DNA of 64,000 nt from Gammaproteobacteria bacterium (GCA_021731365.1 JAKFXL010000016.1:1-64000), one strand, 5' to 3'; positions 1 through 64,000 are shown, counted from the first letter of the stretch. The notes: a model not told the origin generated them from the sequence alone. Made by a program: numbers and translations.

Positions 1-2
1 AA

Positions 3-545
3 GGCCAATACTTCGACACCGAAACCGGGTTACACTACAACCGCTTTCGCTACTACCACCCCAACACCGGCCAGTTTACCAACCAGGACCCCATAGGGTT
101 ACTGGGTGGCATAAACAACTACCAGTATGCGGATAATCCGGTGAACTGGATTGATCCGCTGGGGTTAATGGCTGAGAAGTGTGAGGAGGGGTGTGTTGGG
201 GTTGCAAAGGGAGTAGCTAGTGTTCCTGGTAGAGTTCAATCTCGAATCAATCTTTCAAACGAAGGTATTGAACATACTCTTAGTACTCATCTTAATCCTG
301 CGAAAGCGAGTAATAAGAGTCAGTTCACCTTACCTGAATCAGAGCTACGTTCATTGCTAAGTTCTAAGAGCACAGTTCAGGCACCTGCACAAGCATTGGA
401 GACTGGTAACTTTGCTCGAACAATAACGACAAATAGAACCGTTGGAAACTTGGCTGACAAAATGGGCGGAGGTTCAACGAACAATTTTACGGTGATAACT
501 GATAAATATGGTAATTTGCAAACGGCATTCCCGGGAGGGCTTTAA
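3..545 (+). CDS. Rhs protein, C-terminal end with polymorphic toxin domain (5' partial)
   Basis: The frame is open from base 3, so the gene begins upstream of the window. The first part encodes the hyperconserved end of an Rhs core: '[18 protein letters not shown]', then 'GQF..QDPIGL', then '[18 protein letters not shown]', the usual boundary before a variable toxin. About 125 residues follow. They end in '[15 protein letters not shown]', a tail seen in several CDI/Rhs RNase toxins with a barnase-EndoU-colicin-RelE-like fold. '[12 protein letters not shown]' upstream could supply a catalytic histidine. The Rhs core is certain; the RNase assignment is inference. Such proteins are delivered by type VI or similar secretion to kill neighbours. 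The next gene starts 3 bases after the stop, as expected for its immunity partner. Confidence 0.85.
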
Positions 546-548
546 TTC

Positions 549-929
549 GTGAGTGCTGAAGCTAGAAAAATTGAATCGACCAAGAAAGAAGTTATCGATA
601 TCAATACTAAGTTTCACCAAAAAACACTGCTTGAGGGTGAGTTTTATAGGCAGTTGATGCAAGCTGGATTTGTCTATAGTCAGTGTATGTTGATTTCGAT
701 TTTCCCTGATGGAAGCAACACGTACTGCGGAAAAATTATCAGACAAGATGGCAGGGTTATCGAGTTCGATATCGACTTTGATGATTCTGACTATTCAATA
801 TGGACTGATATTACTGACACATTTCATGACGCATATGAAAAGCATAAGAACAGCAAGCCTTGGATGAAAGAGGTAGTTGCTTATGATCTATTTCATGAAT
901 TGGGGAGAGAGCGTATCTCTCAAAGATGA
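549..929 (+). CDS. Putative immunity protein for the upstream Rhs toxin
   Basis: This encodes 126 residues from a GTG start, 3 bases after the toxin stop. No family was recognised. The product is soluble and acidic, with an acidic run in the middle ('EFDIDFDDSDYSIWTDITD') that could shield a basic RNase surface. It has no signal peptide or membrane segment, which fits a cytoplasmic neutraliser. Function is inferred only from its position directly after an Rhs C-terminal toxin, where cognate immunity genes lie. The sequence is AT-richer than the Rhs core, as is common for exchangeable toxin/immunity tips. Confidence 0.6.
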   Translation: MSAEARKIESTKKEVIDINTKFHQKTLLEGEFYRQLMQAGFVYSQCMLISIFPDGSNTYCGKIIRQDGRVIEFDIDFDDSDYSIWTDITDTFHDAYEKHKNSKPWMKEVVAYDLFHELGRERISQR

Positions 930-942
930 CAATAACGACAAA

Positions 943-1053
943 GCGCGTAGGATGGGTGAAATGAAGTGGAACCCATAACAACCGTACACGGAAATGAACG
1001 TACAGACCAACTCGTAAGTAAGGCAGCCCGCATGAAGTGAAGTGCAATGCGGG
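943..1053. repeat. REP-like palindrome pair between immunity gene and Rhs fragment
   Basis: Two short palindromic units lie back to back. The first has arms ATGGGT (952-957) and ACCCAT (971-976) around a GAAGTGG-type loop. The second has arms CCCGCAT (1027-1033) and ATGCGGG (1047-1053) around a GAAGTGAAGTG loop. Both match the general look of dispersed REP-like elements common in gammaproteobacterial intergenic DNA. They mark the junction between the immunity gene and the displaced Rhs fragment. Confidence 0.5.
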
Positions 1054-1329
1054 AGCGTGGGCTTTGCATACGACCCCCACGGTAACATCACCCAAGAGAT
1101 ACAGGCTGACCTTGAAGCAGGCCGTGCCATCCCCGGCACCACGCAAAAAATCCAACACCGTTACAACCTCATGGGTGAGCGCATCGCCACCCTGTTGGCC
1201 GATGGTAATGAGATCAACTACCACTACGGCCCCAGCGGGGGGTTTACGGCGCTGCGTTACAACGCACAGATGATCACCCAGATAGGGCGCAACTTGTCGG
1301 TATTTGCACACCACGCCCACGGTATTTAG
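1042..1329 (+). pseudogene. Orphan Rhs-core fragment
   Basis: This frame encodes about 95 residues with Rhs/YD-repeat signatures ('FAYDPHGNI', 'YNLMGERIATLLADG', 'NYHYGPSGG'). It has no N-terminal core, no 'DPxGL' boundary and no toxin tip. A stop codon lies just upstream in the same frame and the frame ends abruptly at 1329. It is best read as a displaced remnant of an Rhs core, left behind when a new C-terminal toxin/immunity tip recombined into the intact gene upstream. It is unlikely to be translated into a working protein. Confidence 0.7.
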
Positions 1330-1374
1330 GCACGGAATTGATCAGCATTTCTTGGGCGATTCCGTGAGGGGCGT

Positions 1375-2319
1375 TTACGATGATGATTTGACAAATTGAA
1401 TATCGAGAATCTGCATGTATGTGAGCATCCCTGCATCCTGGATTGGCAGTACGATGGCATCTTCACCTGACTCGTTATGGTGGGAGTGCCACCAGCCGGG
1501 TGGGGTGGTAAACAGTGAGCCTGATGTCCACATGGCCTTGATGGGGTTGATGATGTGGCCTTTTTCATCAATTTTTTCGCCGATCAAGGTGTAGGTGTTA
1601 TCACCTGCCGTGACGCAGAAATCGATGGCGACGGAGTTATGGCGGTGAGGCAGTTGGGTGGCCCCCGCGGGCAGGATGTTGTAGAGGGACCATAAGGTGT
1701 GGCTCAGGGTTTTTGTGAGTGGGCACGCCGGGTTGCCTAGCAGGAGTCCGACCCGATTGCGTGTTAAGGCATCCGGGGCACTTCGCTCTTGCGCCAGGCG
1801 GCTGGTGATTTGCGCATGCGTGAAGAGTAGTGGGGCAAACTGCTGCTTGTTTGGGGTGACGCCCAGGTAGTTGAGGATGGGGGAGTCGTTTACCCAGTAG
1901 AGGGCACTGTTACTGCTGGCGTTGTGGCTGACTTTGGCTGTGGCCGGGATCACAAACAGATCGCCTTCGGACCAGCGTGTTACCCCCCATTCTGTTTCAC
2001 TGGTGCCGGAGCCACGGATGACGTAAAACATCTCGGAGGTGGCGTTGGTGTCGGTCTGTAGTGACTCACCAGCACAGAGGCGTAGAAAGTTGGCCATCAG
2101 GTTGGGCGTGGTGGCTGGGTAAGCTGTTTTTAAGTCGCTGGAGAGATCAAGCGGAATGATGCGGGTTTTGCCGGTTAGGTGCAGGCTGCTATCGAAGCTT
2201 TTGACCTCAATCCTGGGCATTTCCGGATTGCTGGCCGACATGTACTCACGAAGCTCGGAGGCACTGCTCCAGTCATCGTTGTTAAACTTGGGCACAGTGG
2301 ATAACAGATTGGTTTTCAT
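1375..2319 (-). CDS. Bicupin protein, gentisate dioxygenase-like
   Basis: This encodes 314 residues with two cupin barrels. The first lies around residues 90-160 ('SEMFYVIRGSGTSE', then 'GDLFVIPA'). The second lies around 215-300 ('PHRHNSVAIDFCV', 'GWWHSHHNESGEDA'). The second barrel carries a histidine-rich set typical of metal-binding cupins, while the first has lost most histidines. The arrangement resembles gentisate 1,2-dioxygenase and related bicupins. No neighbouring aromatic-degradation genes support a specific substrate, so only the fold is claimed. It has no signal peptide, so it is cytoplasmic. It stands alone on the minus strand. Confidence 0.65.
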   Translation of the reverse strand: MKTNLLSTVPKFNNDDWSSASELREYMSASNPEMPRIEVKSFDSSLHLTGKTRIIPLDLSSDLKTAYPATTPNLMANFLRLCAGESLQTDTNATSEMFYVIRGSGTSETEWGVTRWSEGDLFVIPATAKVSHNASSNSALYWVNDSPILNYLGVTPNKQQFAPLLFTHAQITSRLAQERSAPDALTRNRVGLLLGNPACPLTKTLSHTLWSLYNILPAGATQLPHRHNSVAIDFCVTAGDNTYTLIGEKIDEKGHIINPIKAMWTSGSLFTTPPGWWHSHHNESGEDAIVLPIQDAGMLTYMQILDIQFVKSSS

Positions 2320-2405
2320 GGGATTTACCTGGCAATAAAGAGGTGGCCAGTGGTGCTGGCCGGTTCGCAGCGGCGTATTTTACCAAAAAAGCAGGGGGAA
2401 TGGGA

Positions 2406-3182
2406 TTACTCTGGCAAATAACTCTTCAGGCGGTTGCGCCAGCCCGGTAGCCAGCGTGACTCGTCGCGCTGGGCATTTTGTACCCGGCGGGTCAGTACAA
2501 AATCCGCAGCGCGGGCAAATTCAACCATGGCATCCTCTTTGCCGGGCATCGATTCCAGGACCTGCAGTAATCCCCAGCCCTGGTTGTTGTAACGCTCTTT
2601 TAGTGAAGTGCCTTCTCCCTTGAAGTTGACGTAATCGATCAGGGCGTAAAGGCCGTTGGGTTGATTGGCGACACGGTAAAACTGCTGTTCTACATGTTGG
2701 CGTTGGCTTTTGTTACTGAGGCTGGCGACCATTTTGGGCAGGGCTGCCTCCATCCGTTTGACGATAACCGCGGTCTGTTGAGGGATGGTTTCCTGTAAGA
2801 GCTGGCGTAACTCGTTCATGCGTGGGCTGTTTATTTCCGCGTAAAAATGTTCCCGACTGCTCCAGGGGGCCTGGTGGGTGTTGATCAACCACTGTGGCAA
2901 TGTACGTTCCTGGCGCAGTGATGTGATGAGCTGCGGGAAACTCTCCTCAAAAGGGCCGGTGACGCCTGCGGGGTACCAGATGAAGTGGCCTATGCCAAGG
3001 GAGGGAAACTCCTCTCCCTTATTCCATACGGTGAGGTTTTCAACCTTACCTAACCCCTCGTTATGCCAGATCTTTTGCCCTATCTTCATGGCATCATGGC
3101 TGTTTAACGTGAGCGCCGGCGGAGTTGCACATGAGGCGCTGGCGAGCAGGATGAGACAGCAGGTGAAGAGGGTTTTTAGCAT
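2406..3182 (-). CDS. Conserved hypothetical lipoprotein
   Basis: This encodes 258 residues. The N-terminus 'MLKTLFTCCLILLASASC' is a lipoprotein signal with the lipidated cysteine near residue 18. The mature part begins with a segment containing 'GLGKVENLTVWNKGEEFPS' and 'GIGHFIWYPAG', followed by a mostly helical basic C-terminal half. The GIGH.IWYP motif is reminiscent of an active-site region in a hydrolase, but no enzyme family was recognised. It is expected in the periplasm or anchored to a membrane. It is a single gene, with convergent or distant neighbours. Confidence 0.6.
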   Translation of the reverse strand: MLKTLFTCCLILLASASCATPPALTLNSHDAMKIGQKIWHNEGLGKVENLTVWNKGEEFPSLGIGHFIWYPAGVTGPFEESFPQLITSLRQERTLPQWLINTHQAPWSSREHFYAEINSPRMNELRQLLQETIPQQTAVIVKRMEAALPKMVASLSNKSQRQHVEQQFYRVANQPNGLYALIDYVNFKGEGTSLKERYNNQGWGLLQVLESMPGKEDAMVEFARAADFVLTRRVQNAQRDESRWLPGWRNRLKSYLPE

Positions 3183-3327
3183 AACGGCTATTGTACAGTG
3201 CTCTAGGAGCAGGCAATAGCGCCAATGTTAACCATGTTTAAATTAAAGTATTAATCGGGTTTAGCTGTTCCAGCTTTCTATTGTGGTGGATATACTGGCC
3301 ATCTATATCAATCAACCAAAAGTGCCT

Positions 3328-3675
3328 ATGCCAGTACAGCTATTTAAACTTCGTGGTGTCCCTGATGATGAGGCCGATGAGATCCGTACCATACTGGGCG
3401 ATCATGCTATCGACTATTATGAAACACCTGCTGGGAATTGGGGCATATCCATGCCTTCTATCTGGCTCAATGATGAGACGCAGTTGGAACAGGCACGTGC
3501 CTTGATCGAAGCGTATCAGCTGGAACGGCAGCGTATTAGTCGGGAAGAGTGTGTCCCTCGTACGCTGTTTGAGATGGTGAGCGAGCAGCCATTTCGGTAT
3601 CTGGTTTATGTCGCTCTTATTTTGTTGGTGCTTTATATCTCCGTGACACCTTTTTTAAAGCTGGGAGGGATATAG
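3328..3675 (+). CDS. DUF6164 family membrane protein
   Basis: This encodes 115 residues from the ATG at 3328. The N-terminal domain reads 'LFKLRGVPDDEADEIRTIL' and 'YYETPAGNWGISMPSIWL', hallmarks of DUF6164. One transmembrane helix lies near the C-terminus ('YLVYVALILLVLYISVTPFL'). A longer frame from 3283 is open, but family members begin about here. The function of the family is unknown. It is the first of four tightly packed genes (3328-5028) with 1-base spacing or 8-base overlaps, so they are probably co-transcribed. Confidence 0.7.
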   Translation: MPVQLFKLRGVPDDEADEIRTILGDHAIDYYETPAGNWGISMPSIWLNDETQLEQARALIEAYQLERQRISREECVPRTLFEMVSEQPFRYLVYVALILLVLYISVTPFLKLGGI

Positions 3676-3676
3676 G

Positions 3677-4117
3677 ATGGCGAGTTTATTGGGCATTGCG
3701 ATTCGCAACAAGCCCCGTGGTGAAATGATCCTGTTGCAGCGGGCAGAGGTTACGCCAGAGAAGGGCACTGTGGGTGACTTTCGAGGTAAACCGGGTAAAC
3801 GTCAGGTCACAGTATTAACTCAAGAAGGGTGGCAGGCAGCGTGTGCAGATGTTGGGGGATCGTTACCTTGGCACAAACGCCGCGCTAATCTTTATATAGA
3901 GGGGCTGGCATTGCCACAGAGCCAGGGGCAGATAATTGGAATAGGCAAGCTGAGGCTGCTGATTACCCAGGAGACGGACCCTTGTGAACGGATGGAGCAT
4001 GTTGCACCAGGGCTGCTTGCTGCGTTGGCCAGCGAATGGCGTGGTGGCGTCTGCTGCCGGGTGCTGACAGCAGGGGTGGTAGAGGTAGGTGATGACGTGG
4101 TGCTGATCGATGAATAG
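3677..4117 (+). CDS. MOSC domain protein
   Basis: This encodes 146 residues. The pattern 'IRNKPRGEM', 'GDFRGKPGKRQVTVLTQE', 'RRANLYIEGLALP' and 'ETDPCERMEHVAPGLLAAL' matches short MOSC-domain proteins (C-terminal domain of molybdenum-cofactor sulfurase type). The conserved cysteine is in 'DPCERM' at about residue 102. These proteins are thought to handle sulfur or the molybdenum cofactor; the substrate here is unknown. It begins 1 base after DUF6164 and overlaps the next gene by 8 bases, which suggests translational coupling. Confidence 0.7.
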   Translation: MASLLGIAIRNKPRGEMILLQRAEVTPEKGTVGDFRGKPGKRQVTVLTQEGWQAACADVGGSLPWHKRRANLYIEGLALPQSQGQIIGIGKLRLLITQETDPCERMEHVAPGLLAALASEWRGGVCCRVLTAGVVEVGDDVVLIDE

Positions 4118-4685
4118 TATTAGCGATAGAGTAGTCATTGCTGAAACGCGTCAGTGGGTAAATGATATTGTTATCCGCCACAATCTCTGTCCCTTTGCCC
4201 ACAAACCCTTTCGTAATGAGTTGATCCGCTATGCGGTTTCGCACGCTAACAGTGATAACGAGTTGGTCAATGACCTGATTGATGAGCTGTTGTTGTTGCG
4301 TGACGCCGATGTCAGCAAGATTGAAACCACTATTCTTATTGTTCCTAACTGCCTTAACCAATTTGATAGTTACAACAAGTTTCTTGATGTGGCCGATATG
4401 CTTGTCACCCAGTTTGGTTTGAATGGCACGATTCAGATAGCCAGTTTTCATCCGGATTACCAGTTTGCCGATCTTGATTGTGAGGATGTACGTAACTATA
4501 CCAACCGTTCACTCTATCCCATGTTTCATTTGATCTTGGAGGAGGCCGTTGAACGGGCTAGAAACAGCCATCCGGATGTTGATTCAATACCTGTGGCGAA
4601 TATGAATCTGTTGCAAACAATTGGGTTGGATGAGATAAAAAGACAGCAACAGATGTGCAAAATAGAAGAGGTTGAAAATGAGTAA
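4110..4685 (+). CDS. DUF1415 family protein
   Basis: This encodes 191 residues with the DUF1415 pattern: 'TRQWVNDIVIRHNLCPFA' at the N-terminus, 'ETTILIVPNCLNQFDSYN' and 'IQIASFHPDYQFAD' in the middle, and 'TNRSLYPMFHLI' towards the C-terminus. It is cytoplasmic. The family function is unknown. The start codon overlaps the stop of the MOSC gene, and its own stop overlaps the HNH gene start, so the genes form one transcription unit. Confidence 0.8.
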   Translation: MNSISDRVVIAETRQWVNDIVIRHNLCPFAHKPFRNELIRYAVSHANSDNELVNDLIDELLLLRDADVSKIETTILIVPNCLNQFDSYNKFLDVADMLVTQFGLNGTIQIASFHPDYQFADLDCEDVRNYTNRSLYPMFHLILEEAVERARNSHPDVDSIPVANMNLLQTIGLDEIKRQQQMCKIEEVENE

Positions 4686-5028
4686 AAAACTAGATGATAT
4701 TGTTGCTCAAACGCACCGTAATCGTGATCAACGTGAACAGGGGTATCGTGAAAAATCACTAAAAATGTATCCGTGGATCTGTGGTCGTTGTACACGTGAA
4801 TTTACCCGTGCCAACTTGCAAGAGCTGACTGTGCACCATCGTGACCATAATCACGATAATAATCCGGAAGATGGTAGTAACTGGGAGCTGCTCTGTATTT
4901 ACTGTCATGACAATGAACACTCCCGCTATATCGACAATGTTGGCACACGTGATAAAAAAACCAAAGCAGCTAGCGCCAGCCATAATCCATTTGCCGATTT
5001 AGCAGCGATGCTTAAAAACAAGGAGTAG
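4678..5028 (+). CDS. YajD-like HNH nuclease family protein
   Basis: This encodes 116 residues from the ATG at 4678, which overlaps the DUF1415 stop by 8 bases. A zinc-binding HNH module is visible: 'CGRCTREF' supplies the first CxxC, 'LTVHHRDHNHDNNPEDGSNW' is the catalytic His-rich core with its Asn, and 'LLCIYCHDNEHS' supplies the second CxxC and final histidines. It matches E. coli YajD in size and layout. Cellular role is unknown; a DNA nuclease activity is inferred from the family. Confidence 0.8.
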   Translation: MSKKLDDIVAQTHRNRDQREQGYREKSLKMYPWICGRCTREFTRANLQELTVHHRDHNHDNNPEDGSNWELLCIYCHDNEHSRYIDNVGTRDKKTKAASASHNPFADLAAMLKNKE

Positions 5029-5131
5029 CAAAATCCATTGTCATTGACAAAGCAATAACCGTGTCCTAATTTCGAGGGGCCATATACATTTTGATGTATG
5101 GGCGTTCATGAAAGCAACCAAGGAGCCGGTG

Positions 5132-5815
5132 ATGAGAAATGTGACATTGATACTGTTTTTTGCTTTATCCATAATGGGGCTGCACAGCCCCGTATATGCC
5201 AGTCCATTAGCTGATATGAAGATGATGTATGTAGACAACAGGGATGGTACATACACATATTTCTTTATCATAAAAAACCTCGACCAGCCTATGGGGACTG
5301 AGTTTTCGACACCCCCTAACCATATGATTTTTAATAGGCAGTCTCAGAGCATGGTGCCAGCAGGTGGAAAAAATCTGAGTGAAGATGAAAACATTGTTCT
5401 TTTTGGTATTGACACCCAAAGTGATGATGTAGAGGTTACATCTATTACCAATGCCCGTACCGCATTTAGCGGGTCAGTGGAGGAGGGGTTTACTGACACG
5501 GATGCTGACGGTGTGTTTAACCGTGTCATTGGTTGGCATCTACCCTTTGATGGGTTTTCATTGAGTGACACCATACCAACAGAAAAGATGGCAGGCATAT
5601 TCTCGTTTACTCTGAATAGAGATATGAATCACTTTGTTTACTGGGTTGGCGGTAGTGATGATGCCAAGATATGGAATGTTGGCAATGTTATGCTTGAAGA
5701 TAATTACGGCATATATGATGCGTCGATTGGTGAGTATCTGGCGACTTTTATGACGCGTAAGGTACATGCAGTAAAAATAAACAATAGAAATCGGGTGAAG
5801 GATCTGAACTTTTAA
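5132..5815 (+). CDS. Exported hypothetical protein
   Basis: This encodes 227 residues. The start at 5132 is chosen because AAGGAG lies 7 bases upstream; a longer frame from 5108 lacks such a site. The N-terminus 'MRNVTLILFFALSIMGLHS' is a Sec signal, probably cleaved after 'VYA'. The mature protein is beta-rich and acidic, with 'DNRDGTYTYFFIIKNLDQPMG' and 'FTDTDADGVFNRVIGWHLPF' (a possible calcium-binding Asp cluster). No family was recognised. A terminator-like hairpin follows directly, so it is probably a single-gene unit. Confidence 0.6.
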   Translation: MRNVTLILFFALSIMGLHSPVYASPLADMKMMYVDNRDGTYTYFFIIKNLDQPMGTEFSTPPNHMIFNRQSQSMVPAGGKNLSEDENIVLFGIDTQSDDVEVTSITNARTAFSGSVEEGFTDTDADGVFNRVIGWHLPFDGFSLSDTIPTEKMAGIFSFTLNRDMNHFVYWVGGSDDAKIWNVGNVMLEDNYGIYDASIGEYLATFMTRKVHAVKINNRNRVKDLNF

Positions 5816-5839
5816 TCCGGGTTTTTAGGGTGGCATGTC

Positions 5840-5875
5840 AGGCTCTGCCACGACCGGTGGCTGAGCCTCTGTTTT
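5840..5875 (+). terminator. Rho-independent terminator after exported protein gene
   Basis: A 12-base stem with one T-T mismatch (5840-5851 with 5857-5868) and a 5-base loop is followed by a short T-rich run (5871-5875). It lies 25 bases after the stop at 5815 and faces a convergent gene on the other strand. Confidence 0.6.
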
Positions 5876-5894
5876 ACATCTTTATATAGCGGCG

Positions 5895-6647
5895 CTACTT
5901 TTTTACCATATGATCAGCCCATTCGGGCAGCTCTGTGAAAAAGATATGAAACCCGGCCGAAAAACTTCCAAAGTTCAGTCCATACTGTTTTGCAAGCAGT
6001 GTGAGACTACTTCTTGAAAAGAGGCTGATATGGCCATTGCGCGGCGAGGCATACCACCAGTTGATCCTGCTGTTTTTTTGAATGTTGCCGTCAGTCAGCA
6101 GTGTGGAAAAAAGTATTATCCCCTTGGCAGCGAGCAGGGTTTTTAGATTTGACATGAGTTGTTTGACATCAGAAACGTGTTCAAAGACCTCGAATGCTGT
6201 TATGAGGTCAAATTTCCCAATGGTATTAATATCCGCCTCAGTGTTCGTAAATGGGTCGTAAGAGGTGGATTTCCAGTTGGACTCATTGAGCAGTCGGGAT
6301 AGATGGCCGTTGCCACCACCATAATCCAGATGTTTAATGCCATAAGCACGATTCCCGAAACTATTGATTAAGTTTTCAGAGTTTTGGCGGGGTCTGGTTT
6401 CGATATAGTCTGGGTCTACACGAACATATGTGTCGTTATAAATATGTTCTTTAAACTGCTCCATGCTCCAGCTTAAAAGCTCAGGTGCAAAGCAGAAGCC
6501 GCAGTTATTGCAGAGTGAATAATAGACAGGGGTGCCGGATATATCCAGAAACTCTCCGTTTGCCTCCATGCACGATTTGTTGAAATCCACGACATCAAGC
6601 AAAGGACTCGATCCGCCACATACAGGGCAGTCACAGATGTTATTCAT
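5895..6647 (-). CDS. SAM-dependent methyltransferase with N-terminal zinc-ribbon
   Basis: This encodes about 250 residues from the ATG at 6647. An in-frame extension to 6728 exists but looks like non-coding sequence. Two CxxC pairs near the N-terminus ('CDCPVCGGS' and 'LCNNCGFCF') form a zinc-ribbon-like module, as in several sugar or lipid C-methyltransferases. The SAM-binding motif is 'LDYGGGNGHLSRLL'. 'FDLITAFEVFEHVSDV' is the motif II/III region typical of the Methyltransf_23 family. The substrate is unknown, and no glycan or polyketide genes lie nearby. Confidence 0.75.
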   Translation of the reverse strand: MNNICDCPVCGGSSPLLDVVDFNKSCMEANGEFLDISGTPVYYSLCNNCGFCFAPELLSWSMEQFKEHIYNDTYVRVDPDYIETRPRQNSENLINSFGNRAYGIKHLDYGGGNGHLSRLLNESNWKSTSYDPFTNTEADINTIGKFDLITAFEVFEHVSDVKQLMSNLKTLLAAKGIILFSTLLTDGNIQKNSRINWWYASPRNGHISLFSRSSLTLLAKQYGLNFGSFSAGFHIFFTELPEWADHMVKK

Positions 6648-6844
6648 AATTACTAGTCTCTGAGTGGCTATAGTAGGGTAATAACTGATTTTTATTACGC
6701 TATGTTGATTTGTGTTGATGTGGTCCATTGTATGGGGTTGTGATAAGGATGTCTAAAAACTTTGGCGCATATCAGCCCGCAAACTGCTCTCTTCCATAAT
6801 CCCCGTGTATCTGTGTCTATAATGGGATGGCTGGATCATATGCC

Positions 6845-6878
6845 TTGATGGCAGTACCATTATCTGGGTGCCATCAAT
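6845..6878. repeat. Perfect 9-bp inverted repeat upstream of DUF2934 gene
   Basis: TTGATGGCA (6845-6853) and TGCCATCAA (6870-6878 region) form perfect arms around a 15-16-base spacer, about 80 bases before the DUF2934 start. It could be an operator or an RNA hairpin; nothing else in the 300-base gap from 6648 to 6956 was recognised. Confidence 0.35.
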
Positions 6879-6956
6879 CAGCTGTGAAATACGTTGAAGG
6901 TTATAGTGTGACTGCTTTAATTAATCATGATCTATTTAAAAAGAGGAATCAAAGCA

Positions 6957-7634
6957 ATGAGCAAACATAGTCAAGATGAAAAACTGGCCTCTGGGAACTC
7001 AACAACATATTTAAAAACGGCTTTAGAGCAGATGTTGGCTGCTGGTCGTAATGTACGTGAGTTTGGTGACTTTGCGCTGGAGAAATTTGGTGACACGATT
7101 ACACCCTATTTACATGAATTTTCAGAAGATATTAGTAGAGGGCGTATTAAGGTAGAGGGTTTGGGAAAAGCGGCAAAAAAAACCATTCTTGGTGCCCATG
7201 TTGATCTGGATGAGCGTGAAAAAATGATACGGGAGGCGGCCTACTTGCGCGCGGAACGTCGCGGCTTTTCAGGGGGGTCAGCTGTTGAGGATTGGCACAT
7301 GGCTGAACAGGAGATTGATCAACGGTTGGCCAAGGCATCAGGTCTGATTGGAAAAGGGCATAAGGCCCTGTCTTCGGCAGGGGGCATGATTGAACATGAG
7401 TTGGATGATATAAGGCATATCGTTGCTGGTTGGCTGGATGATACAAGTGGCAATGAAAAACATAAAAAATCTGTTCAAAATAAAAAAACCGCTGTTGATA
7501 AACAAGTACAGGCAGAGCCTGTTAAGCAGGCCATGAAAAGTCCAAAAAAAGAAGCGCCTAAAAAAACCACGGCCAAGGTGAAAACAGTGGGCGGTAAAAA
7601 AACGACAACCAAAAGGGCGGCAAAGAAGACATAA
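6957..7634 (+). CDS. DUF2934 protein with histone H1-like basic tail
   Basis: This encodes 225 residues from the ATG at 6957, which has AGAGGA about 9 bases upstream. Residues about 90-125 hold a DUF2934 motif ('IREAAYLRAERRGFSGG' then 'DWHMAEQEIDQRL'). The last 60 residues are lysine-, alanine- and proline-rich ('KKEAPKKTTAKVKTVGGKK', 'TTTKRAAKKT'), like histone H1-type or AlgP-type tails that bind DNA or polyanions. The N-terminal part is helical. The role is unknown; nucleoid or stress association is inferred from the tail. Confidence 0.7.
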   Translation: MSKHSQDEKLASGNSTTYLKTALEQMLAAGRNVREFGDFALEKFGDTITPYLHEFSEDISRGRIKVEGLGKAAKKTILGAHVDLDEREKMIREAAYLRAERRGFSGGSAVEDWHMAEQEIDQRLAKASGLIGKGHKALSSAGGMIEHELDDIRHIVAGWLDDTSGNEKHKKSVQNKKTAVDKQVQAEPVKQAMKSPKKEAPKKTTAKVKTVGGKKTTTKRAAKKT

Positions 7635-7827
7635 AATATTTGCTTGCTCTATTTTCTGTTAGCCCTTTGTTACCGGTTAAATAGTCGCTGCTGGAAGAGT
7701 TTAAGCTTGCCTGATGATTGCCGGGTGAAAGGGCAGCAGAGGGATCTGTTGGGATGGTGTGTCAGATGTTTCTGGTTATATTAGGGGGTATGGCTGGCAC
7801 AAAAACCCCACCAATTCCCCGCCTGTT

Positions 7828-8991
7828 TTAATACCAGACGGACATATAAACCTGCACTATATTGGCGGAGAAACCATAAGGACTGGGCGTGGGGTTACGC
7901 AAGTCGCTAAAATCATCATACTGATAACGCATGTGATCGATGCTGAAATTTAATGTGCCTTTATCAAACATGCGCCACCCCTGTGGTATCACGTTGTAAC
8001 TGATGTTAAGTCCGATGGTCTGACTGTTGTAGCTGCTGAGTTCTTTGTCGCGGGCCATGTAGTTTTGTGGGGCAAAGGGGTCAAAAAAATCCTGGTAAAA
8101 ATTGGCACGGTTTTGTCTGTAGTGGCGATAGTGGCTGCCAACAATCCAGTTGTCGCGGTAGGTGTGGGTGTAGCCAATATCCAGTGTATTGGCGCTAACG
8201 CCCCAGGTATCACCATAAAAGCGGTAGCTGCCGTGTAGTGCGGCACGGTGGGGGAGATAGTAGTTGGCGCTAAGAGCGATGGCATGGCTGGAGCGGGTGT
8301 TGGGATAGACCTCACTCAGCGTTGAGCCATCACTAAAACGCACGGTGCGATAGGGGTTGTTGAGATAGCCTGAGTCAGTGATGAGTTCGTAGTTGAGATT
8401 GGTGACCAGGTTTTTACTGATAATCTGACTGGCACCAAGGCGAAATTTTTGGCGGTCTGCCTCTTTTTCAAAGCTGGGGTCACGGTCGAAGCCAGCGTTG
8501 GTATTCACTGTTTTATAGATTGCATCCCATCCCTTTGAGTAGCCCATGTAGAGGGTGGTGAGATCACCAAACATATCCTGGCTAATATTGAAGTTGGCAC
8601 TGTTGGCAACAAAGTCATTCTCTTTGCTGTTGCTGTAATTGAGGCTCAGGGTGCTTTTGTCGCGCAGATAGGTGGTGCCGACGCTGTACTCTTCACGTTT
8701 TTCTGTATATCGACTGGCAGAGGTAACGACGTCGATGGAGGCGCTGCTGATGGCGTCAACATAATATTTGGCAGAGAGTGATGTGTGATTGCCAATCTGT
8801 TTGCTGGCTTGTAGTGCGGGACCTTGTACCGTGATGCCGCCACCATTGTAGTAGTGAAACAGTGCGTCAATGCGCTCGTCTGGCAAAATGGCAGCAGTGA
8901 GCGGCAGTGCTGCAGCCATGAAGAGGGTGCCAGCGAGCATCCAGATTAGTTTGATTTGCCCCTGTCCTGACTGGTTGATGTTGTGTTGCAC
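7828..8991 (-). CDS. DUF3570 outer-membrane beta-barrel protein
   Basis: This encodes 387 residues from a GTG at 8991 that has AGTAGAG 8 bases upstream. A longer frame to 9117 would run through the DUF4266 gene. The N-terminal hydrophobic segment 'LIWMLAGTLFMAAALPLTAA' is a signal peptide. The rest is a run of alternating aromatic beta strands ending in 'QVYMSVWY', the aromatic terminus typical of outer-membrane barrels. 'FHYYNGGGITVQGPAL' and 'SLSAKYYVDAISSASIDVVTSAS' are DUF3570 hallmarks. It follows DUF4266 and TlpA in the order usual for this family, though the ApbE flavinyltransferase often found with them is absent here. Confidence 0.8.
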   Translation of the reverse strand: MQHNINQSGQGQIKLIWMLAGTLFMAAALPLTAAILPDERIDALFHYYNGGGITVQGPALQASKQIGNHTSLSAKYYVDAISSASIDVVTSASRYTEKREEYSVGTTYLRDKSTLSLNYSNSKENDFVANSANFNISQDMFGDLTTLYMGYSKGWDAIYKTVNTNAGFDRDPSFEKEADRQKFRLGASQIISKNLVTNLNYELITDSGYLNNPYRTVRFSDGSTLSEVYPNTRSSHAIALSANYYLPHRAALHGSYRFYGDTWGVSANTLDIGYTHTYRDNWIVGSHYRHYRQNRANFYQDFFDPFAPQNYMARDKELSSYNSQTIGLNISYNVIPQGWRMFDKGTLNFSIDHMRYQYDDFSDLRNPTPSPYGFSANIVQVYMSVWY

Positions 8992-9010
8992 CGCTGCATC
9001 TCTACTTTTG

Positions 9011-9253
9011 TTAATTGCAACCACAGCCGCCCCCTTGGCCGCCATCTGCACCACGTGCCCCTTCACGTGCCTCGTATACGTGGTTGAGATAGCTTGATGA
9101 GATGGGGTTACGGTCAAAGCTCATGATAGGGTCGGCCAGATTGGCTCGCTCGTAGGGCTTTACCCAAGGTTTTAATGTACAGCCGTTAAGCATGATCACT
9201 ATGCCGATGGCCAATATGGGTAGCAGTGTAGCTTTGAGCATCTCTCTGTTCAC
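9011..9253 (-). CDS. DUF4266 small lipoprotein
   Basis: This encodes 80 residues. 'LLPILAIGIVIMLNGC' is a lipoprotein signal with cysteine at about residue 25. The mature part has the DUF4266 core 'VKPYERANLADPIM' and 'SYLNHVYEAREGARGA', and ends in a glycine-rich tail with a Cys-Gly-Cys ('GGQGGGCGCN') that could bind a metal or form a disulfide. Its GTG start overlaps the tlpA-type stop (GTGA), which suggests translational coupling. The family is a regular partner of DUF3570; its function is unknown. Confidence 0.85.
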   Translation of the reverse strand: MNREMLKATLLPILAIGIVIMLNGCTLKPWVKPYERANLADPIMSFDRNPISSSYLNHVYEAREGARGADGGQGGGCGCN

Positions 9254-9759
9254 TCTTTGAGCAGGGCGCGAATCTGTTCTTGATAGCTCTTTTCAACGCC
9301 GGGTGTATAGCCATGATGGATGTGACGTACGTTGCCACTGCGATCGACAATAATAGTGGTTGGCATGATGCTGACACTATAGAGCTCTGAAACACTGTTT
9401 TCAGTGTCATATAAAATAGGGAAATCGATGTTGACTTTTTTTAGCCATTTAATGGCGTCGTTACTATCTTCTTCAACATTGATCCCCAGTAGTGTGAAAC
9501 CGAGTGGCTGGTATTTTTTGTAGAGCTGATTGAGTATGGGCATCTCCTGCAGACAGGGGCTGCACCACGATGCCCAGAAGTTGACCATGACCACTTGTCC
9601 CCGTAGCTCGCTGAGTTTGATGTTTTTTCCGCTGTTACTTTTCAATGTGAAGTCGGGCGCTGGAACAGGCTGGGTATTGTTGTTGGCCAGGGCATCTGTG
9701 CCAAGCCCTAATGTCAGGCAGAAGAACCAGCTTAGTAGCAGTGTGCGTTTTATAAACAT
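9250..9759 (-). CDS. TlpA-type periplasmic thioredoxin
   Basis: This encodes 169 residues. A Sec signal ('LLLSWFFCLTLGLGTDALA') is followed by an AhpC/TSA-like thioredoxin fold. The redox centre is 'NFWASWCSPCLQEMP' (WCSPC at about residues 65-69) and the cis-proline loop is 'SIMPTTIIVDRSG'. TlpA/ResA proteins reduce disulfides in the periplasm, notably CxxCH motifs before haem attachment. That fits the haem proteins coded just upstream (11140-13767) and in the divergent set. It sits between the DUF4266 gene and a barrel protein gene. Confidence 0.85.
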   Translation of the reverse strand: MFIKRTLLLSWFFCLTLGLGTDALANNNTQPVPAPDFTLKSNSGKNIKLSELRGQVVMVNFWASWCSPCLQEMPILNQLYKKYQPLGFTLLGINVEEDSNDAIKWLKKVNIDFPILYDTENSVSELYSVSIMPTTIIVDRSGNVRHIHHGYTPGVEKSYQEQIRALLKE

Positions 9760-9771
9760 GTACTTCTCCGT

Positions 9772-10434
9772 TTAGAAAAAGAGTGTGAGCCCGGTGTGGA
9801 GCTCTAAATTGTGATTAGTCTTCTGTTTGCCGAGTAGGTCGATATCAAAGATGTGGTTGCGGGCATCCAGGTGCAGTGCCAGCCAGTCATTGATGATCAT
9901 ACGGTGGCCAAAACCCAGGTTGAGGGTTCGGCGGTTATCGCCAGCAAATTTTGTATTGCCAATACCACCAATCAGATAGAGGTCGGTATGGATGGTATAG
10001 CTGCTGCCCACAAAGGATTCCCCCGGCAATAGATTAAAACCCAGGGAGAGGTTGTAGTAGGTGAGTTGCCGCTCCTCGGCGGTGAGCAGGGCAACGGAGC
10101 CTAGCAGCCGTTCATAGCTGGTCTGTTCTGTGGTGCTTTTGCCGTAGGCGGCTTCGATGAAAATATCTTCGCTGGCGTGATAGGCAAAACGGATACCACG
10201 AACGGAGTTGCTGCCAAAATCTTCAATGCTGAGCAGGCCAGTGTAGAGTCCCACTTCAAAGTTTTCGCTATCAATTTTGGCCGCTTTGGCGGGTTTGGGT
10301 TTGATCTGGGGTTGAATCAATGGCTCGCCGTTACCTGTTTCTGCGGCTGTGGCAACATTTTGCCAGCACAGTAACGGCAGCGCGCAGAGTAGCGATCTGC
10401 GGATCAATAAAAAAAGGCGAGACCGACTTTCCAT
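9772..10434 (-). CDS. Outer-membrane beta-barrel protein
   Basis: This encodes 220 residues. An N-terminal signal peptide ('LLCALPLLCWQNVATAAE') is followed by a proline/lysine-rich linker and then an eight-strand-sized barrel ('EVGLYTGLLSIEDFG', 'GIRFAYHASEDIFIEAAYG', ending 'LELHTGLTLFF'). The layout matches the outer-membrane beta-barrel domain (OMP_b-brl type). Its start overlaps the end of the next gene upstream by about 30 bases, so they are co-transcribed. Its partner at 10404 is also a barrel, probably a paralogue with an extra SH3-like domain. Confidence 0.65.
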   Translation of the reverse strand: MESRSRLFLLIRRSLLCALPLLCWQNVATAAETGNGEPLIQPQIKPKPAKAAKIDSENFEVGLYTGLLSIEDFGSNSVRGIRFAYHASEDIFIEAAYGKSTTEQTSYERLLGSVALLTAEERQLTYYNLSLGFNLLPGESFVGSSYTIHTDLYLIGGIGNTKFAGDNRRTLNLGFGHRMIINDWLALHLDARNHIFDIDLLGKQKTNHNLELHTGLTLFF

Positions 10435-11138
10435 TCCCTAAGGTCCTCGTTGTAGTCGTCGCTGGAGAAGACGACATATTGGTTGTATTCAGCACGTACC
10501 ATGAAGTTGCGCGTTAGGTAGCTACGCAGCCCGACGCCGACGTGAATGATGCCGTCGCTGCGGTCTTGTGCCTGTGCCTGTGTGGCGCTGGCTTTGCTGG
10601 AAAGGTTACCTGCCCCCATGGCAAAAAAGGGTGAGAGTGGCCATTCAGGGATCGGTTGATGAATGAGTCTTACGTTAATCAGTTGTTTGCTGGATACAGC
10701 GCCAAGCGCCTGTGATAGTGCAAGTTCGGTGGAGATGTTGCGGGTGAAGGCGTAGCCGGCGTATAGGGTGATCACCTCTGAGCCGCTGAATTTTCCGCCA
10801 GTCAACCCTGCCTCAGTACGGCGGCGGAGAAAATCGCCACCGTCAGGTTCGTGAATTTGCGTCCGTTGGCCATCAGGCATGAGTGTTAGCAGCAGCTGAT
10901 CGTAGTGGACCCAGCCTTGGGTGCCATTGTTAATCTCTACCTTGAACCAGTCGGTTTTGCGTTTGATGATGTTGATCCATTGATCACGTTCTTCAATGTA
11001 AAAAACAGGAAATCCACGCCCAGGGCCGCTGTGCAGTTCGATAAAAGGATCGGCGATTTTGACACGGTTCTGTTCGTCAGCCGCTACGGTTGTTGCACAG
11101 ACCAGCAACATCAGCAGTGATGGCAGCAGACGATACAT
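10404..11138 (-). CDS. SH3-like domain plus outer-membrane barrel protein
   Basis: This encodes about 244 residues from the ATG at 11138, one base after the stop of the upstream gene; an ATG at 11153 is also possible. After a signal ('LLPSLLMLLVCATTVAADE') comes a bacterial SH3-like domain ('FIELHSGPGRGFPVFYI', 'WINIIKRKTDWFKVEI', 'GWVHYDQLLLTL'). A small barrel follows ('SEVITLYAGYAFTRNIS', 'MVRAEYNQYVVFSS') and ends in 'LAFFY'. The SH3-like part may bind peptidoglycan, linking wall and outer membrane. It belongs to the left arm of the haem cluster. Confidence 0.7.
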   Translation of the reverse strand: MYRLLPSLLMLLVCATTVAADEQNRVKIADPFIELHSGPGRGFPVFYIEERDQWINIIKRKTDWFKVEINNGTQGWVHYDQLLLTLMPDGQRTQIHEPDGGDFLRRRTEAGLTGGKFSGSEVITLYAGYAFTRNISTELALSQALGAVSSKQLINVRLIHQPIPEWPLSPFFAMGAGNLSSKASATQAQAQDRSDGIIHVGVGLRSYLTRNFMVRAEYNQYVVFSSDDYNEDLREWKVGLAFFY

Positions 11139-11139
11139 C

Positions 11140-13767
11140 TTATTGTGGGACATCAAAGGGGTTGTTGTAGTACTGGCCACCGATATCAATCCATTCAGCA
11201 ATCAGTCGCAACTCTGCGGCGCTGAGCCGCCCCGCATGGCTGCCGCCGGCATCAAACTTAGTGAAAAACTGGCTGCCATTAGCGCCGTTGGCAGAGAGCA
11301 CCGGGCCGTTTGCCGGGACCGGGATCATGATGGGAATAGGTTGGCCGCTGTTGTCGAGGATCTGATTGCCATCAGCATCCGTTTCAAAACGGGGGTTGCC
11401 GTTGTTATCGGTGTCCGCTACCAAACGGTCGCGCAGAATATTGTTAACCAAATCCAGCTCCACCTCATTATCAGCAAACAGCAACTCACGGTAGCTGTTG
11501 AAGTTGGTGGCTACTTCACTGCTTAGGCCATCACTTAGATCGAGTTGGGCGGCAGGTACCTGAGGCATGGCGCTACTGTTGGTGCTGGTATGACAGAGGG
11601 TACAGCTATCACCGCCACGATCCTTGTTCCAGAGTGGATGAATGTGTGTTTCGTAATTGATGACAGTGCGGCAGAGTGAGTTCCACTGGTTGATACAGCT
11701 GCTGCTGACGGGGATGGCTGTGGTGAGGTCGGCATAGCGATAGGCTATGCTGCCATCTTTTGCCCGTTGTGTGGTGTTGGTCCAGTGATCGTCAAACAGA
11801 ACATCAACACTGGGTGTGAGTGCAGAACAGTTGCTGGCGCAGCTGATGCGCATACGGCTCTGTGCCATGGTTTCACCCATCTGTGCAACCAGTGTGGTGT
11901 TGGTATTGAGAAACGGCAGCCCGCTGGTAGTGGCACCACTGTTGACTGTGGCCGGTAGACTGTTACGGCCATGGGGTATGCCACTGCTGTGTGTATGGCA
12001 GCCGTTGCACTGTTGTGTTTCGCCGGGGCGCAGCTGTAGCCAGTTTTGGTGGCGCGGGGTGATGCTGCGGCCATTTTTATCCAAGACGTCAAGGGTCAGG
12101 GGCACATTCGCTGGTAGTTTAACCATCACCGAGCCATCGGGTTCAACGGTTGCGTAACCGATGATCTCACGCATTGATCTGCCGGCCACACCAAAGGCGC
12201 TGTTGGGGATCTGTAATACCTGGCGATCGGGTAGTGCTACGCCTTTAATAATACGTAAAAAACGGGCCGGGCGATTGTCGGCACTGGTTAATAGAGGATC
12301 GGCCACTGTTTTAATATTGGGTGTGGCGTTGTCATTGCCATCAAAATCATAAACACTGCGGATGTGAAGTATGCCGCTATTTTCATTGACCAGTAGCTGG
12401 TCGAGACTGTTATTGATTTGGCTATCGATAATGGTTGCAGGGCGTGGGCGAGGCTGGGCGATCATCGCATCAGCAATGATGGTGCCCTCCGCGGGGATCA
12501 CCAGTGGGGCGTGTGTACGTTTGATGGGGTCATAGACGTACACACTATAAAGTGGTGGTGCGGCTACTGTATTGGCTTGGGCCAATAGTGTCTCATTACA
12601 GGTAACAATGATGTCGTTGTTGATTAAACGACATGGACTCCAGCTCACCAATAGCCGTCCAGTGCCATCCCATAACGGTGTGGCAGAGCGGTAGAGGCCG
12701 CCAGGTGAAATAGCGTTGCTGTTATGTGTTACACCATTAACAAGTGAGTTCTGTGCTGTGGTGGTGGAGAGTGATTGCAGATTATCCAGTGCACGCCTGT
12801 TGTCGCCGTAGTGGTTGATATCGATCGCAACAATATCGCCACCCAGTGTGCTGCCACGAAAGGGCAACAGGGTGGATAAGAGTCGACCATCGGGGAGTTC
12901 CCGTGGCGCTGTAAACTGTATGTCGATGTCGGGGTTGCCACTGTCATGGCTGTGGCCACCATATAATAGTTGCAGGTTGGTGCCGTCAGGATTCATTTTG
13001 TAGAGGTTGATAACGTTGTTCTCCCCCATAGCGTCCCAGCGGCTGAATACAACTTCGCCGGAGGCGATTACGCTGGCATCAAAGTCGTGGCTCTGATTAA
13101 ACGATACCTGATGAATGTCGCTGCCATCACTATTCATTACATGGAGTGAAAAGGCCGGTCCGTTACCTCCTTCATGCCCTGCGGTAAACTTTGGTTTGCC
13201 TTCATCAAGCAGGATGGCCCCGCTTTGGCGCTGGCGTGTGGATGAGTATATGATGCGGCCATCGGGCAGATAGTGGGGGGCTACATCTTCGCCTGCTTCG
13301 GCGGTGATATCGGAAGTGATAATGCGGCGCAGGCTGTTTTCAGCGATCGTATACTCCCAGATATTCCACGTTGGCTGTTCATCTTCATCCGCATCTTCAA
13401 TCTCGGCGGCACGCATGCTGAAGAGTAGTTTTCCACCGTCATATGAGACTTCAATATCTTTAACGTCCCCCATGCCCTGGGTGAATATGGCGGTGATGTT
13501 GCGTTCTGTTGCACCGGCGGTGGAGCGCGCTTTCAGGTAGAGGTCTGCCCCGGCATTAAAATCATCCAGCGCCCGTATATCCAGATTGCGGGGCTGATTC
13601 TGGTTGTTAACGGGGATGGGGCGTTTGACATAGGCAACGGGAAAATCAATAACAACAGGGTCGCTGGTCTCTGTCTTTGATAGACAGCCACTGATTATGG
13701 ATGTGGCTATCAGCAACGTAATAGTGCGGCCAACCCATTTGGTTATCTGATGTTTAATTCTACCCAT
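11140..13767 (-). CDS. Dihaem c-type lipoprotein with PD40 propeller (HzsA-related)
   Basis: This encodes 875 residues. The lipobox is 'SIISGC', cysteine near residue 28. Residues about 95-330 hold TolB/PD40-like blades ('DIEVSYDGGKLLFSMRA', 'HYLPDGRIIYSSTRQRQ', 'LHVMNSDGSDIHQVSF'). A central beta-rich domain follows. Two haem-c sites are visible: CNGCH at about 587-591 and CTLCH at about 722-726. The C-terminal part resembles the end of a haem-binding domain ('LSAAELRLIAEWIDIGGQYYN'). Propeller, middle domain and dihaem order recall the hydrazine synthase alpha subunit and its non-anammox relatives. Hydrazine chemistry is not claimed, since beta/gamma partners are absent. Confidence 0.75.
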   Translation of the reverse strand: MGRIKHQITKWVGRTITLLIATSIISGCLSKTETSDPVVIDFPVAYVKRPIPVNNQNQPRNLDIRALDDFNAGADLYLKARSTAGATERNITAIFTQGMGDVKDIEVSYDGGKLLFSMRAAEIEDADEDEQPTWNIWEYTIAENSLRRIITSDITAEAGEDVAPHYLPDGRIIYSSTRQRQSGAILLDEGKPKFTAGHEGGNGPAFSLHVMNSDGSDIHQVSFNQSHDFDASVIASGEVVFSRWDAMGENNVINLYKMNPDGTNLQLLYGGHSHDSGNPDIDIQFTAPRELPDGRLLSTLLPFRGSTLGGDIVAIDINHYGDNRRALDNLQSLSTTTAQNSLVNGVTHNSNAISPGGLYRSATPLWDGTGRLLVSWSPCRLINNDIIVTCNETLLAQANTVAAPPLYSVYVYDPIKRTHAPLVIPAEGTIIADAMIAQPRPRPATIIDSQINNSLDQLLVNENSGILHIRSVYDFDGNDNATPNIKTVADPLLTSADNRPARFLRIIKGVALPDRQVLQIPNSAFGVAGRSMREIIGYATVEPDGSVMVKLPANVPLTLDVLDKNGRSITPRHQNWLQLRPGETQQCNGCHTHSSGIPHGRNSLPATVNSGATTSGLPFLNTNTTLVAQMGETMAQSRMRISCASNCSALTPSVDVLFDDHWTNTTQRAKDGSIAYRYADLTTAIPVSSSCINQWNSLCRTVINYETHIHPLWNKDRGGDSCTLCHTSTNSSAMPQVPAAQLDLSDGLSSEVATNFNSYRELLFADNEVELDLVNNILRDRLVADTDNNGNPRFETDADGNQILDNSGQPIPIMIPVPANGPVLSANGANGSQFFTKFDAGGSHAGRLSAAELRLIAEWIDIGGQYYNNPFDVPQ

Positions 13768-14001
13768 GCCTTCAACTCTGGTGTGTCGCGGAACAGAGAC
13801 ACTTAATTTTTTTATTGAGGATGATTATAAAGTATTGCTATCTTGCGATGGTAAAAATATAAAATCTTTTGTCACGCACAATCATGGAATATAAGTGTTT
13901 TGTGATGTGTTCAAGGGGATGAATAATTATCCCAGTGGCCCATCCATGTTATAGAATGGGCGGCGCTGGAGGGGCGTTAGAATGGTTGCTATTAAAATAT
14001 T

Positions 14002-15231
14002 ATGGGTTGCAAAAAAGTGTTGAATCTGTCATTTCGTGCATCTCTGTTTTGTGCATTACTGGTCGCCGTTGCAGTGGTTGAGGCAGGGCCGAGGGAGCAG
14101 GCCAAGCGGATTCATGACCGTATTGCCGGCGTGCCTGCCGATGCCGCTACGCTTGATGCAATGGCGGGATTTATTGCAGCAGGTGATTACAATAAGGCGG
14201 CTCAACGGGCACTTGAGCACCCCTCCTTCTACAATGTGACGTTGAAAAATTTTGTCACCCCGTGGACTAATGAGGCGCAAACACTCTTTGTACCACTGAA
14301 CGATTATACCGCCACGGTGATTGGGGTGGTGCGTGATGAGCTTGATTTCCGCCGCATTCTGTATGACGACATTCTCTATGTGGGCAAAAATACCCTCACG
14401 TTGCCAGCGTACGCCAATACCAGTAATGCCCACTACGAGGCGTTGGATGATCGTGGTCTTGATCTTAAAAGTGGGCTGGTCCGAACCACACAATCTGCCG
14501 TCACCGGCCTGCCTGTTGCCGCCACGGCGGGTGTCATGACCAGTCGTGCGGCGGCCAAGGCTTTTTTTATTGACGGTACTAATCGGGCCATGTTCCGCTT
14601 TACGTTTATGAACCATCTCTGTAATGACATGGAGCAGGTCAAAGATGTGACACGCTCGCCCGATCGTGTGCGCCAGGATGTGTCGCGCAGTCCGGGTGGT
14701 GATAGCCGGATCTATCTTAACGCCTGTGTCGGTTGCCATGCGGGTATCGACCCCATGACCCAGGCGTTTGCCTATTATAATTACGATTACAACGTTGAGA
14801 CCGACCCCGATGCCGCCAGTGGCAAACTGGTCTACAACGGTGTGGGCATGGTTGACCCTAAAACGGGGAGCCGTGTGCAGGCTAAAAATCTGATCAATGC
14901 CAGTAATTTCAAACCGGGGTATGTCACAGCAGATGATGGCTGGCACAACTATTGGCGTCATGGCCCCAATGCAAGGTTGGGTTGGGACACTCAGCAGTTA
15001 TCGTTGCCTGCCTCTGGCACTGGTGCCAAGTCGTTGGGGATGGAGTTGGCCAACAGCGAGGCCTTTGCCCGCTGTCAGGTAAAAAAGGTCTTTGCAGCCG
15101 TCTGCTTTCGTGAACCGGGCAACAGTGCCGATCGCGGCATAGTCGATACCATTACCGCCAACTTCAAGGGCAGTAATTACAACCTCAAACAGGTATTTTC
15201 CGATACTGCTGTCTACTGTAAGGGGGAGTGA
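14002..15231 (+). CDS. Exported monohaem c-type protein
   Basis: This encodes 409 residues. It has an N-terminal signal ('LFCALLVAVAVVEA'). Residues 30-110 contain 'HDRIAGVPADAATLDAMAG' and 'HPSFYNVTLKNFVTPWTN', which resemble the DUF1592/1588-type haem proteins of planctomycetes. One haem-c site, CVGCH, lies at about 242-246, followed by 'AGIDPMTQAFAYYNYDY', again like the DUF1588 'C.xCH...dp.G.ale.yd' pattern. The gene is divergent from the dihaem lipoprotein across a 234-base gap and overlaps the next gene at the stop (TGATG). It probably works in the periplasm in electron transfer; the substrate is unknown. Confidence 0.7.
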   Translation: MGCKKVLNLSFRASLFCALLVAVAVVEAGPREQAKRIHDRIAGVPADAATLDAMAGFIAAGDYNKAAQRALEHPSFYNVTLKNFVTPWTNEAQTLFVPLNDYTATVIGVVRDELDFRRILYDDILYVGKNTLTLPAYANTSNAHYEALDDRGLDLKSGLVRTTQSAVTGLPVAATAGVMTSRAAAKAFFIDGTNRAMFRFTFMNHLCNDMEQVKDVTRSPDRVRQDVSRSPGGDSRIYLNACVGCHAGIDPMTQAFAYYNYDYNVETDPDAASGKLVYNGVGMVDPKTGSRVQAKNLINASNFKPGYVTADDGWHNYWRHGPNARLGWDTQQLSLPASGTGAKSLGMELANSEAFARCQVKKVFAAVCFREPGNSADRGIVDTITANFKGSNYNLKQVFSDTAVYCKGE

Positions 15232-17747
15232 TGATGAGGGTGATTAGGGTTGGTATTCATCGGTTCATCAGCGCGGTGTTGCTGTTGATGTTCCTGGTTG
15301 GAGTCAGTGGTTGTGATAGCGTTTCGACACAGGCGGTGCCTGGTGCCACACCGCAGACAAACTCTACAGGTGTTCAAAACTATCAAGGCCCGCAGGCTCA
15401 AGCGGAGGCAACCCGTACTTTTCAGACCACCCTTTGGCCAGAGCTGGTCAATAAATGTGGCAATTGCCACGGCAGTGGTGAAGGCAAACAGTCCCCCAAC
15501 TTTGCCCGTACTGATGATGTGAACCTTGCCTACAGTCAGGCAATTACATTATTGAATCTCAACTCGCCAGCGGATTCCCGTCTGGTCACCAAGGTGGCGG
15601 GTGGCCATAACTGTTGGGAGGTGAGCAGCAAGGCGTGTGGTGAAATTATGACCGCTTACATAACCCAATGGGCTGGGCAGGGTGGGGATAGTGCTGGACG
15701 GCAGATTCAGCTCACACCCCCACCGCTGATGAGTGCAGCTGACAGCAAGGCCTTTCCTGATAACGCCGCCCTGTTTGCCACTACAGTTCATCCGTTGTTA
15801 GTGACCTACTGCAGCGGTTGCCACATCAACTCAGCACCGGTACCACAAGCGCCCTATTTTGCGGCGGCGGATGCGGCCACTGCTTATGAGGCGGTGAAGA
15901 GTAGCCACAAACTGGATCTTGATACCCCGGCCAATTCACGGCTGGTGGTTCGCCTGCGGAATGAGTTTCATAACTGCTGGAGTGGTGATTGTCAGCAGGA
16001 TTCACAAAAGATGGAAGATGCTATCAAAGCATTTGCTGATGGTGTACCGCTGACCCAGGTTGATCCACAGCTGGTGGTGAGCAAGGCGCTGACCCTGGGG
16101 CAGGGCATTATTGCCAGTGGTGGCACCCGTTATGATGAGAATGTAATCGCGTTGTACGAATTTAAGACCGGCTTTGGTAACTATATATACGATACCAGCG
16201 GTATTGAGCCTGCCCTGCATCTACAGCTTTCGGGGTTGGCGGAGGTCGATTACAAATGGGTTGGTGGCTGGGGCGTGGAGTTTGTTAACAGTAAGGCGCA
16301 GGGCAGCACTAGCGCCAGCCGTAAACTCCACAACTTTATTCGTGCCACGGGGGAGTACTCCATTGAGGCGTGGGTAGTGCCTGCCAATGTGACGCAGGAT
16401 GGGCCAGCACGCATCATCAGCTACTCTGCCGGTACCAATAGCCGTAACTTCACCCTTGGGCAGACGCTCTACAATTACAATTTTCTCCACCGTAGCAGCA
16501 CCACCAACGGTAACGGGCAGCCAGCCTTTTCTACCCCTGATGCTGATGAGCTGCTGCAGGCCACTGAACAGCATGTGGTGGTCAGCTTTGATCCACTGAA
16601 TGGACGTCGCATCTATGTTAATGGCCTGTTGGTTAATCATATCGATGCCCAGGCAGCCGGCAATCTGAATGACTGGGACGATACCTTTGCCTTGGTGCTG
16701 GGCAACGAGGTGACCAATGATCGGCAGTGGCAGGGCAAGTTGCGGTTGGTGGCCATCCATAATCGTGCGCTGACCCAGGAGCAGGTATCGCGTAACTTTA
16801 ATGTGGGCGTGGGTGAGAAATTTTTCCTGCTGTTTGATGTGAGTGATGTAGTGAAGGTACCACAGAGTTACATCCTGTTTGAGGTGAGCCAGTTTGATAG
16901 TTACAGCTATCTGTTTAACAGCCCTACCTTTATCAATTTGAATGGTGACAGTGTGGTGGCGGACATCCCCATCCGGGCGATGCGTATTGGTATCAATGGC
17001 AAAGAGGCCAGTGTGGGGCAGGCCTATCGCCATCTTGAAACAACAGTCAGCAACAGTCAGTTATTGCCTAGCGAGCAGTTTAATGCCCGTGCCCAGCGGC
17101 TCTCAACGTTAGGTACGGTGATTGCGTTGGAGAAGGGGGCGCTGGTAGATCAATTTTTCCTCAGTTTTGAGCAGCTGGGCAGTGCCCGCAATGTGGTGGT
17201 AGAGCCGCAGCCGCTGCAACAGGCAGCCCCTGTGGATGCCGCGCCAAAACCGGAGATTGGCCTGCGTACCTTTGCCGAGATCAACGCCACTATGGCGACA
17301 GTGACCGGGGTGAGTCCCACCCATGCAGAGGTTAAAAAGACCTACCAGACCATCATGCAGCAGCTGCCAACGGTGGAAAACATCAACGGCTTTCTCGCCG
17401 CCCATCAGGTGGCAGTATCACAGCTGGCCATTGAGTATTGCAATGCCTTGGTAAGTGATGTGCCGTTGCGTGGCAGTTACTTTCCCGGTTTTGACTTCGG
17501 GGCAGGGGCGACCAGCGCCTTTAATACCATGGCTAAACGTGATCAGGTGCTGGACCCACTGTTAAATAGGGTGCTGGGTATCAATCTGGCAACCCAACCA
17601 AGTGCGGCCAGTGTTAAAACAGAGCTGAACAGTTTGATCGACAGACTGACGGCATGTGGTGGAAGCTGTGCGGCTGATCGTACCCAGACCGTGGTCAAGG
17701 CCAGTTGTGCCGCCACATTGGGTAGCGCTGTGATGCTGTTGCAGTGA
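15231..17747 (+). CDS. Dihaem lipoprotein with LamG/concanavalin-like domain
   Basis: This encodes about 838 residues; the start overlaps the previous stop, with AGGGGGAG just upstream (15234 is an alternative). The lipobox is 'LVGVSGC'. Two similar haem modules follow, with CGNCH at about 76-80 and CSGCH at about 194-198. Each is followed by 'LDLDTPANSRLV' or 'LNLNSPADSRLV' and a conserved 'HNCW' cysteine, so the modules are a tandem duplication. Residues about 300-530 form a LamG-like sandwich ('YSIEAWVVPANVTQ', 'VVVSFDPLNGRRIYVNG'). The PSCyt1-plus-LamG layout is typical of planctomycete cytochrome proteins and unusual here. Confidence 0.75.
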   Translation: MMRVIRVGIHRFISAVLLLMFLVGVSGCDSVSTQAVPGATPQTNSTGVQNYQGPQAQAEATRTFQTTLWPELVNKCGNCHGSGEGKQSPNFARTDDVNLAYSQAITLLNLNSPADSRLVTKVAGGHNCWEVSSKACGEIMTAYITQWAGQGGDSAGRQIQLTPPPLMSAADSKAFPDNAALFATTVHPLLVTYCSGCHINSAPVPQAPYFAAADAATAYEAVKSSHKLDLDTPANSRLVVRLRNEFHNCWSGDCQQDSQKMEDAIKAFADGVPLTQVDPQLVVSKALTLGQGIIASGGTRYDENVIALYEFKTGFGNYIYDTSGIEPALHLQLSGLAEVDYKWVGGWGVEFVNSKAQGSTSASRKLHNFIRATGEYSIEAWVVPANVTQDGPARIISYSAGTNSRNFTLGQTLYNYNFLHRSSTTNGNGQPAFSTPDADELLQATEQHVVVSFDPLNGRRIYVNGLLVNHIDAQAAGNLNDWDDTFALVLGNEVTNDRQWQGKLRLVAIHNRALTQEQVSRNFNVGVGEKFFLLFDVSDVVKVPQSYILFEVSQFDSYSYLFNSPTFINLNGDSVVADIPIRAMRIGINGKEASVGQAYRHLETTVSNSQLLPSEQFNARAQRLSTLGTVIALEKGALVDQFFLSFEQLGSARNVVVEPQPLQQAAPVDAAPKPEIGLRTFAEINATMATVTGVSPTHAEVKKTYQTIMQQLPTVENINGFLAAHQVAVSQLAIEYCNALVSDVPLRGSYFPGFDFGAGATSAFNTMAKRDQVLDPLLNRVLGINLATQPSAASVKTELNSLIDRLTACGGSCAADRTQTVVKASCAATLGSAVMLLQ

Positions 17748-17766
17748 CAGGGATTGAGAGATAACC

Positions 17767-19347
17767 ATGACCAGACAAAAGACTCCACTTTCACCCGATA
17801 CACCGCTGTTACATGCGGACCATCAACGGCCCGTGACACGGCGGGACTTTCTCGGTTACGGGCTTACCTCCGGCCTTGGTCTGGTGGTGGGGCCGACAAT
17901 CTTCGGGCTGTTTGCCAACCCACGTGAGGCGCGGGCGGCGCTGTCGGCGGACCTGCAGACACTTAAAACCAGTTGTGGTATCGCCACCCAGGGGGCCGGC
18001 AAGATCCCGTTTATCTGTTTTGATCTGGCCGGTGGTGCCAACATTGCCGGCTCCAATGTGCTGGTAGGCAAGCGGGGCGGGCAACTCGATTTCCTGACCA
18101 CGGCGGGTTACAGCAAGCTGGGATTGCCGGGGGATATGATTCCGTCGTTGACTAATCTGGCGACAGGACTCCCCTTTGCCAACACCTCATTGGGGTTGGC
18201 GTTTCATTCAGACAGTGCGTTTTTGCGTGGCATACTGGAGAAGGTTTCACCAGCAACAGCCGCCAAAATTAATGGCGCAGTGCTCCCGGCCCGCTCCGAA
18301 AACGATACGGGCAACAATCCACACAATCCAATGTACGGTATTAACCGGGCCGGGGCCGATGGGGCGCTGTTGACGCTGATCGGTTCGCGCAACTCCGACT
18401 CGGGCGGCAACTCCATGGCACCGGCAACCATGATGAATCCTGCCGTTCGTCCCACCAAGATTGATCGCCCCAGCGACGTGACGGGGCTGGTGGATACCGG
18501 CAAACTGGTGGGACTGTTGAGCCAGGAGGATGCGGTGGCAGTGCTGGAGTCCATCGAACGTATCAGTTCCATGAAGTTAAAAAAGGTCAATACCCAGGTC
18601 ACCGCTGATGCGGTGATTAAGGATCTGATCGATTGTGGATATGTGAAGGCTGCGGATCTGGTGGATCGTTACGGTAATCCTGCGATGTTGAATCCAGAGA
18701 TTGACCCTGACATCGTCGGTCCTATCTTTAGTGTCGATGAGATGAGCAACGGCGAGTTTCGCAAAACCGCCTCAGTGATGAAGCTGGTGATCAATGGTAA
18801 TGCGGGGGCTGGCACTATTGAGCTGGGTGGTTATGACTACCATACGGGTGACCGGGCGGCGGGAGAGGTGCGTGATCTGCGCGCTGGGCGCTGTATCGGT
18901 GCCTGCCTCGAATATGCGGCGCGTATCGGCGTGCCACTTATGTTGTACGTCTGTAGTGATGGCTCGGTTGCTAGCAACGGCATGTTGGACAATTCCACAG
19001 AGGGGCGTGGTAAAGGTGTCTGGACCGGGGATAATTCGGATACCGCCAGCTCGTTTTTCCTGGTATATAATCCCGCCAGACGCCCGGTTCTGATGGGCGA
19101 TACGGTGACACAGCAGGCGCGCCACCAGCAGATCGGCTGGTTCCGCCCTGATGCATCGGTCGAAACATCGGCCACCCCCGCCGCCAATAATGTCAATCTG
19201 CTGGTGGAGACAGTCATCCTGAACTACATGGCACTGCATGGTGAGCAGGGCAACTTTGCCACCCGCTTTCCGAAACATGGTTTGGGCGGCGTGGCGATGC
19301 GTGACAGCCTCTCTGCCTTTACACCGATTGTGAATGGTAAAATCTAA
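17767..19347 (+). CDS. Tat-exported DUF1501-like protein
   Basis: This encodes 526 residues. The N-terminus has a twin-arginine signal ('TRRDFLGYGLTSGLGLVVG'). The body has DUF1501-like segments: 'FICFDLAGGANIAGSNVLVG', 'DYHTGDRAAGEVRDLRAG' and 'YVCSDGSVASNGMLDNS', resembling the 'gg.D.H..' and 'seFGRt' regions of the sulfatase/phosphatase-like fold. DUF1501 proteins usually sit next to planctomycete-type cytochrome genes, as here. Tat export suggests the protein folds in the cytoplasm, perhaps with a metal. The enzymatic role is unknown. Confidence 0.7.
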   Translation: MTRQKTPLSPDTPLLHADHQRPVTRRDFLGYGLTSGLGLVVGPTIFGLFANPREARAALSADLQTLKTSCGIATQGAGKIPFICFDLAGGANIAGSNVLVGKRGGQLDFLTTAGYSKLGLPGDMIPSLTNLATGLPFANTSLGLAFHSDSAFLRGILEKVSPATAAKINGAVLPARSENDTGNNPHNPMYGINRAGADGALLTLIGSRNSDSGGNSMAPATMMNPAVRPTKIDRPSDVTGLVDTGKLVGLLSQEDAVAVLESIERISSMKLKKVNTQVTADAVIKDLIDCGYVKAADLVDRYGNPAMLNPEIDPDIVGPIFSVDEMSNGEFRKTASVMKLVINGNAGAGTIELGGYDYHTGDRAAGEVRDLRAGRCIGACLEYAARIGVPLMLYVCSDGSVASNGMLDNSTEGRGKGVWTGDNSDTASSFFLVYNPARRPVLMGDTVTQQARHQQIGWFRPDASVETSATPAANNVNLLVETVILNYMALHGEQGNFATRFPKHGLGGVAMRDSLSAFTPIVNGKI

Positions 19348-19368
19348 CCCCGTCTTAAGGTTGTAGGA

Positions 19369-19926
19369 ATGGATGTGATGAAGGGTGCAATAAAACGGTT
19401 GCTGGCAGGGGTGTTTTTGCTCTGGCTGTTGCCTGTGACCACGTCGATAGTGGTGGCGGAGCAGGTCAATAACGTCGCAGCAGCTGGACTGAGTGAACAG
19501 GTGGAGGATCTGAAAAAAGAGGTGCTTGATCTCAACCGTGAGCTGTTTATTCTGGAAGAGGAGTTACTTTTTCCGGCCACCACCCAGACCACCATTTTTC
19601 TTGCCATGAACAGTGGGCTCTTTTTTGCGCTTGACGCGATCGAGTTGAAAATCGATGGTAAATCGGTGACCCACTACCTTTATACCGAACGTGAAGTGAA
19701 GGCGTTGGCCAAGGGCGGCGTGCAGCGGCTCCATATTGAAAACCTGCGCAGTGGCCAACATGAGCTGGTCGCCCTGTTTAGCGGCAAGGGTCCTAATGGC
19801 CGCGACTACCGCCGTGCCGCCAGCTATCTCTTTGAAAAGGGGCTGGAGCCTCAATTTATCGAGATCAGAATCAGTGACTCCGCGGCCAAACAGCAGCCTG
19901 AATTTACCATTAGCAGTTGGGAGTAG
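19369..19926 (+). CDS. Exported coiled-coil protein
   Basis: This encodes 185 residues. A signal peptide ('LLAGVFLLWLLPVTTSIVVA') is followed by a short coiled coil ('GLSEQVEDLKKEVLDLNREL', 'ILEEELL') and a beta-rich C-terminal domain ('LDAIELKIDGKSVTHYLYTE', 'LRSGQHELVALFSGKG'). No family was recognised. It lies 21 bases after the DUF1501-like gene and just before the first TPR gene, so it is part of the same operon. A scaffold role in the periplasm is inferred from the coiled coil and the TPR neighbours. Confidence 0.6.
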   Translation: MDVMKGAIKRLLAGVFLLWLLPVTTSIVVAEQVNNVAAAGLSEQVEDLKKEVLDLNRELFILEEELLFPATTQTTIFLAMNSGLFFALDAIELKIDGKSVTHYLYTEREVKALAKGGVQRLHIENLRSGQHELVALFSGKGPNGRDYRRAASYLFEKGLEPQFIEIRISDSAAKQQPEFTISSWE

Positions 19927-19928
19927 GG

Positions 19929-21788
19929 GTGAGAGGGGCTGCTTTGCTCTGCCTGTTGCCCTGTTTGATGGCGGCGACTGCTGCTGTTAAGGCGGAGCAG
20001 GCGGTTCCAGCGGCAGTCAAAGACCCCTATTATGGAGGGGCGCTGTTTGATTTTTATCAGCAGAACTACTTCTCTGCCATCACCCAACTAAGCGCCGCGC
20101 AACAGCTAGGGCGTCTGCCTAATCAGGGGGTTGAGGCAGAGCTATTGCTGGGTGGACTCTATTTTTCCTACGGCATGCAAAAAAATGCCGAAGCCATTTT
20201 TAGCCGTCTGCTTGAAAACCAGCTCACTCCAATACAGCGCAACCGTGTCTGGTTAGCGCTGGCAAACATCCATTACAAGAGTGGTAGCCACACTGAGTCG
20301 ACAAAGCTGTTACAGCGGCTCGATACCCAGCTGCCAACCGGGCAGGAGGATGAACGTCAGCAGTTAACCAGTATCCTGCTGGCCCAGCGAGGCCTCTATA
20401 CCGAAGCAGCGGCACAGCTGGCCAGTTATCGGCCCAACTCCCTGGACAGCGGTTTTGCCCAATACAATCTGGCACTTCACCATATCCGCGAAGGGCGTGA
20501 CGAGATGGGTCGGCCCCTGCTGGCAGCGCTGCTGCAACAGGGTGATAGCGGTGAGCCAGGACGTACTGAACTGTACGATAAAAGCAGAATTGCTTTAGGG
20601 TACAGCCACTTACGAAAAAAAGAGTTTGTTGCAGCCAAGGGCTGGTTTGAACAGGTGCGGCTTAACAGTCCGTTTGCCAGCCAGGCGCTATTGGGGCTGG
20701 GGTGGGTAGAGTCTGGCATGGGGCGTGGCAAAGAGGCGTTGGCGATCTGGCTGCCTTTGGTTGAACGGAATGTTTCAGACCCCGCTGTATTGGAGGGGCT
20801 TTTAGCGGTACCCTATACCTTCAATCAGCTTGGCGCACGACAGCAGGCGCTGGATCACTATCAAACAGCGATTGAGCACTATAACGAAGCGCTGATAACC
20901 CTGGAAGGAATTATTGCCGGCATGAATTTTACCGCCCTGGCACACGAATTAGTGGACCCACGTGGCGCGGCTGAAACAGGCTGGCACTGGCGTACCGAGC
21001 TGACCCCGGAGACGACGTTGACGCCCTATCTCTACCGCGTGATGGCGGGCCATGAGTTCCAGGAGGCGTTACGCAATTATCGTGATCTGCTCCATCTGGA
21101 GACGAACTTATCCCGCTGGCGGGATGATCTGGAGGCCTATGAGGCGATGGTAGATATGCGCCAAACCGGCTACGAAACACGCCTGCCAACCATTTTGAAG
21201 GGGCTGGCCAAGCTCGAGGGGGAGAGACTTCAGCAGCAACGCGATGCCCACACCCAGCGGTTACAGGGGATTGAGGCGCAGGAAGATGCCATGGACCTGA
21301 CAACAGCGGAAGAGCAGCAGCGCTGGGTACAACTGACCCAGGTTGAAAAACGGTTACAGCAGCTTGAGGGGCGCGTAGATATTGATAAGCAGCGGCGTAA
21401 ACTTACAGTGCTGAAAGGAGGGCTGCTCTGGCAGCTGGAGAGTGAGTATCCGGCACGCCTATGGCAGGCAAAACAGCAGCTGCGACAGCTGGATGAGGTG
21501 CTGGCGGAGAGTCGTGGCCAGCAACAGCGGTTGAATAGTGTGCTGAAACAGACCCCTGGCAATTTTGACCATTATCGCCAAACGCTGCAGGCACGACGTC
21601 ATCAGACAGAACGCCTGCAGCAACAGACAAAAAATCTGGCACAGGCGTTAGAGGCGCGATTGCAGTACTTGGCACAAGCAGCCGTGGCGGGTGTGAAATT
21701 TCAGGTTGAAGCGTATCGAAGTCAGGCACTGTTTGCCGTGGCACAGATTTATGATGAGGCCCAACATACACAGAAGGAGCATCCATGA
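19929..21788 (+). CDS. Exported TPR and coiled-coil protein
   Basis: This encodes about 619 residues from a GTG at 19929 with GGAG upstream; a TTG at 19917 is also in frame. A signal peptide ('LLCLLPCLMAATAAVKA') precedes helical TPR-like repeats through residue ~330 ('AEAIFSRLLENQLTPIQRN', 'RIALGYSHLRKKEFVAAKGW', 'QALDHYQTAIEHYNEAL'). The C-terminal 200 residues are glutamine-rich coiled coil ('LEGERLQQQRDAHTQRLQG'). It overlaps the next gene by 4 bases. It is probably a periplasmic assembly scaffold for the haem/DUF1501 proteins; that role is inference. Confidence 0.7.
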   Translation: MRGAALLCLLPCLMAATAAVKAEQAVPAAVKDPYYGGALFDFYQQNYFSAITQLSAAQQLGRLPNQGVEAELLLGGLYFSYGMQKNAEAIFSRLLENQLTPIQRNRVWLALANIHYKSGSHTESTKLLQRLDTQLPTGQEDERQQLTSILLAQRGLYTEAAAQLASYRPNSLDSGFAQYNLALHHIREGRDEMGRPLLAALLQQGDSGEPGRTELYDKSRIALGYSHLRKKEFVAAKGWFEQVRLNSPFASQALLGLGWVESGMGRGKEALAIWLPLVERNVSDPAVLEGLLAVPYTFNQLGARQQALDHYQTAIEHYNEALITLEGIIAGMNFTALAHELVDPRGAAETGWHWRTELTPETTLTPYLYRVMAGHEFQEALRNYRDLLHLETNLSRWRDDLEAYEAMVDMRQTGYETRLPTILKGLAKLEGERLQQQRDAHTQRLQGIEAQEDAMDLTTAEEQQRWVQLTQVEKRLQQLEGRVDIDKQRRKLTVLKGGLLWQLESEYPARLWQAKQQLRQLDEVLAESRGQQQRLNSVLKQTPGNFDHYRQTLQARRHQTERLQQQTKNLAQALEARLQYLAQAAVAGVKFQVEAYRSQALFAVAQIYDEAQHTQKEHP

Positions 21789-24580
21789 TGCGTCGTTTAT
21801 CCCTGCTCGTCCTGGCGACCCTGTTACTGGTCGCCTGTAGTGGCTCAAAGGAGTTGACGTTAGGGAACATGGAGCGTTCCAAGGTGGTGATTGATGTTGA
21901 TACACCGGTTGAGGTGAATCGCAACGACGCCATGAAATATTACCGCTCGACCATGGAGCAGGATATTGATAACCGTTTTCGTGCCCGAGCCATGAAGCGG
22001 TTGGCTGATCTGGAGCTGGAGACCGGATTGGACAAAGAGGTCAAAACCGTCACGCCATTAAGTGCCGGTGATATTAAGGAGTATCAGGTCTCCATTGATA
22101 TATATAAGGAGTTGCTCCAGAGTTACCCCGATTTTGTTGGTAATGATCAGGTGCTCTACCAGCTGGCCCAGGCCTATGAACGGCTGGGAATGGTGGATGA
22201 GTCAATGGCAGCCTTGGCAAGGCTGGCAAAAGAGTACCCCAGTAGCCCACTTTATGCCGAGGTACAGTTCCGTCGCGGTGAGCTGTTTTTTGTGGATGGT
22301 GAGTACGAAGCGTCAGCCAGGGCGTTCCAGAGTGTGGTGGAGCTTGGTGAAACATCCCTCTTTTATGAGTTGGCCTTGCATAAACATGGCTGGAATATGT
22401 TGAAGCTGGACCAGTTTGACGAGGCGCTGGTATCGTTTTTCTCCCTTCTCGATCTTAAACTGGTACCACTGGAGCTGGATGGCGACCCGTTTGCTGCGTT
22501 ACCTGTAGGGCAGACCGATCAGGAGTTGATTGACGATACCCTCTACGCTGTCGCGCTGGTCTTCTCTTATGTCAACAGTGTCGATCGCATCGAGGCACAG
22601 ATTGCCAAACGCGGCCGCAAAAACTACGACCACGTGATCTACCAGACGTTGGCCGATTTTTATCTGCGCCAAAAGCGTTATCAGGACGCGGTGAACATCT
22701 ACACAACCTACTCTGTCCGTTATCTGAAGGAGCCGCAGGCGGCATTTTTCAAGTTGAAACTGTTTGATATCTTTACCCTGGCAGAGAAGCCCGACGCGGT
22801 ATTAAGTGCTAAAAAGCACTTTATCCAGGTCTACGGTCCTAGCAGTAGTCTGTGGATAAACTACAACGACAAAGTTCGCGCCCAGTTGATGCCCAAGGTG
22901 CGGTTGGCGCTGACGGATATTACCCAGTATTACCATGCAGTGGCGCAGAGAGAGAAACGTGAGTCCGATTACAATCTGGCAGAGAACTGGTATCGCGCCT
23001 ATTTGCGGGATCTGCCCAACGATAAAGATGAGGTCAAGATCCACTACCTGTTGGCGGATATGCTCTACGAGGGCAAACGTTACGCCGAGGCCAGCAAAGA
23101 GTATGAACGTGTTGCGTACGAGTTTCCTGCCAGCACTAACTCTCAGGAGGCGGGTTACGCCGCCATCCTCGCCTACCGCGAACTACTGAAAACGGTCGGC
23201 CCGGATACACAGAAAGAGTGGAGTGATAAACAGACCGCCAATCTATTGCAGTATGCCGAGCGTTATCCAGACGATAGCCGCATGGCGACGATCATGACCA
23301 CCCTGGCGCAAGAGGCCTACGGTGCCAAAGAGTTCGATAAGGCGCAGATGTTGGCCCAGCGCGTAATTGCCATGGGTGAGAATGCAGCGCCTGAGCTGCT
23401 TGAGGCGGCTTGGACGGTGAATGCCCACGGCTATTACGAGCAGAAAGAGTACCGCAATGCTGAGCATTCATATCAGCAGGCGGTAACGCTGGCGCGCAAT
23501 AAAGGTAGTGTTAAGCCGATGGCGTTTGAGTGGCTGGCAGCCTCCATCTACAAACAGGCCAAAGAGAAACAGGCGGTGGGCAATATGACCGCAGCGGTGG
23601 ATGACTACCTGAGAATATCCGCCGTTGCCCCAGCGGCGGATATTCGTATACAGGCCGAATACGAAGCGGCCTCCGTGCTGATTGAGATGAAGGCGTGGGA
23701 TGCCGCGATCACCACACTGGAACATTTCCGGAAAAGCTATCCAGGGCATGCGCTGCAGCAGGAACTGCCCTTTAAACTGGCACTGGTCTACATGGAGTCT
23801 GGCAAAGGGGTTCAGGCCGCGGAAGAGTATGAAAAAATCGCCCGTGCCGACCACTCAGTGGATGTAAAAAGGGAGGCCGCGTGGCAGTCAGCCGAGCTTT
23901 ATGAAAAGGCCAGACAGCTCGACCGCAGCGCCAATGCGTATGAGTTTTATCTGCTGCAATTTGCAGAGCCTTATAGTCAGCAGATCGAGGCACGTTATCG
24001 CCTGAGCCAGCTTTATCTGGCACTGGGGCAGACGGCACGGTCCAACTTTATAACAACACAGCTGATGAACGTCGAGCTGGATCGCTCTGGACATACTGAT
24101 CGAAGCCGTTACCTTGTGGCACAGGCGGCCCTGGATATGGCAGAGGGAAAATTGAGTGCATTTCAGAGCGTTAAACTGGTTGAGCCGTTGGCCAAAAATC
24201 TGCTGATAAAAAAAGAGCGTATGGAAGATGCACTGAGCGCCTATAACCAGGCGGCCACACACCGTGTCTCTGACGTGGTGACAGCCTCTACCTATCGCAT
24301 AGGCGAAATTTACTACCAGTTTAGTAAAAACCTGATGGAGTCCGAACGACCCAAAGAGCTGGGGCGGGATGAGCTGGAGGAGTACAACATCATGCTTGAA
24401 GAGCAGGCCTTCCCGTTTGAGGAGAAGGCCATTGCGATTCTTGAGTCCAATACCCAGCGGGTTTCCAGCGGTGTTTATGATACCTGGGTGAAAAAGAGCT
24501 ACGGCAAGCTCAAAGAGTTATTGCCAATACGATATTCAAAATCTGAAAAAGGGGCCAGCATTGTTGAAGCGTTGCAGTAA
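21785..24580 (+). CDS. Large TPR lipoprotein
   Basis: This encodes 931 residues. The lipobox is 'LVAC' at residues 15-18. The mature protein is almost entirely TPR-like repeats, for example 'VLYQLAQAYERLGMVDESMA', 'YEASARAFQSVVELGETSLF', 'YAEASKEYERVAYEFPAS' and 'GVQAAEEYEKIARADHSVD'. The spacing and size resemble YfgC/BamD-like or PilF-like scaffolds but the chain is far longer. Start and stop overlap with both neighbours (4 and 20 bases), which indicates one operon. It is likely anchored to the outer or inner membrane, facing the periplasm. Confidence 0.8.
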   Translation: MMRRLSLLVLATLLLVACSGSKELTLGNMERSKVVIDVDTPVEVNRNDAMKYYRSTMEQDIDNRFRARAMKRLADLELETGLDKEVKTVTPLSAGDIKEYQVSIDIYKELLQSYPDFVGNDQVLYQLAQAYERLGMVDESMAALARLAKEYPSSPLYAEVQFRRGELFFVDGEYEASARAFQSVVELGETSLFYELALHKHGWNMLKLDQFDEALVSFFSLLDLKLVPLELDGDPFAALPVGQTDQELIDDTLYAVALVFSYVNSVDRIEAQIAKRGRKNYDHVIYQTLADFYLRQKRYQDAVNIYTTYSVRYLKEPQAAFFKLKLFDIFTLAEKPDAVLSAKKHFIQVYGPSSSLWINYNDKVRAQLMPKVRLALTDITQYYHAVAQREKRESDYNLAENWYRAYLRDLPNDKDEVKIHYLLADMLYEGKRYAEASKEYERVAYEFPASTNSQEAGYAAILAYRELLKTVGPDTQKEWSDKQTANLLQYAERYPDDSRMATIMTTLAQEAYGAKEFDKAQMLAQRVIAMGENAAPELLEAAWTVNAHGYYEQKEYRNAEHSYQQAVTLARNKGSVKPMAFEWLAASIYKQAKEKQAVGNMTAAVDDYLRISAVAPAADIRIQAEYEAASVLIEMKAWDAAITTLEHFRKSYPGHALQQELPFKLALVYMESGKGVQAAEEYEKIARADHSVDVKREAAWQSAELYEKARQLDRSANAYEFYLLQFAEPYSQQIEARYRLSQLYLALGQTARSNFITTQLMNVELDRSGHTDRSRYLVAQAALDMAEGKLSAFQSVKLVEPLAKNLLIKKERMEDALSAYNQAATHRVSDVVTASTYRIGEIYYQFSKNLMESERPKELGRDELEEYNIMLEEQAFPFEEKAIAILESNTQRVSSGVYDTWVKKSYGKLKELLPIRYSKSEKGASIVEALQ

Positions 24581-25190
24581 AGCGGTGGCGGCAATCTTGC
24601 TGGGGCTGTATTTGAGTGGATGTGCAACAACACCGGTCGAACAGAGTGACGCAATGCCGCCGCCCTTAACAGCGGAACAGTTACGACAGCTTGAACTGCA
24701 GAAGCAGGAGTATGATCTGGCGCTCACCAGTATCCGCGAGGGTAACTATCCGCTGGCGATTAAAGAACTCAATATTTTTATTGAACGCCATCCTGATTAT
24801 TCCGGTCCTTATGTCAATCTGGGTATTCTCTATCACAGAATGAGCCGTCTCGATGAGGCGGAGAAGGCGTTGTTAAAGGCGGTGGCGCTGAAGCCTAAAA
24901 GTGCCGTAGCCCAAAATCGTCTTGGCATGGTCTACCGCGAGCGTGGACGTTTCAACGAAGCACTGGCCGCATACAAGAGTGCCATTGCGGCGGATGAAGA
25001 GTATGCCGATGCCTACCTGAATCTTGGCATTCTTTATGACCTCTATCTGTTTGAGGGTGAAAAGGCGTTACAGCACTACATCCGTTATCAATTTTTGACC
25101 TCCAATGATGATGCCCAGGTCTCCATGTGGATCGCAGAGCTGACGCAGCGTCTTAAAACCCCTGCAGCAACAATAGGGCCCAACAGGTGA
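24561..25190 (+). CDS. TPR lipoprotein
   Basis: This encodes 209 residues from a TTG start that overlaps the previous gene by 20 bases and has AAAAAGGGG just upstream. The lipobox is 'YLSGC'. Three canonical TPRs follow ('GPYVNLGILYHRMSRLDEAE', 'AVAQNRLGMVYRERGRFNEA', 'ADAYLNLGILYDLYLFEGE'). In size and layout it resembles PilF/NrfG-like helper lipoproteins. It probably helps assemble or localise the other products of this operon. Confidence 0.75.
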   Translation: MLKRCSKAVAAILLGLYLSGCATTPVEQSDAMPPPLTAEQLRQLELQKQEYDLALTSIREGNYPLAIKELNIFIERHPDYSGPYVNLGILYHRMSRLDEAEKALLKAVALKPKSAVAQNRLGMVYRERGRFNEALAAYKSAIAADEEYADAYLNLGILYDLYLFEGEKALQHYIRYQFLTSNDDAQVSMWIAELTQRLKTPAATIGPNR

Positions 25191-25492
25191 TGGTGCGACT
25201 GCGGTTGGCCCCGATCTTTCTGCTATTCATAATGGTGGGTGTGGTCACTACAGCGCCAGCGGAAGAGGTGATGGAGATCAAAAAGGGGATAAGCATATTT
25301 GGTAGTAGTGAGTTGCCGAAGGGGCTCACCATCATCCCCTGGCAAACAGAGCCCCCCGATGCTGTTGTTGAGAGTCTCCAATTTACCGTGGTGGATGAGA
25401 TATTCCGGCCGGTTGAACGGGAGGTTTTACGGCGTCAGCTTGGTTACTACCAGCGGCTGTTTATTAGCGATAGAGACCTTGTCAAACCGTAG
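25190..25492 (+). CDS. Small exported hypothetical protein
   Basis: This encodes about 100 residues; the ATG at 25190 overlaps the previous stop (TGATG). It has a signal peptide ('LAPIFLLFIMVGVVTTAPA') and a short mature part with 'ISIFGSSELPKGLTIIPWQ' and 'EIFRPVEREVLRRQLGYYQ'. No family was recognised. It is the last gene of the operon that begins at 14002. The 127-base gap after it holds no gene and no clear terminator. Confidence 0.6.
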   Translation: MVRLRLAPIFLLFIMVGVVTTAPAEEVMEIKKGISIFGSSELPKGLTIIPWQTEPPDAVVESLQFTVVDEIFRPVEREVLRRQLGYYQRLFISDRDLVKP

Positions 25493-25619
25493 TGGATACA
25501 AAAGCCTAATAGCCGGTGGCTATATTATATCTGTTTAATTTATAACGCTCGGCATTTCATATAGTGTAATTTTATATGCGTTGTGACGCTAACCTTGTAG
25601 TGCAACCCATTTAAATAAT

Positions 25620-26336
25620 ATGGAATTTCCTGCCATGATGACAGCCGCCGTTGAGAAAGCAGTGCCCGAGTTGAGCGTAGAGGCACGCATTGACGAACTC
25701 AATACCCGCTACCGTGACTTAACCCCGGAAGCGCGTGTCAGGGCGCTCTATCACGACTTTGCTGAGCAGGAGGTGATGCTCACCTCCTCATTTGCGGCCA
25801 ATTCAGCCTTTTTGTTGCATCTGTTTTCAACGGTTGCACCCCAGCAGAAGGTCCATTTTATCGATACCGGCTACCACTTTGCCCAAACTCTTGAGTACAA
25901 GGCCAAACTCACCGAGCTTTACCATCTGAAGGTGGAGGATGTCCGTGCCGAGGCGTGGAAACATGAACATACGGTGAAGGATCAGACCTGGAAAACTGAC
26001 CCTGACTTCTGCTGTTCCATCAATAAAGTAGAGCCGTTGCAGGAGATCAAGAAGGAGTTCAAGGTGTGGGTCTCCGGCCTGGTGCGCTGGCAGACCGAGC
26101 ACCGTGCATCATTGGATGTGTTTGAGTATCGCGGCGATATTATTAAATTTTACCCACTCATTGATGTCACCAAAGAGCAGCGCGATGCTTATATAAACGA
26201 TCATCAGCTGCCGTTTCACCCACTAGTCGCCGAGGGGTACTCCTCCATCGGCTGCACACACTGCACCAAACCGGGCGATGATCGCAGCGGCCGCTGGGTC
26301 GATACCCCTAAAGCAGAGTGTGGGCTGCATCTCTGA
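25620..26336 (+). CDS. cysH: Phosphoadenylyl/adenylyl-sulfate reductase with [4Fe-4S] ligands
   Basis: This encodes 238 residues (an internal ATG at 25635 could also start it). It catalyses thioredoxin-dependent reduction of APS or PAPS to sulfite in assimilatory sulfate reduction. The pyrophosphatase-loop region 'MLTSSFAANSAFLLHLFS' and 'FIDTGYHFAQTLEY' are typical. Two cysteine pairs are present: CC at about 131-132 and CTHC at about 212-215. These four ligands bind the [4Fe-4S] cluster that marks APS-using enzymes, and E. coli-type PAPS reductases lack them. The catalytic C-terminal 'ECGLH' is present. It stands alone, without cysDN or cysIJ next to it. Confidence 0.9.
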   Translation: MEFPAMMTAAVEKAVPELSVEARIDELNTRYRDLTPEARVRALYHDFAEQEVMLTSSFAANSAFLLHLFSTVAPQQKVHFIDTGYHFAQTLEYKAKLTELYHLKVEDVRAEAWKHEHTVKDQTWKTDPDFCCSINKVEPLQEIKKEFKVWVSGLVRWQTEHRASLDVFEYRGDIIKFYPLIDVTKEQRDAYINDHQLPFHPLVAEGYSSIGCTHCTKPGDDRSGRWVDTPKAECGLHL

Positions 26337-26339
26337 CCA

Positions 26340-26744
26340 CTACGGCAGGTTGGGTTCGGGTGGCTGCTGGTTGTATCGCCACAGCTCCCGCATCAGCCAA
26401 TCCCTGCTTTTGATCTCGGGCAGCCCTGGGCAGCTCACCCGATAATCTCTGCCACTCATACTGCTACTGCTACTGCTGGCAGCAAGTTTGATAAACCCTT
26501 CTGTCGTTGTGATCTTCTTCCTTAAATAGTCATATTTTCGCTCTATGTGGACCCGCGCCTCTTTCCCTGTGTGTGGTTTGCCATTACGTATCAGGGTGCA
26601 GTCGCTGTTAGCAATAAAGGTCAGTAGATGCTGCACCTCATGTTGCTGCGCGGCAGGCACATCGGCCAGCGCTGTGGCAGTGCAGGTCACTAGCCATACC
26701 GTTATCAGGCGTGTGATGTAGTGGATTTGTGGGCGGCGGAACAT
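26340..26744 (-). CDS. DUF5329 exported protein
   Basis: This encodes about 134 residues from the ATG at 26744; upstream codons in frame do not look coding. A signal peptide ('LITVWLVTCTATALA') precedes a DUF5329 domain ('EVQHLLTFIANSDCTLIRNG', 'HIERKYDYLRKKITTTEGFI', 'YRVSCPGLPEIKSRDWLM'). Two cysteines could pair. The function is unknown. It is convergent with cysH, only 3 bases apart, so the genes may share a terminator region. Confidence 0.7.
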   Translation of the reverse strand: MFRRPQIHYITRLITVWLVTCTATALADVPAAQQHEVQHLLTFIANSDCTLIRNGKPHTGKEARVHIERKYDYLRKKITTTEGFIKLAASSSSSSMSGRDYRVSCPGLPEIKSRDWLMRELWRYNQQPPEPNLP

Positions 26745-26880
26745 ACGAATTTTGCTGCTCAACCCTTGATTGAATCTGAAGCCTAGCAGAGATGGCCCGC
26801 TCTTTGCTCCTGTTGTTATCAAGCGGCGATCAACCCCTCTGTTCGTCAAGAAAATGTCATACCAATAGGAGCAATATCAG

Positions 26881-27216
26881 ATGGCCACACCAGTCACCAA
26901 CAACTCCCCGGCGCTGATAGGCAACAATAAAACGTTGCCGCCAGAGATGCAGCGGCAGGTGCCAGGGCAAGAGAAAGAGCAACCAGCCACAGCAGGCAGT
27001 GGCAGTGATGACGACGATGTAACGGTAAGCCGGGCGGCCCAGGTACTTAACCAGCAAACCAATCTGCGTGGCGAAGGGGTGATCAAATCAGCGGACCAGG
27101 CCGCGCAGCTGGCAAAAGGGTTGAGTGCGCTGTTTGGCGCAAACAGCGGCCAAGGCTTGGCTGCTCAAACGGGCAACCTCACACAGGACCTGATGGGGCT
27201 TTTGAAAACGGGCTAG
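26881..27216 (+). CDS. Small hypothetical protein with acidic linker
   Basis: This encodes 111 residues with AGGAG about 9 bases before the ATG. The N-terminal half is disordered and proline/glutamine-rich, with an acidic patch ('GSGSDDDDVTVS'). The C-terminal half is helical ('RAAQVLNQQTNLRGEGVIK', 'AAQLAKGLSALFGANSGQ'). No family was recognised. It is followed by a clear terminator and then the rpfE-type gene, so it is probably a single-gene unit. Confidence 0.55.
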   Translation: MATPVTNNSPALIGNNKTLPPEMQRQVPGQEKEQPATAGSGSDDDDVTVSRAAQVLNQQTNLRGEGVIKSADQAAQLAKGLSALFGANSGQGLAAQTGNLTQDLMGLLKTG

Positions 27217-27251
27217 CAATAAATCAGTAGTTAAATATTTAGAGTTGTTCG

Positions 27252-27278
27252 GGGTGCCAGGGTAGGTGCCCTTTTTTT
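27252..27278 (+). terminator. Rho-independent terminator
   Basis: A 7-base stem (27252-27258 with 27265-27271, two G-U pairs) and 6-base loop is followed by seven Ts. It ends the small hypothetical gene at 26881-27216. Confidence 0.75.
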
Positions 27279-27344
27279 ATTTGCGGTGGCCACTGCGTGG
27301 CTGAGGCACTATCATGTATCCCCCTTTCACTTAATCACCTGCCA

Positions 27345-28397
27345 ATGCCGCAACCTTCTATCACTCTATACATTCCCGGTCTATTTGCCGCAGCTGCTGA
27401 ACCCGCGCAGTTGACGGCACTGCTTAAAGAGCTGCCCTTTGATGATTTGATGGCGCTGGAGCTGTTGTTGGCCCGCGCCCAACAACAACGCGGCGAACAT
27501 AGCGGTATCGAGCAGACGTTGTTCACCCTGTTTGGCATCCCCGCCGCAGCGGGGGATTGGCCGGTAGCGGCGGTAACGCGGTTGATTGATGGCGGCACAG
27601 CGGACGGTCACTACTGGCTCCGTGCCGATCCGGTACACATGCAGCCCAGCCATGATCAGGTGATCATGGCTGGCAACCAGCAGCTTAACGTCAGCGGTGC
27701 AGAGATGGCGCAGCTGCGTGACGAGTTCAACCAGCTCTGTCGCGACGATGGTCTGCAACTTGAAACGCCGGTAAACCAGCGCTGGTACCTGCGGGTCGAA
27801 CGTGCACCGCAAATCACCACCATACCGTTGCCGATGGTAGTGGGGCAGAACATCTATCCACATCTGCCACAAGGGGTCGAGGGTCTTTATTGGAATAAAT
27901 TGCTTAGTGAAGTGCAGATGCTTTTTTATGGCAGCAGTGTTAATCAGCGGCGCCGTCAGCAAGGGTTACCGGAGATCAATAGTCTCTGGTTCTGGGGTGG
28001 CGGCCAGCTGCCCGCAGTCAACTCTATAACAACACCGTGGCAACAGCTCTGGAGTAATGAGCTGCTGAGTCGCGGATTGGCCCGCCTCACGCAGATAAAG
28101 ACGTCAAGCCTGCCCGCCACCGGTGAAGAGTGGCTGGAACAGGCAACTGTAGCGGGTCACCACCTGGTAGTCCTCGACGGCATGCGCCAACGCTATAACC
28201 AGCCGGAAGAGCTGATACAGTGGCATGGAGTTGTGCAGGAACTAAATCAGAGCTGGTTTGTGCCCCTGCTGGCCGCCCTGAAAAGCGGCGACTTGAGTGA
28301 AATCAGCCTGATTAGTGATGGTCACCATTTTCAGCTCAACCGCAAACAGCTGGGGCGCTGGTGGCAGCGACGCCGTCCATTCAGCCGGTATCTTTAG
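27345..28397 (+). CDS. RpfE-type / phosphoglycerate mutase-like protein
   Basis: This encodes about 350 residues from the ATG at 27345 (a longer frame starts at 27297). It matches proteins labelled RpfE or cofactor-independent phosphoglycerate mutase-like: 'YWLRADPVHMQPSHDQVIM', 'WYLRVERAPQITTIPLP', 'GLPEINSLWFWGGGQLP' and 'VVLDGMRQRYNQPEELIQW'. In Xanthomonas rpfE lies next to recJ, as here. The catalytic role is unproven. The alkaline-phosphatase-superfamily metal ligands of true mutases are not obvious, so it is probably not a glycolytic enzyme. It lies 91 bases before recJ on the same strand. Confidence 0.7.
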   Translation: MPQPSITLYIPGLFAAAAEPAQLTALLKELPFDDLMALELLLARAQQQRGEHSGIEQTLFTLFGIPAAAGDWPVAAVTRLIDGGTADGHYWLRADPVHMQPSHDQVIMAGNQQLNVSGAEMAQLRDEFNQLCRDDGLQLETPVNQRWYLRVERAPQITTIPLPMVVGQNIYPHLPQGVEGLYWNKLLSEVQMLFYGSSVNQRRRQQGLPEINSLWFWGGGQLPAVNSITTPWQQLWSNELLSRGLARLTQIKTSSLPATGEEWLEQATVAGHHLVVLDGMRQRYNQPEELIQWHGVVQELNQSWFVPLLAALKSGDLSEISLISDGHHFQLNRKQLGRWWQRRRPFSRYL

Positions 28398-28488
28398 CGA
28401 TCATGCGGAAAATTCAACCAGGCTGCATGATGAAACGTATGCAAGCAGAGGAGATGATGTTGAAAGTCTATTTTAAGGATAGTCGCCT

Positions 28489-30219
28489 GTGAGTCATAAA
28501 ATCCTCCGTCGTCCGCTGCCCGATAACTGGGCTGCCACCTTCCCTGATCTCCCGCCGGTGCTGGCGCGGCTCTATGCCAGTCGCCGGGTGGAGTCTGTTG
28601 GTGAGCTGGAGTGTGGTCTCGGCCGCTTGCACCCTATTAGCGCCATGAAGGGAATCGACGCTGCCGTGGCGCTGCTTGCCCGTGCCGTGCAGCAGGGGCA
28701 ACGCATCCTGGTGGTGGGTGACTTTGACTGTGACGGCGCCACTAGCACCGCCGTGGCGCTGCGGGCATTGCGGTTGATGGGGGCGCGTGATGTGCAGTTT
28801 CTGGTGCCGAACCGTTTTGAGTTTGGCTACGGCCTGACGCCGGAGATCGTGGCGGTGGCGGCCAAGATGAAGCCTCATCTCATCGTTACCGTGGATAACG
28901 GCATTGCCAGTATCGATGGTGTGGCGGCGGCCAAAAAGCTCGGCATTCAGGTGCTGGTGACGGATCACCATCTGCCAGGGGCGACGCTGCCGCTGGCCGA
29001 TGCCATCGTTAATCCTAATCAGCCCGGTTGTAAATTTCCCAGCAAGATGTTGGCCGGTGTGGGTGTCATCTTCTACGTGATGATGGCGCTGCGTGGTGCT
29101 CTGCGTGATGCGGGCTGGTTTGAACAGCGCGCTGTGCCACCGCCTAATCTGGCGCAGCTGCTCGACCTGGTGGCGCTCGGCACGGTGGCCGATGTGGTGC
29201 CGCTGGATCAGGTCAACCGTATTCTGGTGGCCCAGGGGCTGGCGCGGATTCGGGCGGGGCAGTGCTGCGCCGGCATTACGGCGCTGCTGGAGGTGGCAGG
29301 TCGTTCGCGGGGGCGGGCAGTAGCCTCTGATCTGGGGTTTGTGGTGGGGCCACGCCTCAATGCCGCCGGGCGGCTGGAGGATATGGCCATCGGTATTCAC
29401 TGTCTGCTGACCGATGATCCAAGCCAAGCGCAGCAGTTGGCCAAGACCCTGGACGGACTCAATCGTGAACGTCGTTCTATTGAAACGGAGATGCAGGATC
29501 AGGCCCTGGCCCATCTGGAATCCATGCAGCTTGGAGATGCCGATGCGCTGCCCACCGGGCTTTGCATCTTCCAACCCGACTGGCACCAAGGGGTGATTGG
29601 CATCCTTGCCTCGCGCATCAAGGACCGTTATCACCGCCCGGTGATCGCCTTTGCCGAGGCGGATGCCGCCACACTCAAAGGCTCGGCCCGTTCTGTCTCT
29701 GGTTTTCACATCCGTGATGCCCTGGACGCGGTGGCGACCCGCCATCCCGGTCTGATCCAGAAGTTTGGTGGCCACGCCATGGCCGCTGGGCTGAGTCTGG
29801 ATAAAACCCGTTTTGAGGAGTTTGTGGTGGCCTTTGATGCAGAGGCGCGCCGTCATCTTAATAGTGATGATCTGCACGGCAGACTCTGGAGTGACGGTGA
29901 GTTGACACCCGCCGATTTCACCCTGGAGCTGGCGGAGACGCTGCGTCATGGTGGTCCGTGGGGGCAGGGTTTCCCAGAACCGTTGTTTGATGGCATGTTT
30001 GAGATTGTGAACCGCCGCATTGTCGGCGAGCGCCATCTCAAGTTAACGCTTAAGCCTGAGGGAAGTGACATCACCATTGGTGCTATCGCCTTTAATACCG
30101 ATGACCATGATTGGCCCAGCGATGTGAGGCAACTGCACGCCGCTTATAAGTTGGATGTGAATGAGTTTCGTGGTGCCTGTGATGTGCAGCTCTTGATCGA
30201 CTATTTAGAGCCGCTGTGA
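28489..30219 (+). CDS. recJ: Single-stranded-DNA-specific exonuclease RecJ
   Basis: This encodes 576 residues from a GTG start, close to the usual 577. RecJ is a 5'-3' ssDNA exonuclease used in recombination, mismatch repair and base-excision repair. DHH-family motifs are clear: 'VVGDFDCDGATSTAV' (motif I), 'IVTVDNGIAS', 'VLVTDHHLPG' (DHH) and 'LVALGTVADVVPL'. The DHHA1 part has 'GVIGILASRIKDRYHRPVI' and 'KFGGHAMAAGLSL'. A perfect hairpin follows the stop. A long antisense frame opposite it is a composition shadow. Confidence 0.97.
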   Translation: MSHKILRRPLPDNWAATFPDLPPVLARLYASRRVESVGELECGLGRLHPISAMKGIDAAVALLARAVQQGQRILVVGDFDCDGATSTAVALRALRLMGARDVQFLVPNRFEFGYGLTPEIVAVAAKMKPHLIVTVDNGIASIDGVAAAKKLGIQVLVTDHHLPGATLPLADAIVNPNQPGCKFPSKMLAGVGVIFYVMMALRGALRDAGWFEQRAVPPPNLAQLLDLVALGTVADVVPLDQVNRILVAQGLARIRAGQCCAGITALLEVAGRSRGRAVASDLGFVVGPRLNAAGRLEDMAIGIHCLLTDDPSQAQQLAKTLDGLNRERRSIETEMQDQALAHLESMQLGDADALPTGLCIFQPDWHQGVIGILASRIKDRYHRPVIAFAEADAATLKGSARSVSGFHIRDALDAVATRHPGLIQKFGGHAMAAGLSLDKTRFEEFVVAFDAEARRHLNSDDLHGRLWSDGELTPADFTLELAETLRHGGPWGQGFPEPLFDGMFEIVNRRIVGERHLKLTLKPEGSDITIGAIAFNTDDHDWPSDVRQLHAAYKLDVNEFRGACDVQLLIDYLEPL

Positions 30220-30229
30220 GCATGAGTAT

Positions 30230-30256
30230 CAGCCTCTGACTGTAAGTCAGAGGCTG
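30230..30256. terminator. Perfect 12-bp hairpin between recJ and FG-GAP gene
   Basis: Arms 30230-30241 and 30245-30256 pair perfectly around a 3-base loop, in the 55-base gap between two convergent genes. No T-tract follows on either strand, so it is a terminator-like hairpin serving both genes rather than a classic intrinsic terminator. Confidence 0.55.
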
Positions 30257-30274
30257 TGGGGATGTTATCAGTGT

Positions 30275-32158
30275 TTAATAAAGGTAGACCGCACCGGCAC
30301 GTGCCGCGCTGTTATCACCCTGGTTGCCACCAACCCCTGTTGCGCTGCTGGACTCGTAGGGCGCGCCCGCTGCTATGCGTGATGCGTCGGCACTCAGTGC
30401 CAGCGAGCGGCCAAGGCTGTCATTACTTTCGGCATTGGGCGCTTTGGCGTAGAGCTGGTGTGACCAGAGGGTGCCACTGCGGGTATATAGGTAGATCGCA
30501 CCAGAGTAGGGGGCGCTATTGTCGTTAGGGTTTGCGGTTGTGCCGCTGCCGCTGCTGGCCTCATAGGGTGCCCCGACGGCCAGGGTATTGCCATCTTCGC
30601 TGATCGCCAGCGCCATGCCAAACCAGTCCGCTGTATCAGTGTTGGAGGCCTTGATGTAACTCTGCTGCTGCCAGTTGGCACTATCGTAACTGAAGATGTA
30701 GACCGCCCCAGACTCCGCCGTGCTGTTATCACCCTGATTGCCATCGATATTGGTGGCGCTGCTATCTTCATTGGGGGCGCTAATGGCCAGGGTAGTGCCG
30801 TTGCCACTTAACTTAACGGCCATGCCAAATTTGTCACTGATATTGGTATTGGAGGCCTTGATATAGGCCTGGGGTGTCCAGCTACTACCACTGCGGATAA
30901 AGGTGTGAACAGCGCCAGAGTTGGGTGCATCGTTGTTGTTCTGGGCACCATTTACCCCGGTGGCGCTACTATCTTCACCAAAGGCCCCCACCGCGACTGT
31001 ATTACCATCGTTGCTGATATCGAGAGACCAGCCAAAGTAGTCGGCACCAAATTGCGGATTAGCGCTGGCGCTGTCGGTATTGGAGGCCTTGAGATAGGCC
31101 TGTTGCGCCCAGATATTTGCAGTACGGCTGAAAACATAGGCCGCGCCTGCAAGTTGGTGGCTGTTGTTGGCCTGGTTGCCATTAATGCCCTTGGCGTTGC
31201 TATCTTCGCCATAGGCACCTACAGCCAGGGTTGTGCCATCTGCATTTAACGCCAGCGCCCAGCCAAAAAAGTCACTGGCTTCACTGTTAGATGCCTTGAT
31301 GTAGCTTTGTGGTGTCCAGACGCTGCCATTACGAGTGTAGAGGTAGACAGCCCCCGATTGAGGTGCGCTGTTGTCACCCTGGTTACCATCAATACCTGTG
31401 GCGTTACTGGATTCGCCGGGGGCACCGACGGCCAGGGTATTGCCATCACTGCTTAAGGCAATCGACCAGCCAAAGTAGTCGTTTGCCTCACTATTAGTCG
31501 CCTTGATGTACTGCTGTTGTACCCAGCTGCCGCTGCTGCGGCTAAACAGGTAGACCGCGCCAGCACTATTGGCGCTGTTGTCTGCCTGACTGCCGGCAAT
31601 GCCGGTGGCATTACTCGCTTCGCCAGCGCCGGGCAGCAGGTTATCGATAGGGGGGTTGCTGCCGGGGCTGGGGCCTGCCGCGCCGATGGCAAGGGTATTG
31701 CCGTCACGGCTTAAGGTGATGGCGTAACCAAAGGTATCACCAGTGTTGCTGTTGGAGGCCTTTACGTAACCGATGGCAGCAGCGAGTTCCGCGCCGACAA
31801 AGAGATCTGTCGAACTACTACAACCCTCACTATTACAGGCCTTTAACAGATATTTAGCGTTGACCCGCTGGGGCAGGGAGATGGCCAGCTCGTAGCTGGT
31901 ATCTGCCAAGTCACCGCCTATCTGGGTGTAACCCGAGACACCGTCAGGACTTTCGAATAGTTGATAGTGGGTGGCCCCCTCAACTGCTGCCCAAGTGAAA
32001 TTAATCTGGTTGGTATCGTAGGTCAGCGATAGGGTGGGAGCGGGGGTCGGTGAGGGTGACGCGGGGGGAGAGGAGCCACCACCGCTGCTGCAGGCCATGA
32101 GCAGTGTTGTGAGCAGTGTGAGGCTAATCAAACAGAAAAGCCTATATATAGAATTCAT
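30275..32158 (-). CDS. FG-GAP-like repeat lipoprotein
   Basis: This encodes about 627 residues from the ATG at 32158. The lipobox 'TTLLMAC' is followed by a serine/glycine/proline linker and a fibronectin III-like domain to about residue 120. Seven copies of a repeat of about 69 residues follow. Each has 'YIKASN(S/T)', then 'D.FG..(I/L)ALS.DGNTLAVGAP', then 'GNQGDNSA..SGAVY(L/I)(Y/F)'. This is the FG-GAP/beta-propeller type of integrin alpha-like domains, with Asp/Asn-rich loops likely to bind calcium. Seven blades would close one propeller. It is a surface or periplasmic protein, perhaps for adhesion; the ligand is unknown. Confidence 0.8.
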   Translation of the reverse strand: MNSIYRLFCLISLTLLTTLLMACSSGGGSSPPASPSPTPAPTLSLTYDTNQINFTWAAVEGATHYQLFESPDGVSGYTQIGGDLADTSYELAISLPQRVNAKYLLKACNSEGCSSSTDLFVGAELAAAIGYVKASNSNTGDTFGYAITLSRDGNTLAIGAAGPSPGSNPPIDNLLPGAGEASNATGIAGSQADNSANSAGAVYLFSRSSGSWVQQQYIKATNSEANDYFGWSIALSSDGNTLAVGAPGESSNATGIDGNQGDNSAPQSGAVYLYTRNGSVWTPQSYIKASNSEASDFFGWALALNADGTTLAVGAYGEDSNAKGINGNQANNSHQLAGAAYVFSRTANIWAQQAYLKASNTDSASANPQFGADYFGWSLDISNDGNTVAVGAFGEDSSATGVNGAQNNNDAPNSGAVHTFIRSGSSWTPQAYIKASNTNISDKFGMAVKLSGNGTTLAISAPNEDSSATNIDGNQGDNSTAESGAVYIFSYDSANWQQQSYIKASNTDTADWFGMALAISEDGNTLAVGAPYEASSGSGTTANPNDNSAPYSGAIYLYTRSGTLWSHQLYAKAPNAESNDSLGRSLALSADASRIAAGAPYESSSATGVGGNQGDNSAARAGAVYLY

Positions 32159-32336
32159 TGGATACATTTGTAGCTCCGGTTTGAGGCCTATGCCATGAAT
32201 ACAACGTAGCCCTTTTGGTGTGTTCCAAAAACAGACATATATTCATGTTATTGGAGCGATTCCATAGTATGGGCAATCATACCATCAGTGCCACTCAAAG
32301 CTGGTTATAAGCCTGCTGCTTAAACGTAAAACAAGG

Positions 32337-33053
32337 TTAACCGGCCAGCCGTTGCCAACGCTTTCCGTAGTAGCCTTGAGAGGGCTGGAAGCTATTTTTA
32401 TAACTCATTTTGTCACACTCCTTAATCCAGTAGCCAAGATAGACCCAGGGCAACTCAAGTTGCTGTGCATGGTGGATCTGCCAGAGAATGGCGTAGATGC
32501 CGAGTGCCCGTTGCTGGAAATCGGGGTGATAAAAGGTATACACAGCGGAGAGTCCGAGTGGTGTGTGGTCGGTAACGGCCACGGCTATCAGCTGGCCTTT
32601 TAAACGAAACTCATGGAAGCGGGTATCAACGCCACTGGCGGTTAAAAAGCCGATGTACTCTTTGACGCTCGGGTTAGCCATGTTGCTGTCACTATGGCGT
32701 GCATCGAGGTATTTTTTATACAGTTCAAATTGCTCATCACTGAAACCAACAGTGGTTTGGTGGATTAACTCACTGTTTTGCCGCCAGTTACGGCGCTGGC
32801 TCCTGCTGGGTTTAAAACGGCGGCTCTCCAGGCGCACCGGGATGCAGCTTTGGCACTGTTGGCAGTCAGGTCGATAGAGGTGCTGGCCGCTGCGGCGAAA
32901 ACCAGTGTTCAGCAGTGTGCCTAACAGTGATGATGTTAATGGGATTGCCGGGTCAATGATCAGGTTGCGTGCTTCATGCTGGGGCAGATAGCTGCATGCA
33001 AAGGGTGCGGAAGAAAAACAACGGATTGTCTGTTCATTCGTCTGGTTAGCCAT
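32337..33053 (-). CDS. bpt: Aspartate/glutamate leucyltransferase (Bpt)
   Basis: This encodes 238 residues, the usual length. Bpt transfers leucine from leucyl-tRNA to N-terminal Asp or Glu of proteins, marking them for ClpS/ClpAP (N-degron pathway). The ATE-family N-terminus 'CSYLPQHEARNLIIDP' and the Cys cluster 'CQQCQSCIPVRL' are typical. So are 'YKKYLDARHSDSNMANP', 'GLSAVYTFYHPDFQQRALG' and 'YWIKECDKMSYKNSFQP'. It overlaps aat by 8 bases; the two N-degron transferases form one operon. Confidence 0.95.
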   Translation of the reverse strand: MANQTNEQTIRCFSSAPFACSYLPQHEARNLIIDPAIPLTSSLLGTLLNTGFRRSGQHLYRPDCQQCQSCIPVRLESRRFKPSRSQRRNWRQNSELIHQTTVGFSDEQFELYKKYLDARHSDSNMANPSVKEYIGFLTASGVDTRFHEFRLKGQLIAVAVTDHTPLGLSAVYTFYHPDFQQRALGIYAILWQIHHAQQLELPWVYLGYWIKECDKMSYKNSFQPSQGYYGKRWQRLAG

Positions 33054-33786
33054 CGCTATGCCCTGTGTTTACGAGAGGGTCAAACCCCTCATCAAACTGC
33101 CAGGGGAGTGGATGAGGCGAGAGACTGGTTAGCTGCAATGTATATTCTATAAAACGGTTACGTGGTACCTGGATTGCGCCAAAGGATTTGAGGTGTTCAG
33201 AGGCCACCTGGCAGTCAATCAAGGCAAAACCCCACGCCTCCAGCTGTTTTACAGCATACACAAAGGCAATTTTAGAGGCATCGGTGGCACGGCTGAACAT
33301 CGATTCGCCAAAAAACAGTTTGCCCAGCGCCAGCCCGTATAGCCCCCCCACCAGCGTCTCACCTTGCCACGCCTCAAACGAGTGGGCAACCCCCTGATCA
33401 TGCAGTTCACAATAGGCGGCTTGCATCTCAGCTGTAATCCAGGTGCCATCGGTATAGCTGCGGGGGGCTGCGCACTGCTGTAATACCTCTTTAAAACAGT
33501 GATCTATGGTAATGCGGAAGGGCTGTTTGCGAAGCTGTTTGCGCAGGCTGCGGCTAACTTTTAGTTGTGCAGGGATTAATATGGAGCGGGGGTTGGGTGA
33601 CCACCAGAGGATCGGTTGATCGCTGCTGTACCAGGGAAAAACCCCCTGGCGGTAGGCGTTGATAATACGGCGCGGTGTTAAGTCGCCACCTGCGGCGAGC
33701 AGGCCGTCAGGCTCATCCAGCGCCAGTTCCACGGGGGGGAAGATGTAAGTGGTATCACGTTGATCTATCCAGAAGGGACCGCGCAT
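33046..33786 (-). CDS. aat: Leucyl/phenylalanyl-tRNA--protein transferase
   Basis: This encodes 246 residues. Aat adds Leu or Phe to proteins with N-terminal Lys or Arg, feeding them to ClpAP. Family motifs are 'FPPVELALDEPDGLLAAGGD', 'YRQGVFPWYSSDQPILWWSP', 'RSLRKQLRKQPFRITIDHCF', 'YCELHDQGVAHSFEAW' and 'GGLYGLALGKLFFGESMFS'. It is upstream of bpt with an 8-base overlap, an arrangement common in gammaproteobacteria. Confidence 0.97.
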   Translation of the reverse strand: MRGPFWIDQRDTTYIFPPVELALDEPDGLLAAGGDLTPRRIINAYRQGVFPWYSSDQPILWWSPNPRSILIPAQLKVSRSLRKQLRKQPFRITIDHCFKEVLQQCAAPRSYTDGTWITAEMQAAYCELHDQGVAHSFEAWQGETLVGGLYGLALGKLFFGESMFSRATDASKIAFVYAVKQLEAWGFALIDCQVASEHLKSFGAIQVPRNRFIEYTLQLTSLSPHPLPWQFDEGFDPLVNTGHSDG

Positions 33787-33870
33787 CGTTGGCTCTTTAC
33801 ATCACTAGGGTTAGGGGTGGGTAGAGCAGCAGACAAGCCCCTGTTGCTGGTATCTATCTACCCTACATGT

Positions 33871-34230
33871 TTAACCTGGTTGGGTCAGGCCGGCCACATC
33901 GTACTGTCCATCCTCATCCTCGATAACACGCATCACAGAGAGGGTGACCGCCAGAGGAGGGGTAATAGAGACCCCGGGATTGACAAGTACCGCCAGCGTT
34001 TCACCAACCGTGATCGGCATCTGGGTGGTAAAGCGCATGCCGGATGCGCTGAGATCGATGCTTTGGCCGGTGTAGGTCTGGTTTGAGCCGGAACGGCTGA
34101 AGCTGATCTCCGACTCAATATTCATCCGCATAAAGGCCCGTTTTTCGTCTCTGCTTAAAATCATTAAGGCGGTCACCATATTGTCATGGTCTATCCACGA
34201 ATCGAGGGGGCGGTATGCGCTCCCCTCCAT
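33871..34230 (-). CDS. PilZ domain protein
   Basis: This encodes up to 119 residues; later ATGs at 34179 and 34164 are plausible starts. The c-di-GMP-binding signature is visible as RxxxR ('KRAFMRMNIES') and DxSxxG ('QSIDLSASGMRFTTQMP'). It has a single domain with no output partner, so it probably acts as a c-di-GMP-responsive adaptor. It lies 12 bases after trxB on the same strand. Confidence 0.8.
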   Translation of the reverse strand: MEGSAYRPLDSWIDHDNMVTALMILSRDEKRAFMRMNIESEISFSRSGSNQTYTGQSIDLSASGMRFTTQMPITVGETLAVLVNPGVSITPPLAVTLSVMRVIEDEDGQYDVAGLTQPG

Positions 34231-34242
34231 TCACCGTATCAG

Positions 34243-35217
<975 letters not shown>

Positions 35218-35250
35218 TTAAGGTATGATGCAGTATATCCGGTGTTTCTG

Positions 35251-35288
35251 GTGGGTGTCAGACACTATATATAGTGTCTGACACCCAC
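35251..35288. repeat. Perfect 38-bp palindrome in the trxB-ftsK divergent region
   Basis: Bases 35251-35268 are the exact reverse complement of 35271-35288, and the central AT (35269-35270) is self-complementary. The whole 38 bases are thus a perfect palindrome with a TATATA centre. It lies 54 bases upstream of trxB. It could be a cruciform, an operator for a dimeric regulator, or a mobile-element remnant. No T-tract supports a terminator, and a terminator would be odd between divergent genes. The rest of the gap (35289-35550) holds a possible ftsK promoter. Confidence 0.8.
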
Positions 35289-35475
35289 TCTAAAAACGGG
35301 TTGTCCCATCATAGGTGATGTTAATGGTTGGGTAAAGAGGGATAGGCGTGTGGAACATTATGGGATGTTAATGTTCAGACGCTTAGCAATAACAAGGTAT
35401 TGGGTGCGGGGTAAATGTGATTGCAACGGCCCCCCCTACTATTGTCCTGCCCTTTATGGTGTAAAGCCAGTAGTG

Positions 35476-35504
35476 AGCATTCACCGCTGATGCGGGTATA
35501 ATGC
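35476..35504 (+). promoter_or_regulatory. Possible ftsK promoter
   Basis: A consensus TATAAT lies at 35499-35504, 46 bases upstream of the ftsK start. The -35 candidate at 35476-35481 is a poor match. Sigma-70-type recognition is likely but unproven. Confidence 0.4.
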
Positions 35505-35550
35505 GCTGATATGTAAGTTTTTTGTTTCTGAAAAAAGGTACGGGACACAC

Positions 35551-37863
35551 TTGGCACAGGCAAGACGAAAAAAGGATGCAGCGGGTGGGTTGGGTCGTCC
35601 AGCGCGCTTGGTTAAAGGGATGCGCGGTTTACGTGAAGGGGCGCTATTCCTGTTTGGCGCAGTAGCACTCTACCTGATGATCTCGCTGGGCAGTTATGAA
35701 CCGACCGATCCGGGCTGGTCACACAGTGGTCATGTCAATGAGATTGCCAACAGCGGCGGTGTGGTGGGGGCCTGGTTTGCGGACGTAGGGCTGCACCTGT
35801 TTGGGTACTTCTCTTATCTAATACCTATTATGGTTGCTTACAGCGGCTGGTTGATATTCCACGATCGTAAGTCTGAAGAGACGGTCACCTCCGCAGAGTT
35901 TGTACTGAGGTTTGGCGGCTTTGTGCTGACTGTCATGGCCGGGTGTGGATTGGCCGCACTCCATTTTCAGGCCCCGCTGGGGTTGCCACTGACGCCGGGG
36001 GGAATACTGGGCGGGGTGGTGAGTGACTCCCTGGAAGAGCCGTTCAGTTTTGTGGGGGCCACTTTATTCATGCTGGCGCTTTTCCTGACGGGCGTGACAC
36101 TCTTTACCGGACTCTCCTGGTTGTGGTTGATGGATGTGACCGGGCGCTGGAGTCTGGAGTTTGCGGCGCTGGTACGCAGCTGGTTTGGTGGGCTGCGTGA
36201 GTGGCTGGCGGCGCGGCAGATGCGCCATGAACGTTCGGTAGCCCTGCAGGCTGATACTAAAAAGCAGGAAAAACGGTTGCCACCACGCATCGAACCGGTG
36301 ATCAAAAAGGTTGAGGTGAGTAAACGTGTAGAGCAGGAGCGTCAGCAGCCACTCTTTTTGACCGACGAAGATAAGAGGAGGGGGTTACCACCCCTGGTGC
36401 TACTGGATCGGGCGGTACATACCGGCAAAGGTTTTTCGGTGGAGGCGTTGGAGGCGCTCTCACGTCTGGTGGAGATTAAATTTAAGGATTTTGGTATTGA
36501 GGTTGAAGTGGTGGAGGTTCACCCCGGCCCGGTCATTACCCGGTTTGAGATGCAGCCTGGTGTAGGTGTTAAGGTCAGCCAGATCAGCAATCTCTCCAAA
36601 GATCTGGCCCGTTCACTCTCGGCTATCAGTGTGCGGGTGGTGGAGATCATCCCCGGCAAAACCACGGTGGGTCTGGAGATCCCCAACGAACATCGCGAGA
36701 CGGTACGCCTGAGTGAGATCCTGCAATCGAAGCAGTATGACGAGGCACACTCGCCGCTGACCCTGGCGCTGGGCAAGGATATCTCCGGCCAGCCGCTGGT
36801 GGCCGATCTGGCCAAGATGCCCCATCTGCTGGTGGCGGGTACCACCGGTTCCGGTAAGTCGGTGGGTATCAACGCCATGATCCTGAGCATGCTCTACAAG
36901 GCCACTGCCGAAGAGGTACGCATGATCATGATCGACCCCAAGATGCTGGAGCTATCTATTTACGAAGGCATCCCCCATCTGTTGACGCCGGTGGTTACCG
37001 ATATGAAAAACGCCGCTAACGCCCTGCGCTGGTGTGTGGTGGAGATGGATCGCCGCTACCGGCTGATGGCCCATGTGGGGGTACGAAATCTGAGCAGCTA
37101 CAACAAAAAAATAAAGGAGGCGCTGGAGAGTGGCGAGCCGATTCGTGACCCCTTTATTGAGATGATGTCACCGGACGAGATCCGTCCGCCGCTGCGGCCG
37201 TTGCCACACATCGTGGTGATTGTGGATGAGCTGGCTGACATGATGATGGTCGTCGGCAAAAAGGTGGAGGAGCTGATCGCCCGGCTGGCGCAGAAGGCCC
37301 GTGCCTCCGGCATCCACCTGGTGCTGGCAACACAACGCCCCTCGGTGGATGTATTGACCGGTCTGATCAAGGCCAACATCCCGACCCGTATCGCCTTCCA
37401 GGTCTCATCGAAGATCGACTCGCGCACCATTCTTGATCAGGCCGGCGCTGAGTCGCTGCTCGGTCACGGTGATATGCTCTATCAACCCTCCGGCACCAAT
37501 GTGCCAACCCGGGTACACGGTGCCTTTGTGGCCGACCACGAGGTACATAAGGTGGTCGATGCCCTGAAACAGCTCGGCACCCCGGAATATATCGACGAGA
37601 TCCTCGATGGTCCAAGTACCGATGGTGATGGCATGGGTGGTGGTTTTGATGGCAGCGATGAGGCCGACGAGCTTTATGATCAAGCGGTCAGGATCGTCAC
37701 TGAATCGCGCCGCGCCTCGGTCTCGGGCATTCAGCGGCGGCTTAAAATCGGCTACAATCGCGCCGCCCGCATGGTGGAAGATATGGAACGTGCTGGTGTG
37801 GTCAGCCCGATGCAGTCAAACGGCAACCGCGAAGTGTTGGCGCCACCCCCTCCCAAGGATTGA
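35551..37863 (+). CDS. ftsK: DNA translocase FtsK
   Basis: This encodes 770 residues from a TTG start with AAAAAAGG upstream. FtsK links division to chromosome dimer resolution and XerCD-dif recombination. Four N-terminal membrane helices lie within the first ~180 residues ('[18 protein letters not shown]', '[18 protein letters not shown]'). A short linker precedes the motor, which has Walker A '[16 protein letters not shown]' and Walker B '[16 protein letters not shown]'. The C-terminal gamma winged helix reads '[20 protein letters not shown]'. lolA normally follows directly, but here two unrelated genes intervene. Confidence 0.97.
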
Positions 37864-37865
37864 TT

Positions 37866-37940
37866 ATGAATACTTCTTTAAATCCGTTGAAGTTACGTTA
37901 TTCACGAGAACATATACAACGGGATGTGTTTCATGCTTGA
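37866..37940 (+). CDS. Possible short leader peptide or remnant
   Basis: A 24-codon frame starts 2 bases after the ftsK stop. Its stop (TGA 37938-37940) overlaps the likely ATG (37933) of the next gene by 8 bases in another frame, an arrangement seen in translationally coupled genes. The peptide is basic, with no recognised motif. It might be a leader for the inserted module or debris at the insertion joint. Confidence 0.3.
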   Translation: MNTSLNPLKLRYSREHIQRDVFHA

Positions 37941-40590
37941 GCAATACACTAAAGCCAAATTTTGGAAGTGTGCTCTACAAGTTAACCCAGCGGGTTACAT
38001 CGCCTATCGTGGTGGTGATCACGGAATGACGGAAGCGCAGTACAATCAGGAACTGGTGCGCATCGCCAAGGAAAACGAGATCAAGGTTATCGGACTGGCG
38101 GATCACGGCAATGTCGATGGGGTGGATGCTATTCGCACTGCCATGAATGCGAATGGCATCCTGGTGTTTCCAGGTTTTGAGATTTGTTCTACCGAAAAAG
38201 CACATTTCGTGTGCCTCTTCCCAGAAAATACCTCCAAAGATCAACTAAATCGTTATCTGGGTGCACTGGGGCTCACTGATCCGGCGGATGGAGTTTGGCC
38301 GTCCAATCTTGGCGGCAATGATCTGCTTTCAAAAGTAGAAGAATTGGGTGGCTTCACATACGCGGCTCACAGTACAGATGATAAAGGAGCGTTGAGGCAA
38401 AAGCTGAGCCATGTTTGGCAAAACCCTTTGCTTAAAGCGGCGCAAATCCCCAGCGTAATTGACGACCTAAAAAATGATGAGGGTAACAGTTATCGACTAA
38501 TCCTCCAAAACAAGACACCGGAATACAAACGCGAGCAGCCGGTTGCCATCATTAATGCCAAGGATGTTGAAAAACCGGAAACACTAGCGAATCCGAAAGC
38601 ATCCTGTTTGATTAAAATGACCAGACCATCTTTTGAATCTTTCAAGCTGGCGTTCCAAGATCCGGAATCACGGGTGCGTTTGAATAGTGACATCTCCGAA
38701 AAATACTATTCTCGTATCGAAAGCCTGAAAATCACGGGCGGCTATCTGGATGGCGTTCAAATTGATTTCTCCGAACATCTGAATGCAGTGATTGGTGGAC
38801 GAGGAACAGGGAAAACGACGCTGCTTGAGTGCATTCGCTATGCCTTGCAATTGAAGCCGCTTGGTAAAGATGCACAAAAAAAACACGATGAAATCATCAA
38901 AGAAAATCTGGGAAAATCCAAGGCTCGCATAGAGATGGTGATCCGTTCCTCTCAAATGAATGGCAAACGTTTTACCGTCGCCCGGCGTTATGGTGAAAGT
39001 GCCAGCGTGAAGGACGAGAGCGGCAACCTATCGACATTTGCGCCGATTGACTTGTTGCCGAGAATTGAAATTTACGGACAGAGCGAGATATACGAAATTG
39101 CCCAGGACAAAACCAGTCAGCGGCAATTGTTGACACGATTTCTGGAAGATGGTCAACAGGACGGTGAAGCACGTATTCAGGAATCGCTAAGCAAGTTGGC
39201 GGAGAACAGAAGGAAGTTGATCGAGGCACAAGCTGCTGTAGCTTCAATTGAAGATGAGGTCGCGCTGCTTCCGAAGCTAGAAGAGCAGGTAGGCCAATTC
39301 GAAGTGCTTGGGCTGGAAGATAAGCTTAAAATAGTGCCGCTACTAGAGACGGAAAAACGCATGCAGAAAAGGGCAATAGGGGAAGAATGCCTAAATCTTG
39401 ATAATGCTTTCCAGGCCGTGCGCGACAGCCTGCCCGATACAGTATTCCTTAGTGACTCAGCCATTGGCCACCTTCCTCATGCCGAAAGCCTGCGCAAGAT
39501 GCGTGCCGCATTGGATGCGTTCCGTGGGGATGCCGAAGCATTACTAAGTCAGTGGCAACAAAAATATGTCACTGCGAAAGCCACGCTTGCATCAATTGCT
39601 CAGGTACTGGATGCAGGGATACAACAGGAAGAGTTGGCGCTGGAAACAACTTTCAAGGAGTTGCCAGCCTCTGAAGGAAAAACGGGCAAGGAAATCGGTC
39701 TTGAGTTCCAGCGGTTATTAAAAGAAATTGAGCGGATTCGACCAAAGAAAACGATGATTGATAACCGTGCCAATGTCGTAACCGAGCTATCCAGGCAACG
39801 TAATGCCATCCTTGATGGTTTGTCATCGACCCGCGCGGATCGATCCGCACAGTTTGAACGATCACTGAAGAAATTGAATAAGCAACTTTCAGGAAAACTG
39901 AAATTGACTGTTAAACCTGAAGCTGATCGTGCCCCGGTGATTCAATTCCTGCTGGGCTGCAAACTGGAAAACGTTGGCGAGAGTAGACTTTCCTGGGTAC
40001 GGGAGGCAGACGATTTTTCGCCTGTTAAATTAGCCGAGATGGTGCGACAAGGCGCAGATGCGTTGCGCAATGCCAGTTGGGGGATTACGCCTACTGTAGC
40101 CGATGCACTGCCGCGCCTCACAACAGATCAAGTTCTTCAACTGGAAGAGATTGAATTGCCTGACTTGATCAGTATTGAGTTGAATACGGCTCATGAGGGA
40201 GCGGAAGTTTTTAGGGCACTGGATAAATTATCCACTGGTCAGCAATGCACAGCGATTTTGCATTTGCTACTTCTGAAGAATCTTGATCCATTGCTGATGG
40301 ATCAGCCGGAAGATAATCTGGACAACGCTTTTATTGCGGATCGCATTGTGACGGAATTAAGGTCGGCAAAAATAGCCCGCCAATTTATCTTTGCAACGCA
40401 TAACGCAAATATACCGGTGTTTGGTGATGCCGAATGGATCGGCGTTTTTGAGGTGCAAGAAGGTCAATCGAAAATGCCTGCGGAATCGCAAGGTGCCATT
40501 GATGTAACACAAATTCGGGATAAAGCCGCCAATATTCTTGAAGGCGGAAAGATTGCTTTCAATCAGCGTAAAGCCAAATACGGATACTGA
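37933..40590 (+). CDS. TrlF-like protein: degenerate PHP domain fused to SMC/AAA-type ATPase
   Basis: This encodes about 885 residues (an ATG at 37924 is also possible). The first ~250 residues resemble a PHP phosphoesterase domain ('VIGLADHGNVDGVDAI', 'VFPGFEIC', 'GGFTYAAHS'). The first metal motif (HxH) is not seen: the equivalent position reads 'KCALQVNPAGY'. The ATPase has Walker A 'VIGGRGTGKTTLLECIRYAL' at about 285-300, a long coiled coil (~400-650), a signature 'LSTGQQCTAI' near 768, Walker B 'LLMDQPEDNLDN' near 790 and an H-loop 'FATHNANIPV'. TrlF-type PHP-ATPases (for example Ppl-like) are candidate phage-defence proteins. The gene is AT-richer than its neighbours and interrupts the ftsK-lolA pair. 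Confidence 0.8.
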   Translation: MLEQYTKAKFWKCALQVNPAGYIAYRGGDHGMTEAQYNQELVRIAKENEIKVIGLADHGNVDGVDAIRTAMNANGILVFPGFEICSTEKAHFVCLFPENTSKDQLNRYLGALGLTDPADGVWPSNLGGNDLLSKVEELGGFTYAAHSTDDKGALRQKLSHVWQNPLLKAAQIPSVIDDLKNDEGNSYRLILQNKTPEYKREQPVAIINAKDVEKPETLANPKASCLIKMTRPSFESFKLAFQDPESRVRLNSDISEKYYSRIESLKITGGYLDGVQIDFSEHLNAVIGGRGTGKTTLLECIRYALQLKPLGKDAQKKHDEIIKENLGKSKARIEMVIRSSQMNGKRFTVARRYGESASVKDESGNLSTFAPIDLLPRIEIYGQSEIYEIAQDKTSQRQLLTRFLEDGQQDGEARIQESLSKLAENRRKLIEAQAAVASIEDEVALLPKLEEQVGQFEVLGLEDKLKIVPLLETEKRMQKRAIGEECLNLDNAFQAVRDSLPDTVFLSDSAIGHLPHAESLRKMRAALDAFRGDAEALLSQWQQKYVTAKATLASIAQVLDAGIQQEELALETTFKELPASEGKTGKEIGLEFQRLLKEIERIRPKKTMIDNRANVVTELSRQRNAILDGLSSTRADRSAQFERSLKKLNKQLSGKLKLTVKPEADRAPVIQFLLGCKLENVGESRLSWVREADDFSPVKLAEMVRQGADALRNASWGITPTVADALPRLTTDQVLQLEEIELPDLISIELNTAHEGAEVFRALDKLSTGQQCTAILHLLLLKNLDPLLMDQPEDNLDNAFIADRIVTELRSAKIARQFIFATHNANIPVFGDAEWIGVFEVQEGQSKMPAESQGAIDVTQIRDKAANILEGGKIAFNQRKAKYGY

Positions 40591-40598
40591 GGCCAGCC

Positions 40599-41837
40599 AT
40601 GTTAAAAGCTGAATTATTGGAAATCATCGCTAACGGTGAAAGTTCCGGAGTGGAGTTTAAGCGTGATGATATTCGTCCAGAACAGTTGGCCAAAGAAATA
40701 GTCGCACTGGTAAACCTTCAGGGTGGCAGGTTGATCCTCGGCGTTGAGGATGATGGAACAATATCAGGGCTCCAACAAAAAAATACTCAGGAATGGGTTC
40801 TGAATGTGTTTCGTGACAAAGTTTTTCCCCAAATTATCCCTTTTTATGAGGAGATAAAAATTGATGATCAGCAGCAAGTTGCTGTCATTACGATGGCGCC
40901 CGGCATTTCCAAACCTTACATGTTGAAACATAACAGTCGTGAAGAGATTTACATCCGTATGGGGGATCGTTCAGAACTAGCTTCCCGAGAACAACAGTTG
41001 CGGCTTTTTGAAAGCGGAGGACTACTGCATGTTGAAGTTCTTCCTGTGGCGGGGACATCTTTGGCTAATCTTGACCTGGAGAGATTGAATTACTACCTAT
41101 CGAGCATAATAAAGGACCCTGATGTTCCCACGCTGGGCTCAGGGTGGGAGGAGCGTTTATTGGGTCTTGGTCTGATGGCTTCCGATGGGCTGGGGAATAC
41201 GGTTTGCTCAGTGGCCGGGTTGATCTGTTTCGGAATCAATCCACGGCGATTTCTTCGGCAAGCAGGATTGCGCGTAATGGCCTTTGCCGGGGCAGAAAAA
41301 GAGTATCAAGCTTTGCTGGATATAGTGTTGGATGCGCCGCTAGTTGGGCGGTGGACAGTCAACGAGACAGGGAGGAAACAGTTGGTCGATGAAGGTCTGA
41401 TTGAAAAATTCGCGGCAGCCATAGGTCCTTTTATTACACAAGAGGCGGCTGATATTGATGAACATATGCGCCGAGAGAAGATAGATTTTTATCCTTGGGA
41501 AGCAGTTCGCGAAACAGTTATAAATGCCCTGGCACATCGTGACTGGACCAGGGCGGTAGACATAGAAGTAACCAATTATTCGAACCGATTAGAAGTTATC
41601 AGTCCCGGAAAACTTCAAAATTCTATGACCATTAGCAAAATGATCGCAGGACAACGATCACCACGCAACACACTTATTATGGAAATCCTTCGTGATTATG
41701 CCTATGTTGATTCACGAGGCATGGGGGTTCGAACCAAGGTTATTCCGCTGATGAGAAAGTTTAATCAGGCTGAGCCAATATTTGAAGCAACGGAAGATTA
41801 TGTGAAGACCATTTTGCCCAGAGCCGAGAGGGTGTAA
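40599..41837 (+). CDS. Schlafen AlbA_2 domain protein with ATP-binding domain
   Basis: This encodes 412 residues. The N-terminal Schlafen/AlbA_2 domain reads 'ESSGVEFKRDDIRPEQLAKE' then 'GGRLILGVEDDGTISGL' (residues ~14-57). 'REEIYIRMGDRSELASREQ' closes the domain. The C-terminal half is a GHKL-like ATP-binding region ('PWEAVRETVINALAHRDW' and 'SRGMGVRTKVIPLMR'), as in ATP-dependent DNA-helicase-related transcriptional regulators. It starts 8 bases after the TrlF-like gene, so the two form a cassette. Such proteins often sit in defence islands; a nucleic-acid-binding or nuclease role is inferred. Confidence 0.8.
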   Translation: MLKAELLEIIANGESSGVEFKRDDIRPEQLAKEIVALVNLQGGRLILGVEDDGTISGLQQKNTQEWVLNVFRDKVFPQIIPFYEEIKIDDQQQVAVITMAPGISKPYMLKHNSREEIYIRMGDRSELASREQQLRLFESGGLLHVEVLPVAGTSLANLDLERLNYYLSSIIKDPDVPTLGSGWEERLLGLGLMASDGLGNTVCSVAGLICFGINPRRFLRQAGLRVMAFAGAEKEYQALLDIVLDAPLVGRWTVNETGRKQLVDEGLIEKFAAAIGPFITQEAADIDEHMRREKIDFYPWEAVRETVINALAHRDWTRAVDIEVTNYSNRLEVISPGKLQNSMTISKMIAGQRSPRNTLIMEILRDYAYVDSRGMGVRTKVIPLMRKFNQAEPIFEATEDYVKTILPRAERV

Positions 41838-41916
41838 TGATCGTTTCAGTAACTATGTGTAAAGGCTTGGGGCGCGTTGCCCTTGCGGCTTGATCGATTT
41901 TATATAAGGTGTTTGC

Positions 41917-42555
41917 ATGTCTTTGAAAAAACTATTTAGCTGTTTTACTGTTGCGGTTTTGGCGTTTGCGCTTATGCCACTGGTCCATGCCGAAGGTGAG
42001 GCGGAGCTCAACGCGCTCTTCAGCTACAAAACCCTGAAGGCTGATTTTACCCAGGAGATTCTGGATCAGCAGCGCAATGTGCAGCAGCAGATGCGTGGTC
42101 GTTTGGTGATCCAGCGTCCCGGCAAGTTTCGCTGGAACTATCAGGCACCTTACGAGCAGGAGATTGTTGCCGACGGCAAAAAGGTCTGGCTCTATGATGT
42201 TGACCTGGAACAGGTAACCGTTAAATCTCAGGATCAGGCACTGGCTGGATCTCCCGCGTCACTGCTGAGCACCCAGAGCAAGCTGGAGAGTGAGTTCAAG
42301 ATCCGCATGGTGCAGCGCAACGATGGTTTGCAGTGGTTTGAGCTGACACCCAAGGCAAAGGAGAGTGGTTTTGAACACATCCTGCTCGGGCTTAAACAGA
42401 AACAGCTCTATCGCCTGGAGATTAAAGATGGATTTGGCCAACAGACTGATATTCAGTTTGATAATGTTCAGACCAACAGCGTCGTATCTGCCGATACCTT
42501 TGCCTTCACCATTCCCAAAGGGGTGGATGTCATCGATGAGACGGCCAAGAGGTAA
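41917..42555 (+). CDS. lolA: Outer-membrane lipoprotein carrier protein LolA
   Basis: This encodes 212 residues. LolA carries lipoproteins from LolCDE to LolB across the periplasm. The Sec signal '[20 protein letters not shown]' is followed by the LolA core ('[20 protein letters not shown]', '[19 protein letters not shown]', '[13 protein letters not shown]'). Its stop overlaps the rarA start (TAATG). It normally follows ftsK directly; the insertion at 37.9-41.8 kb separates them, so it may now depend on its own promoter in the 79-base gap before it. Confidence 0.93.
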
Positions 42556-43907
42556 TGCGGGATCTGCTCGATGAGGGGCGTACACCGGCCTGGAAACCAC
42601 TGGCCGATCGCATGCGGCCGCAAACACTGGCCGAGTATGTGGGCCAGAGCCATCTGTTAGGGGTGGGCAAACCGTTGCGGCAGGCGATTGAGGCCGACCG
42701 CATCCACTCCATGATCTTCTGGGGACCGCCCGGTACTGGCAAGACCACCCTGGCAAGGCTGCTGGCCCATCGCGCCCAGGCCCAGTTCCTCAGCATCTCC
42801 GCGGTGCTTGGAGGGGTAAAGGAGATCCGCGCCGCCGTTGAACAGGCGCAGTACGCCCGCGATGTTGAACGACGCTCGACCGTGCTGTTTGTCGATGAGG
42901 TGCACCGTTTCAACAAGGCGCAGCAGGACGCCTTTCTCCCCTATGTTGAAGATGGCACCTTTACTTTCATTGGTGCTACCACCGAAAACCCCTCGTTTGA
43001 ATTGAATAACGCGCTGCTGTCGCGGGCGCGTGTCTATGTGCTGCGCAGTTTGAGTGTGGAAGAGATCCGCCAGATCATCGACAGCGCCCTGAGTGACCAT
43101 ACCCGCGGCATTGGCAAACCGTTGCTGATGGCCGAGGCGTTGCGTGACCGTCTGGCCGAAGTGGCCGATGGTGACGCGCGCCGCGCCCTTAACTTCCTTG
43201 AGATCGCCGCCGATTTGGCGCAGCCGGGGGAGGGCGGTGATGAGATTGGCGAGGAGCTGATCAATGAAATCCTCAGCGGTGGCGCACCGCGTCGTTTCGA
43301 CAAGGGCGGCGAGGCCTTCTACGATCAAATATCGGCACTGCACAAGTCGGTGCGAGGTTCGAGTCCCGACGCCGCGCTCTACTGGTTTGTCCGCATGATC
43401 GATGGCGGTTGTGATCCACTCTACATCGCCAGACGGGTGGTGCGTATGGCCAGCGAAGAGATTGGTAACGCCGATCCACGCGCCCTTGAAGTGGCGCTGA
43501 ATGCTTGGGATGTGCAGGAGCGCCTTGGCAGTCCGGAAGGCGAGTTGGCCATCGCCCAGGCGGTGATCTATCTCGCCTGTGCCCCCAAGAGCAACGCTGT
43601 GTATGCGGCCTTCAATGCTGCTATGGCGGAGATCAAAAAACATGGCTCCTACGAGGTGCCGGTGCATCTGCGTAACGCGCCAACCAAATTGATGAAGGAA
43701 CTCGGTTACGGTAAGGCCTACCGTTATACCCATGATGAACCCGATGCCTATGCCGCCGGTGAAAACTATTTCCCCGAGGATATGGGTGAGCGGCGCTACT
43801 ATCACCCGGTCCCGCGTGGACTGGAGAGCAAAATTACCGATAAGCTGAGCCACTTGCGCGAGTTGGATAGGCAGGCGCGGGCAGGTGAAGAGAAGAGTTC
43901 ATCATGA
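42555..43907 (+). CDS. rarA: Replication-associated recombination protein RarA
   Basis: This encodes 450 residues. RarA (MgsA) is a clamp-loader-like AAA+ ATPase acting at stalled forks. Walker A is '[18 protein letters not shown]', Walker B '[17 protein letters not shown]', sensor 1 '[19 protein letters not shown]', and '[14 protein letters not shown]' is sensor 2. It overlaps lolA at its start and crcB at its end (ATGA), so translation is coupled. A long antisense frame opposite it is not a gene. Confidence 0.96.
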
Positions 43908-44278
43908 ACCAGCTGGTGATGGTGGCAGCAGGCGGTGCCATCGGTTCGGTGTTGCGTTTCCTCATGTCCGGCTGGGTCTACTCCGTCGCTGGGCGTGGTT
44001 TTCCTTACGGCACACTGGCGGTTAATGTTGTAGGCTCCCTGCTGATGGGGCTGCTGGCGGTGGTACTGATTGAGCGGATGGCACTTGCCCCGGAGTGGCG
44101 AGCGCCCATTTTGATTGGGGTGCTGGGCGGTTTTACCACCTTCTCTACCTTTTCGATTGAGACGTTGGCGTTGATCGACGCGGGTGAGCACCTCAAGGCT
44201 GTTAGTAATATGGTGTTGAGCCTGTTGCTCTGTGTGGGGGGCTGTTGGCTGGGGGTGATTGTCGGTCGGCAGCTATAA
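43904..44278 (+). CDS. crcB: Fluoride channel FluC/CrcB
   Basis: This encodes 124 residues with four membrane helices. The dual-topology Fluc signature is '[15 protein letters not shown]' and '[14 protein letters not shown]', then '[15 protein letters not shown]' with the phenylalanine-box region. It exports fluoride. It overlaps rarA by 4 bases. No fluoride riboswitch was seen, as expected for a gene inside an operon. Confidence 0.95.
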
Positions 44279-44309
44279 TATGCCCGTGACTGGCACAGCC
44301 CTAAGGAAC

Positions 44310-44440
44310 CTCTGAATAACCCCTCCGCGCCCAAAGCACTTCGTGGTGAGCTTGTTGAGCCATGAAAGAGGGTGTTTAGTAATCAATATGTTACGTCACC
44401 AGCCCTTCGACAGGCTCAGGGCGAACGGGGTTGTTCAGAG
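44310..44440. mobile_element. MITE-like element with 14-bp terminal inverted repeats
   Basis: Arms 44310-44323 and 44427-44440 pair with one mismatch and bound 131 bases without a gene. Inside are paired segments CTTCGTGGTGAGCTTGTTGA and CCTTCGACAGGCTCAGGGC, which belong to a widely dispersed bacterial repeat. It lies between crcB and serS. No clear target duplication was identified. Confidence 0.6.
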
Positions 44441-44502
44441 TCTGCCAAAATATAATGTATCAAGTTGCATAGTTGTTATAAATATTTGAATTAAATGAAT
44501 AA

Positions 44503-45792
<1,290 letters not shown>

Positions 45793-45810
45793 CATATAAA
45801 TTCAACCCCC

Positions 45811-45836
45811 CCTCTCTCATCAAACGATGAGAGGGG
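45811..45836 (+). terminator. Hairpin after serS
   Basis: An 11-base stem with one G-U pair (45811-45821 with 45826-45836) and an AAAC loop lies 18 bases after the serS stop. There is no T-tract, so it may only attenuate read-through into cysG. Confidence 0.45.
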
Positions 45837-45870
45837 TGATGAACTCCCTCCCTTCTGACAGGACCGCTTC

Positions 45871-47259
45871 ATGGACTACCTACCGATCTTCATAGATATC
45901 AAAAAGCGTCCGGTGCTGGTTGTTGGCGGCGGTGAGATTGCGGCACGCAAGGTGAGCCTGCTGTTGCGAGCGCAGGCCAGCGTGGTGGTGGTGGCACCGC
46001 AGCTGGGCAGCATATTGCAACAGCAGCTTGATGATGGGGTGATCAGCCAGCTCAAAACAACCTATCAACCGTCTCAGCTGGCTGGTTGTGCGTTGGTGAT
46101 TGCAGCAACCAATGATGGTGCGTTGAATGCCACAATATCAAACGATGCCAAGCAGTTAGGGCTGCCTGTTAATGTGGTGGATCACCCCGAACTCTGCACC
46201 TTTATTCTGCCGTCGATCATCGACCGCTCGCCCGTTATTGTGGCGGTCTCGACGGGGGGAAGTTCGCCGGTGCTGGGGCGGTTGTTGCGCGCCCGTCTGG
46301 AGACCTTGATCCCGGCCGCCTATGGCCGATTGGCGGAGCTGGCGGGGCGTTTTCGTGGGCCGGTGAAAAATCGCTTCAACAGTTTTAATCAGCGCCGCCG
46401 TTTTTGGGAGGAGCAGCTGCAAGGCAGTGTTGCCGAACTGGCCTATGCCAACAAATGGCAAGAGGCGGAGGCGGCGTTGCAACAGGCTATTGATCGTGCT
46501 GACGTAGGTGAGTTGGAGAAGGGCGAGGTCTATCTGGTGGGTGCCGGTCCCGGTGATCCCGACCTGCTCACCTTTCGGGCGTTACGTCTGATGCAGCAGG
46601 CCGACGTGGTGCTCTATGATCGGTTGGTATCACCACAGATACTCGATCTGGTGCGGCGCGAGGCGGAGCAGATCTACGTCGGCAAAAAGCGCGCCTTCCA
46701 TGCCGTGCGGCAAGAGGATATTAATCAGCAGCTGATCGAGCTGGCCAAACAGGGTAAGCGGGTGTTGCGTCTGAAAGGCGGTGATCCATTTATCTTTGGC
46801 CGAGGCGGTGAGGAGATTGCCGGTCTGGCGGCGGAGGGGATTCCGTTTCAGGTGGTGCCAGGGGTGACGGCAGCGGCGGGATGCGCCAGCTATGCCGGCA
46901 TTCCGCTGACCCATCGCGACTACGCCCAGTCGGTGATCTTTGTCACCGGCCAGCTCAAGGATGGCACGGTTGATCTGGAGTGGCAGACGCTGGTGCAGCC
47001 GCGCCAGACCGTGGTGGTTTATATGGGATTGGCCGGGCTCGACATCATCTGCCAACAGCTGATTGCCCATGGCATGAGTGCCGATATGCCCGCCGCGTTG
47101 GTGCAGCAGGGCACCACCCAGCAGCAGCGCGTCTATACCGGCACTGTCACCACACTGAATCAAATTGTGGCTGACAATGAGATCCACGCGCCAACACTGC
47201 TGATCATCGGTGAGGTAGTAAAACTGCACGAGCAGTTGGCGTGGTTCAAACCAGCGTAG
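45871..47259 (+). CDS. cysG: Siroheme synthase CysG
   Basis: This encodes 462 residues. CysG makes siroheme (and precorrin-2 for other tetrapyrroles) from uroporphyrinogen III. The N-terminal half has the NAD-binding '[18 protein letters not shown]' and the oxidase/chelatase domain. The C-terminal methyltransferase has '[20 protein letters not shown]', '[14 protein letters not shown]', '[16 protein letters not shown]' and '[20 protein letters not shown]'. It serves sulfite reduction, in line with cysH elsewhere. Its stop lies inside a 21-base inverted-repeat arm. Confidence 0.96.
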
Positions 47260-47319
47260 GGTGCGCTGTGCGCACGGACACTGTTGGAGGACGGCAATGT
47301 GCGCACAGCGCACCCTACG
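47255..47319. repeat. 21-bp perfect inverted repeat between cysG and arfB
   Basis: Arms 47255-47275 and 47299-47319 are perfect reverse complements around a 23-base loop. The left arm contains the cysG stop codon. The GTAGGGTGCGCTGTGCGCA type of sequence is a common dispersed palindrome in gammaproteobacteria. It may act as an mRNA-stabilising hairpin or weak terminator; no T-tract follows. Confidence 0.75.
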
Positions 47320-47355
47320 TCAATAGTGGTTGTATATCAATATAGAGGCAGCCGC

Positions 47356-47772
47356 ATGCTGATGATCTCCAACAACGTCTCCATCCCCGATAACGAGATC
47401 GAGATCAGCGCCATCCGTGCCCAGGGCAGTGGTGGCCAGAACGTCAACAAGGTCTCATCCGCGATCCATCTGCGTTTTGATATCAACGCCTCATCGCTGC
47501 CCGACTTTTATAAAGAGCGGTTGCTGAATCTGCGTGATCAGCGCATCACCAAGGAGGGGGTGATCATCATCAAGGCGCAGCAGTTCCGCTCTCAGGAGAA
47601 AAATCGCGAAGAGGCGCTGCAACGGCTCCAGGCCTTTATTCGCGCTGCTGCCGTTGTGCAGCGGACCCGCCGGGCCACCCAGCCAACCCGTGCCTCCAAG
47701 ACCCGGCGGCTGGAGGGCAAGAAGCGCCAGGGGCAGATAAAGGCCGGGCGTGGCCGGGTCACAGATGATTGA
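47356..47772 (+). CDS. arfB: Alternative ribosome-rescue factor ArfB
   Basis: This encodes 138 residues from the ATG at 47356, with AGAGG 7 bases upstream. ArfB (YaeJ) is a peptidyl-tRNA hydrolase that frees ribosomes stalled without a stop codon. The GGQ motif is in '[20 protein letters not shown]', and the basic tail ('[19 protein letters not shown]') enters the empty mRNA channel. Length matches the E. coli protein. It starts 36 bases after the inverted repeat. Confidence 0.93.
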
Positions 47773-47875
47773 AGTGGCGTCAGGATTTTAATTTACCCAC
47801 CTCAAAGGCGCGGGGTTCACGCCCATTCTGTGCGATAATGCGCGCCACTTTTGACCTTAATTCCAGGACACTCCC

Positions 47876-49468
47876 GTGATCACAACAGCCAATATCACCA
47901 TGCAGTTTGGTGCCAAGCCACTCTTTGAAAATATCTCGGTCAAGTTTGGTGGCGGTAACCGCTACGGGCTGATTGGTGCCAACGGTTGTGGCAAGTCAAC
48001 CTTTATGAAAATCCTCGGTGGTGATCTGGTGCCAACGGCGGGCAACATCTCGGTGGATGTTAACCAGCGGGTCGGTAAGTTGCGTCAGGAGCAGTTTGCC
48101 TTTGAAGAGTTCACGCCGATCGACACCGTGATCATGGGCCATACCGAGTTGTGGCGGGTAAAGCAGGAGCGTGACCGTATCTATTCACTGCCTGACATGA
48201 GCGAAGAGGAGGGGATGCGGGTAGCGGAGCTGGAGGTGGAGTTTGCCGAGATGGATGGTTATACCGCCGAATCACGTGCGGGCGAATTGCTGCTGGGGGT
48301 TGGCATACCTATTGAGCAGCACCTTGGTTTGATGAGCGCGGTGGCACCCGGTTGGAAGTTACGCGTGCTGCTGGCGCAGGCGCTGTTTGCCGATCCTGAC
48401 ATCATGTTGTTGGATGAGCCGACGAATAACCTCGACATCAATACTATCCGCTGGCTCGAAACGGTGCTAAATGAGCGCAACAGCACCATGATCATCATCT
48501 CCCATGACCGCCATTTTTTGAACAGCGTCTGCACCCACATGGCCGATCTTGACTACGGCGAGCTGCGCCTCTATCCCGGTACCTATGATGATTACATGAT
48601 GGCAGCCACCCAGGTGCGTGAGCGCCTGCTTTCTGAGAACGCCAAGAAAAAGGCGCAGATCTCCGAGCTACAGAACTTTGTCAGCCGCTTCTCTGCCAAC
48701 GCCTCCAAGGCCAAACAGGCCACGTCACGTGCGCGGCAGATCGATAAAATCCAGCTGGATGAGGTTAAACCTTCAAGCCGTGTGAATCCCTACATCCGTT
48801 TTGAACAGGATAAAAAACTCTACCGTCTGGCGCTGGAGGTGGAGGGGTTAAGCAAAAGCTATGATGACAAGCCGCTCTTCAAAAATCTTAACCTGATGAT
48901 TGAGGTAGGTGAGCGCGTGGCCATCATCGGCCCCAACGGTATTGGTAAAACCACGTTGCTGCGAGCAGTAGTGGGCGACAATATGGTGCCTACCAGCGGC
49001 AGTGTAAAGTGGTCAGAAAACTGCAACATCGGCTATTTTGCCCAGGATCACGCCTCAGAGTTTGCCCAGGATATGACACTGTTTGAGTGGATGAGCCAGT
49101 GGCGTCGTCCCAGTGATGATGACATGGCGATCCGTGGCATCCTGGGGCGACTGCTCTTCTCATCGGATGAGACAGGAAAATCAGTGAAAGTGGTATCGGG
49201 TGGTGAAGAGGGGCGATTGTTATTTGGCAAGTTGATGTTACAACGCCCTAACATTCTGGTAATGGATGAACCCACCAACCATTTGGATATGGAGTCCATA
49301 GAGTCGCTCAATCTGGCGCTGGATAACTATCCAGGTACCTTGCTTTTTGTCAGCCATGACCGCGAGTTCGTCTCATCACTGGCGACCAGGATCATAGAGT
49401 TAACACCTTACGGCGTCACAAACTTCAGTGGTAGCTACGAAGAGTACCTGCGTAGCCAGGGTGTGTGA
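47876..49468 (+). CDS. ybiT: ABC-F ATPase, YbiT type
   Basis: This encodes 530 residues from a GTG start. ABC-F proteins bind the ribosomal E site and have no membrane domain. Two ATPase cassettes are present: Walker A '[17 protein letters not shown]' and '[17 protein letters not shown]', Walker B '[12 protein letters not shown]' and '[12 protein letters not shown]'. The first signature is the YbiT-specific '[18 protein letters not shown]' and the second is '[17 protein letters not shown]'. The two are joined by a charged linker. It is a single gene with a terminator after it. Confidence 0.93.
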
Positions 49469-49496
49469 GGCAGCGGCTCTGTTTTTTTGAATGAGT

Positions 49497-49547
49497 AGGG
49501 TGGGGGCTGTTTTACCTCCACCCTGTGTGGTGGCTTAGCTTTTTTTG
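49497..49547 (+). terminator. Terminator after ybiT
   Basis: Two overlapping hairpins can form: 49497-49506 with 49515-49524, or CCACC 49518-49522 with GGTGG 49529-49533. The second is followed by TTTTTTT near 49540-49546. Together they fit an intrinsic terminator. The rest of the 269-base gap to 49738 holds nothing recognised. Confidence 0.55.
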
Positions 49548-49737
49548 ATCTGCTCAGCCTGAATAGCAGTGCCAGTGATATATACCATGGCCAGGCCTCT
49601 AAAAATAATGTCGATAACTTCGCCCATTCCCCTTTCTGGACTATTCCATATTTCAATACACAACTACAATCCAGTCAGGCGGCAGGTGACCCTGTTTGCA
49701 CCCCTATAGGCAGTATCTGGGGTGTTACCAGCAACAT

Positions 49738-50217
49738 CTACTGCAGGCGCCTCACCTCATTCATCACCTTCTGATTAGCTTCAATGAGTTCCCGGTTGCC
49801 CGCTGCGTATTGGTTGGAACGGCGGGCGAACTGTTCTGCTCTGTTTAAATCACCCGCGGCAAGTTGGAGTGTGGCAAGCCTGTGCCAGGCATACGCATTG
49901 CGTGGTTCAATACGCACGGCACGCTCGACCTGGGCAATAGCACCGCTGAGGTTGCCGCTCTGTTGCAGCGTTTCGGCTTGTGCTAATAGTTGGACTGAAA
50001 CAGCGCTGCGTTGGGCAGGTTGAGATTGAGGTTGAGCAGGTTGGGTAGGCTGAGCCGGTCGGGCAGGCTGGGTTTGAACCGGTTGCGGTTGAGTCGGTTG
50101 AGTCGGTTGAGCAGGTTGAGTGGTTTGAATGGGGATGTTGCTGCAACCTGCGGCACCTATTGTAATGCTGACCAGTAGATAGAGTCCGGCTCTGCTCTTG
50201 GTTATCTGATTAGCCAT
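49738..50217 (-). CDS. TPR lipoprotein with PQT-rich linker
   Basis: This encodes 159 residues. The signal 'GLYLLVSITIGAAGC' gives a lipidated cysteine near residue 25. A low-complexity linker of TQP/AQP repeats (about residues 32-68, DNA roughly 50015-50125) spans the periplasm or wall. Two TPR units follow ('LLAQAETLQQSGNLSGAIAQ', 'AYAWHRLATLQLAAGDLNRA'). Its ATG overlaps the mrcB stop (TAATG), so it is translated with PBP1b. A helper role for PBP1b, in the manner of the LpoB lipoprotein, is attractive but only inference. Confidence 0.75.
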   Translation of the reverse strand: MANQITKSRAGLYLLVSITIGAAGCSNIPIQTTQPAQPTQPTQPQPVQTQPARPAQPTQPAQPQSQPAQRSAVSVQLLAQAETLQQSGNLSGAIAQVERAVRIEPRNAYAWHRLATLQLAAGDLNRAEQFARRSNQYAAGNRELIEANQKVMNEVRRLQ

Positions 50218-52565
50218 TATTCAAACCACCCTTTCACATTATCAAGCAAATTATTAAGCGTATCTTCGACAGCGCTACGGGCACAAAGGGCATCCTCATT
50301 AGGGGCGGTGTCGTTGATGAAGGGGAGTAGCCGGGCGCTATCATTGCAGCCATTGTCCGCTCGTAGTCCGGTGGTGCGGTCGATACGTACCATCTCGATA
50401 TCAACAGGTAGTGGTTGTTCACCACGACTGAGGTTGATGCGGGTCATGATGTCGGCCCAGACTTGCAGTGCACCACTGGCACCAGTAAGACCGGTGACCT
50501 TGTTGTCATCGCTGCCCATCCAGACGACACCGACGTATTCACTGCCAAAACCCGCAAACCAGCTGTCGCGTAGATCATTGGTGGTACCGGTTTTGCCTCC
50601 CAGCTCAATATCGGCCGGTATGCGTTGGGCAACGTTGGCGCCGGTGCCACTGCGCAGGGCTTCACGGAGCGCGTAGTTGATTAAGTAGACGTGTGGTACG
50701 GAGAGGCGCTGTTCGGTATCCATGGCAAAGTGTTGCAGCGGTTTGCCATCCTGGGTCAGCACTTCACGTACCGCCCGTAGCTGGGTGTAGAAACCCTGAT
50801 CGGCGAGTGTCTGGTACATCTGTGCCATTTCAAGTGGGGAGAGATCCACTGCGCCAAGCAGCACTGATGGGTAGGCGGGTATAGTGGCTTCTATGCCAAG
50901 TGTACGCAGTGTTCTGATCACTTGATTAACACCCAGCGCCATACCCAGATTCACCGCCGCCAGATTATAGGAGTGGGCCAAGGCATCGATCAGCGGCACA
51001 GCGCCGTGGCTGATACGGTCGTAGTTTTCAGGTGCCCAGACCTTGTCGTTGCCGGGCTGCTTGAGTTGCAGCGGCTCATCGTTGAGCAGTGTTGTCAGGG
51101 TATAGGTTTGTGGTTGCATCAACGCCGTGAGGTAGAGTGCAGGTTTAACCAGTGATCCGATCGGGCGACGGATATCAAGGGCGCGATTAAAACCATCAAA
51201 ACGCACGTCGCGACCACCCACAACGGCACTTACCTCGCCACTGCCAACACGGCTGATCACCACGCTGCCCTGGAGTAAGTTGGCCTTTAATTTACGGGAC
51301 TGTTCAAGTTTTTCGGTCCAGCGCACCAGCGCCTGTTCAGCGGTGCGCTGGGCGATTGGGTCGAGTGTAGTGAAGATACGCAGCCCTTCGCTACGCAGAT
51401 CCTCTTCCTGATAATCTTTCTGTAACTGCCTCTTCACCAGGTCGATAAAGGCCGGGTGCAGACCCGTGCCGCGCACCGGTTTGGGGATAACGCCCAGTGA
51501 TGCCTGCTTGGCGGGCAATGCCTTTTCCTGTTTGATCAAGCCGTCCGCCAGCAGGGTGTCAATAATCTGGTTACGCCGTTCCAATGCCCGTTTTGGTGAA
51601 CGGCGCGGATCGTAGTAGGTGGGGCCGCGCAGGATTGCTACCAGCATCGCTGATTCTGGCAGTGTCAGCTCCTGTACTGGTTTATTGAAATAGAATTGTG
51701 CTGCCAGGCCGAATCCATGAATCGCGCGCGCGCCATCCTGACCGAGGTAGATCTCGTTGGCATAGGCCTCGAGAATATCACTCTTGCTGTAGTGGTACTC
51801 CAGCAGCAGCGCCATCAGTGCCTCGTTAACCTTGCGCCAGAGGGTGCGTTCATTGTTAAGGTAGAAATTTTTTACCAGCTGCTGGGTGAGTGTGCTGCCC
51901 CCTTGAACCACATGGCCAGCCCGTATGTTGCTCCAGGCGGCGCGGGCAATACCGGTGACATCAACGCCGTAGTGCTCCTGAAAATTGCGATCCTCAACGG
52001 CTTGCAGGGCACTGATCAGCTCGGGCGGCAGGTCGCTGAGCTTCACCAGGATACGATCCTCTTTTTGCGCCGGATAGATGCTGCCAATCTCCATTGGCTG
52101 CAGGCGGGCCAGGGTGAGTGACTTGCCATTACGTTTGTTGGTGAGCGATGTCACACGATTCTGGTCAATTGTCAGGCGCAACGAACGGGCGGGTTCCTCA
52201 CCATCCCAGTGGGTAAAAGCGCGGCTGGAAATGACAAAGGTATTGCCGGTACGATAGTAACTGCCCGGAGCGATACCATCACTGGAACGTTGATAACCGA
52301 TGAGTTTTAACTCACTCTCCAGCGACTCAGATGATAGTGGTGCCTGCGGGTACAGCTCCAGCGCCCGTGCATAGACCCGGGATGGAATGGCCCAGCGTTT
52401 CCCCTCAAATTTTTGTTGTACCAGATGGTCAAGGTAAAGCACATACACAGTCAGTACCACCATGGCAGGCAGTACCATTGCCAGTAAAAAAGCGGGCAAA
52501 AGACGGCGTTTAGATGGGGTGGATGAAGAGGTGCGACGGGTGCGGCGTGTAGGTGGTTTGGACAT
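50217..52565 (-). CDS. mrcB: Penicillin-binding protein 1B
   Basis: This encodes 782 residues. PBP1b polymerises and crosslinks peptidoglycan. After a basic cytoplasmic tail and one membrane helix ('LLPAFLLAMVLPAMVVLTVY') come a UB2H-like domain, the GT51 glycosyltransferase ('AVEDRNFQEHYGVDVTGIAR', 'GGSTLTQQLVKNFYL') and the transpeptidase ('RPIGSLVKPALY' with the catalytic serine, 'SYNLAAVNLG', 'GGKTGTTNDLRDSWFAGF'). It overlaps a TPR lipoprotein gene at its stop. Confidence 0.96.
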   Translation of the reverse strand: MSKPPTRRTRRTSSSTPSKRRLLPAFLLAMVLPAMVVLTVYVLYLDHLVQQKFEGKRWAIPSRVYARALELYPQAPLSSESLESELKLIGYQRSSDGIAPGSYYRTGNTFVISSRAFTHWDGEEPARSLRLTIDQNRVTSLTNKRNGKSLTLARLQPMEIGSIYPAQKEDRILVKLSDLPPELISALQAVEDRNFQEHYGVDVTGIARAAWSNIRAGHVVQGGSTLTQQLVKNFYLNNERTLWRKVNEALMALLLEYHYSKSDILEAYANEIYLGQDGARAIHGFGLAAQFYFNKPVQELTLPESAMLVAILRGPTYYDPRRSPKRALERRNQIIDTLLADGLIKQEKALPAKQASLGVIPKPVRGTGLHPAFIDLVKRQLQKDYQEEDLRSEGLRIFTTLDPIAQRTAEQALVRWTEKLEQSRKLKANLLQGSVVISRVGSGEVSAVVGGRDVRFDGFNRALDIRRPIGSLVKPALYLTALMQPQTYTLTTLLNDEPLQLKQPGNDKVWAPENYDRISHGAVPLIDALAHSYNLAAVNLGMALGVNQVIRTLRTLGIEATIPAYPSVLLGAVDLSPLEMAQMYQTLADQGFYTQLRAVREVLTQDGKPLQHFAMDTEQRLSVPHVYLINYALREALRSGTGANVAQRIPADIELGGKTGTTNDLRDSWFAGFGSEYVGVVWMGSDDNKVTGLTGASGALQVWADIMTRINLSRGEQPLPVDIEMVRIDRTTGLRADNGCNDSARLLPFINDTAPNEDALCARSAVEDTLNNLLDNVKGWFE

Positions 52566-52590
52566 GAGGGGTATTATAACTGTGTCGCTG

Positions 52591-52610
52591 CGGCGGCGAT
52601 AGCGCCGCCG
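52591..52610. terminator. GC-rich hairpin between crp-like gene and mrcB
   Basis: CGGCGGCG (52591-52598) and CGCCGCCG (52603-52610) form a perfect 8-base stem with a 4-base loop, downstream of the crp-like gene on the minus strand. There is no T-tract, so it is only terminator-like. Confidence 0.4.
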
Positions 52611-52691
52611 TTACATCGCCAGCGTCATGACGTTACCGGGCACAGCCATCTTATATATGAGTTGCTGGAGGCTACGCCTGTGCTGAGAGTG

Positions 52692-53369
52692 TTAATAGCG
52701 CGCAGGCAGCCGTTCATTAATGACAATACGCTTGTGATCAACACTAATATAACCGCCATTGGTCAGGTCTTTTAGAATCTTGGAGACCATCTCGCGTGAA
52801 GATCCAACCCGGTCGGCGATATCCTGTTGCGTTAACTTTTCATCAATTAACAGCTTATCGCCCGACTGTTGGGCCAGGCTCAACAAGGTTTTGGCGACAC
52901 GGCCGTAAACATCCATTAACGCCAGGCTTTTAACGTTGTCGGTCAGCGTGCGGATGCGGTGGCTCAAATCCTTGATCAGGGTGATGGCGATGCTGGGGTT
53001 GGCTGCCAGGATATCTTTAAATGCCTGTTTGGTAATAATTGCAAAAGTACAGGGTTCTGTAGTCATTACCGAAGCAGAGCGTTCGGCGTCGTCAATCAGC
53101 GCCAGTTCACCAAAATATTCACCCGGTACCTGCTGGCTCAGGATAACCTCTCGGCCGCGGTCATCGCTCAGGTAGACTTTGACTTTGCCTTTTAAAATGA
53201 TATAGAGCGAGTCCGTGGCATCACCCTCGGTGATCAAGACGCTGTTTTTGGCATAATTGCGCGTCACAATATGGGGGCGAACAGCCTCCAGCTCATCACC
53301 ATCCAGGGCCGCAAACAGTGGCACGCGCTTTAATGTGGCAGATAAATCATCAGAAATATTGTGGTGCAT
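52692..53369 (-). CDS. Crp/Fnr-family transcriptional regulator
   Basis: This encodes 225 residues from the ATG at 53369; the open extension upstream to 53540 looks non-coding. The cyclic-nucleotide-binding barrel reads 'SLYIILKGKVKVYLSDDRG' and 'GEYFGELALIDDAERSASV'. The FGELALIDDAERSAS loop matches the cAMP phosphate-binding cassette (G-E-L-A, R-S-A). The C-terminal winged helix is 'TQQDIADRVGSSREMVSKIL'. There are no Fnr-type Cys ligands. It is divergent from a CHASE2 adenylate cyclase 189 bases away, which suggests a cAMP pair. Confidence 0.85.
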   Translation of the reverse strand: MHHNISDDLSATLKRVPLFAALDGDELEAVRPHIVTRNYAKNSVLITEGDATDSLYIILKGKVKVYLSDDRGREVILSQQVPGEYFGELALIDDAERSASVMTTEPCTFAIITKQAFKDILAANPSIAITLIKDLSHRIRTLTDNVKSLALMDVYGRVAKTLLSLAQQSGDKLLIDEKLTQQDIADRVGSSREMVSKILKDLTNGGYISVDHKRIVINERLPARY

Positions 53370-53557
53370 TACTCTATACCTTTGGTTACATGCCTGAGAA
53401 TTGGATAATGGTTGCGCCCCCAGCCATCTATTCAACAGCGCCTCAGTGTAGCCTAGAATCCCATCACATACCGGCATCATTGCTTGCACAAGCAGACCCC
53501 GCTCGGCAAAATGTTCACTCCCGTTGGATTGCATACCCATAACGAGCCATACCCTTA

Positions 53558-55792
53558 ATGCCTGATCAACGCCGTCGTTTTAGCAGAACAGTAGCGCTTA
53601 GCAAGGTACTGCTGTTAGGCCTATCCACAGCGGTCATTGGCCTGTTGAGCTATTTTCTACCTTTTGGGCTGGATTGGGAAGAAAACATCGGTCTGGAAAC
53701 CCTATATACACTGCGTGGCCACCGTGTGCCCCCGGCGGACGTTGTGCTTGTATCTATAGACAAAGGCTCTGCTGATCGTTTGGGATTGATCAATAATCCG
53801 GCCCAGTGGCCACGGGAGATGCATGCACAGATTATAGACCAGCTGGCCGAGGCAGGGGCCACTGTGGTGGCATTTGATGTTTTTTTTAAAGAACCACGGG
53901 ATCCGAAAACAGATCAGCTGCTGGTGGATGCCACCCGGCGGGCCGGAAACGTACTGTTGTTTGCTTATCTTAAACGTGAAATCAGGGACAACAGCAGCAG
54001 TGATATCTATGTGGAGCAGCTGGTGCCGCCTTTTCCCGCACTTGCAGAGGCGGCCAGTGGTGTCGCGCCTTTTGTTTTACCCAAGGTCCCCATACGTGTT
54101 AGTCAGTTCTGGAGCTTTCATACCTCTGCCGGCGATGTTGCAACACTGCCCGTTGTGGCGCTGGAGCGTTATACCGCACCAGCCGTCAGGCAGTGGTTGC
54201 GGCAGCTGGCGAGTGATGATGCTGCGTTAATGCAGCAGTTACTGGAAAAAAAGATAGTGAATGAAGACGCCACCGGATTTAATCCCGGTGCGCGTGAAAT
54301 ACTGCTTACACATCCCGTCCTTTTGAGAAAAATAAAACAGAACATCTCTCGGTCAGTGTTATCCGGCGATGCAAACAAGAAGCAGGTCGAAGCGCTACTG
54401 ACTACATATACCGGGGGAAATAGACCTTATTTAAATCTGTATGGCCCGCCCCACACCATACCTACCATAGAGTATGCCGATGTATTGAGGGGGGATGCTG
54501 AGACACTTGCCCAGTTCAAAGGCAAAGTAGTGTTTGTAGGTTTTGCAGAAAATCGCCAGCCCGAACAGAAAGATGGATTTTTCACCGTCTACTCCCAGCC
54601 AAATGGTGTCGATGTAAGTGGCGTGGAGATTGCCGCCACTACATTTGCCAATATCCTGGAAGGGACAACCCTTCAGCCCCTGTCAGCAACCGCCTTTATG
54701 TTATCAATAGTGGCGTATGGGTTTTTTATTGCAGGGGTAGGGCGGTTACCGTCATCCCTGTTGATAGTGATTGGCAGCGGTACTATCGCGGGACTCTACC
54801 TGATGACAGCCTCGATCCTGTTTAATGTGGCCAATATATGGCTGCCCTGGGTGGTGCCGCTGTTTATTCAAACACCGATTGCATTAGTCGTCTCACTGCT
54901 CTGTCGTTATGGTGATGTGCATCGCAGCCAGCAACAGATACATCAGGCATTCAGCCACTATGTACCACGCAATGTAGCAGACCATTTTGCAGACAACGCC
55001 ACTCCCATCACAGCCACCGGCCAGTTAATGTATGGCATCTGCCTGGCAACGGATGCAGAGCGTTATACCCATCTGGCAGAAAAGCTTGCCCCCCACGTAT
55101 TAAGTGATTTGATGAACGCCTATTACGAAGTACTCTTTGCACCGGTGCGCGCCCATCACGGCATCGTCTCCGATGTTATCGGTGATGCAATGTTAGCGCT
55201 CTGGTCCTCACCACAGCCGGAGCCACAGTTGCGGCAACAGGCGTGTGAAGCCGCGCTTGATATTGCTGCTGCTGCGGTTAAATTCAGTCAACAGCAAAAC
55301 AGGGTATTGCATACACGTATAGGTCTTCATGCCGGGGAGATGATGATCGGAAACATCGGCGCGCTGGACCATTACGAATATCGTGCAGTGGGTGATATCG
55401 TTAATACTGCGTCACGTATTCAGGGGTTGAATAAACAGCTCGGCACTAACGTCATCGCCTCGGAAGAGGTGCTGCAAAACGTAACGGGAATAGTCACGCG
55501 AAAATTGGGGCGTTTTATATTGGTAGGTAAAGAGCAGGCCGTCACCCTTTATGAGTTGCTGGGTTATACCGGCCAGCACTCAATGGCAGCGCAGGTTTTA
55601 TGCGCTGACTTTGAACTGGCACAGGCGCTGTTTTTTTCACAGGCATGGAATGAGTCACTAATCATGTTCCAGCGCCTGACCATGCGTTACCCAGAGGATG
55701 GCCCCAGTGCTTTTTATCTAAAACTCTGTCAGCGTTATGTGCAGACACCACCTGTTGCGTGGCGTGGTGCAGTAGAGATGTCATTAAAATGA
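53558..55792 (+). CDS. CHASE2-domain class III adenylate cyclase
   Basis: This encodes 744 residues. An N-terminal membrane helix ('VLLLGLSTAVIGLLSYFLPF') leads into a periplasmic CHASE2 sensor (~40-380), then three helices ('FMLSIVAYGFFIAGVG', 'LLIVIGSGTIAGLYLMTASI', 'WLPWVVPLFIQTPIALVVSL'). The cyclase domain follows: metal Asp in 'ATDAERYT', 'SDVIGDAMLALW' with the second Asp, and 'VGDIVNTASRIQGL' with the transition-state Asn and Arg. The substrate lysine of mammalian-type cyclases (KTIGD) is Asp here, a form common in bacterial CHASE2 cyclases. It probably makes cAMP for the divergent Crp-like regulator. Confidence 0.88.
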   Translation: MPDQRRRFSRTVALSKVLLLGLSTAVIGLLSYFLPFGLDWEENIGLETLYTLRGHRVPPADVVLVSIDKGSADRLGLINNPAQWPREMHAQIIDQLAEAGATVVAFDVFFKEPRDPKTDQLLVDATRRAGNVLLFAYLKREIRDNSSSDIYVEQLVPPFPALAEAASGVAPFVLPKVPIRVSQFWSFHTSAGDVATLPVVALERYTAPAVRQWLRQLASDDAALMQQLLEKKIVNEDATGFNPGAREILLTHPVLLRKIKQNISRSVLSGDANKKQVEALLTTYTGGNRPYLNLYGPPHTIPTIEYADVLRGDAETLAQFKGKVVFVGFAENRQPEQKDGFFTVYSQPNGVDVSGVEIAATTFANILEGTTLQPLSATAFMLSIVAYGFFIAGVGRLPSSLLIVIGSGTIAGLYLMTASILFNVANIWLPWVVPLFIQTPIALVVSLLCRYGDVHRSQQQIHQAFSHYVPRNVADHFADNATPITATGQLMYGICLATDAERYTHLAEKLAPHVLSDLMNAYYEVLFAPVRAHHGIVSDVIGDAMLALWSSPQPEPQLRQQACEAALDIAAAAVKFSQQQNRVLHTRIGLHAGEMMIGNIGALDHYEYRAVGDIVNTASRIQGLNKQLGTNVIASEEVLQNVTGIVTRKLGRFILVGKEQAVTLYELLGYTGQHSMAAQVLCADFELAQALFFSQAWNESLIMFQRLTMRYPEDGPSAFYLKLCQRYVQTPPVAWRGAVEMSLK

Positions 55793-55882
55793 TTCTGCTC
55801 TCATTGCAAAAAATACCTAATGGATTATTGCTTTGAACGGGCAGAAGATTTTAACCTGAACTCTTAACGTACATGGTTCTAA

Positions 55883-55921
55883 GGGGGGCGTCTCAGAAAG
55901 CGGAAAATAAAGCACGTTAAG
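55883..55921 (+). repeat. Left terminal inverted repeat (Tn3 type)
   Basis: Thirty-nine bases (38 if the first G is host) with a G-run, then CGTCTCAGAAAGCGGAAAAT, then AAAGCACGTTAAG. This is close to a known Tn3-family end in which GTTAAG reads GCTAAG. It pairs imperfectly with 60654-60692. Confidence 0.85.
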
Positions 55922-56090
55922 ACGGTGGTAGTGGTCGCAACGGCTTGGCGCTGCTGCGCCAGAGGCAATCCCAGTCAGGTTTATGTGCTCCCACCCCAGT
56001 GGCGACAGGTATTGCAACAGTGCGTCATCGATGGTCTGGCTGTGGCTGCGCAGAGTACTGGTGACACGTTCCTAATAGACTATGCCACTA
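55917..56090 (-). pseudogene. tnpA 3' remnant, Tn3-family transposase
   Basis: On the minus strand a frame reads '[20 protein letters not shown]' then TG, the near-terminal signature of Tn3-family TnpA. A one-base frameshift at that point restores '[18 protein letters not shown]', which ends at a TAA inside the terminal repeat, as functional tnpA genes do near their IR. Upstream codons include a stop where 'IVYW' would have its tryptophan. Only about 55 of about 1000 residues remain. It is dead but identifies the element's family. Confidence 0.8.
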
Positions 56091-56094
56091 CAAG

Positions 56095-56332
56095 GTCGGC
56101 GTGGCCGCCGTGTTTGTTTACGGCCTCGAGCAAGGCAGGCTCGAGCTTGACACGGGTCTGCTTGCAGGCTGCCTCAGTGGTCGGTCGGCGATTCCAGCAT
56201 CAAGATCAACGTACCACCCTCAACCGTGATGCTCAGCGTAGCCTGGCCGTGAGCATGGACTTCGGCGGCGAACACCAGGGCGGAATCCATGCAAAGCGCC
56301 AGCAGGGCGACCAATCGAATATGCGCATTCAT
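56095..56332 (-). pseudogene. Truncated DUF2796 (ZrgA-like) gene
   Basis: The ATG at 56332 has GGAG 9 bases upstream, 30 bases after the zigA stop. The first 52 residues are a signal peptide ('LVALLALCMDSALVFAA') and the DUF2796 start 'EVHAHGQATLSITVEGGTLI', ending 'LESPTDH' at 56174. In another frame downstream, 'CKQTRVKLEPALLEAVNKHG' and 'GHADL' resemble a later part of the family. The gene is thus frameshifted and internally deleted, then fused to the tnpA scrap. Intact members are about 200 residues, histidine-rich, and belong to Zur regulons. Confidence 0.65.
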
Positions 56333-56361
56333 GTCGGTTTGCTCCTGTGGAGGGTCAAGCT

Positions 56362-57600
56362 TCAAACCAGTTCGGTCTCAATCTCTTCCGGTCTCAGTTG
56401 TTCCCAGACCGGGAACGGGTCGGGCAAGTTCACCCAGCCCGCGCGCCCTAGCGCCATTTCGGCATCGGTCAGGCAGCACGCGTCGAGCTTGGCGCGAATC
56501 TCGGCTTCATCCATATCCATGCCGATGAACACCAGCTCCTGCCGCCGGTCGCCCCATTCGCCGGTCTGCTTGGCTGCGATGCTGGCGCGGTAACCGGTAT
56601 CATCCGGCCATTCGGATTCATCCACCGCGCTCCACCACAGCCCCGCCGCGCCGTGGCGACAAACTCCGCCTGCCTGCGACCACGAACCGGCGAAATCAGC
56701 CCTGCTGGCGAGCCAGAACCAGCCCTTGGAGCGGATCACACCATCCCACTCGCTATGGATCAGATCCCAAAATCGTTGCGGATGGAAAGGGCGCCGGGCG
56801 CGGTAAACGAAACTCGCGATGCCGTATTCCACCGTCTCCGGAATGTGTTCGCCACGCATTTCCTGAAGCCAGCCCGGCGCTTGGGAAACCTGCTCAAAAT
56901 TGAACAGGCCCGTCTCAAGCACCGCTTCCAGCGGCACTTTGCCGAATTGAGCCACATGCAGTTTGGCGCGTGGATTGAGTGCGCTCAGGATGGAGAGGAG
57001 ACGCAGCAGATCGCTCTCGCTCACCAGGTCGGCCTTGTTGATGACGATGACGTCGCAGAATTCAATCTGGTCGATGAGGAGATCCACCACCGTTCGGTCG
57101 TCTTCCTCGCCCAGAGACTCACCTCGTTCGCGGATGGAGTCGCTGGAACCATAGTCCTGCAGAAAGTTGAAGGCATCCACCACGGTCAGCATGGTGTCCA
57201 GCCGTGCAACCTTGGATAGGGATATGCCGTCCTCATCCTCGAAGGTAAAGGTCTCTGCCACCGGCAGCGGCTCGGAGATGCCGGTGGATTCGATCACCAA
57301 CTGATCGAAGCGGCCCTCCTTCGCAAGCTTGGCGACTTCCAGCAGCAGGTCTTCGCGCAGGGTGCAGCAAATGCAGCCATTGCTCATCTCGACGATCTTT
57401 TCTTCGGTGCGGGAGAGTTCCGCGCCCCCTTCGCGCACCAGTTCAGCGTCGATGTTCACCTCGCTCATGTCGTTGACGATCACCGCCACCCGTCTACCCT
57501 CACGGTTGTTGAGGATGTGATTGAGCAGCGTTGTTTTGCCGGCACCGAGAAAACCGGACAACACGGTGACGGGCAAGCGTTGGTCTTGATTGGGTTTCAT
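56362..57600 (-). CDS. zigA: ZigA-type zinc metallochaperone GTPase (COG0523)
   Basis: This encodes 412 residues. The G3E-family P-loop is '[19 protein letters not shown]', the metal motif CxCC is in '[18 protein letters not shown]', and the base-recognition motif is '[12 protein letters not shown]'. The CobW C-terminal domain has '[20 protein letters not shown]' and '[19 protein letters not shown]'. Length and ending match ZigA, the zinc-starvation chaperone that activates a zinc enzyme. It follows another COG0523 gene after a 124-base gap and precedes the broken DUF2796 gene. Confidence 0.85.
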
Positions 57601-57724
57601 GCGTGGTTTTCCTTCCGGACGGGCTGTGCCCGACAGCGTCCCGCCGCCAGCGCGGCAGCGAGGGGTTTGAGTCTAAGCATGGCGATTCCTTTTCTGGTTG
57701 ACTAAAGCGGGGGGATAAAAACTT

Positions 57725-58699
57725 TTACGTCGTCACGCAGCTTGCGAACGCCCAGCGGATTTGATCCTCGGGCAGATGGCGGCCGATGAACACCATGACG
57801 TTCTCGCGGGTCTCGTCTTCCCGCCATGGCCGTAACTCGGTGCCGCCCATAATCATGTGCACACCCTGGAAGGCGATCTTGTGTGGATTTCCCGCCAGAT
57901 TCAGTATCCCCTTGTAGCGCAGCAGGTCAGCGCCCAACGTCGTGGCCAGCACGTCCAGGGCGGCGTTCAAGCGATCGGGATCGTAGGCCCGCGTCTCGCG
58001 AATGACGAAGGATTTCACCTCGTCGTCGTGTTCGTGGCTCACGTCTGCCAGGAAATCTGGCTCGATCTCCAGGATGTCGTCCAGGTTGAAGCCGCGCACA
58101 TTCAGCAGGTCGGCCAGATCGGTCTGGCCGGGATGCGCGCGCTGGATCGTGGCGCGACGGTTCATGCCGCGCAGCCGCTCTAGCAGCCGGTTGTAATCGT
58201 CCTCGTCAACCAGATCGGTCTTGGAGACCAGTATGCGGTCGGCAAAACCCACCTGTTCCTGAGCTTCGTGGTTTTCATCCAGCTGCCGCATGGCGTGTTT
58301 GGCATCCACTATGGTAACCACGGCATCCAGGCGGTAGGCCTCACGCACGGCGTCGTCCACGAAAAAGGTCTGCGCCACGGGGGCGGGATCGGCAAGCCCA
58401 GTGGTTTCGATAATGACGTGTTCGAAGTCGAGCTTGCCCGCCGCGCGCTGCTCCCCGATCTCGTTAAGGATACGGACGAGGTCGCCGCGCACGGTGCAGC
58501 AGATACAGCCGTTGTTCATCACGACCACCTGCTCAGTGGATTCCACCAGCAGATCGTTGTCGATGCCCACTTCGCCGAACTCATTTTCGATAACAGCGAT
58601 CTTGCGACCGTGGTTTTCCGACAGGATACGATTGAGTAGCGTGGTTTTACCAGCGCCGAGAAAGCCGGTGAGTACGGTAACTGGGATAAGTTCATTCAT
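57725..58699 (-). CDS. COG0523 GTPase, YjiA/CobW type
   Basis: This encodes 324 residues from the ATG at 58699, which overlaps the hisI stop by 8 bases; the upstream frame to 58876 lies inside hisI. The P-loop is '[18 protein letters not shown]', the CxCC motif is in 'MNNGCICCTVRGDLVRILNE', and 'ILVSKTDLVDEDDYNRL' is the G4 region. The C-terminal CobW domain has 'VKSFVIRETRAYDPDRLNAA' and 'GNPHKIAFQGVHMIMGGT'. It is distinct from the ZigA gene next to it, so the cassette carries two different GTPases, perhaps for different client enzymes. Confidence 0.85.
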   Translation of the reverse strand: MNELIPVTVLTGFLGAGKTTLLNRILSENHGRKIAVIENEFGEVGIDNDLLVESTEQVVVMNNGCICCTVRGDLVRILNEIGEQRAAGKLDFEHVIIETTGLADPAPVAQTFFVDDAVREAYRLDAVVTIVDAKHAMRQLDENHEAQEQVGFADRILVSKTDLVDEDDYNRLLERLRGMNRRATIQRAHPGQTDLADLLNVRGFNLDDILEIEPDFLADVSHEHDDEVKSFVIRETRAYDPDRLNAALDVLATTLGADLLRYKGILNLAGNPHKIAFQGVHMIMGGTELRPWREDETRENVMVFIGRHLPEDQIRWAFASCVTT

Positions 58700-59198
58700 G
58701 GTCAGTGCCTCCAGTCGCTCCCGGCATCCTGCCTCCCGCGACACTAGCACGTCCCTGTGCGTCGTAAGCGATTTGTGGGTTGTAGATCTTTTTCGTTTCC
58801 AGAAAGTCGAGAGAAAAGCTCGTTTCGCCTGGCTTCCATTCCAGCGCACGGAAAAAACACGAACGGTAGCCCACATGGCAGGAGGCGCCGCCGGTCAGTT
58901 CCACTTCGATGAGCAGACAATCTTGATCGTCGTCAATTAGGATGCGTTTCACGACCTGCGCTTGTCCCGACTGTTCGCCTTTTTTCCAGAGTGTCCGCCG
59001 GGCGCGGGAGTAGTAATGCGCCAGTCCGGTTTCCAGTGTCCTGGCGAGCGCCTCCCGATTCATCCAGCCCAGCATGAGCACTTCATGCGTCAGCCACTCC
59101 TGGGTGACGCAGGGGATCAGCCCGGCCGCCTCGAAAAGTGGCATGAAGCGCGCGCCTTCCTCGATTTCAAACAACGTGCCGCGTGGCGGGAGTTCCAT
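58692..59198 (-). CDS. hisI: Phosphoribosyl-AMP cyclohydrolase paralogue
   Basis: This encodes 168 residues. HisI opens the purine ring of PR-AMP in histidine synthesis. The core motifs are present: 'VLMLGWMNREALARTLETG', 'YYSRARRTLWKKGEQSGQ', 'DDDQDCLLIEVE' and 'GASCHVGYRSCFFRAL'. An N-terminal extension of about 25 residues and a C-terminal tail flank the core. No other his genes are nearby. Extra HisI copies occur in Zur regulons, where they are thought to back up the zinc-dependent housekeeping enzyme. Whether this copy needs less zinc cannot be told from the sequence. Confidence 0.9.
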   Translation of the reverse strand: MELPPRGTLFEIEEGARFMPLFEAAGLIPCVTQEWLTHEVLMLGWMNREALARTLETGLAHYYSRARRTLWKKGEQSGQAQVVKRILIDDDQDCLLIEVELTGGASCHVGYRSCFFRALEWKPGETSFSLDFLETKKIYNPQIAYDAQGRASVAGGRMPGATGGTDHE

Positions 59199-59221
59199 TT
59201 TTGCCTCCAGTCAATTCAGGT

Positions 59222-59950
59222 TTAATATCCAAAAGCCACTACCGCCACGCCGCCAAAAAGCAGCGCGAACTGCTCCGCGAAGTCCCGTGGTTTGCGGTAT
59301 TTTTGCAATGCCGGCACCAGGTCGGCCACAGCGATGTAAATGAAGCTCGCTGCCGCCAGCGCGAGCAGATAGGGAATCGCCCCCTGCACGTCCTGCAGGA
59401 CGATATAGCCCAGCAGGCCGCCCAGCACCGCCATCGAACCCGACAAGGCATTGAGCAGCAGCGCGCGGCGACGACTGTAGCCCGCGGCGAGCAGCACCAT
59501 AAAGTCACCTACCTCCTGCGGGATTTCGTGGGCGATCACCGCCGTGGCGGTGGCGATTCCCAAGGCGGGATCCTGGAGAAAGGCGGCGGCGATCAGCACG
59601 CCATCCACGAAGTTGTGCAGCCCGTCGCCCAGCACGATGATGAGGCCGGTGGGAGGGGGTGCGTCCACCACGCCTTGGTGCGCGTGGTCGTGCCGCCACA
59701 GGGCGGTCTTCTCTAGGGCGAAGAACAGAAAGATGCCGGCCAGCACCGTCGCCCCCACGTCATGCAATGGCAGTTGACTGGCGGCTTCGGGCAGGATGTC
59801 CAGAAAGGCGGCGGCGAGCAGTACCCCTACCGAGAAACTCACCAGACGCGGCGCCCAGCGCGCCAGCACCGTCAACGACAGCAAGCCAGCGGCAAGGACA
59901 CTGAGGATGCCGCCCGCCAGGGTAGCCAGGAAAATCCAGGTGAGGGTCAT
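59222..59950 (-). CDS. ZIP-family metal transporter
   Basis: This encodes 242 residues from the ATG at 59950; the 32 codons upstream overlap the Zur boxes. About eight helices are predicted. The ZIP signature is visible in helix 4 ('LGDGLHNFVDGVLIAAAF') and helix 5 ('AVIAHEIPQEVGDFMVLLAA'), with the metal-binding HN..D and HEIPxE motifs. A histidine loop 'WRHDHAHQG' precedes them. It is expected to import zinc under starvation, as the two Zur-box-like sites just upstream suggest. Confidence 0.88.
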   Translation of the reverse strand: MTLTWIFLATLAGGILSVLAAGLLSLTVLARWAPRLVSFSVGVLLAAAFLDILPEAASQLPLHDVGATVLAGIFLFFALEKTALWRHDHAHQGVVDAPPPTGLIIVLGDGLHNFVDGVLIAAAFLQDPALGIATATAVIAHEIPQEVGDFMVLLAAGYSRRRALLLNALSGSMAVLGGLLGYIVLQDVQGAIPYLLALAAASFIYIAVADLVPALQKYRKPRDFAEQFALLFGGVAVVAFGY

Positions 59951-60037
59951 GGCAGATGACGACGGACAGGTGTCGGCGCAACGATGGGTGTGGCGGAATG
60001 GTGGAAAACAGATTTCATGACACAGCGAATCACTTTT

Positions 60038-60094
60038 ATGTAACAAAGTTGCATTCTACAGGCGAAGGCCAGATGAATGCAACTAAGTTGCGTT
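60038..60094 (-). promoter_or_regulatory. Two Zur-box-like palindromes upstream of the ZIP gene
   Basis: Site 1 is ATGTAACAAAGTTGCAT (60038-60054) and site 2 is AATGCAACTAAGTTGCGTT (60076-60094). Both are imperfect palindromes with GYAAC and GTTRC half sites, separated by 21 bases, between zur and the ZIP gene. A weaker related site, ATGCAACAAGGTAACAC, lies at 60541-60557 just upstream of zur and may give autoregulation. Confidence 0.6.
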
Positions 60095-60519
60095 TAGCGT
60101 GGCTGGCAATCCGCGCAGGTGCCGCGCAGTGATATGTCGGCTTCCTCGAAGTGGAAGCGGGGCGGCAGGGCGAGCACGAGGGTGGGTTGAATCGCTGTCA
60201 GGCAGTACATCTTGTTGCATTGGGTGCACTGGAAGTGGGCGTGACCATGTGTATCGTTGCCGACTGCGCTGAAACGCCATGCCTGGTCGTGGCCTTCTAT
60301 CTTGTGCGCGAGTCCCCGCCCCACCAGCCAGTCCAGCACGCGATAAAGGGTGACACGGTCGATAGCGCCACCCGCAGCGAGCCCAGCCTCGATCTCGGCA
60401 TGGGAAAGCGGACGCTCGGCCACGAACAGTGCTTCCAGAGTCCGCCAGCGTGCATCCGTGACGCGCTCGTTCAATTCGGCAATGGCAGTTTTAGCGCGTT
60501 CCCGCGTGGATAAGGTCAT
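60094..60519 (-). CDS. zur: Zinc uptake regulator Zur (Fur family)
   Basis: This encodes 141 residues from the ATG at 60519 (a start at 60549 is also open). The winged helix reads 'RWRTLEALFVAERPLSHAEI' and 'GAIDRVTLYRVLDWLVGRGL'. The dimer domain has the histidine run 'NDTHGHAHFQCTQCNKMYC' and a second CxxC in 'GTCADCQPR', the structural zinc ligands. Zur represses zinc-uptake genes when zinc is present. It is the first gene of the cassette, read towards the ZIP gene, with Zur boxes between. Confidence 0.9.
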   Translation of the reverse strand: MTLSTRERAKTAIAELNERVTDARWRTLEALFVAERPLSHAEIEAGLAAGGAIDRVTLYRVLDWLVGRGLAHKIEGHDQAWRFSAVGNDTHGHAHFQCTQCNKMYCLTAIQPTLVLALPPRFHFEEADISLRGTCADCQPR

Positions 60520-60653
60520 GGTGGTATTCAGTGGTAAGGTATGCAACAAGGTAACACATCGGAGCCAGAGATCGAAGAGAGTAGGCGAACGGGGGCAGGT
60601 CTACCAAGTGTGCTACTCACCACGAGTGAATAGCCGAAATGGGATGGCTTGGC

Positions 60654-60692
60654 CTTAACATACGATTTTTTCTGTTTTCTGAGACGCGCCCC
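60654..60692 (-). repeat. Right terminal inverted repeat (Tn3 type)
   Basis: Read on the minus strand it starts GGGGCGCGTCTCAGAAAACA, continues GAAAAAATCGTATG and ends TTAAG. The outer half matches the left repeat with few changes, and the inner half resembles the AAAAAATCGTA form of other Tn3 ends. Confidence 0.8.
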
Positions 60693-60767
60693 TCTAGAAA
60701 GTGGATCTATGAGCTGAGTGATTTTGGGGTGCGGCGACGAATTTAGTGCTTTTTTGTGAAAAATATT

Positions 60768-60773
60768 TATAAT
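60768..60773 (+). promoter_or_regulatory. Possible -10 box of efp
   Basis: TATAAT lies 42 bases before the efp start, just outside the right terminal repeat. No convincing -35 was seen. If real, efp kept its own promoter after the insertion. Confidence 0.35.
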
Positions 60774-60814
60774 CTCCCTCTCTTTTTTTATTAGCCAAGG
60801 TTGATACTCCCATG

Positions 60815-61372
60815 ATGAAAGTTGCTCAGGAAGTGCGTGCAGGTCAGGTAATTATGGTCGGTAACGATCCGATGGTGGTGCTGAAGGCTGATTTTAATAA
60901 GTCCGGTCGTAACTCTGCCGTTGTGAAGATGAAGATGAAAAATCTGCTCAATGGCGCGGCGATGGAGACTGTTTACCGTGCTGATGATAAGTTTGAACAG
61001 GTAATCCTGGATACCAAAGAGGTTACCTACTCCTATTTTGCTGATCCGATGTATGTCTTTATGGATGGCGATTACGAACAGTATGAGATTGAAGCTGAAA
61101 ACGTCGAAGATGCGCTGAAGTACCTCGAAGATGGAATGCCGTGTGAAGTGGTCTTCTATAACGGTAAGGCGATCTCCGTTAACCTGCCAACCACCCTGGT
61201 TCGTGAAGTTATCTACACAGAACCCGCCGCTAAAGGGGATACCTCTGGCAAGGTGATGAAACTGGCTAAATTGCCTTCTGGCTATGAACTTTCGGTTCCT
61301 GCCTTTGTTGAAATTGGCGATAAAATCGAAATTGACACCCGTACTGATGAGTACCGCAGCCGCGCCAAATAG
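60815..61372 (+). CDS. efp: Elongation factor P, arginine-32 (EarP) type
   Basis: This encodes 185 residues. EF-P rescues ribosomes stalled on polyproline. The start at 60815 is chosen by family alignment ('[19 protein letters not shown]'); an ATG at 60812 is also present. The loop that enters the ribosome reads '[19 protein letters not shown]', with Arg at residue 32 instead of the lysine of E. coli. This marks the class rhamnosylated by EarP, as in Pseudomonas. No earP is in the window. A strong terminator follows. Confidence 0.95.
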
Positions 61373-61400
61373 TACTCATTAAAACCGCGTTGTAGTTAAG

Positions 61401-61434
61401 AGGCCTGCTACTGCCCCCAGTAGTGGGCCTTTTA
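61401..61434 (+). terminator. Rho-independent terminator of efp
   Basis: A 13-base stem with two G-U pairs (61401-61413 with 61418-61430), a CCCC loop and a short T-run (61430-61433) follow the efp stop by 28 bases. Confidence 0.85.
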
Positions 61435-61485
61435 ATGTGTTGGATACGGTTGATAAGAGTGTCGGGCGATGTACAGCCCCTGGCT

Positions 61486-62052
61486 TTACAGGGTTATCGC
61501 CCCTGTGAGGGTGATAATGCCTAACACTGCAAAAATAAGCGCAGCGATGCCGTGCACTACGTTGAGCGGGATGTGTTGGACTATTTTTTCACCAAATATG
61601 ACCGCAGGCACGTTGGCTATCATCATGCCAAGGGTGGTGCCTGCCACCACGGCCACTATGTGTTGGTATTGAGCGGCCAGGGCGATGGTGGCAATTTGGG
61701 TTTTGTCGCCCATTTCAGCCAGAAAAAAGAGGATGAGCGTAGTGCCAAATATACCGAAGTGAGTGAGCTGGCTCTGTTTGTCATCGAGTTTGTCGGGGAT
61801 TAATATCCAGATGGCCATGGCAATAAAGGATGCCCCCAGTGCCCAGCGTAATATTTCAGCACTGAAAAACGTGCTGAGCCACCCCCCTAATGCCCCAGCC
61901 GCCGCATGATTGGCGAGGGTGGCGACTAAAATGCCGAGGATGATAGGGGTGGTTTTGCGGTATCTGGCGGCCAGCATAAAGGCCAGTAGCTGGGTTTTAT
62001 CGCCAATTTCGGCCAGGGCGACAATGCCTGTTGATATAAAAAATGCGTCCAT
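61486..62052 (-). CDS. UPF0016/TMEM165 family Mn/Ca transporter
   Basis: This encodes 188 residues from the ATG at 62052 (62055 is one codon earlier), with AGGAG upstream. Two homologous halves of three helices each carry the ExGDK(T/S) motif: 'ALAEIGDKTQLLAFMLAARY' and 'FLAEMGDKTQIATIALAAQY'. These form the cation-binding site of the GDT1 family. Bacterial members export Mn2+. The yybP-ykoY-type riboswitch just upstream supports manganese. Confidence 0.9.
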   Translation of the reverse strand: MDAFFISTGIVALAEIGDKTQLLAFMLAARYRKTTPIILGILVATLANHAAAGALGGWLSTFFSAEILRWALGASFIAMAIWILIPDKLDDKQSQLTHFGIFGTTLILFFLAEMGDKTQIATIALAAQYQHIVAVVAGTTLGMMIANVPAVIFGEKIVQHIPLNVVHGIAALIFAVLGIITLTGAITL

Positions 62053-62083
62053 CATTAGAGCTCCTGGCCGGTTTAATTCCAAT

Positions 62084-62224
62084 GACCATACCCCCTCCCG
62101 GCCAATGCAAGGGTGGTATGGTCAAAGGTCTTGCCAGGAAATGTTCTGCTGACGCCATGGCCGTGAGGGCCAAGTGTGTTGACGTCAGCCCCTTCAATAT
62201 AGAAAGGCGGCTACTCCCCAATGA
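62084..62224 (-). ncRNA. yybP-ykoY (Mn2+) riboswitch
   Basis: Read on the minus strand, the leader has the conserved 5' block GGGGAGTAGCC (within 62206-62221). A variable arm follows with GACGTCAACACACTTGGCC and GGCCATGGCGTCAGC. The 3' block GGCAAGACCTTTGACC ends near 62119. These are the hallmark segments of the yybP-ykoY aptamer. Downstream, GGTATGGTC/GACCATACC (62115-62123 with 62084-62092) forms a 9-base stem. CCGGCC at 62066-62071 can pair with 62098-62103 next to the AGGAG site, which suggests control of translation. Confidence 0.8.
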
Positions 62225-62354
62225 CGGGGTGTATGGTAGCGATTGCTGTTGCTGGTGTCTATATGCGCCTGAATTTTGCTGGTGGTGAGGGTTTTGGCCG
62301 ATCTTGGCCAGTTTTGTCTGGGGGAGTGTTAAAAATTCCGGCTTCCCGCATTGA

Positions 62355-64000
<1,646 letters not shown>

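What the first reader, a model, noticed from the sequence alone, without database searches (positions are those of the whole stretch)
37864..41837. PHP-ATPase plus Schlafen pair inserted into the ftsK-lolA operon
Seen: ftsK and lolA-rarA-crcB-serS are in their usual order except for a 4-kb, AT-richer, two-gene unit between ftsK and lolA. Known: TrlF/Ppl-like PHP-ATPases and Schlafen AlbA_2 proteins recur in defence islands. Inference: the pair is a compact two-gene defence system, perhaps with the ATPase as sensor and the Schlafen protein as nucleic-acid effector. This combination may be undescribed.
Basis: partly seen in the sequence, partly recalled or inferred. Interest (0 to 1): 0.8.

Follow-up and report, generated by a model that had tools for sequence, protein, structure and literature searches.

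The report
TrlF–TrlG (Schlafen) defence pair insertion
Two foreign genes inserted between core bacterial genes form a known, widely shared pair, a DNA-sensing-type ATPase and a Schlafen-like putative RNA-cutting enzyme, best explained as a growth-arrest or phage-defence module; it is a new member of a described kind, not a new system.

Summary
A 4-kb, low-GC, two-gene unit (37864–41916) separates ftsK from lolA. All ten held relatives in the family have ftsK and lolA abutting with no insert. Gene 1 is a TrlF-family PHP/SMC-like ATPase; gene 2 is a SLFN_AlbA_2 + HATPase_c_4 protein.

"Undescribed" fails. The same order and architecture is the trlF–trlG core of the Temperature Restricting Locus of Photorhabdus (PMC7554251), where mutations in the Schlafen-like gene relieve growth arrest. 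A 2026 BREX survey already lists Schlafen RNases as backup effectors.

New here: in two samples, 26 of 45 genomes with a TrlF over cut-off have the Schlafen gene immediately downstream. The two trees are strongly congruent (r=0.97; 23 of 30 splits). In the class sample, 9 of 13 pair loci lie in or beside BREX, type I R-M or other methyltransferase loci; the window copy stands alone. The window's TrlF clade has lost the PHP metal-binding HxH (now QxN), while the Schlafen catalytic residues are intact.

Best reading: TrlF is a Ppl/Lamassu-like DNA-state sensor and restrainer; TrlG is a Schlafen RNase effector, giving abortive infection or growth arrest. Function is inferred, not tested.

The parts
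35551..37863 (+). ftsK, left flank (host core gene)
   Evidence: ORF; 77–85% identical FtsK directly followed by lolA in the relatives
37864..37923 (+). Short leader between ftsK and trlF; about 33 bases before the trlF start resemble the leader of the 91% relative L003; no trlR gene here
   Evidence: Sequence compared by eye; no promoter match in it
37924..40590 (+). trlF, TrlF-family PHP/SMC-like ABC ATPase, 888 aa (alternative start 37933)
   Evidence: NF045780 548 bits, cut-off 350; dN/dS 0.10–0.18 against L003
37978..37986 (+). Degenerate PHP motif I: Q19-V-N21 where PHP enzymes have HxH
   Evidence: Alignment of 33 TrlF N-termini and tree
38794..38817 (+). Walker A GGRGTGKT, residues 291–298
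   Evidence: Motif search
40222..40401 (+). ABC signature KLSTGQ (768–773), Walker B and D-loop LLMDQPEDNLD (790–800), H-loop FATH (823–826)
   Evidence: Motif search
40599..41837 (+). trlG-like gene, SLFN_AlbA_2 + HATPase_c_4, 412 aa
   Evidence: Pfam matches over cut-off
40638..40982 (+). SLFN_AlbA_2 domain, residues 14–128, with candidate catalytic E14, E19 and D51
   Evidence: residue conservation; SLFN13 residues
41559..41813 (+). HATPase_c_4 domain, residues 321–405
41838..41916 (+). Spacer to lolA; no terminator match
41917..42555 (+). lolA, right flank (host core gene)
   Evidence: ORF; abuts ftsK in all ten relatives

Best explanation
The unit is a stand-alone TrlF–TrlG module acquired horizontally. 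TrlG is a Schlafen-type ribonuclease effector, probably cutting tRNA or another translation RNA, whose activity causes growth arrest or abortive infection. TrlF is its partner: an SMC/Rad50-like ABC ATPase that senses DNA state (ends or structures made during phage replication, or disturbed restriction) and controls TrlG, most likely by holding it inactive until triggered, in the way Lamassu LmuB and PARIS AriA control their nucleases. In the window's clade the PHP domain has lost two metal ligands, so TrlF is more likely a sensor than a nuclease. Shown: identity, insertion, pair conservation, co-evolution, frequent defence context, residue states. Inferred: RNase activity, sensing, sequestration, phage defence.
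For: Family matches over cut-off. Schlafen gene immediately downstream in 11 of 19 and 17 of 28 genomes with TrlF over cut-off. Trees congruent: Mantel r=0.97, 23 of 30 splits. In or beside BREX, type I R-M or other methyltransferase loci in 9 of 13 class-sample loci and on annotated plasmids. TrlF model matches Smc, JetA, Lamassu LmuB and Rad50. Schlafen E14/E19/D51 match SLFN13 catalytic residues. HxH replaced by QxN in the window clade. In Photorhabdus, trlG mutations relieve growth arrest. Empty site in ten relatives.
Against: No phage or biochemical test exists in the papers read. No trlF mutants relieved the arrest in Photorhabdus, so TrlF may not activate TrlG. Intact Schlafen relatives without TrlF (L058, L059) and a TrlF clade without Schlafen show each can exist alone. 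Most phylum-sample loci (13 of 15) showed no clear methyltransferase system. The TrlG model was too poor to check its fold.
Confidence: 0.55

Rival explanations
1. A stress- or temperature-triggered growth-arrest (toxin–antitoxin-like) module, as named in Photorhabdus, with no specific role against phage.
For: Temperature-induced arrest by the TRL operon, reversed by trlG mutation or operon deletion (PMC7554251). Stand-alone copies in core operons, including the window.
Against: Repeated nesting in BREX, R-M and methyltransferase loci and patchy, mobile distribution are typical of defence.
Confidence: 0.2
2. TrlF is the nuclease effector, as in Ppl (a PHP exonuclease), and the Schlafen protein is only a regulator or accessory.
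For: TrlF is a relative of Ppl, described as a PHP 3'-5' exonuclease with an NTPase (PMC12904381). Distant paired TrlFs keep the HxH motif.
Against: The window's clade has QxN in place of HxH. The Schlafen catalytic residues are conserved. trlG, not trlF, mutations relieve arrest in Photorhabdus.
Confidence: 0.13
3. Backup guard of restriction: the module watches a BREX or R-M system and fires when a phage inhibitor blocks it, as PARIS does with Ocr.
For: Position inside BREX, type I R-M and DUF1156 loci; survey describes backup suicidal effectors in BREX.
Against: The window copy has no R-M beside it; its genome has one clear HsdM-type methylase on another contig and no PglZ over cut-off. Many pairs stand alone.
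Confidence: 0.1
4. A vertically inherited part of the ftsK–lolA operon with a housekeeping role.
For: It lies in the same orientation inside the operon.
Against: Absent at this site in all ten relatives. The 91% relative L003 sits after hemL and L004 after a nudix gene. GC differs.
Confidence: 0.02

Closest known systems
TRL, Temperature Restricting Locus (trlR–trlF–trlG) of Photorhabdus laumondii (PMC7554251)
   Same: Same two families side by side; TrlG has AlbA_2 at residues 14–128 and HATPase_c_4, as in the window. A Yersinia ruckeri plasmid locus of this layout is homologous along its length.
   Different: Only 25–27% identical to the Y. ruckeri plasmid pair; no trlR in the window; that clade keeps HxH in TrlF and has Q at Schlafen position 19. 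Temperature response unknown here.
Ppl, single-gene PHP–ATPase anti-phage protein
   Same: PHP-derived N-terminus plus ATPase; TrlF scores against Ppl models (117 bits PADLOC, 165 bits NCBIfam).
   Different: Far below the Ppl cut-off of 1000 bits; two genes, not one; PHP HxH lost in the window clade.
Schlafen RNases in BREX and related systems (PMC12839542; bacterial Schlafen preprint cited there)
   Different: The main text of the survey does not mention a PHP/TrlF partner; the window pair is outside any BREX locus.
Lamassu (LmuA/B/C) and PARIS (AriA/B)
   Same: ABC/SMC-type ATPase sensor paired with a nuclease effector; TrlF model matches LmuB structures.
   Different: Effector is a Schlafen protein, not LmuA or a Toprim nuclease; no LmuC gene; sequence similarity of TrlF to these models is weak.

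Membership tests
TrlF family AAA-like ATPase (NF045780) | Score over the curated cut-off of 350 bits along the whole protein | tested here: met
   548 bits, residues 11–887 against model 3–944 of 944
TrlF family AAA-like ATPase (NF045780) | Intact ABC ATPase motifs | tested here: met
   Walker A, signature, Walker B, H-loop present
PHP phosphoesterase | N-terminal HxH metal-binding motif | tested here: not met
   QxN in the window and its clade; Pfam PHP below cut-off
Schlafen AlbA_2 proteins | SLFN_AlbA_2 domain over Pfam cut-off | tested here: met
   76.3 bits, cut-off 25.3
Schlafen AlbA_2 proteins | Catalytic acidic residues as in SLFN13 (E, E, D) | tested here: met
   E14, E19, D51, matched to SLFN13 E205, E210, D248 by motif and spacing
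Schlafen AlbA_2 proteins | RNase activity | not testable with these tools
   Needs an assay
TRL locus (trlR–trlF–trlG) | trlF directly followed by trlG with AlbA_2 + HATPase_c_4 | tested here: met
TRL locus (trlR–trlF–trlG) | trlR regulator gene in the operon | tested here: not met
   No such gene between ftsK and trlF
TRL locus (trlR–trlF–trlG) | Temperature-induced growth arrest | not testable with these tools
   Needs an experiment
Ppl | NCBIfam Ppl score over 1000 bits; single gene | tested here: not met
   165 bits; two-gene unit
BREX or R-M accessory module | Encoded within a BREX or R-M locus | tested here: not met
   Window copy flanked by ftsK and lolA; met by relatives
Lamassu | LmuA nuclease + LmuB SMC + LmuC | tested here: not met
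   Only an LmuB-like fold in TrlF; no LmuA or LmuC hit among the two genes

The most novel reading that the evidence does not exclude
TrlF–TrlG is one portable sensor–RNase module that serves as backup effector inside BREX, type I R-M and DUF1156 systems and also works alone. The Photorhabdus temperature restriction would then be a misfiring defence module. In the window's clade TrlF has dropped its PHP nuclease activity and leaves killing to the Schlafen partner.
Probability: 0.35. Interest if true: 0.65.

Novelty: new member of a known kind. Interest (0 to 1): 0.42.

Why it matters
If right, it joins three literatures: a temperature-dependent growth-arrest locus, single-gene Ppl defence, and Schlafen RNases in BREX. 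It would also supply a cognate ATPase partner for many bacterial Schlafens. The stand-alone window copy, 4 kb and two genes, is a compact test object for how a DNA-sensing ATPase could control a Schlafen RNase.

Tried and rejected
A vertical or ftsK/lolA-linked origin was rejected: empty sites in ten relatives. Spread on phages was not supported: no relative confirmed in viral contigs and only 7 distant TrlF-like matches among phage records, none with the Schlafen gene in the three loci inspected. "PHP lost because the Schlafen took over as nuclease" was rejected as a strict rule: many HxH TrlFs are paired, and one QxN clade is unpaired. The 79-aa HTH gene before trlF in the family relative G005 is not detectably related to the 79-aa gene upstream of trlF on the Y. 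ruckeri plasmid, so no conserved trlR is claimed. The TrlG AlphaFold model (pLDDT 40) was discarded and not fold-searched. No transposon ends, promoter or terminator explain mobility or expression. Literature searches found no study of TrlF–Schlafen pairs against phage in the held library. [quoted passage not shown]

Full report
OBSERVATION. Between ftsK (35551–37863) and lolA (41917–42555) lie two same-strand ORFs of 888 and 412 aa separated by 8 bases. Their GC (0.46–0.475) and GC3 (0.43–0.47) are well below those of ftsK and rarA (0.58–0.60 and 0.67–0.69). Ten other genomes of the same family (the order holds only 11 here) all have ftsK running straight into lolA, with no insert. The pair is therefore an insertion in this lineage. 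Only one of those relatives (G005) carries a related TrlF (66%), on another contig and cut by its end.

IDENTITY. ORF 1 matches NCBIfam TrlF (NF045780) at 548 bits, cut-off 350. It matches Ppl only at 165 bits, cut-off 1000. It has an AAA_23 ATPase domain over cut-off, while its Pfam PHP match is below cut-off. Walker A, signature, Walker B and H-loop are intact. An AlphaFold model from 13 sequences was confident in the ATPase and coiled coil but poor in the PHP part (mean pLDDT 65). Its best PDB matches are Smc, JetA (Wadjet), Lamassu LmuB and Rad50. ORF 2 has SLFN_AlbA_2 at residues 14–128 and HATPase_c_4 at 321–405.

THE PAIR IS KNOWN. TrlF takes its name from the Temperature Restricting Locus of Photorhabdus laumondii: trlR, trlF and trlG between polA and dsbA (PMC7554251; that NCBI's family name derives from this locus is my inference). 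TrlG there has AlbA_2 at residues 14–128 and HATPase_c_4, and the majority of sequenced mutants that regain growth at 36–37 °C carry changes in trlG, none in trlF. The paper names a Yersinia ruckeri plasmid, pYR3, as carrying the operon. A Y. ruckeri plasmid locus of that layout is homologous to the window pair (TrlF 25%, E=3e-44; TrlG 27%, E=1e-37). Photorhabdus sequence itself was not available to me. A 2026 BREX survey reports Schlafen RNases fused to a minimal histidine kinase and wHTH near BREX and related loci in at least 1017 taxa, and calls such endoRNases backup suicidal effectors. Its main text does not mention PHP or TrlF.

HOW TIGHT IS THE PAIRING. In a class-wide sample of 369 genomes, 19 have a TrlF over cut-off, and 11 of these have the Schlafen gene immediately downstream on the same strand (G218 is counted although its TrlF is frameshifted). 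In a phylum sample of 397 genomes the figure is 17 of 28. Two genomes are shared, so 26 of 45 in all. The pairs include very divergent ones, such as IncC plasmids in E. coli and Klebsiella with TrlF 25.6% and Schlafen 29.5% identical to the window. Trees of the two proteins over 33 pairs agree strongly: Mantel r=0.97, none of 2000 permutations as high, 23 of 30 splits shared; within the window's own clade r=0.86, none of 2000. The two genes have travelled together for a long time.

CONTEXT. In the class sample, 9 of 13 pair loci lie in or beside defence methyltransferase systems. Four are BREX, one is type I R-M, three have a DUF1156/Hma-type methyltransferase and one another N6/N4 methylase. 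Two of the 13 have only a TrlF fragment. Labels rest on profile matches for some genes and on homology or reading of the sequence for others (PglZ in particular). Annotated plasmids show the same: the pair between hsdS and hsdR, between pglX and pglZ, and between hsdR and hsdS. The window, G150, G216 and several methanotroph relatives are stand-alone. In the wider-phylum sample only 2 of 15 further loci had clear defence methyltransferases (PglXI, MmeI), so nesting is common but far from universal. The close relative L003 (91% TrlF) sits after hemL and L004 after a nudix gene (names from reading the sequence). Similarity between window and L003 leaders fades about 33 bases above trlF. No integrase or transposon end was found.

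RESIDUES. PHP enzymes bind metal through an N-terminal HxH motif (established knowledge). Every TrlF with a complete N-terminus in one 23-row clade that includes the window has QxN there (CALQVN), while distant paired TrlFs keep DFHxHT. Other PHP positions remain. The unpaired QxN TrlFs form a single subclade nested among paired ones, which suggests one loss of the Schlafen partner. One of them lies next to a type IIG R-M gene, and another has a near-identical neighbour (L006, L008). In TrlG, E14 is invariant, E19 is E in 27 of 33, and D51 is D in 26 of 33. By motif and spacing these match the SLFN13 residues E205, E210 and D248 needed for tRNA cleavage (PMC5862951). The plasmid/TRL-type clade has Q at position 19. 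TrlF is under purifying selection (dN/dS 0.10–0.18 against L003); dS is saturated in the other comparisons, so TrlG could not be tested well.

MECHANISM. The most likely working is a two-part abortive-infection or growth-arrest module: TrlG is the RNase effector, and TrlF is a DNA-state sensor that restrains or releases it. Support comes from the SMC/LmuB-like fold of TrlF, the Ppl precedent (a PHP–NTPase with a dual trigger of 3'-OH ends and nucleotide depletion; PMC12904381), the Lamassu and PARIS precedents for ATPase-controlled nucleases, and the trlG suppressor genetics. That suppressors hit trlG and not the larger trlF argues that TrlF is not needed to switch TrlG on at high temperature; it may restrain TrlG or act on another trigger. 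Anti-phage activity of this pair was not shown in any paper read here.

VERDICT. The pair is a new, stand-alone member of a described module (TrlF–TrlG) with a degenerate PHP domain. It is not an undescribed combination.

Noticed in passing
L058, L059 (G202:C199:4503-5723, G066:C6:418036-419256): Intact Schlafen (TrlG-type, 59% identical) genes without a TrlF, both between a LysR-type regulator gene and a gene that looks like mnmC; G212 (L110) has a truncated copy near a similar gene.
   Followed up: partly
L005–L012, L014, L015, L019: A TrlF subclade (about 50% identical to the window) with QxN and no Schlafen gene downstream; L006 lies next to a type IIG R-M gene.
   Followed up: partly
L117 (Yersinia phage vB_YenM_42.18, 4989-7607): A Peduoviridae phage carries a distant TrlF-like gene between the replication gene gpA and the portal gene, where accessory genes sit, without a Schlafen partner.
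   Followed up: no
L002 (3702-4283 and 5890-6618): In a Caedimonas contig the Schlafen gene is split by inserted genes that look like a transposase insertion.
   Followed up: no
L122 (pMyNCGM535, 4379-8161): An IncC plasmid copy of the pair is broken into many short frames in both genes, decayed or poorly sequenced.
   Followed up: no
L027 (G005:C4): In a family relative, TrlF is preceded by an overlapping 79-aa XRE-type HTH gene, the same length as TrlR but with no detectable similarity to the 79-aa gene on the Y. ruckeri plasmid.
   Followed up: partly
L097 (12827-14011): In G052 a second, different AlbA_2-type gene follows the first inside a type I R-M locus.
   Followed up: no
L004: A contig labelled Synechococcaceae cyanobacterium carries a pair nested among gammaproteobacterial ones; probably a binning error in that MAG.
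   Followed up: no
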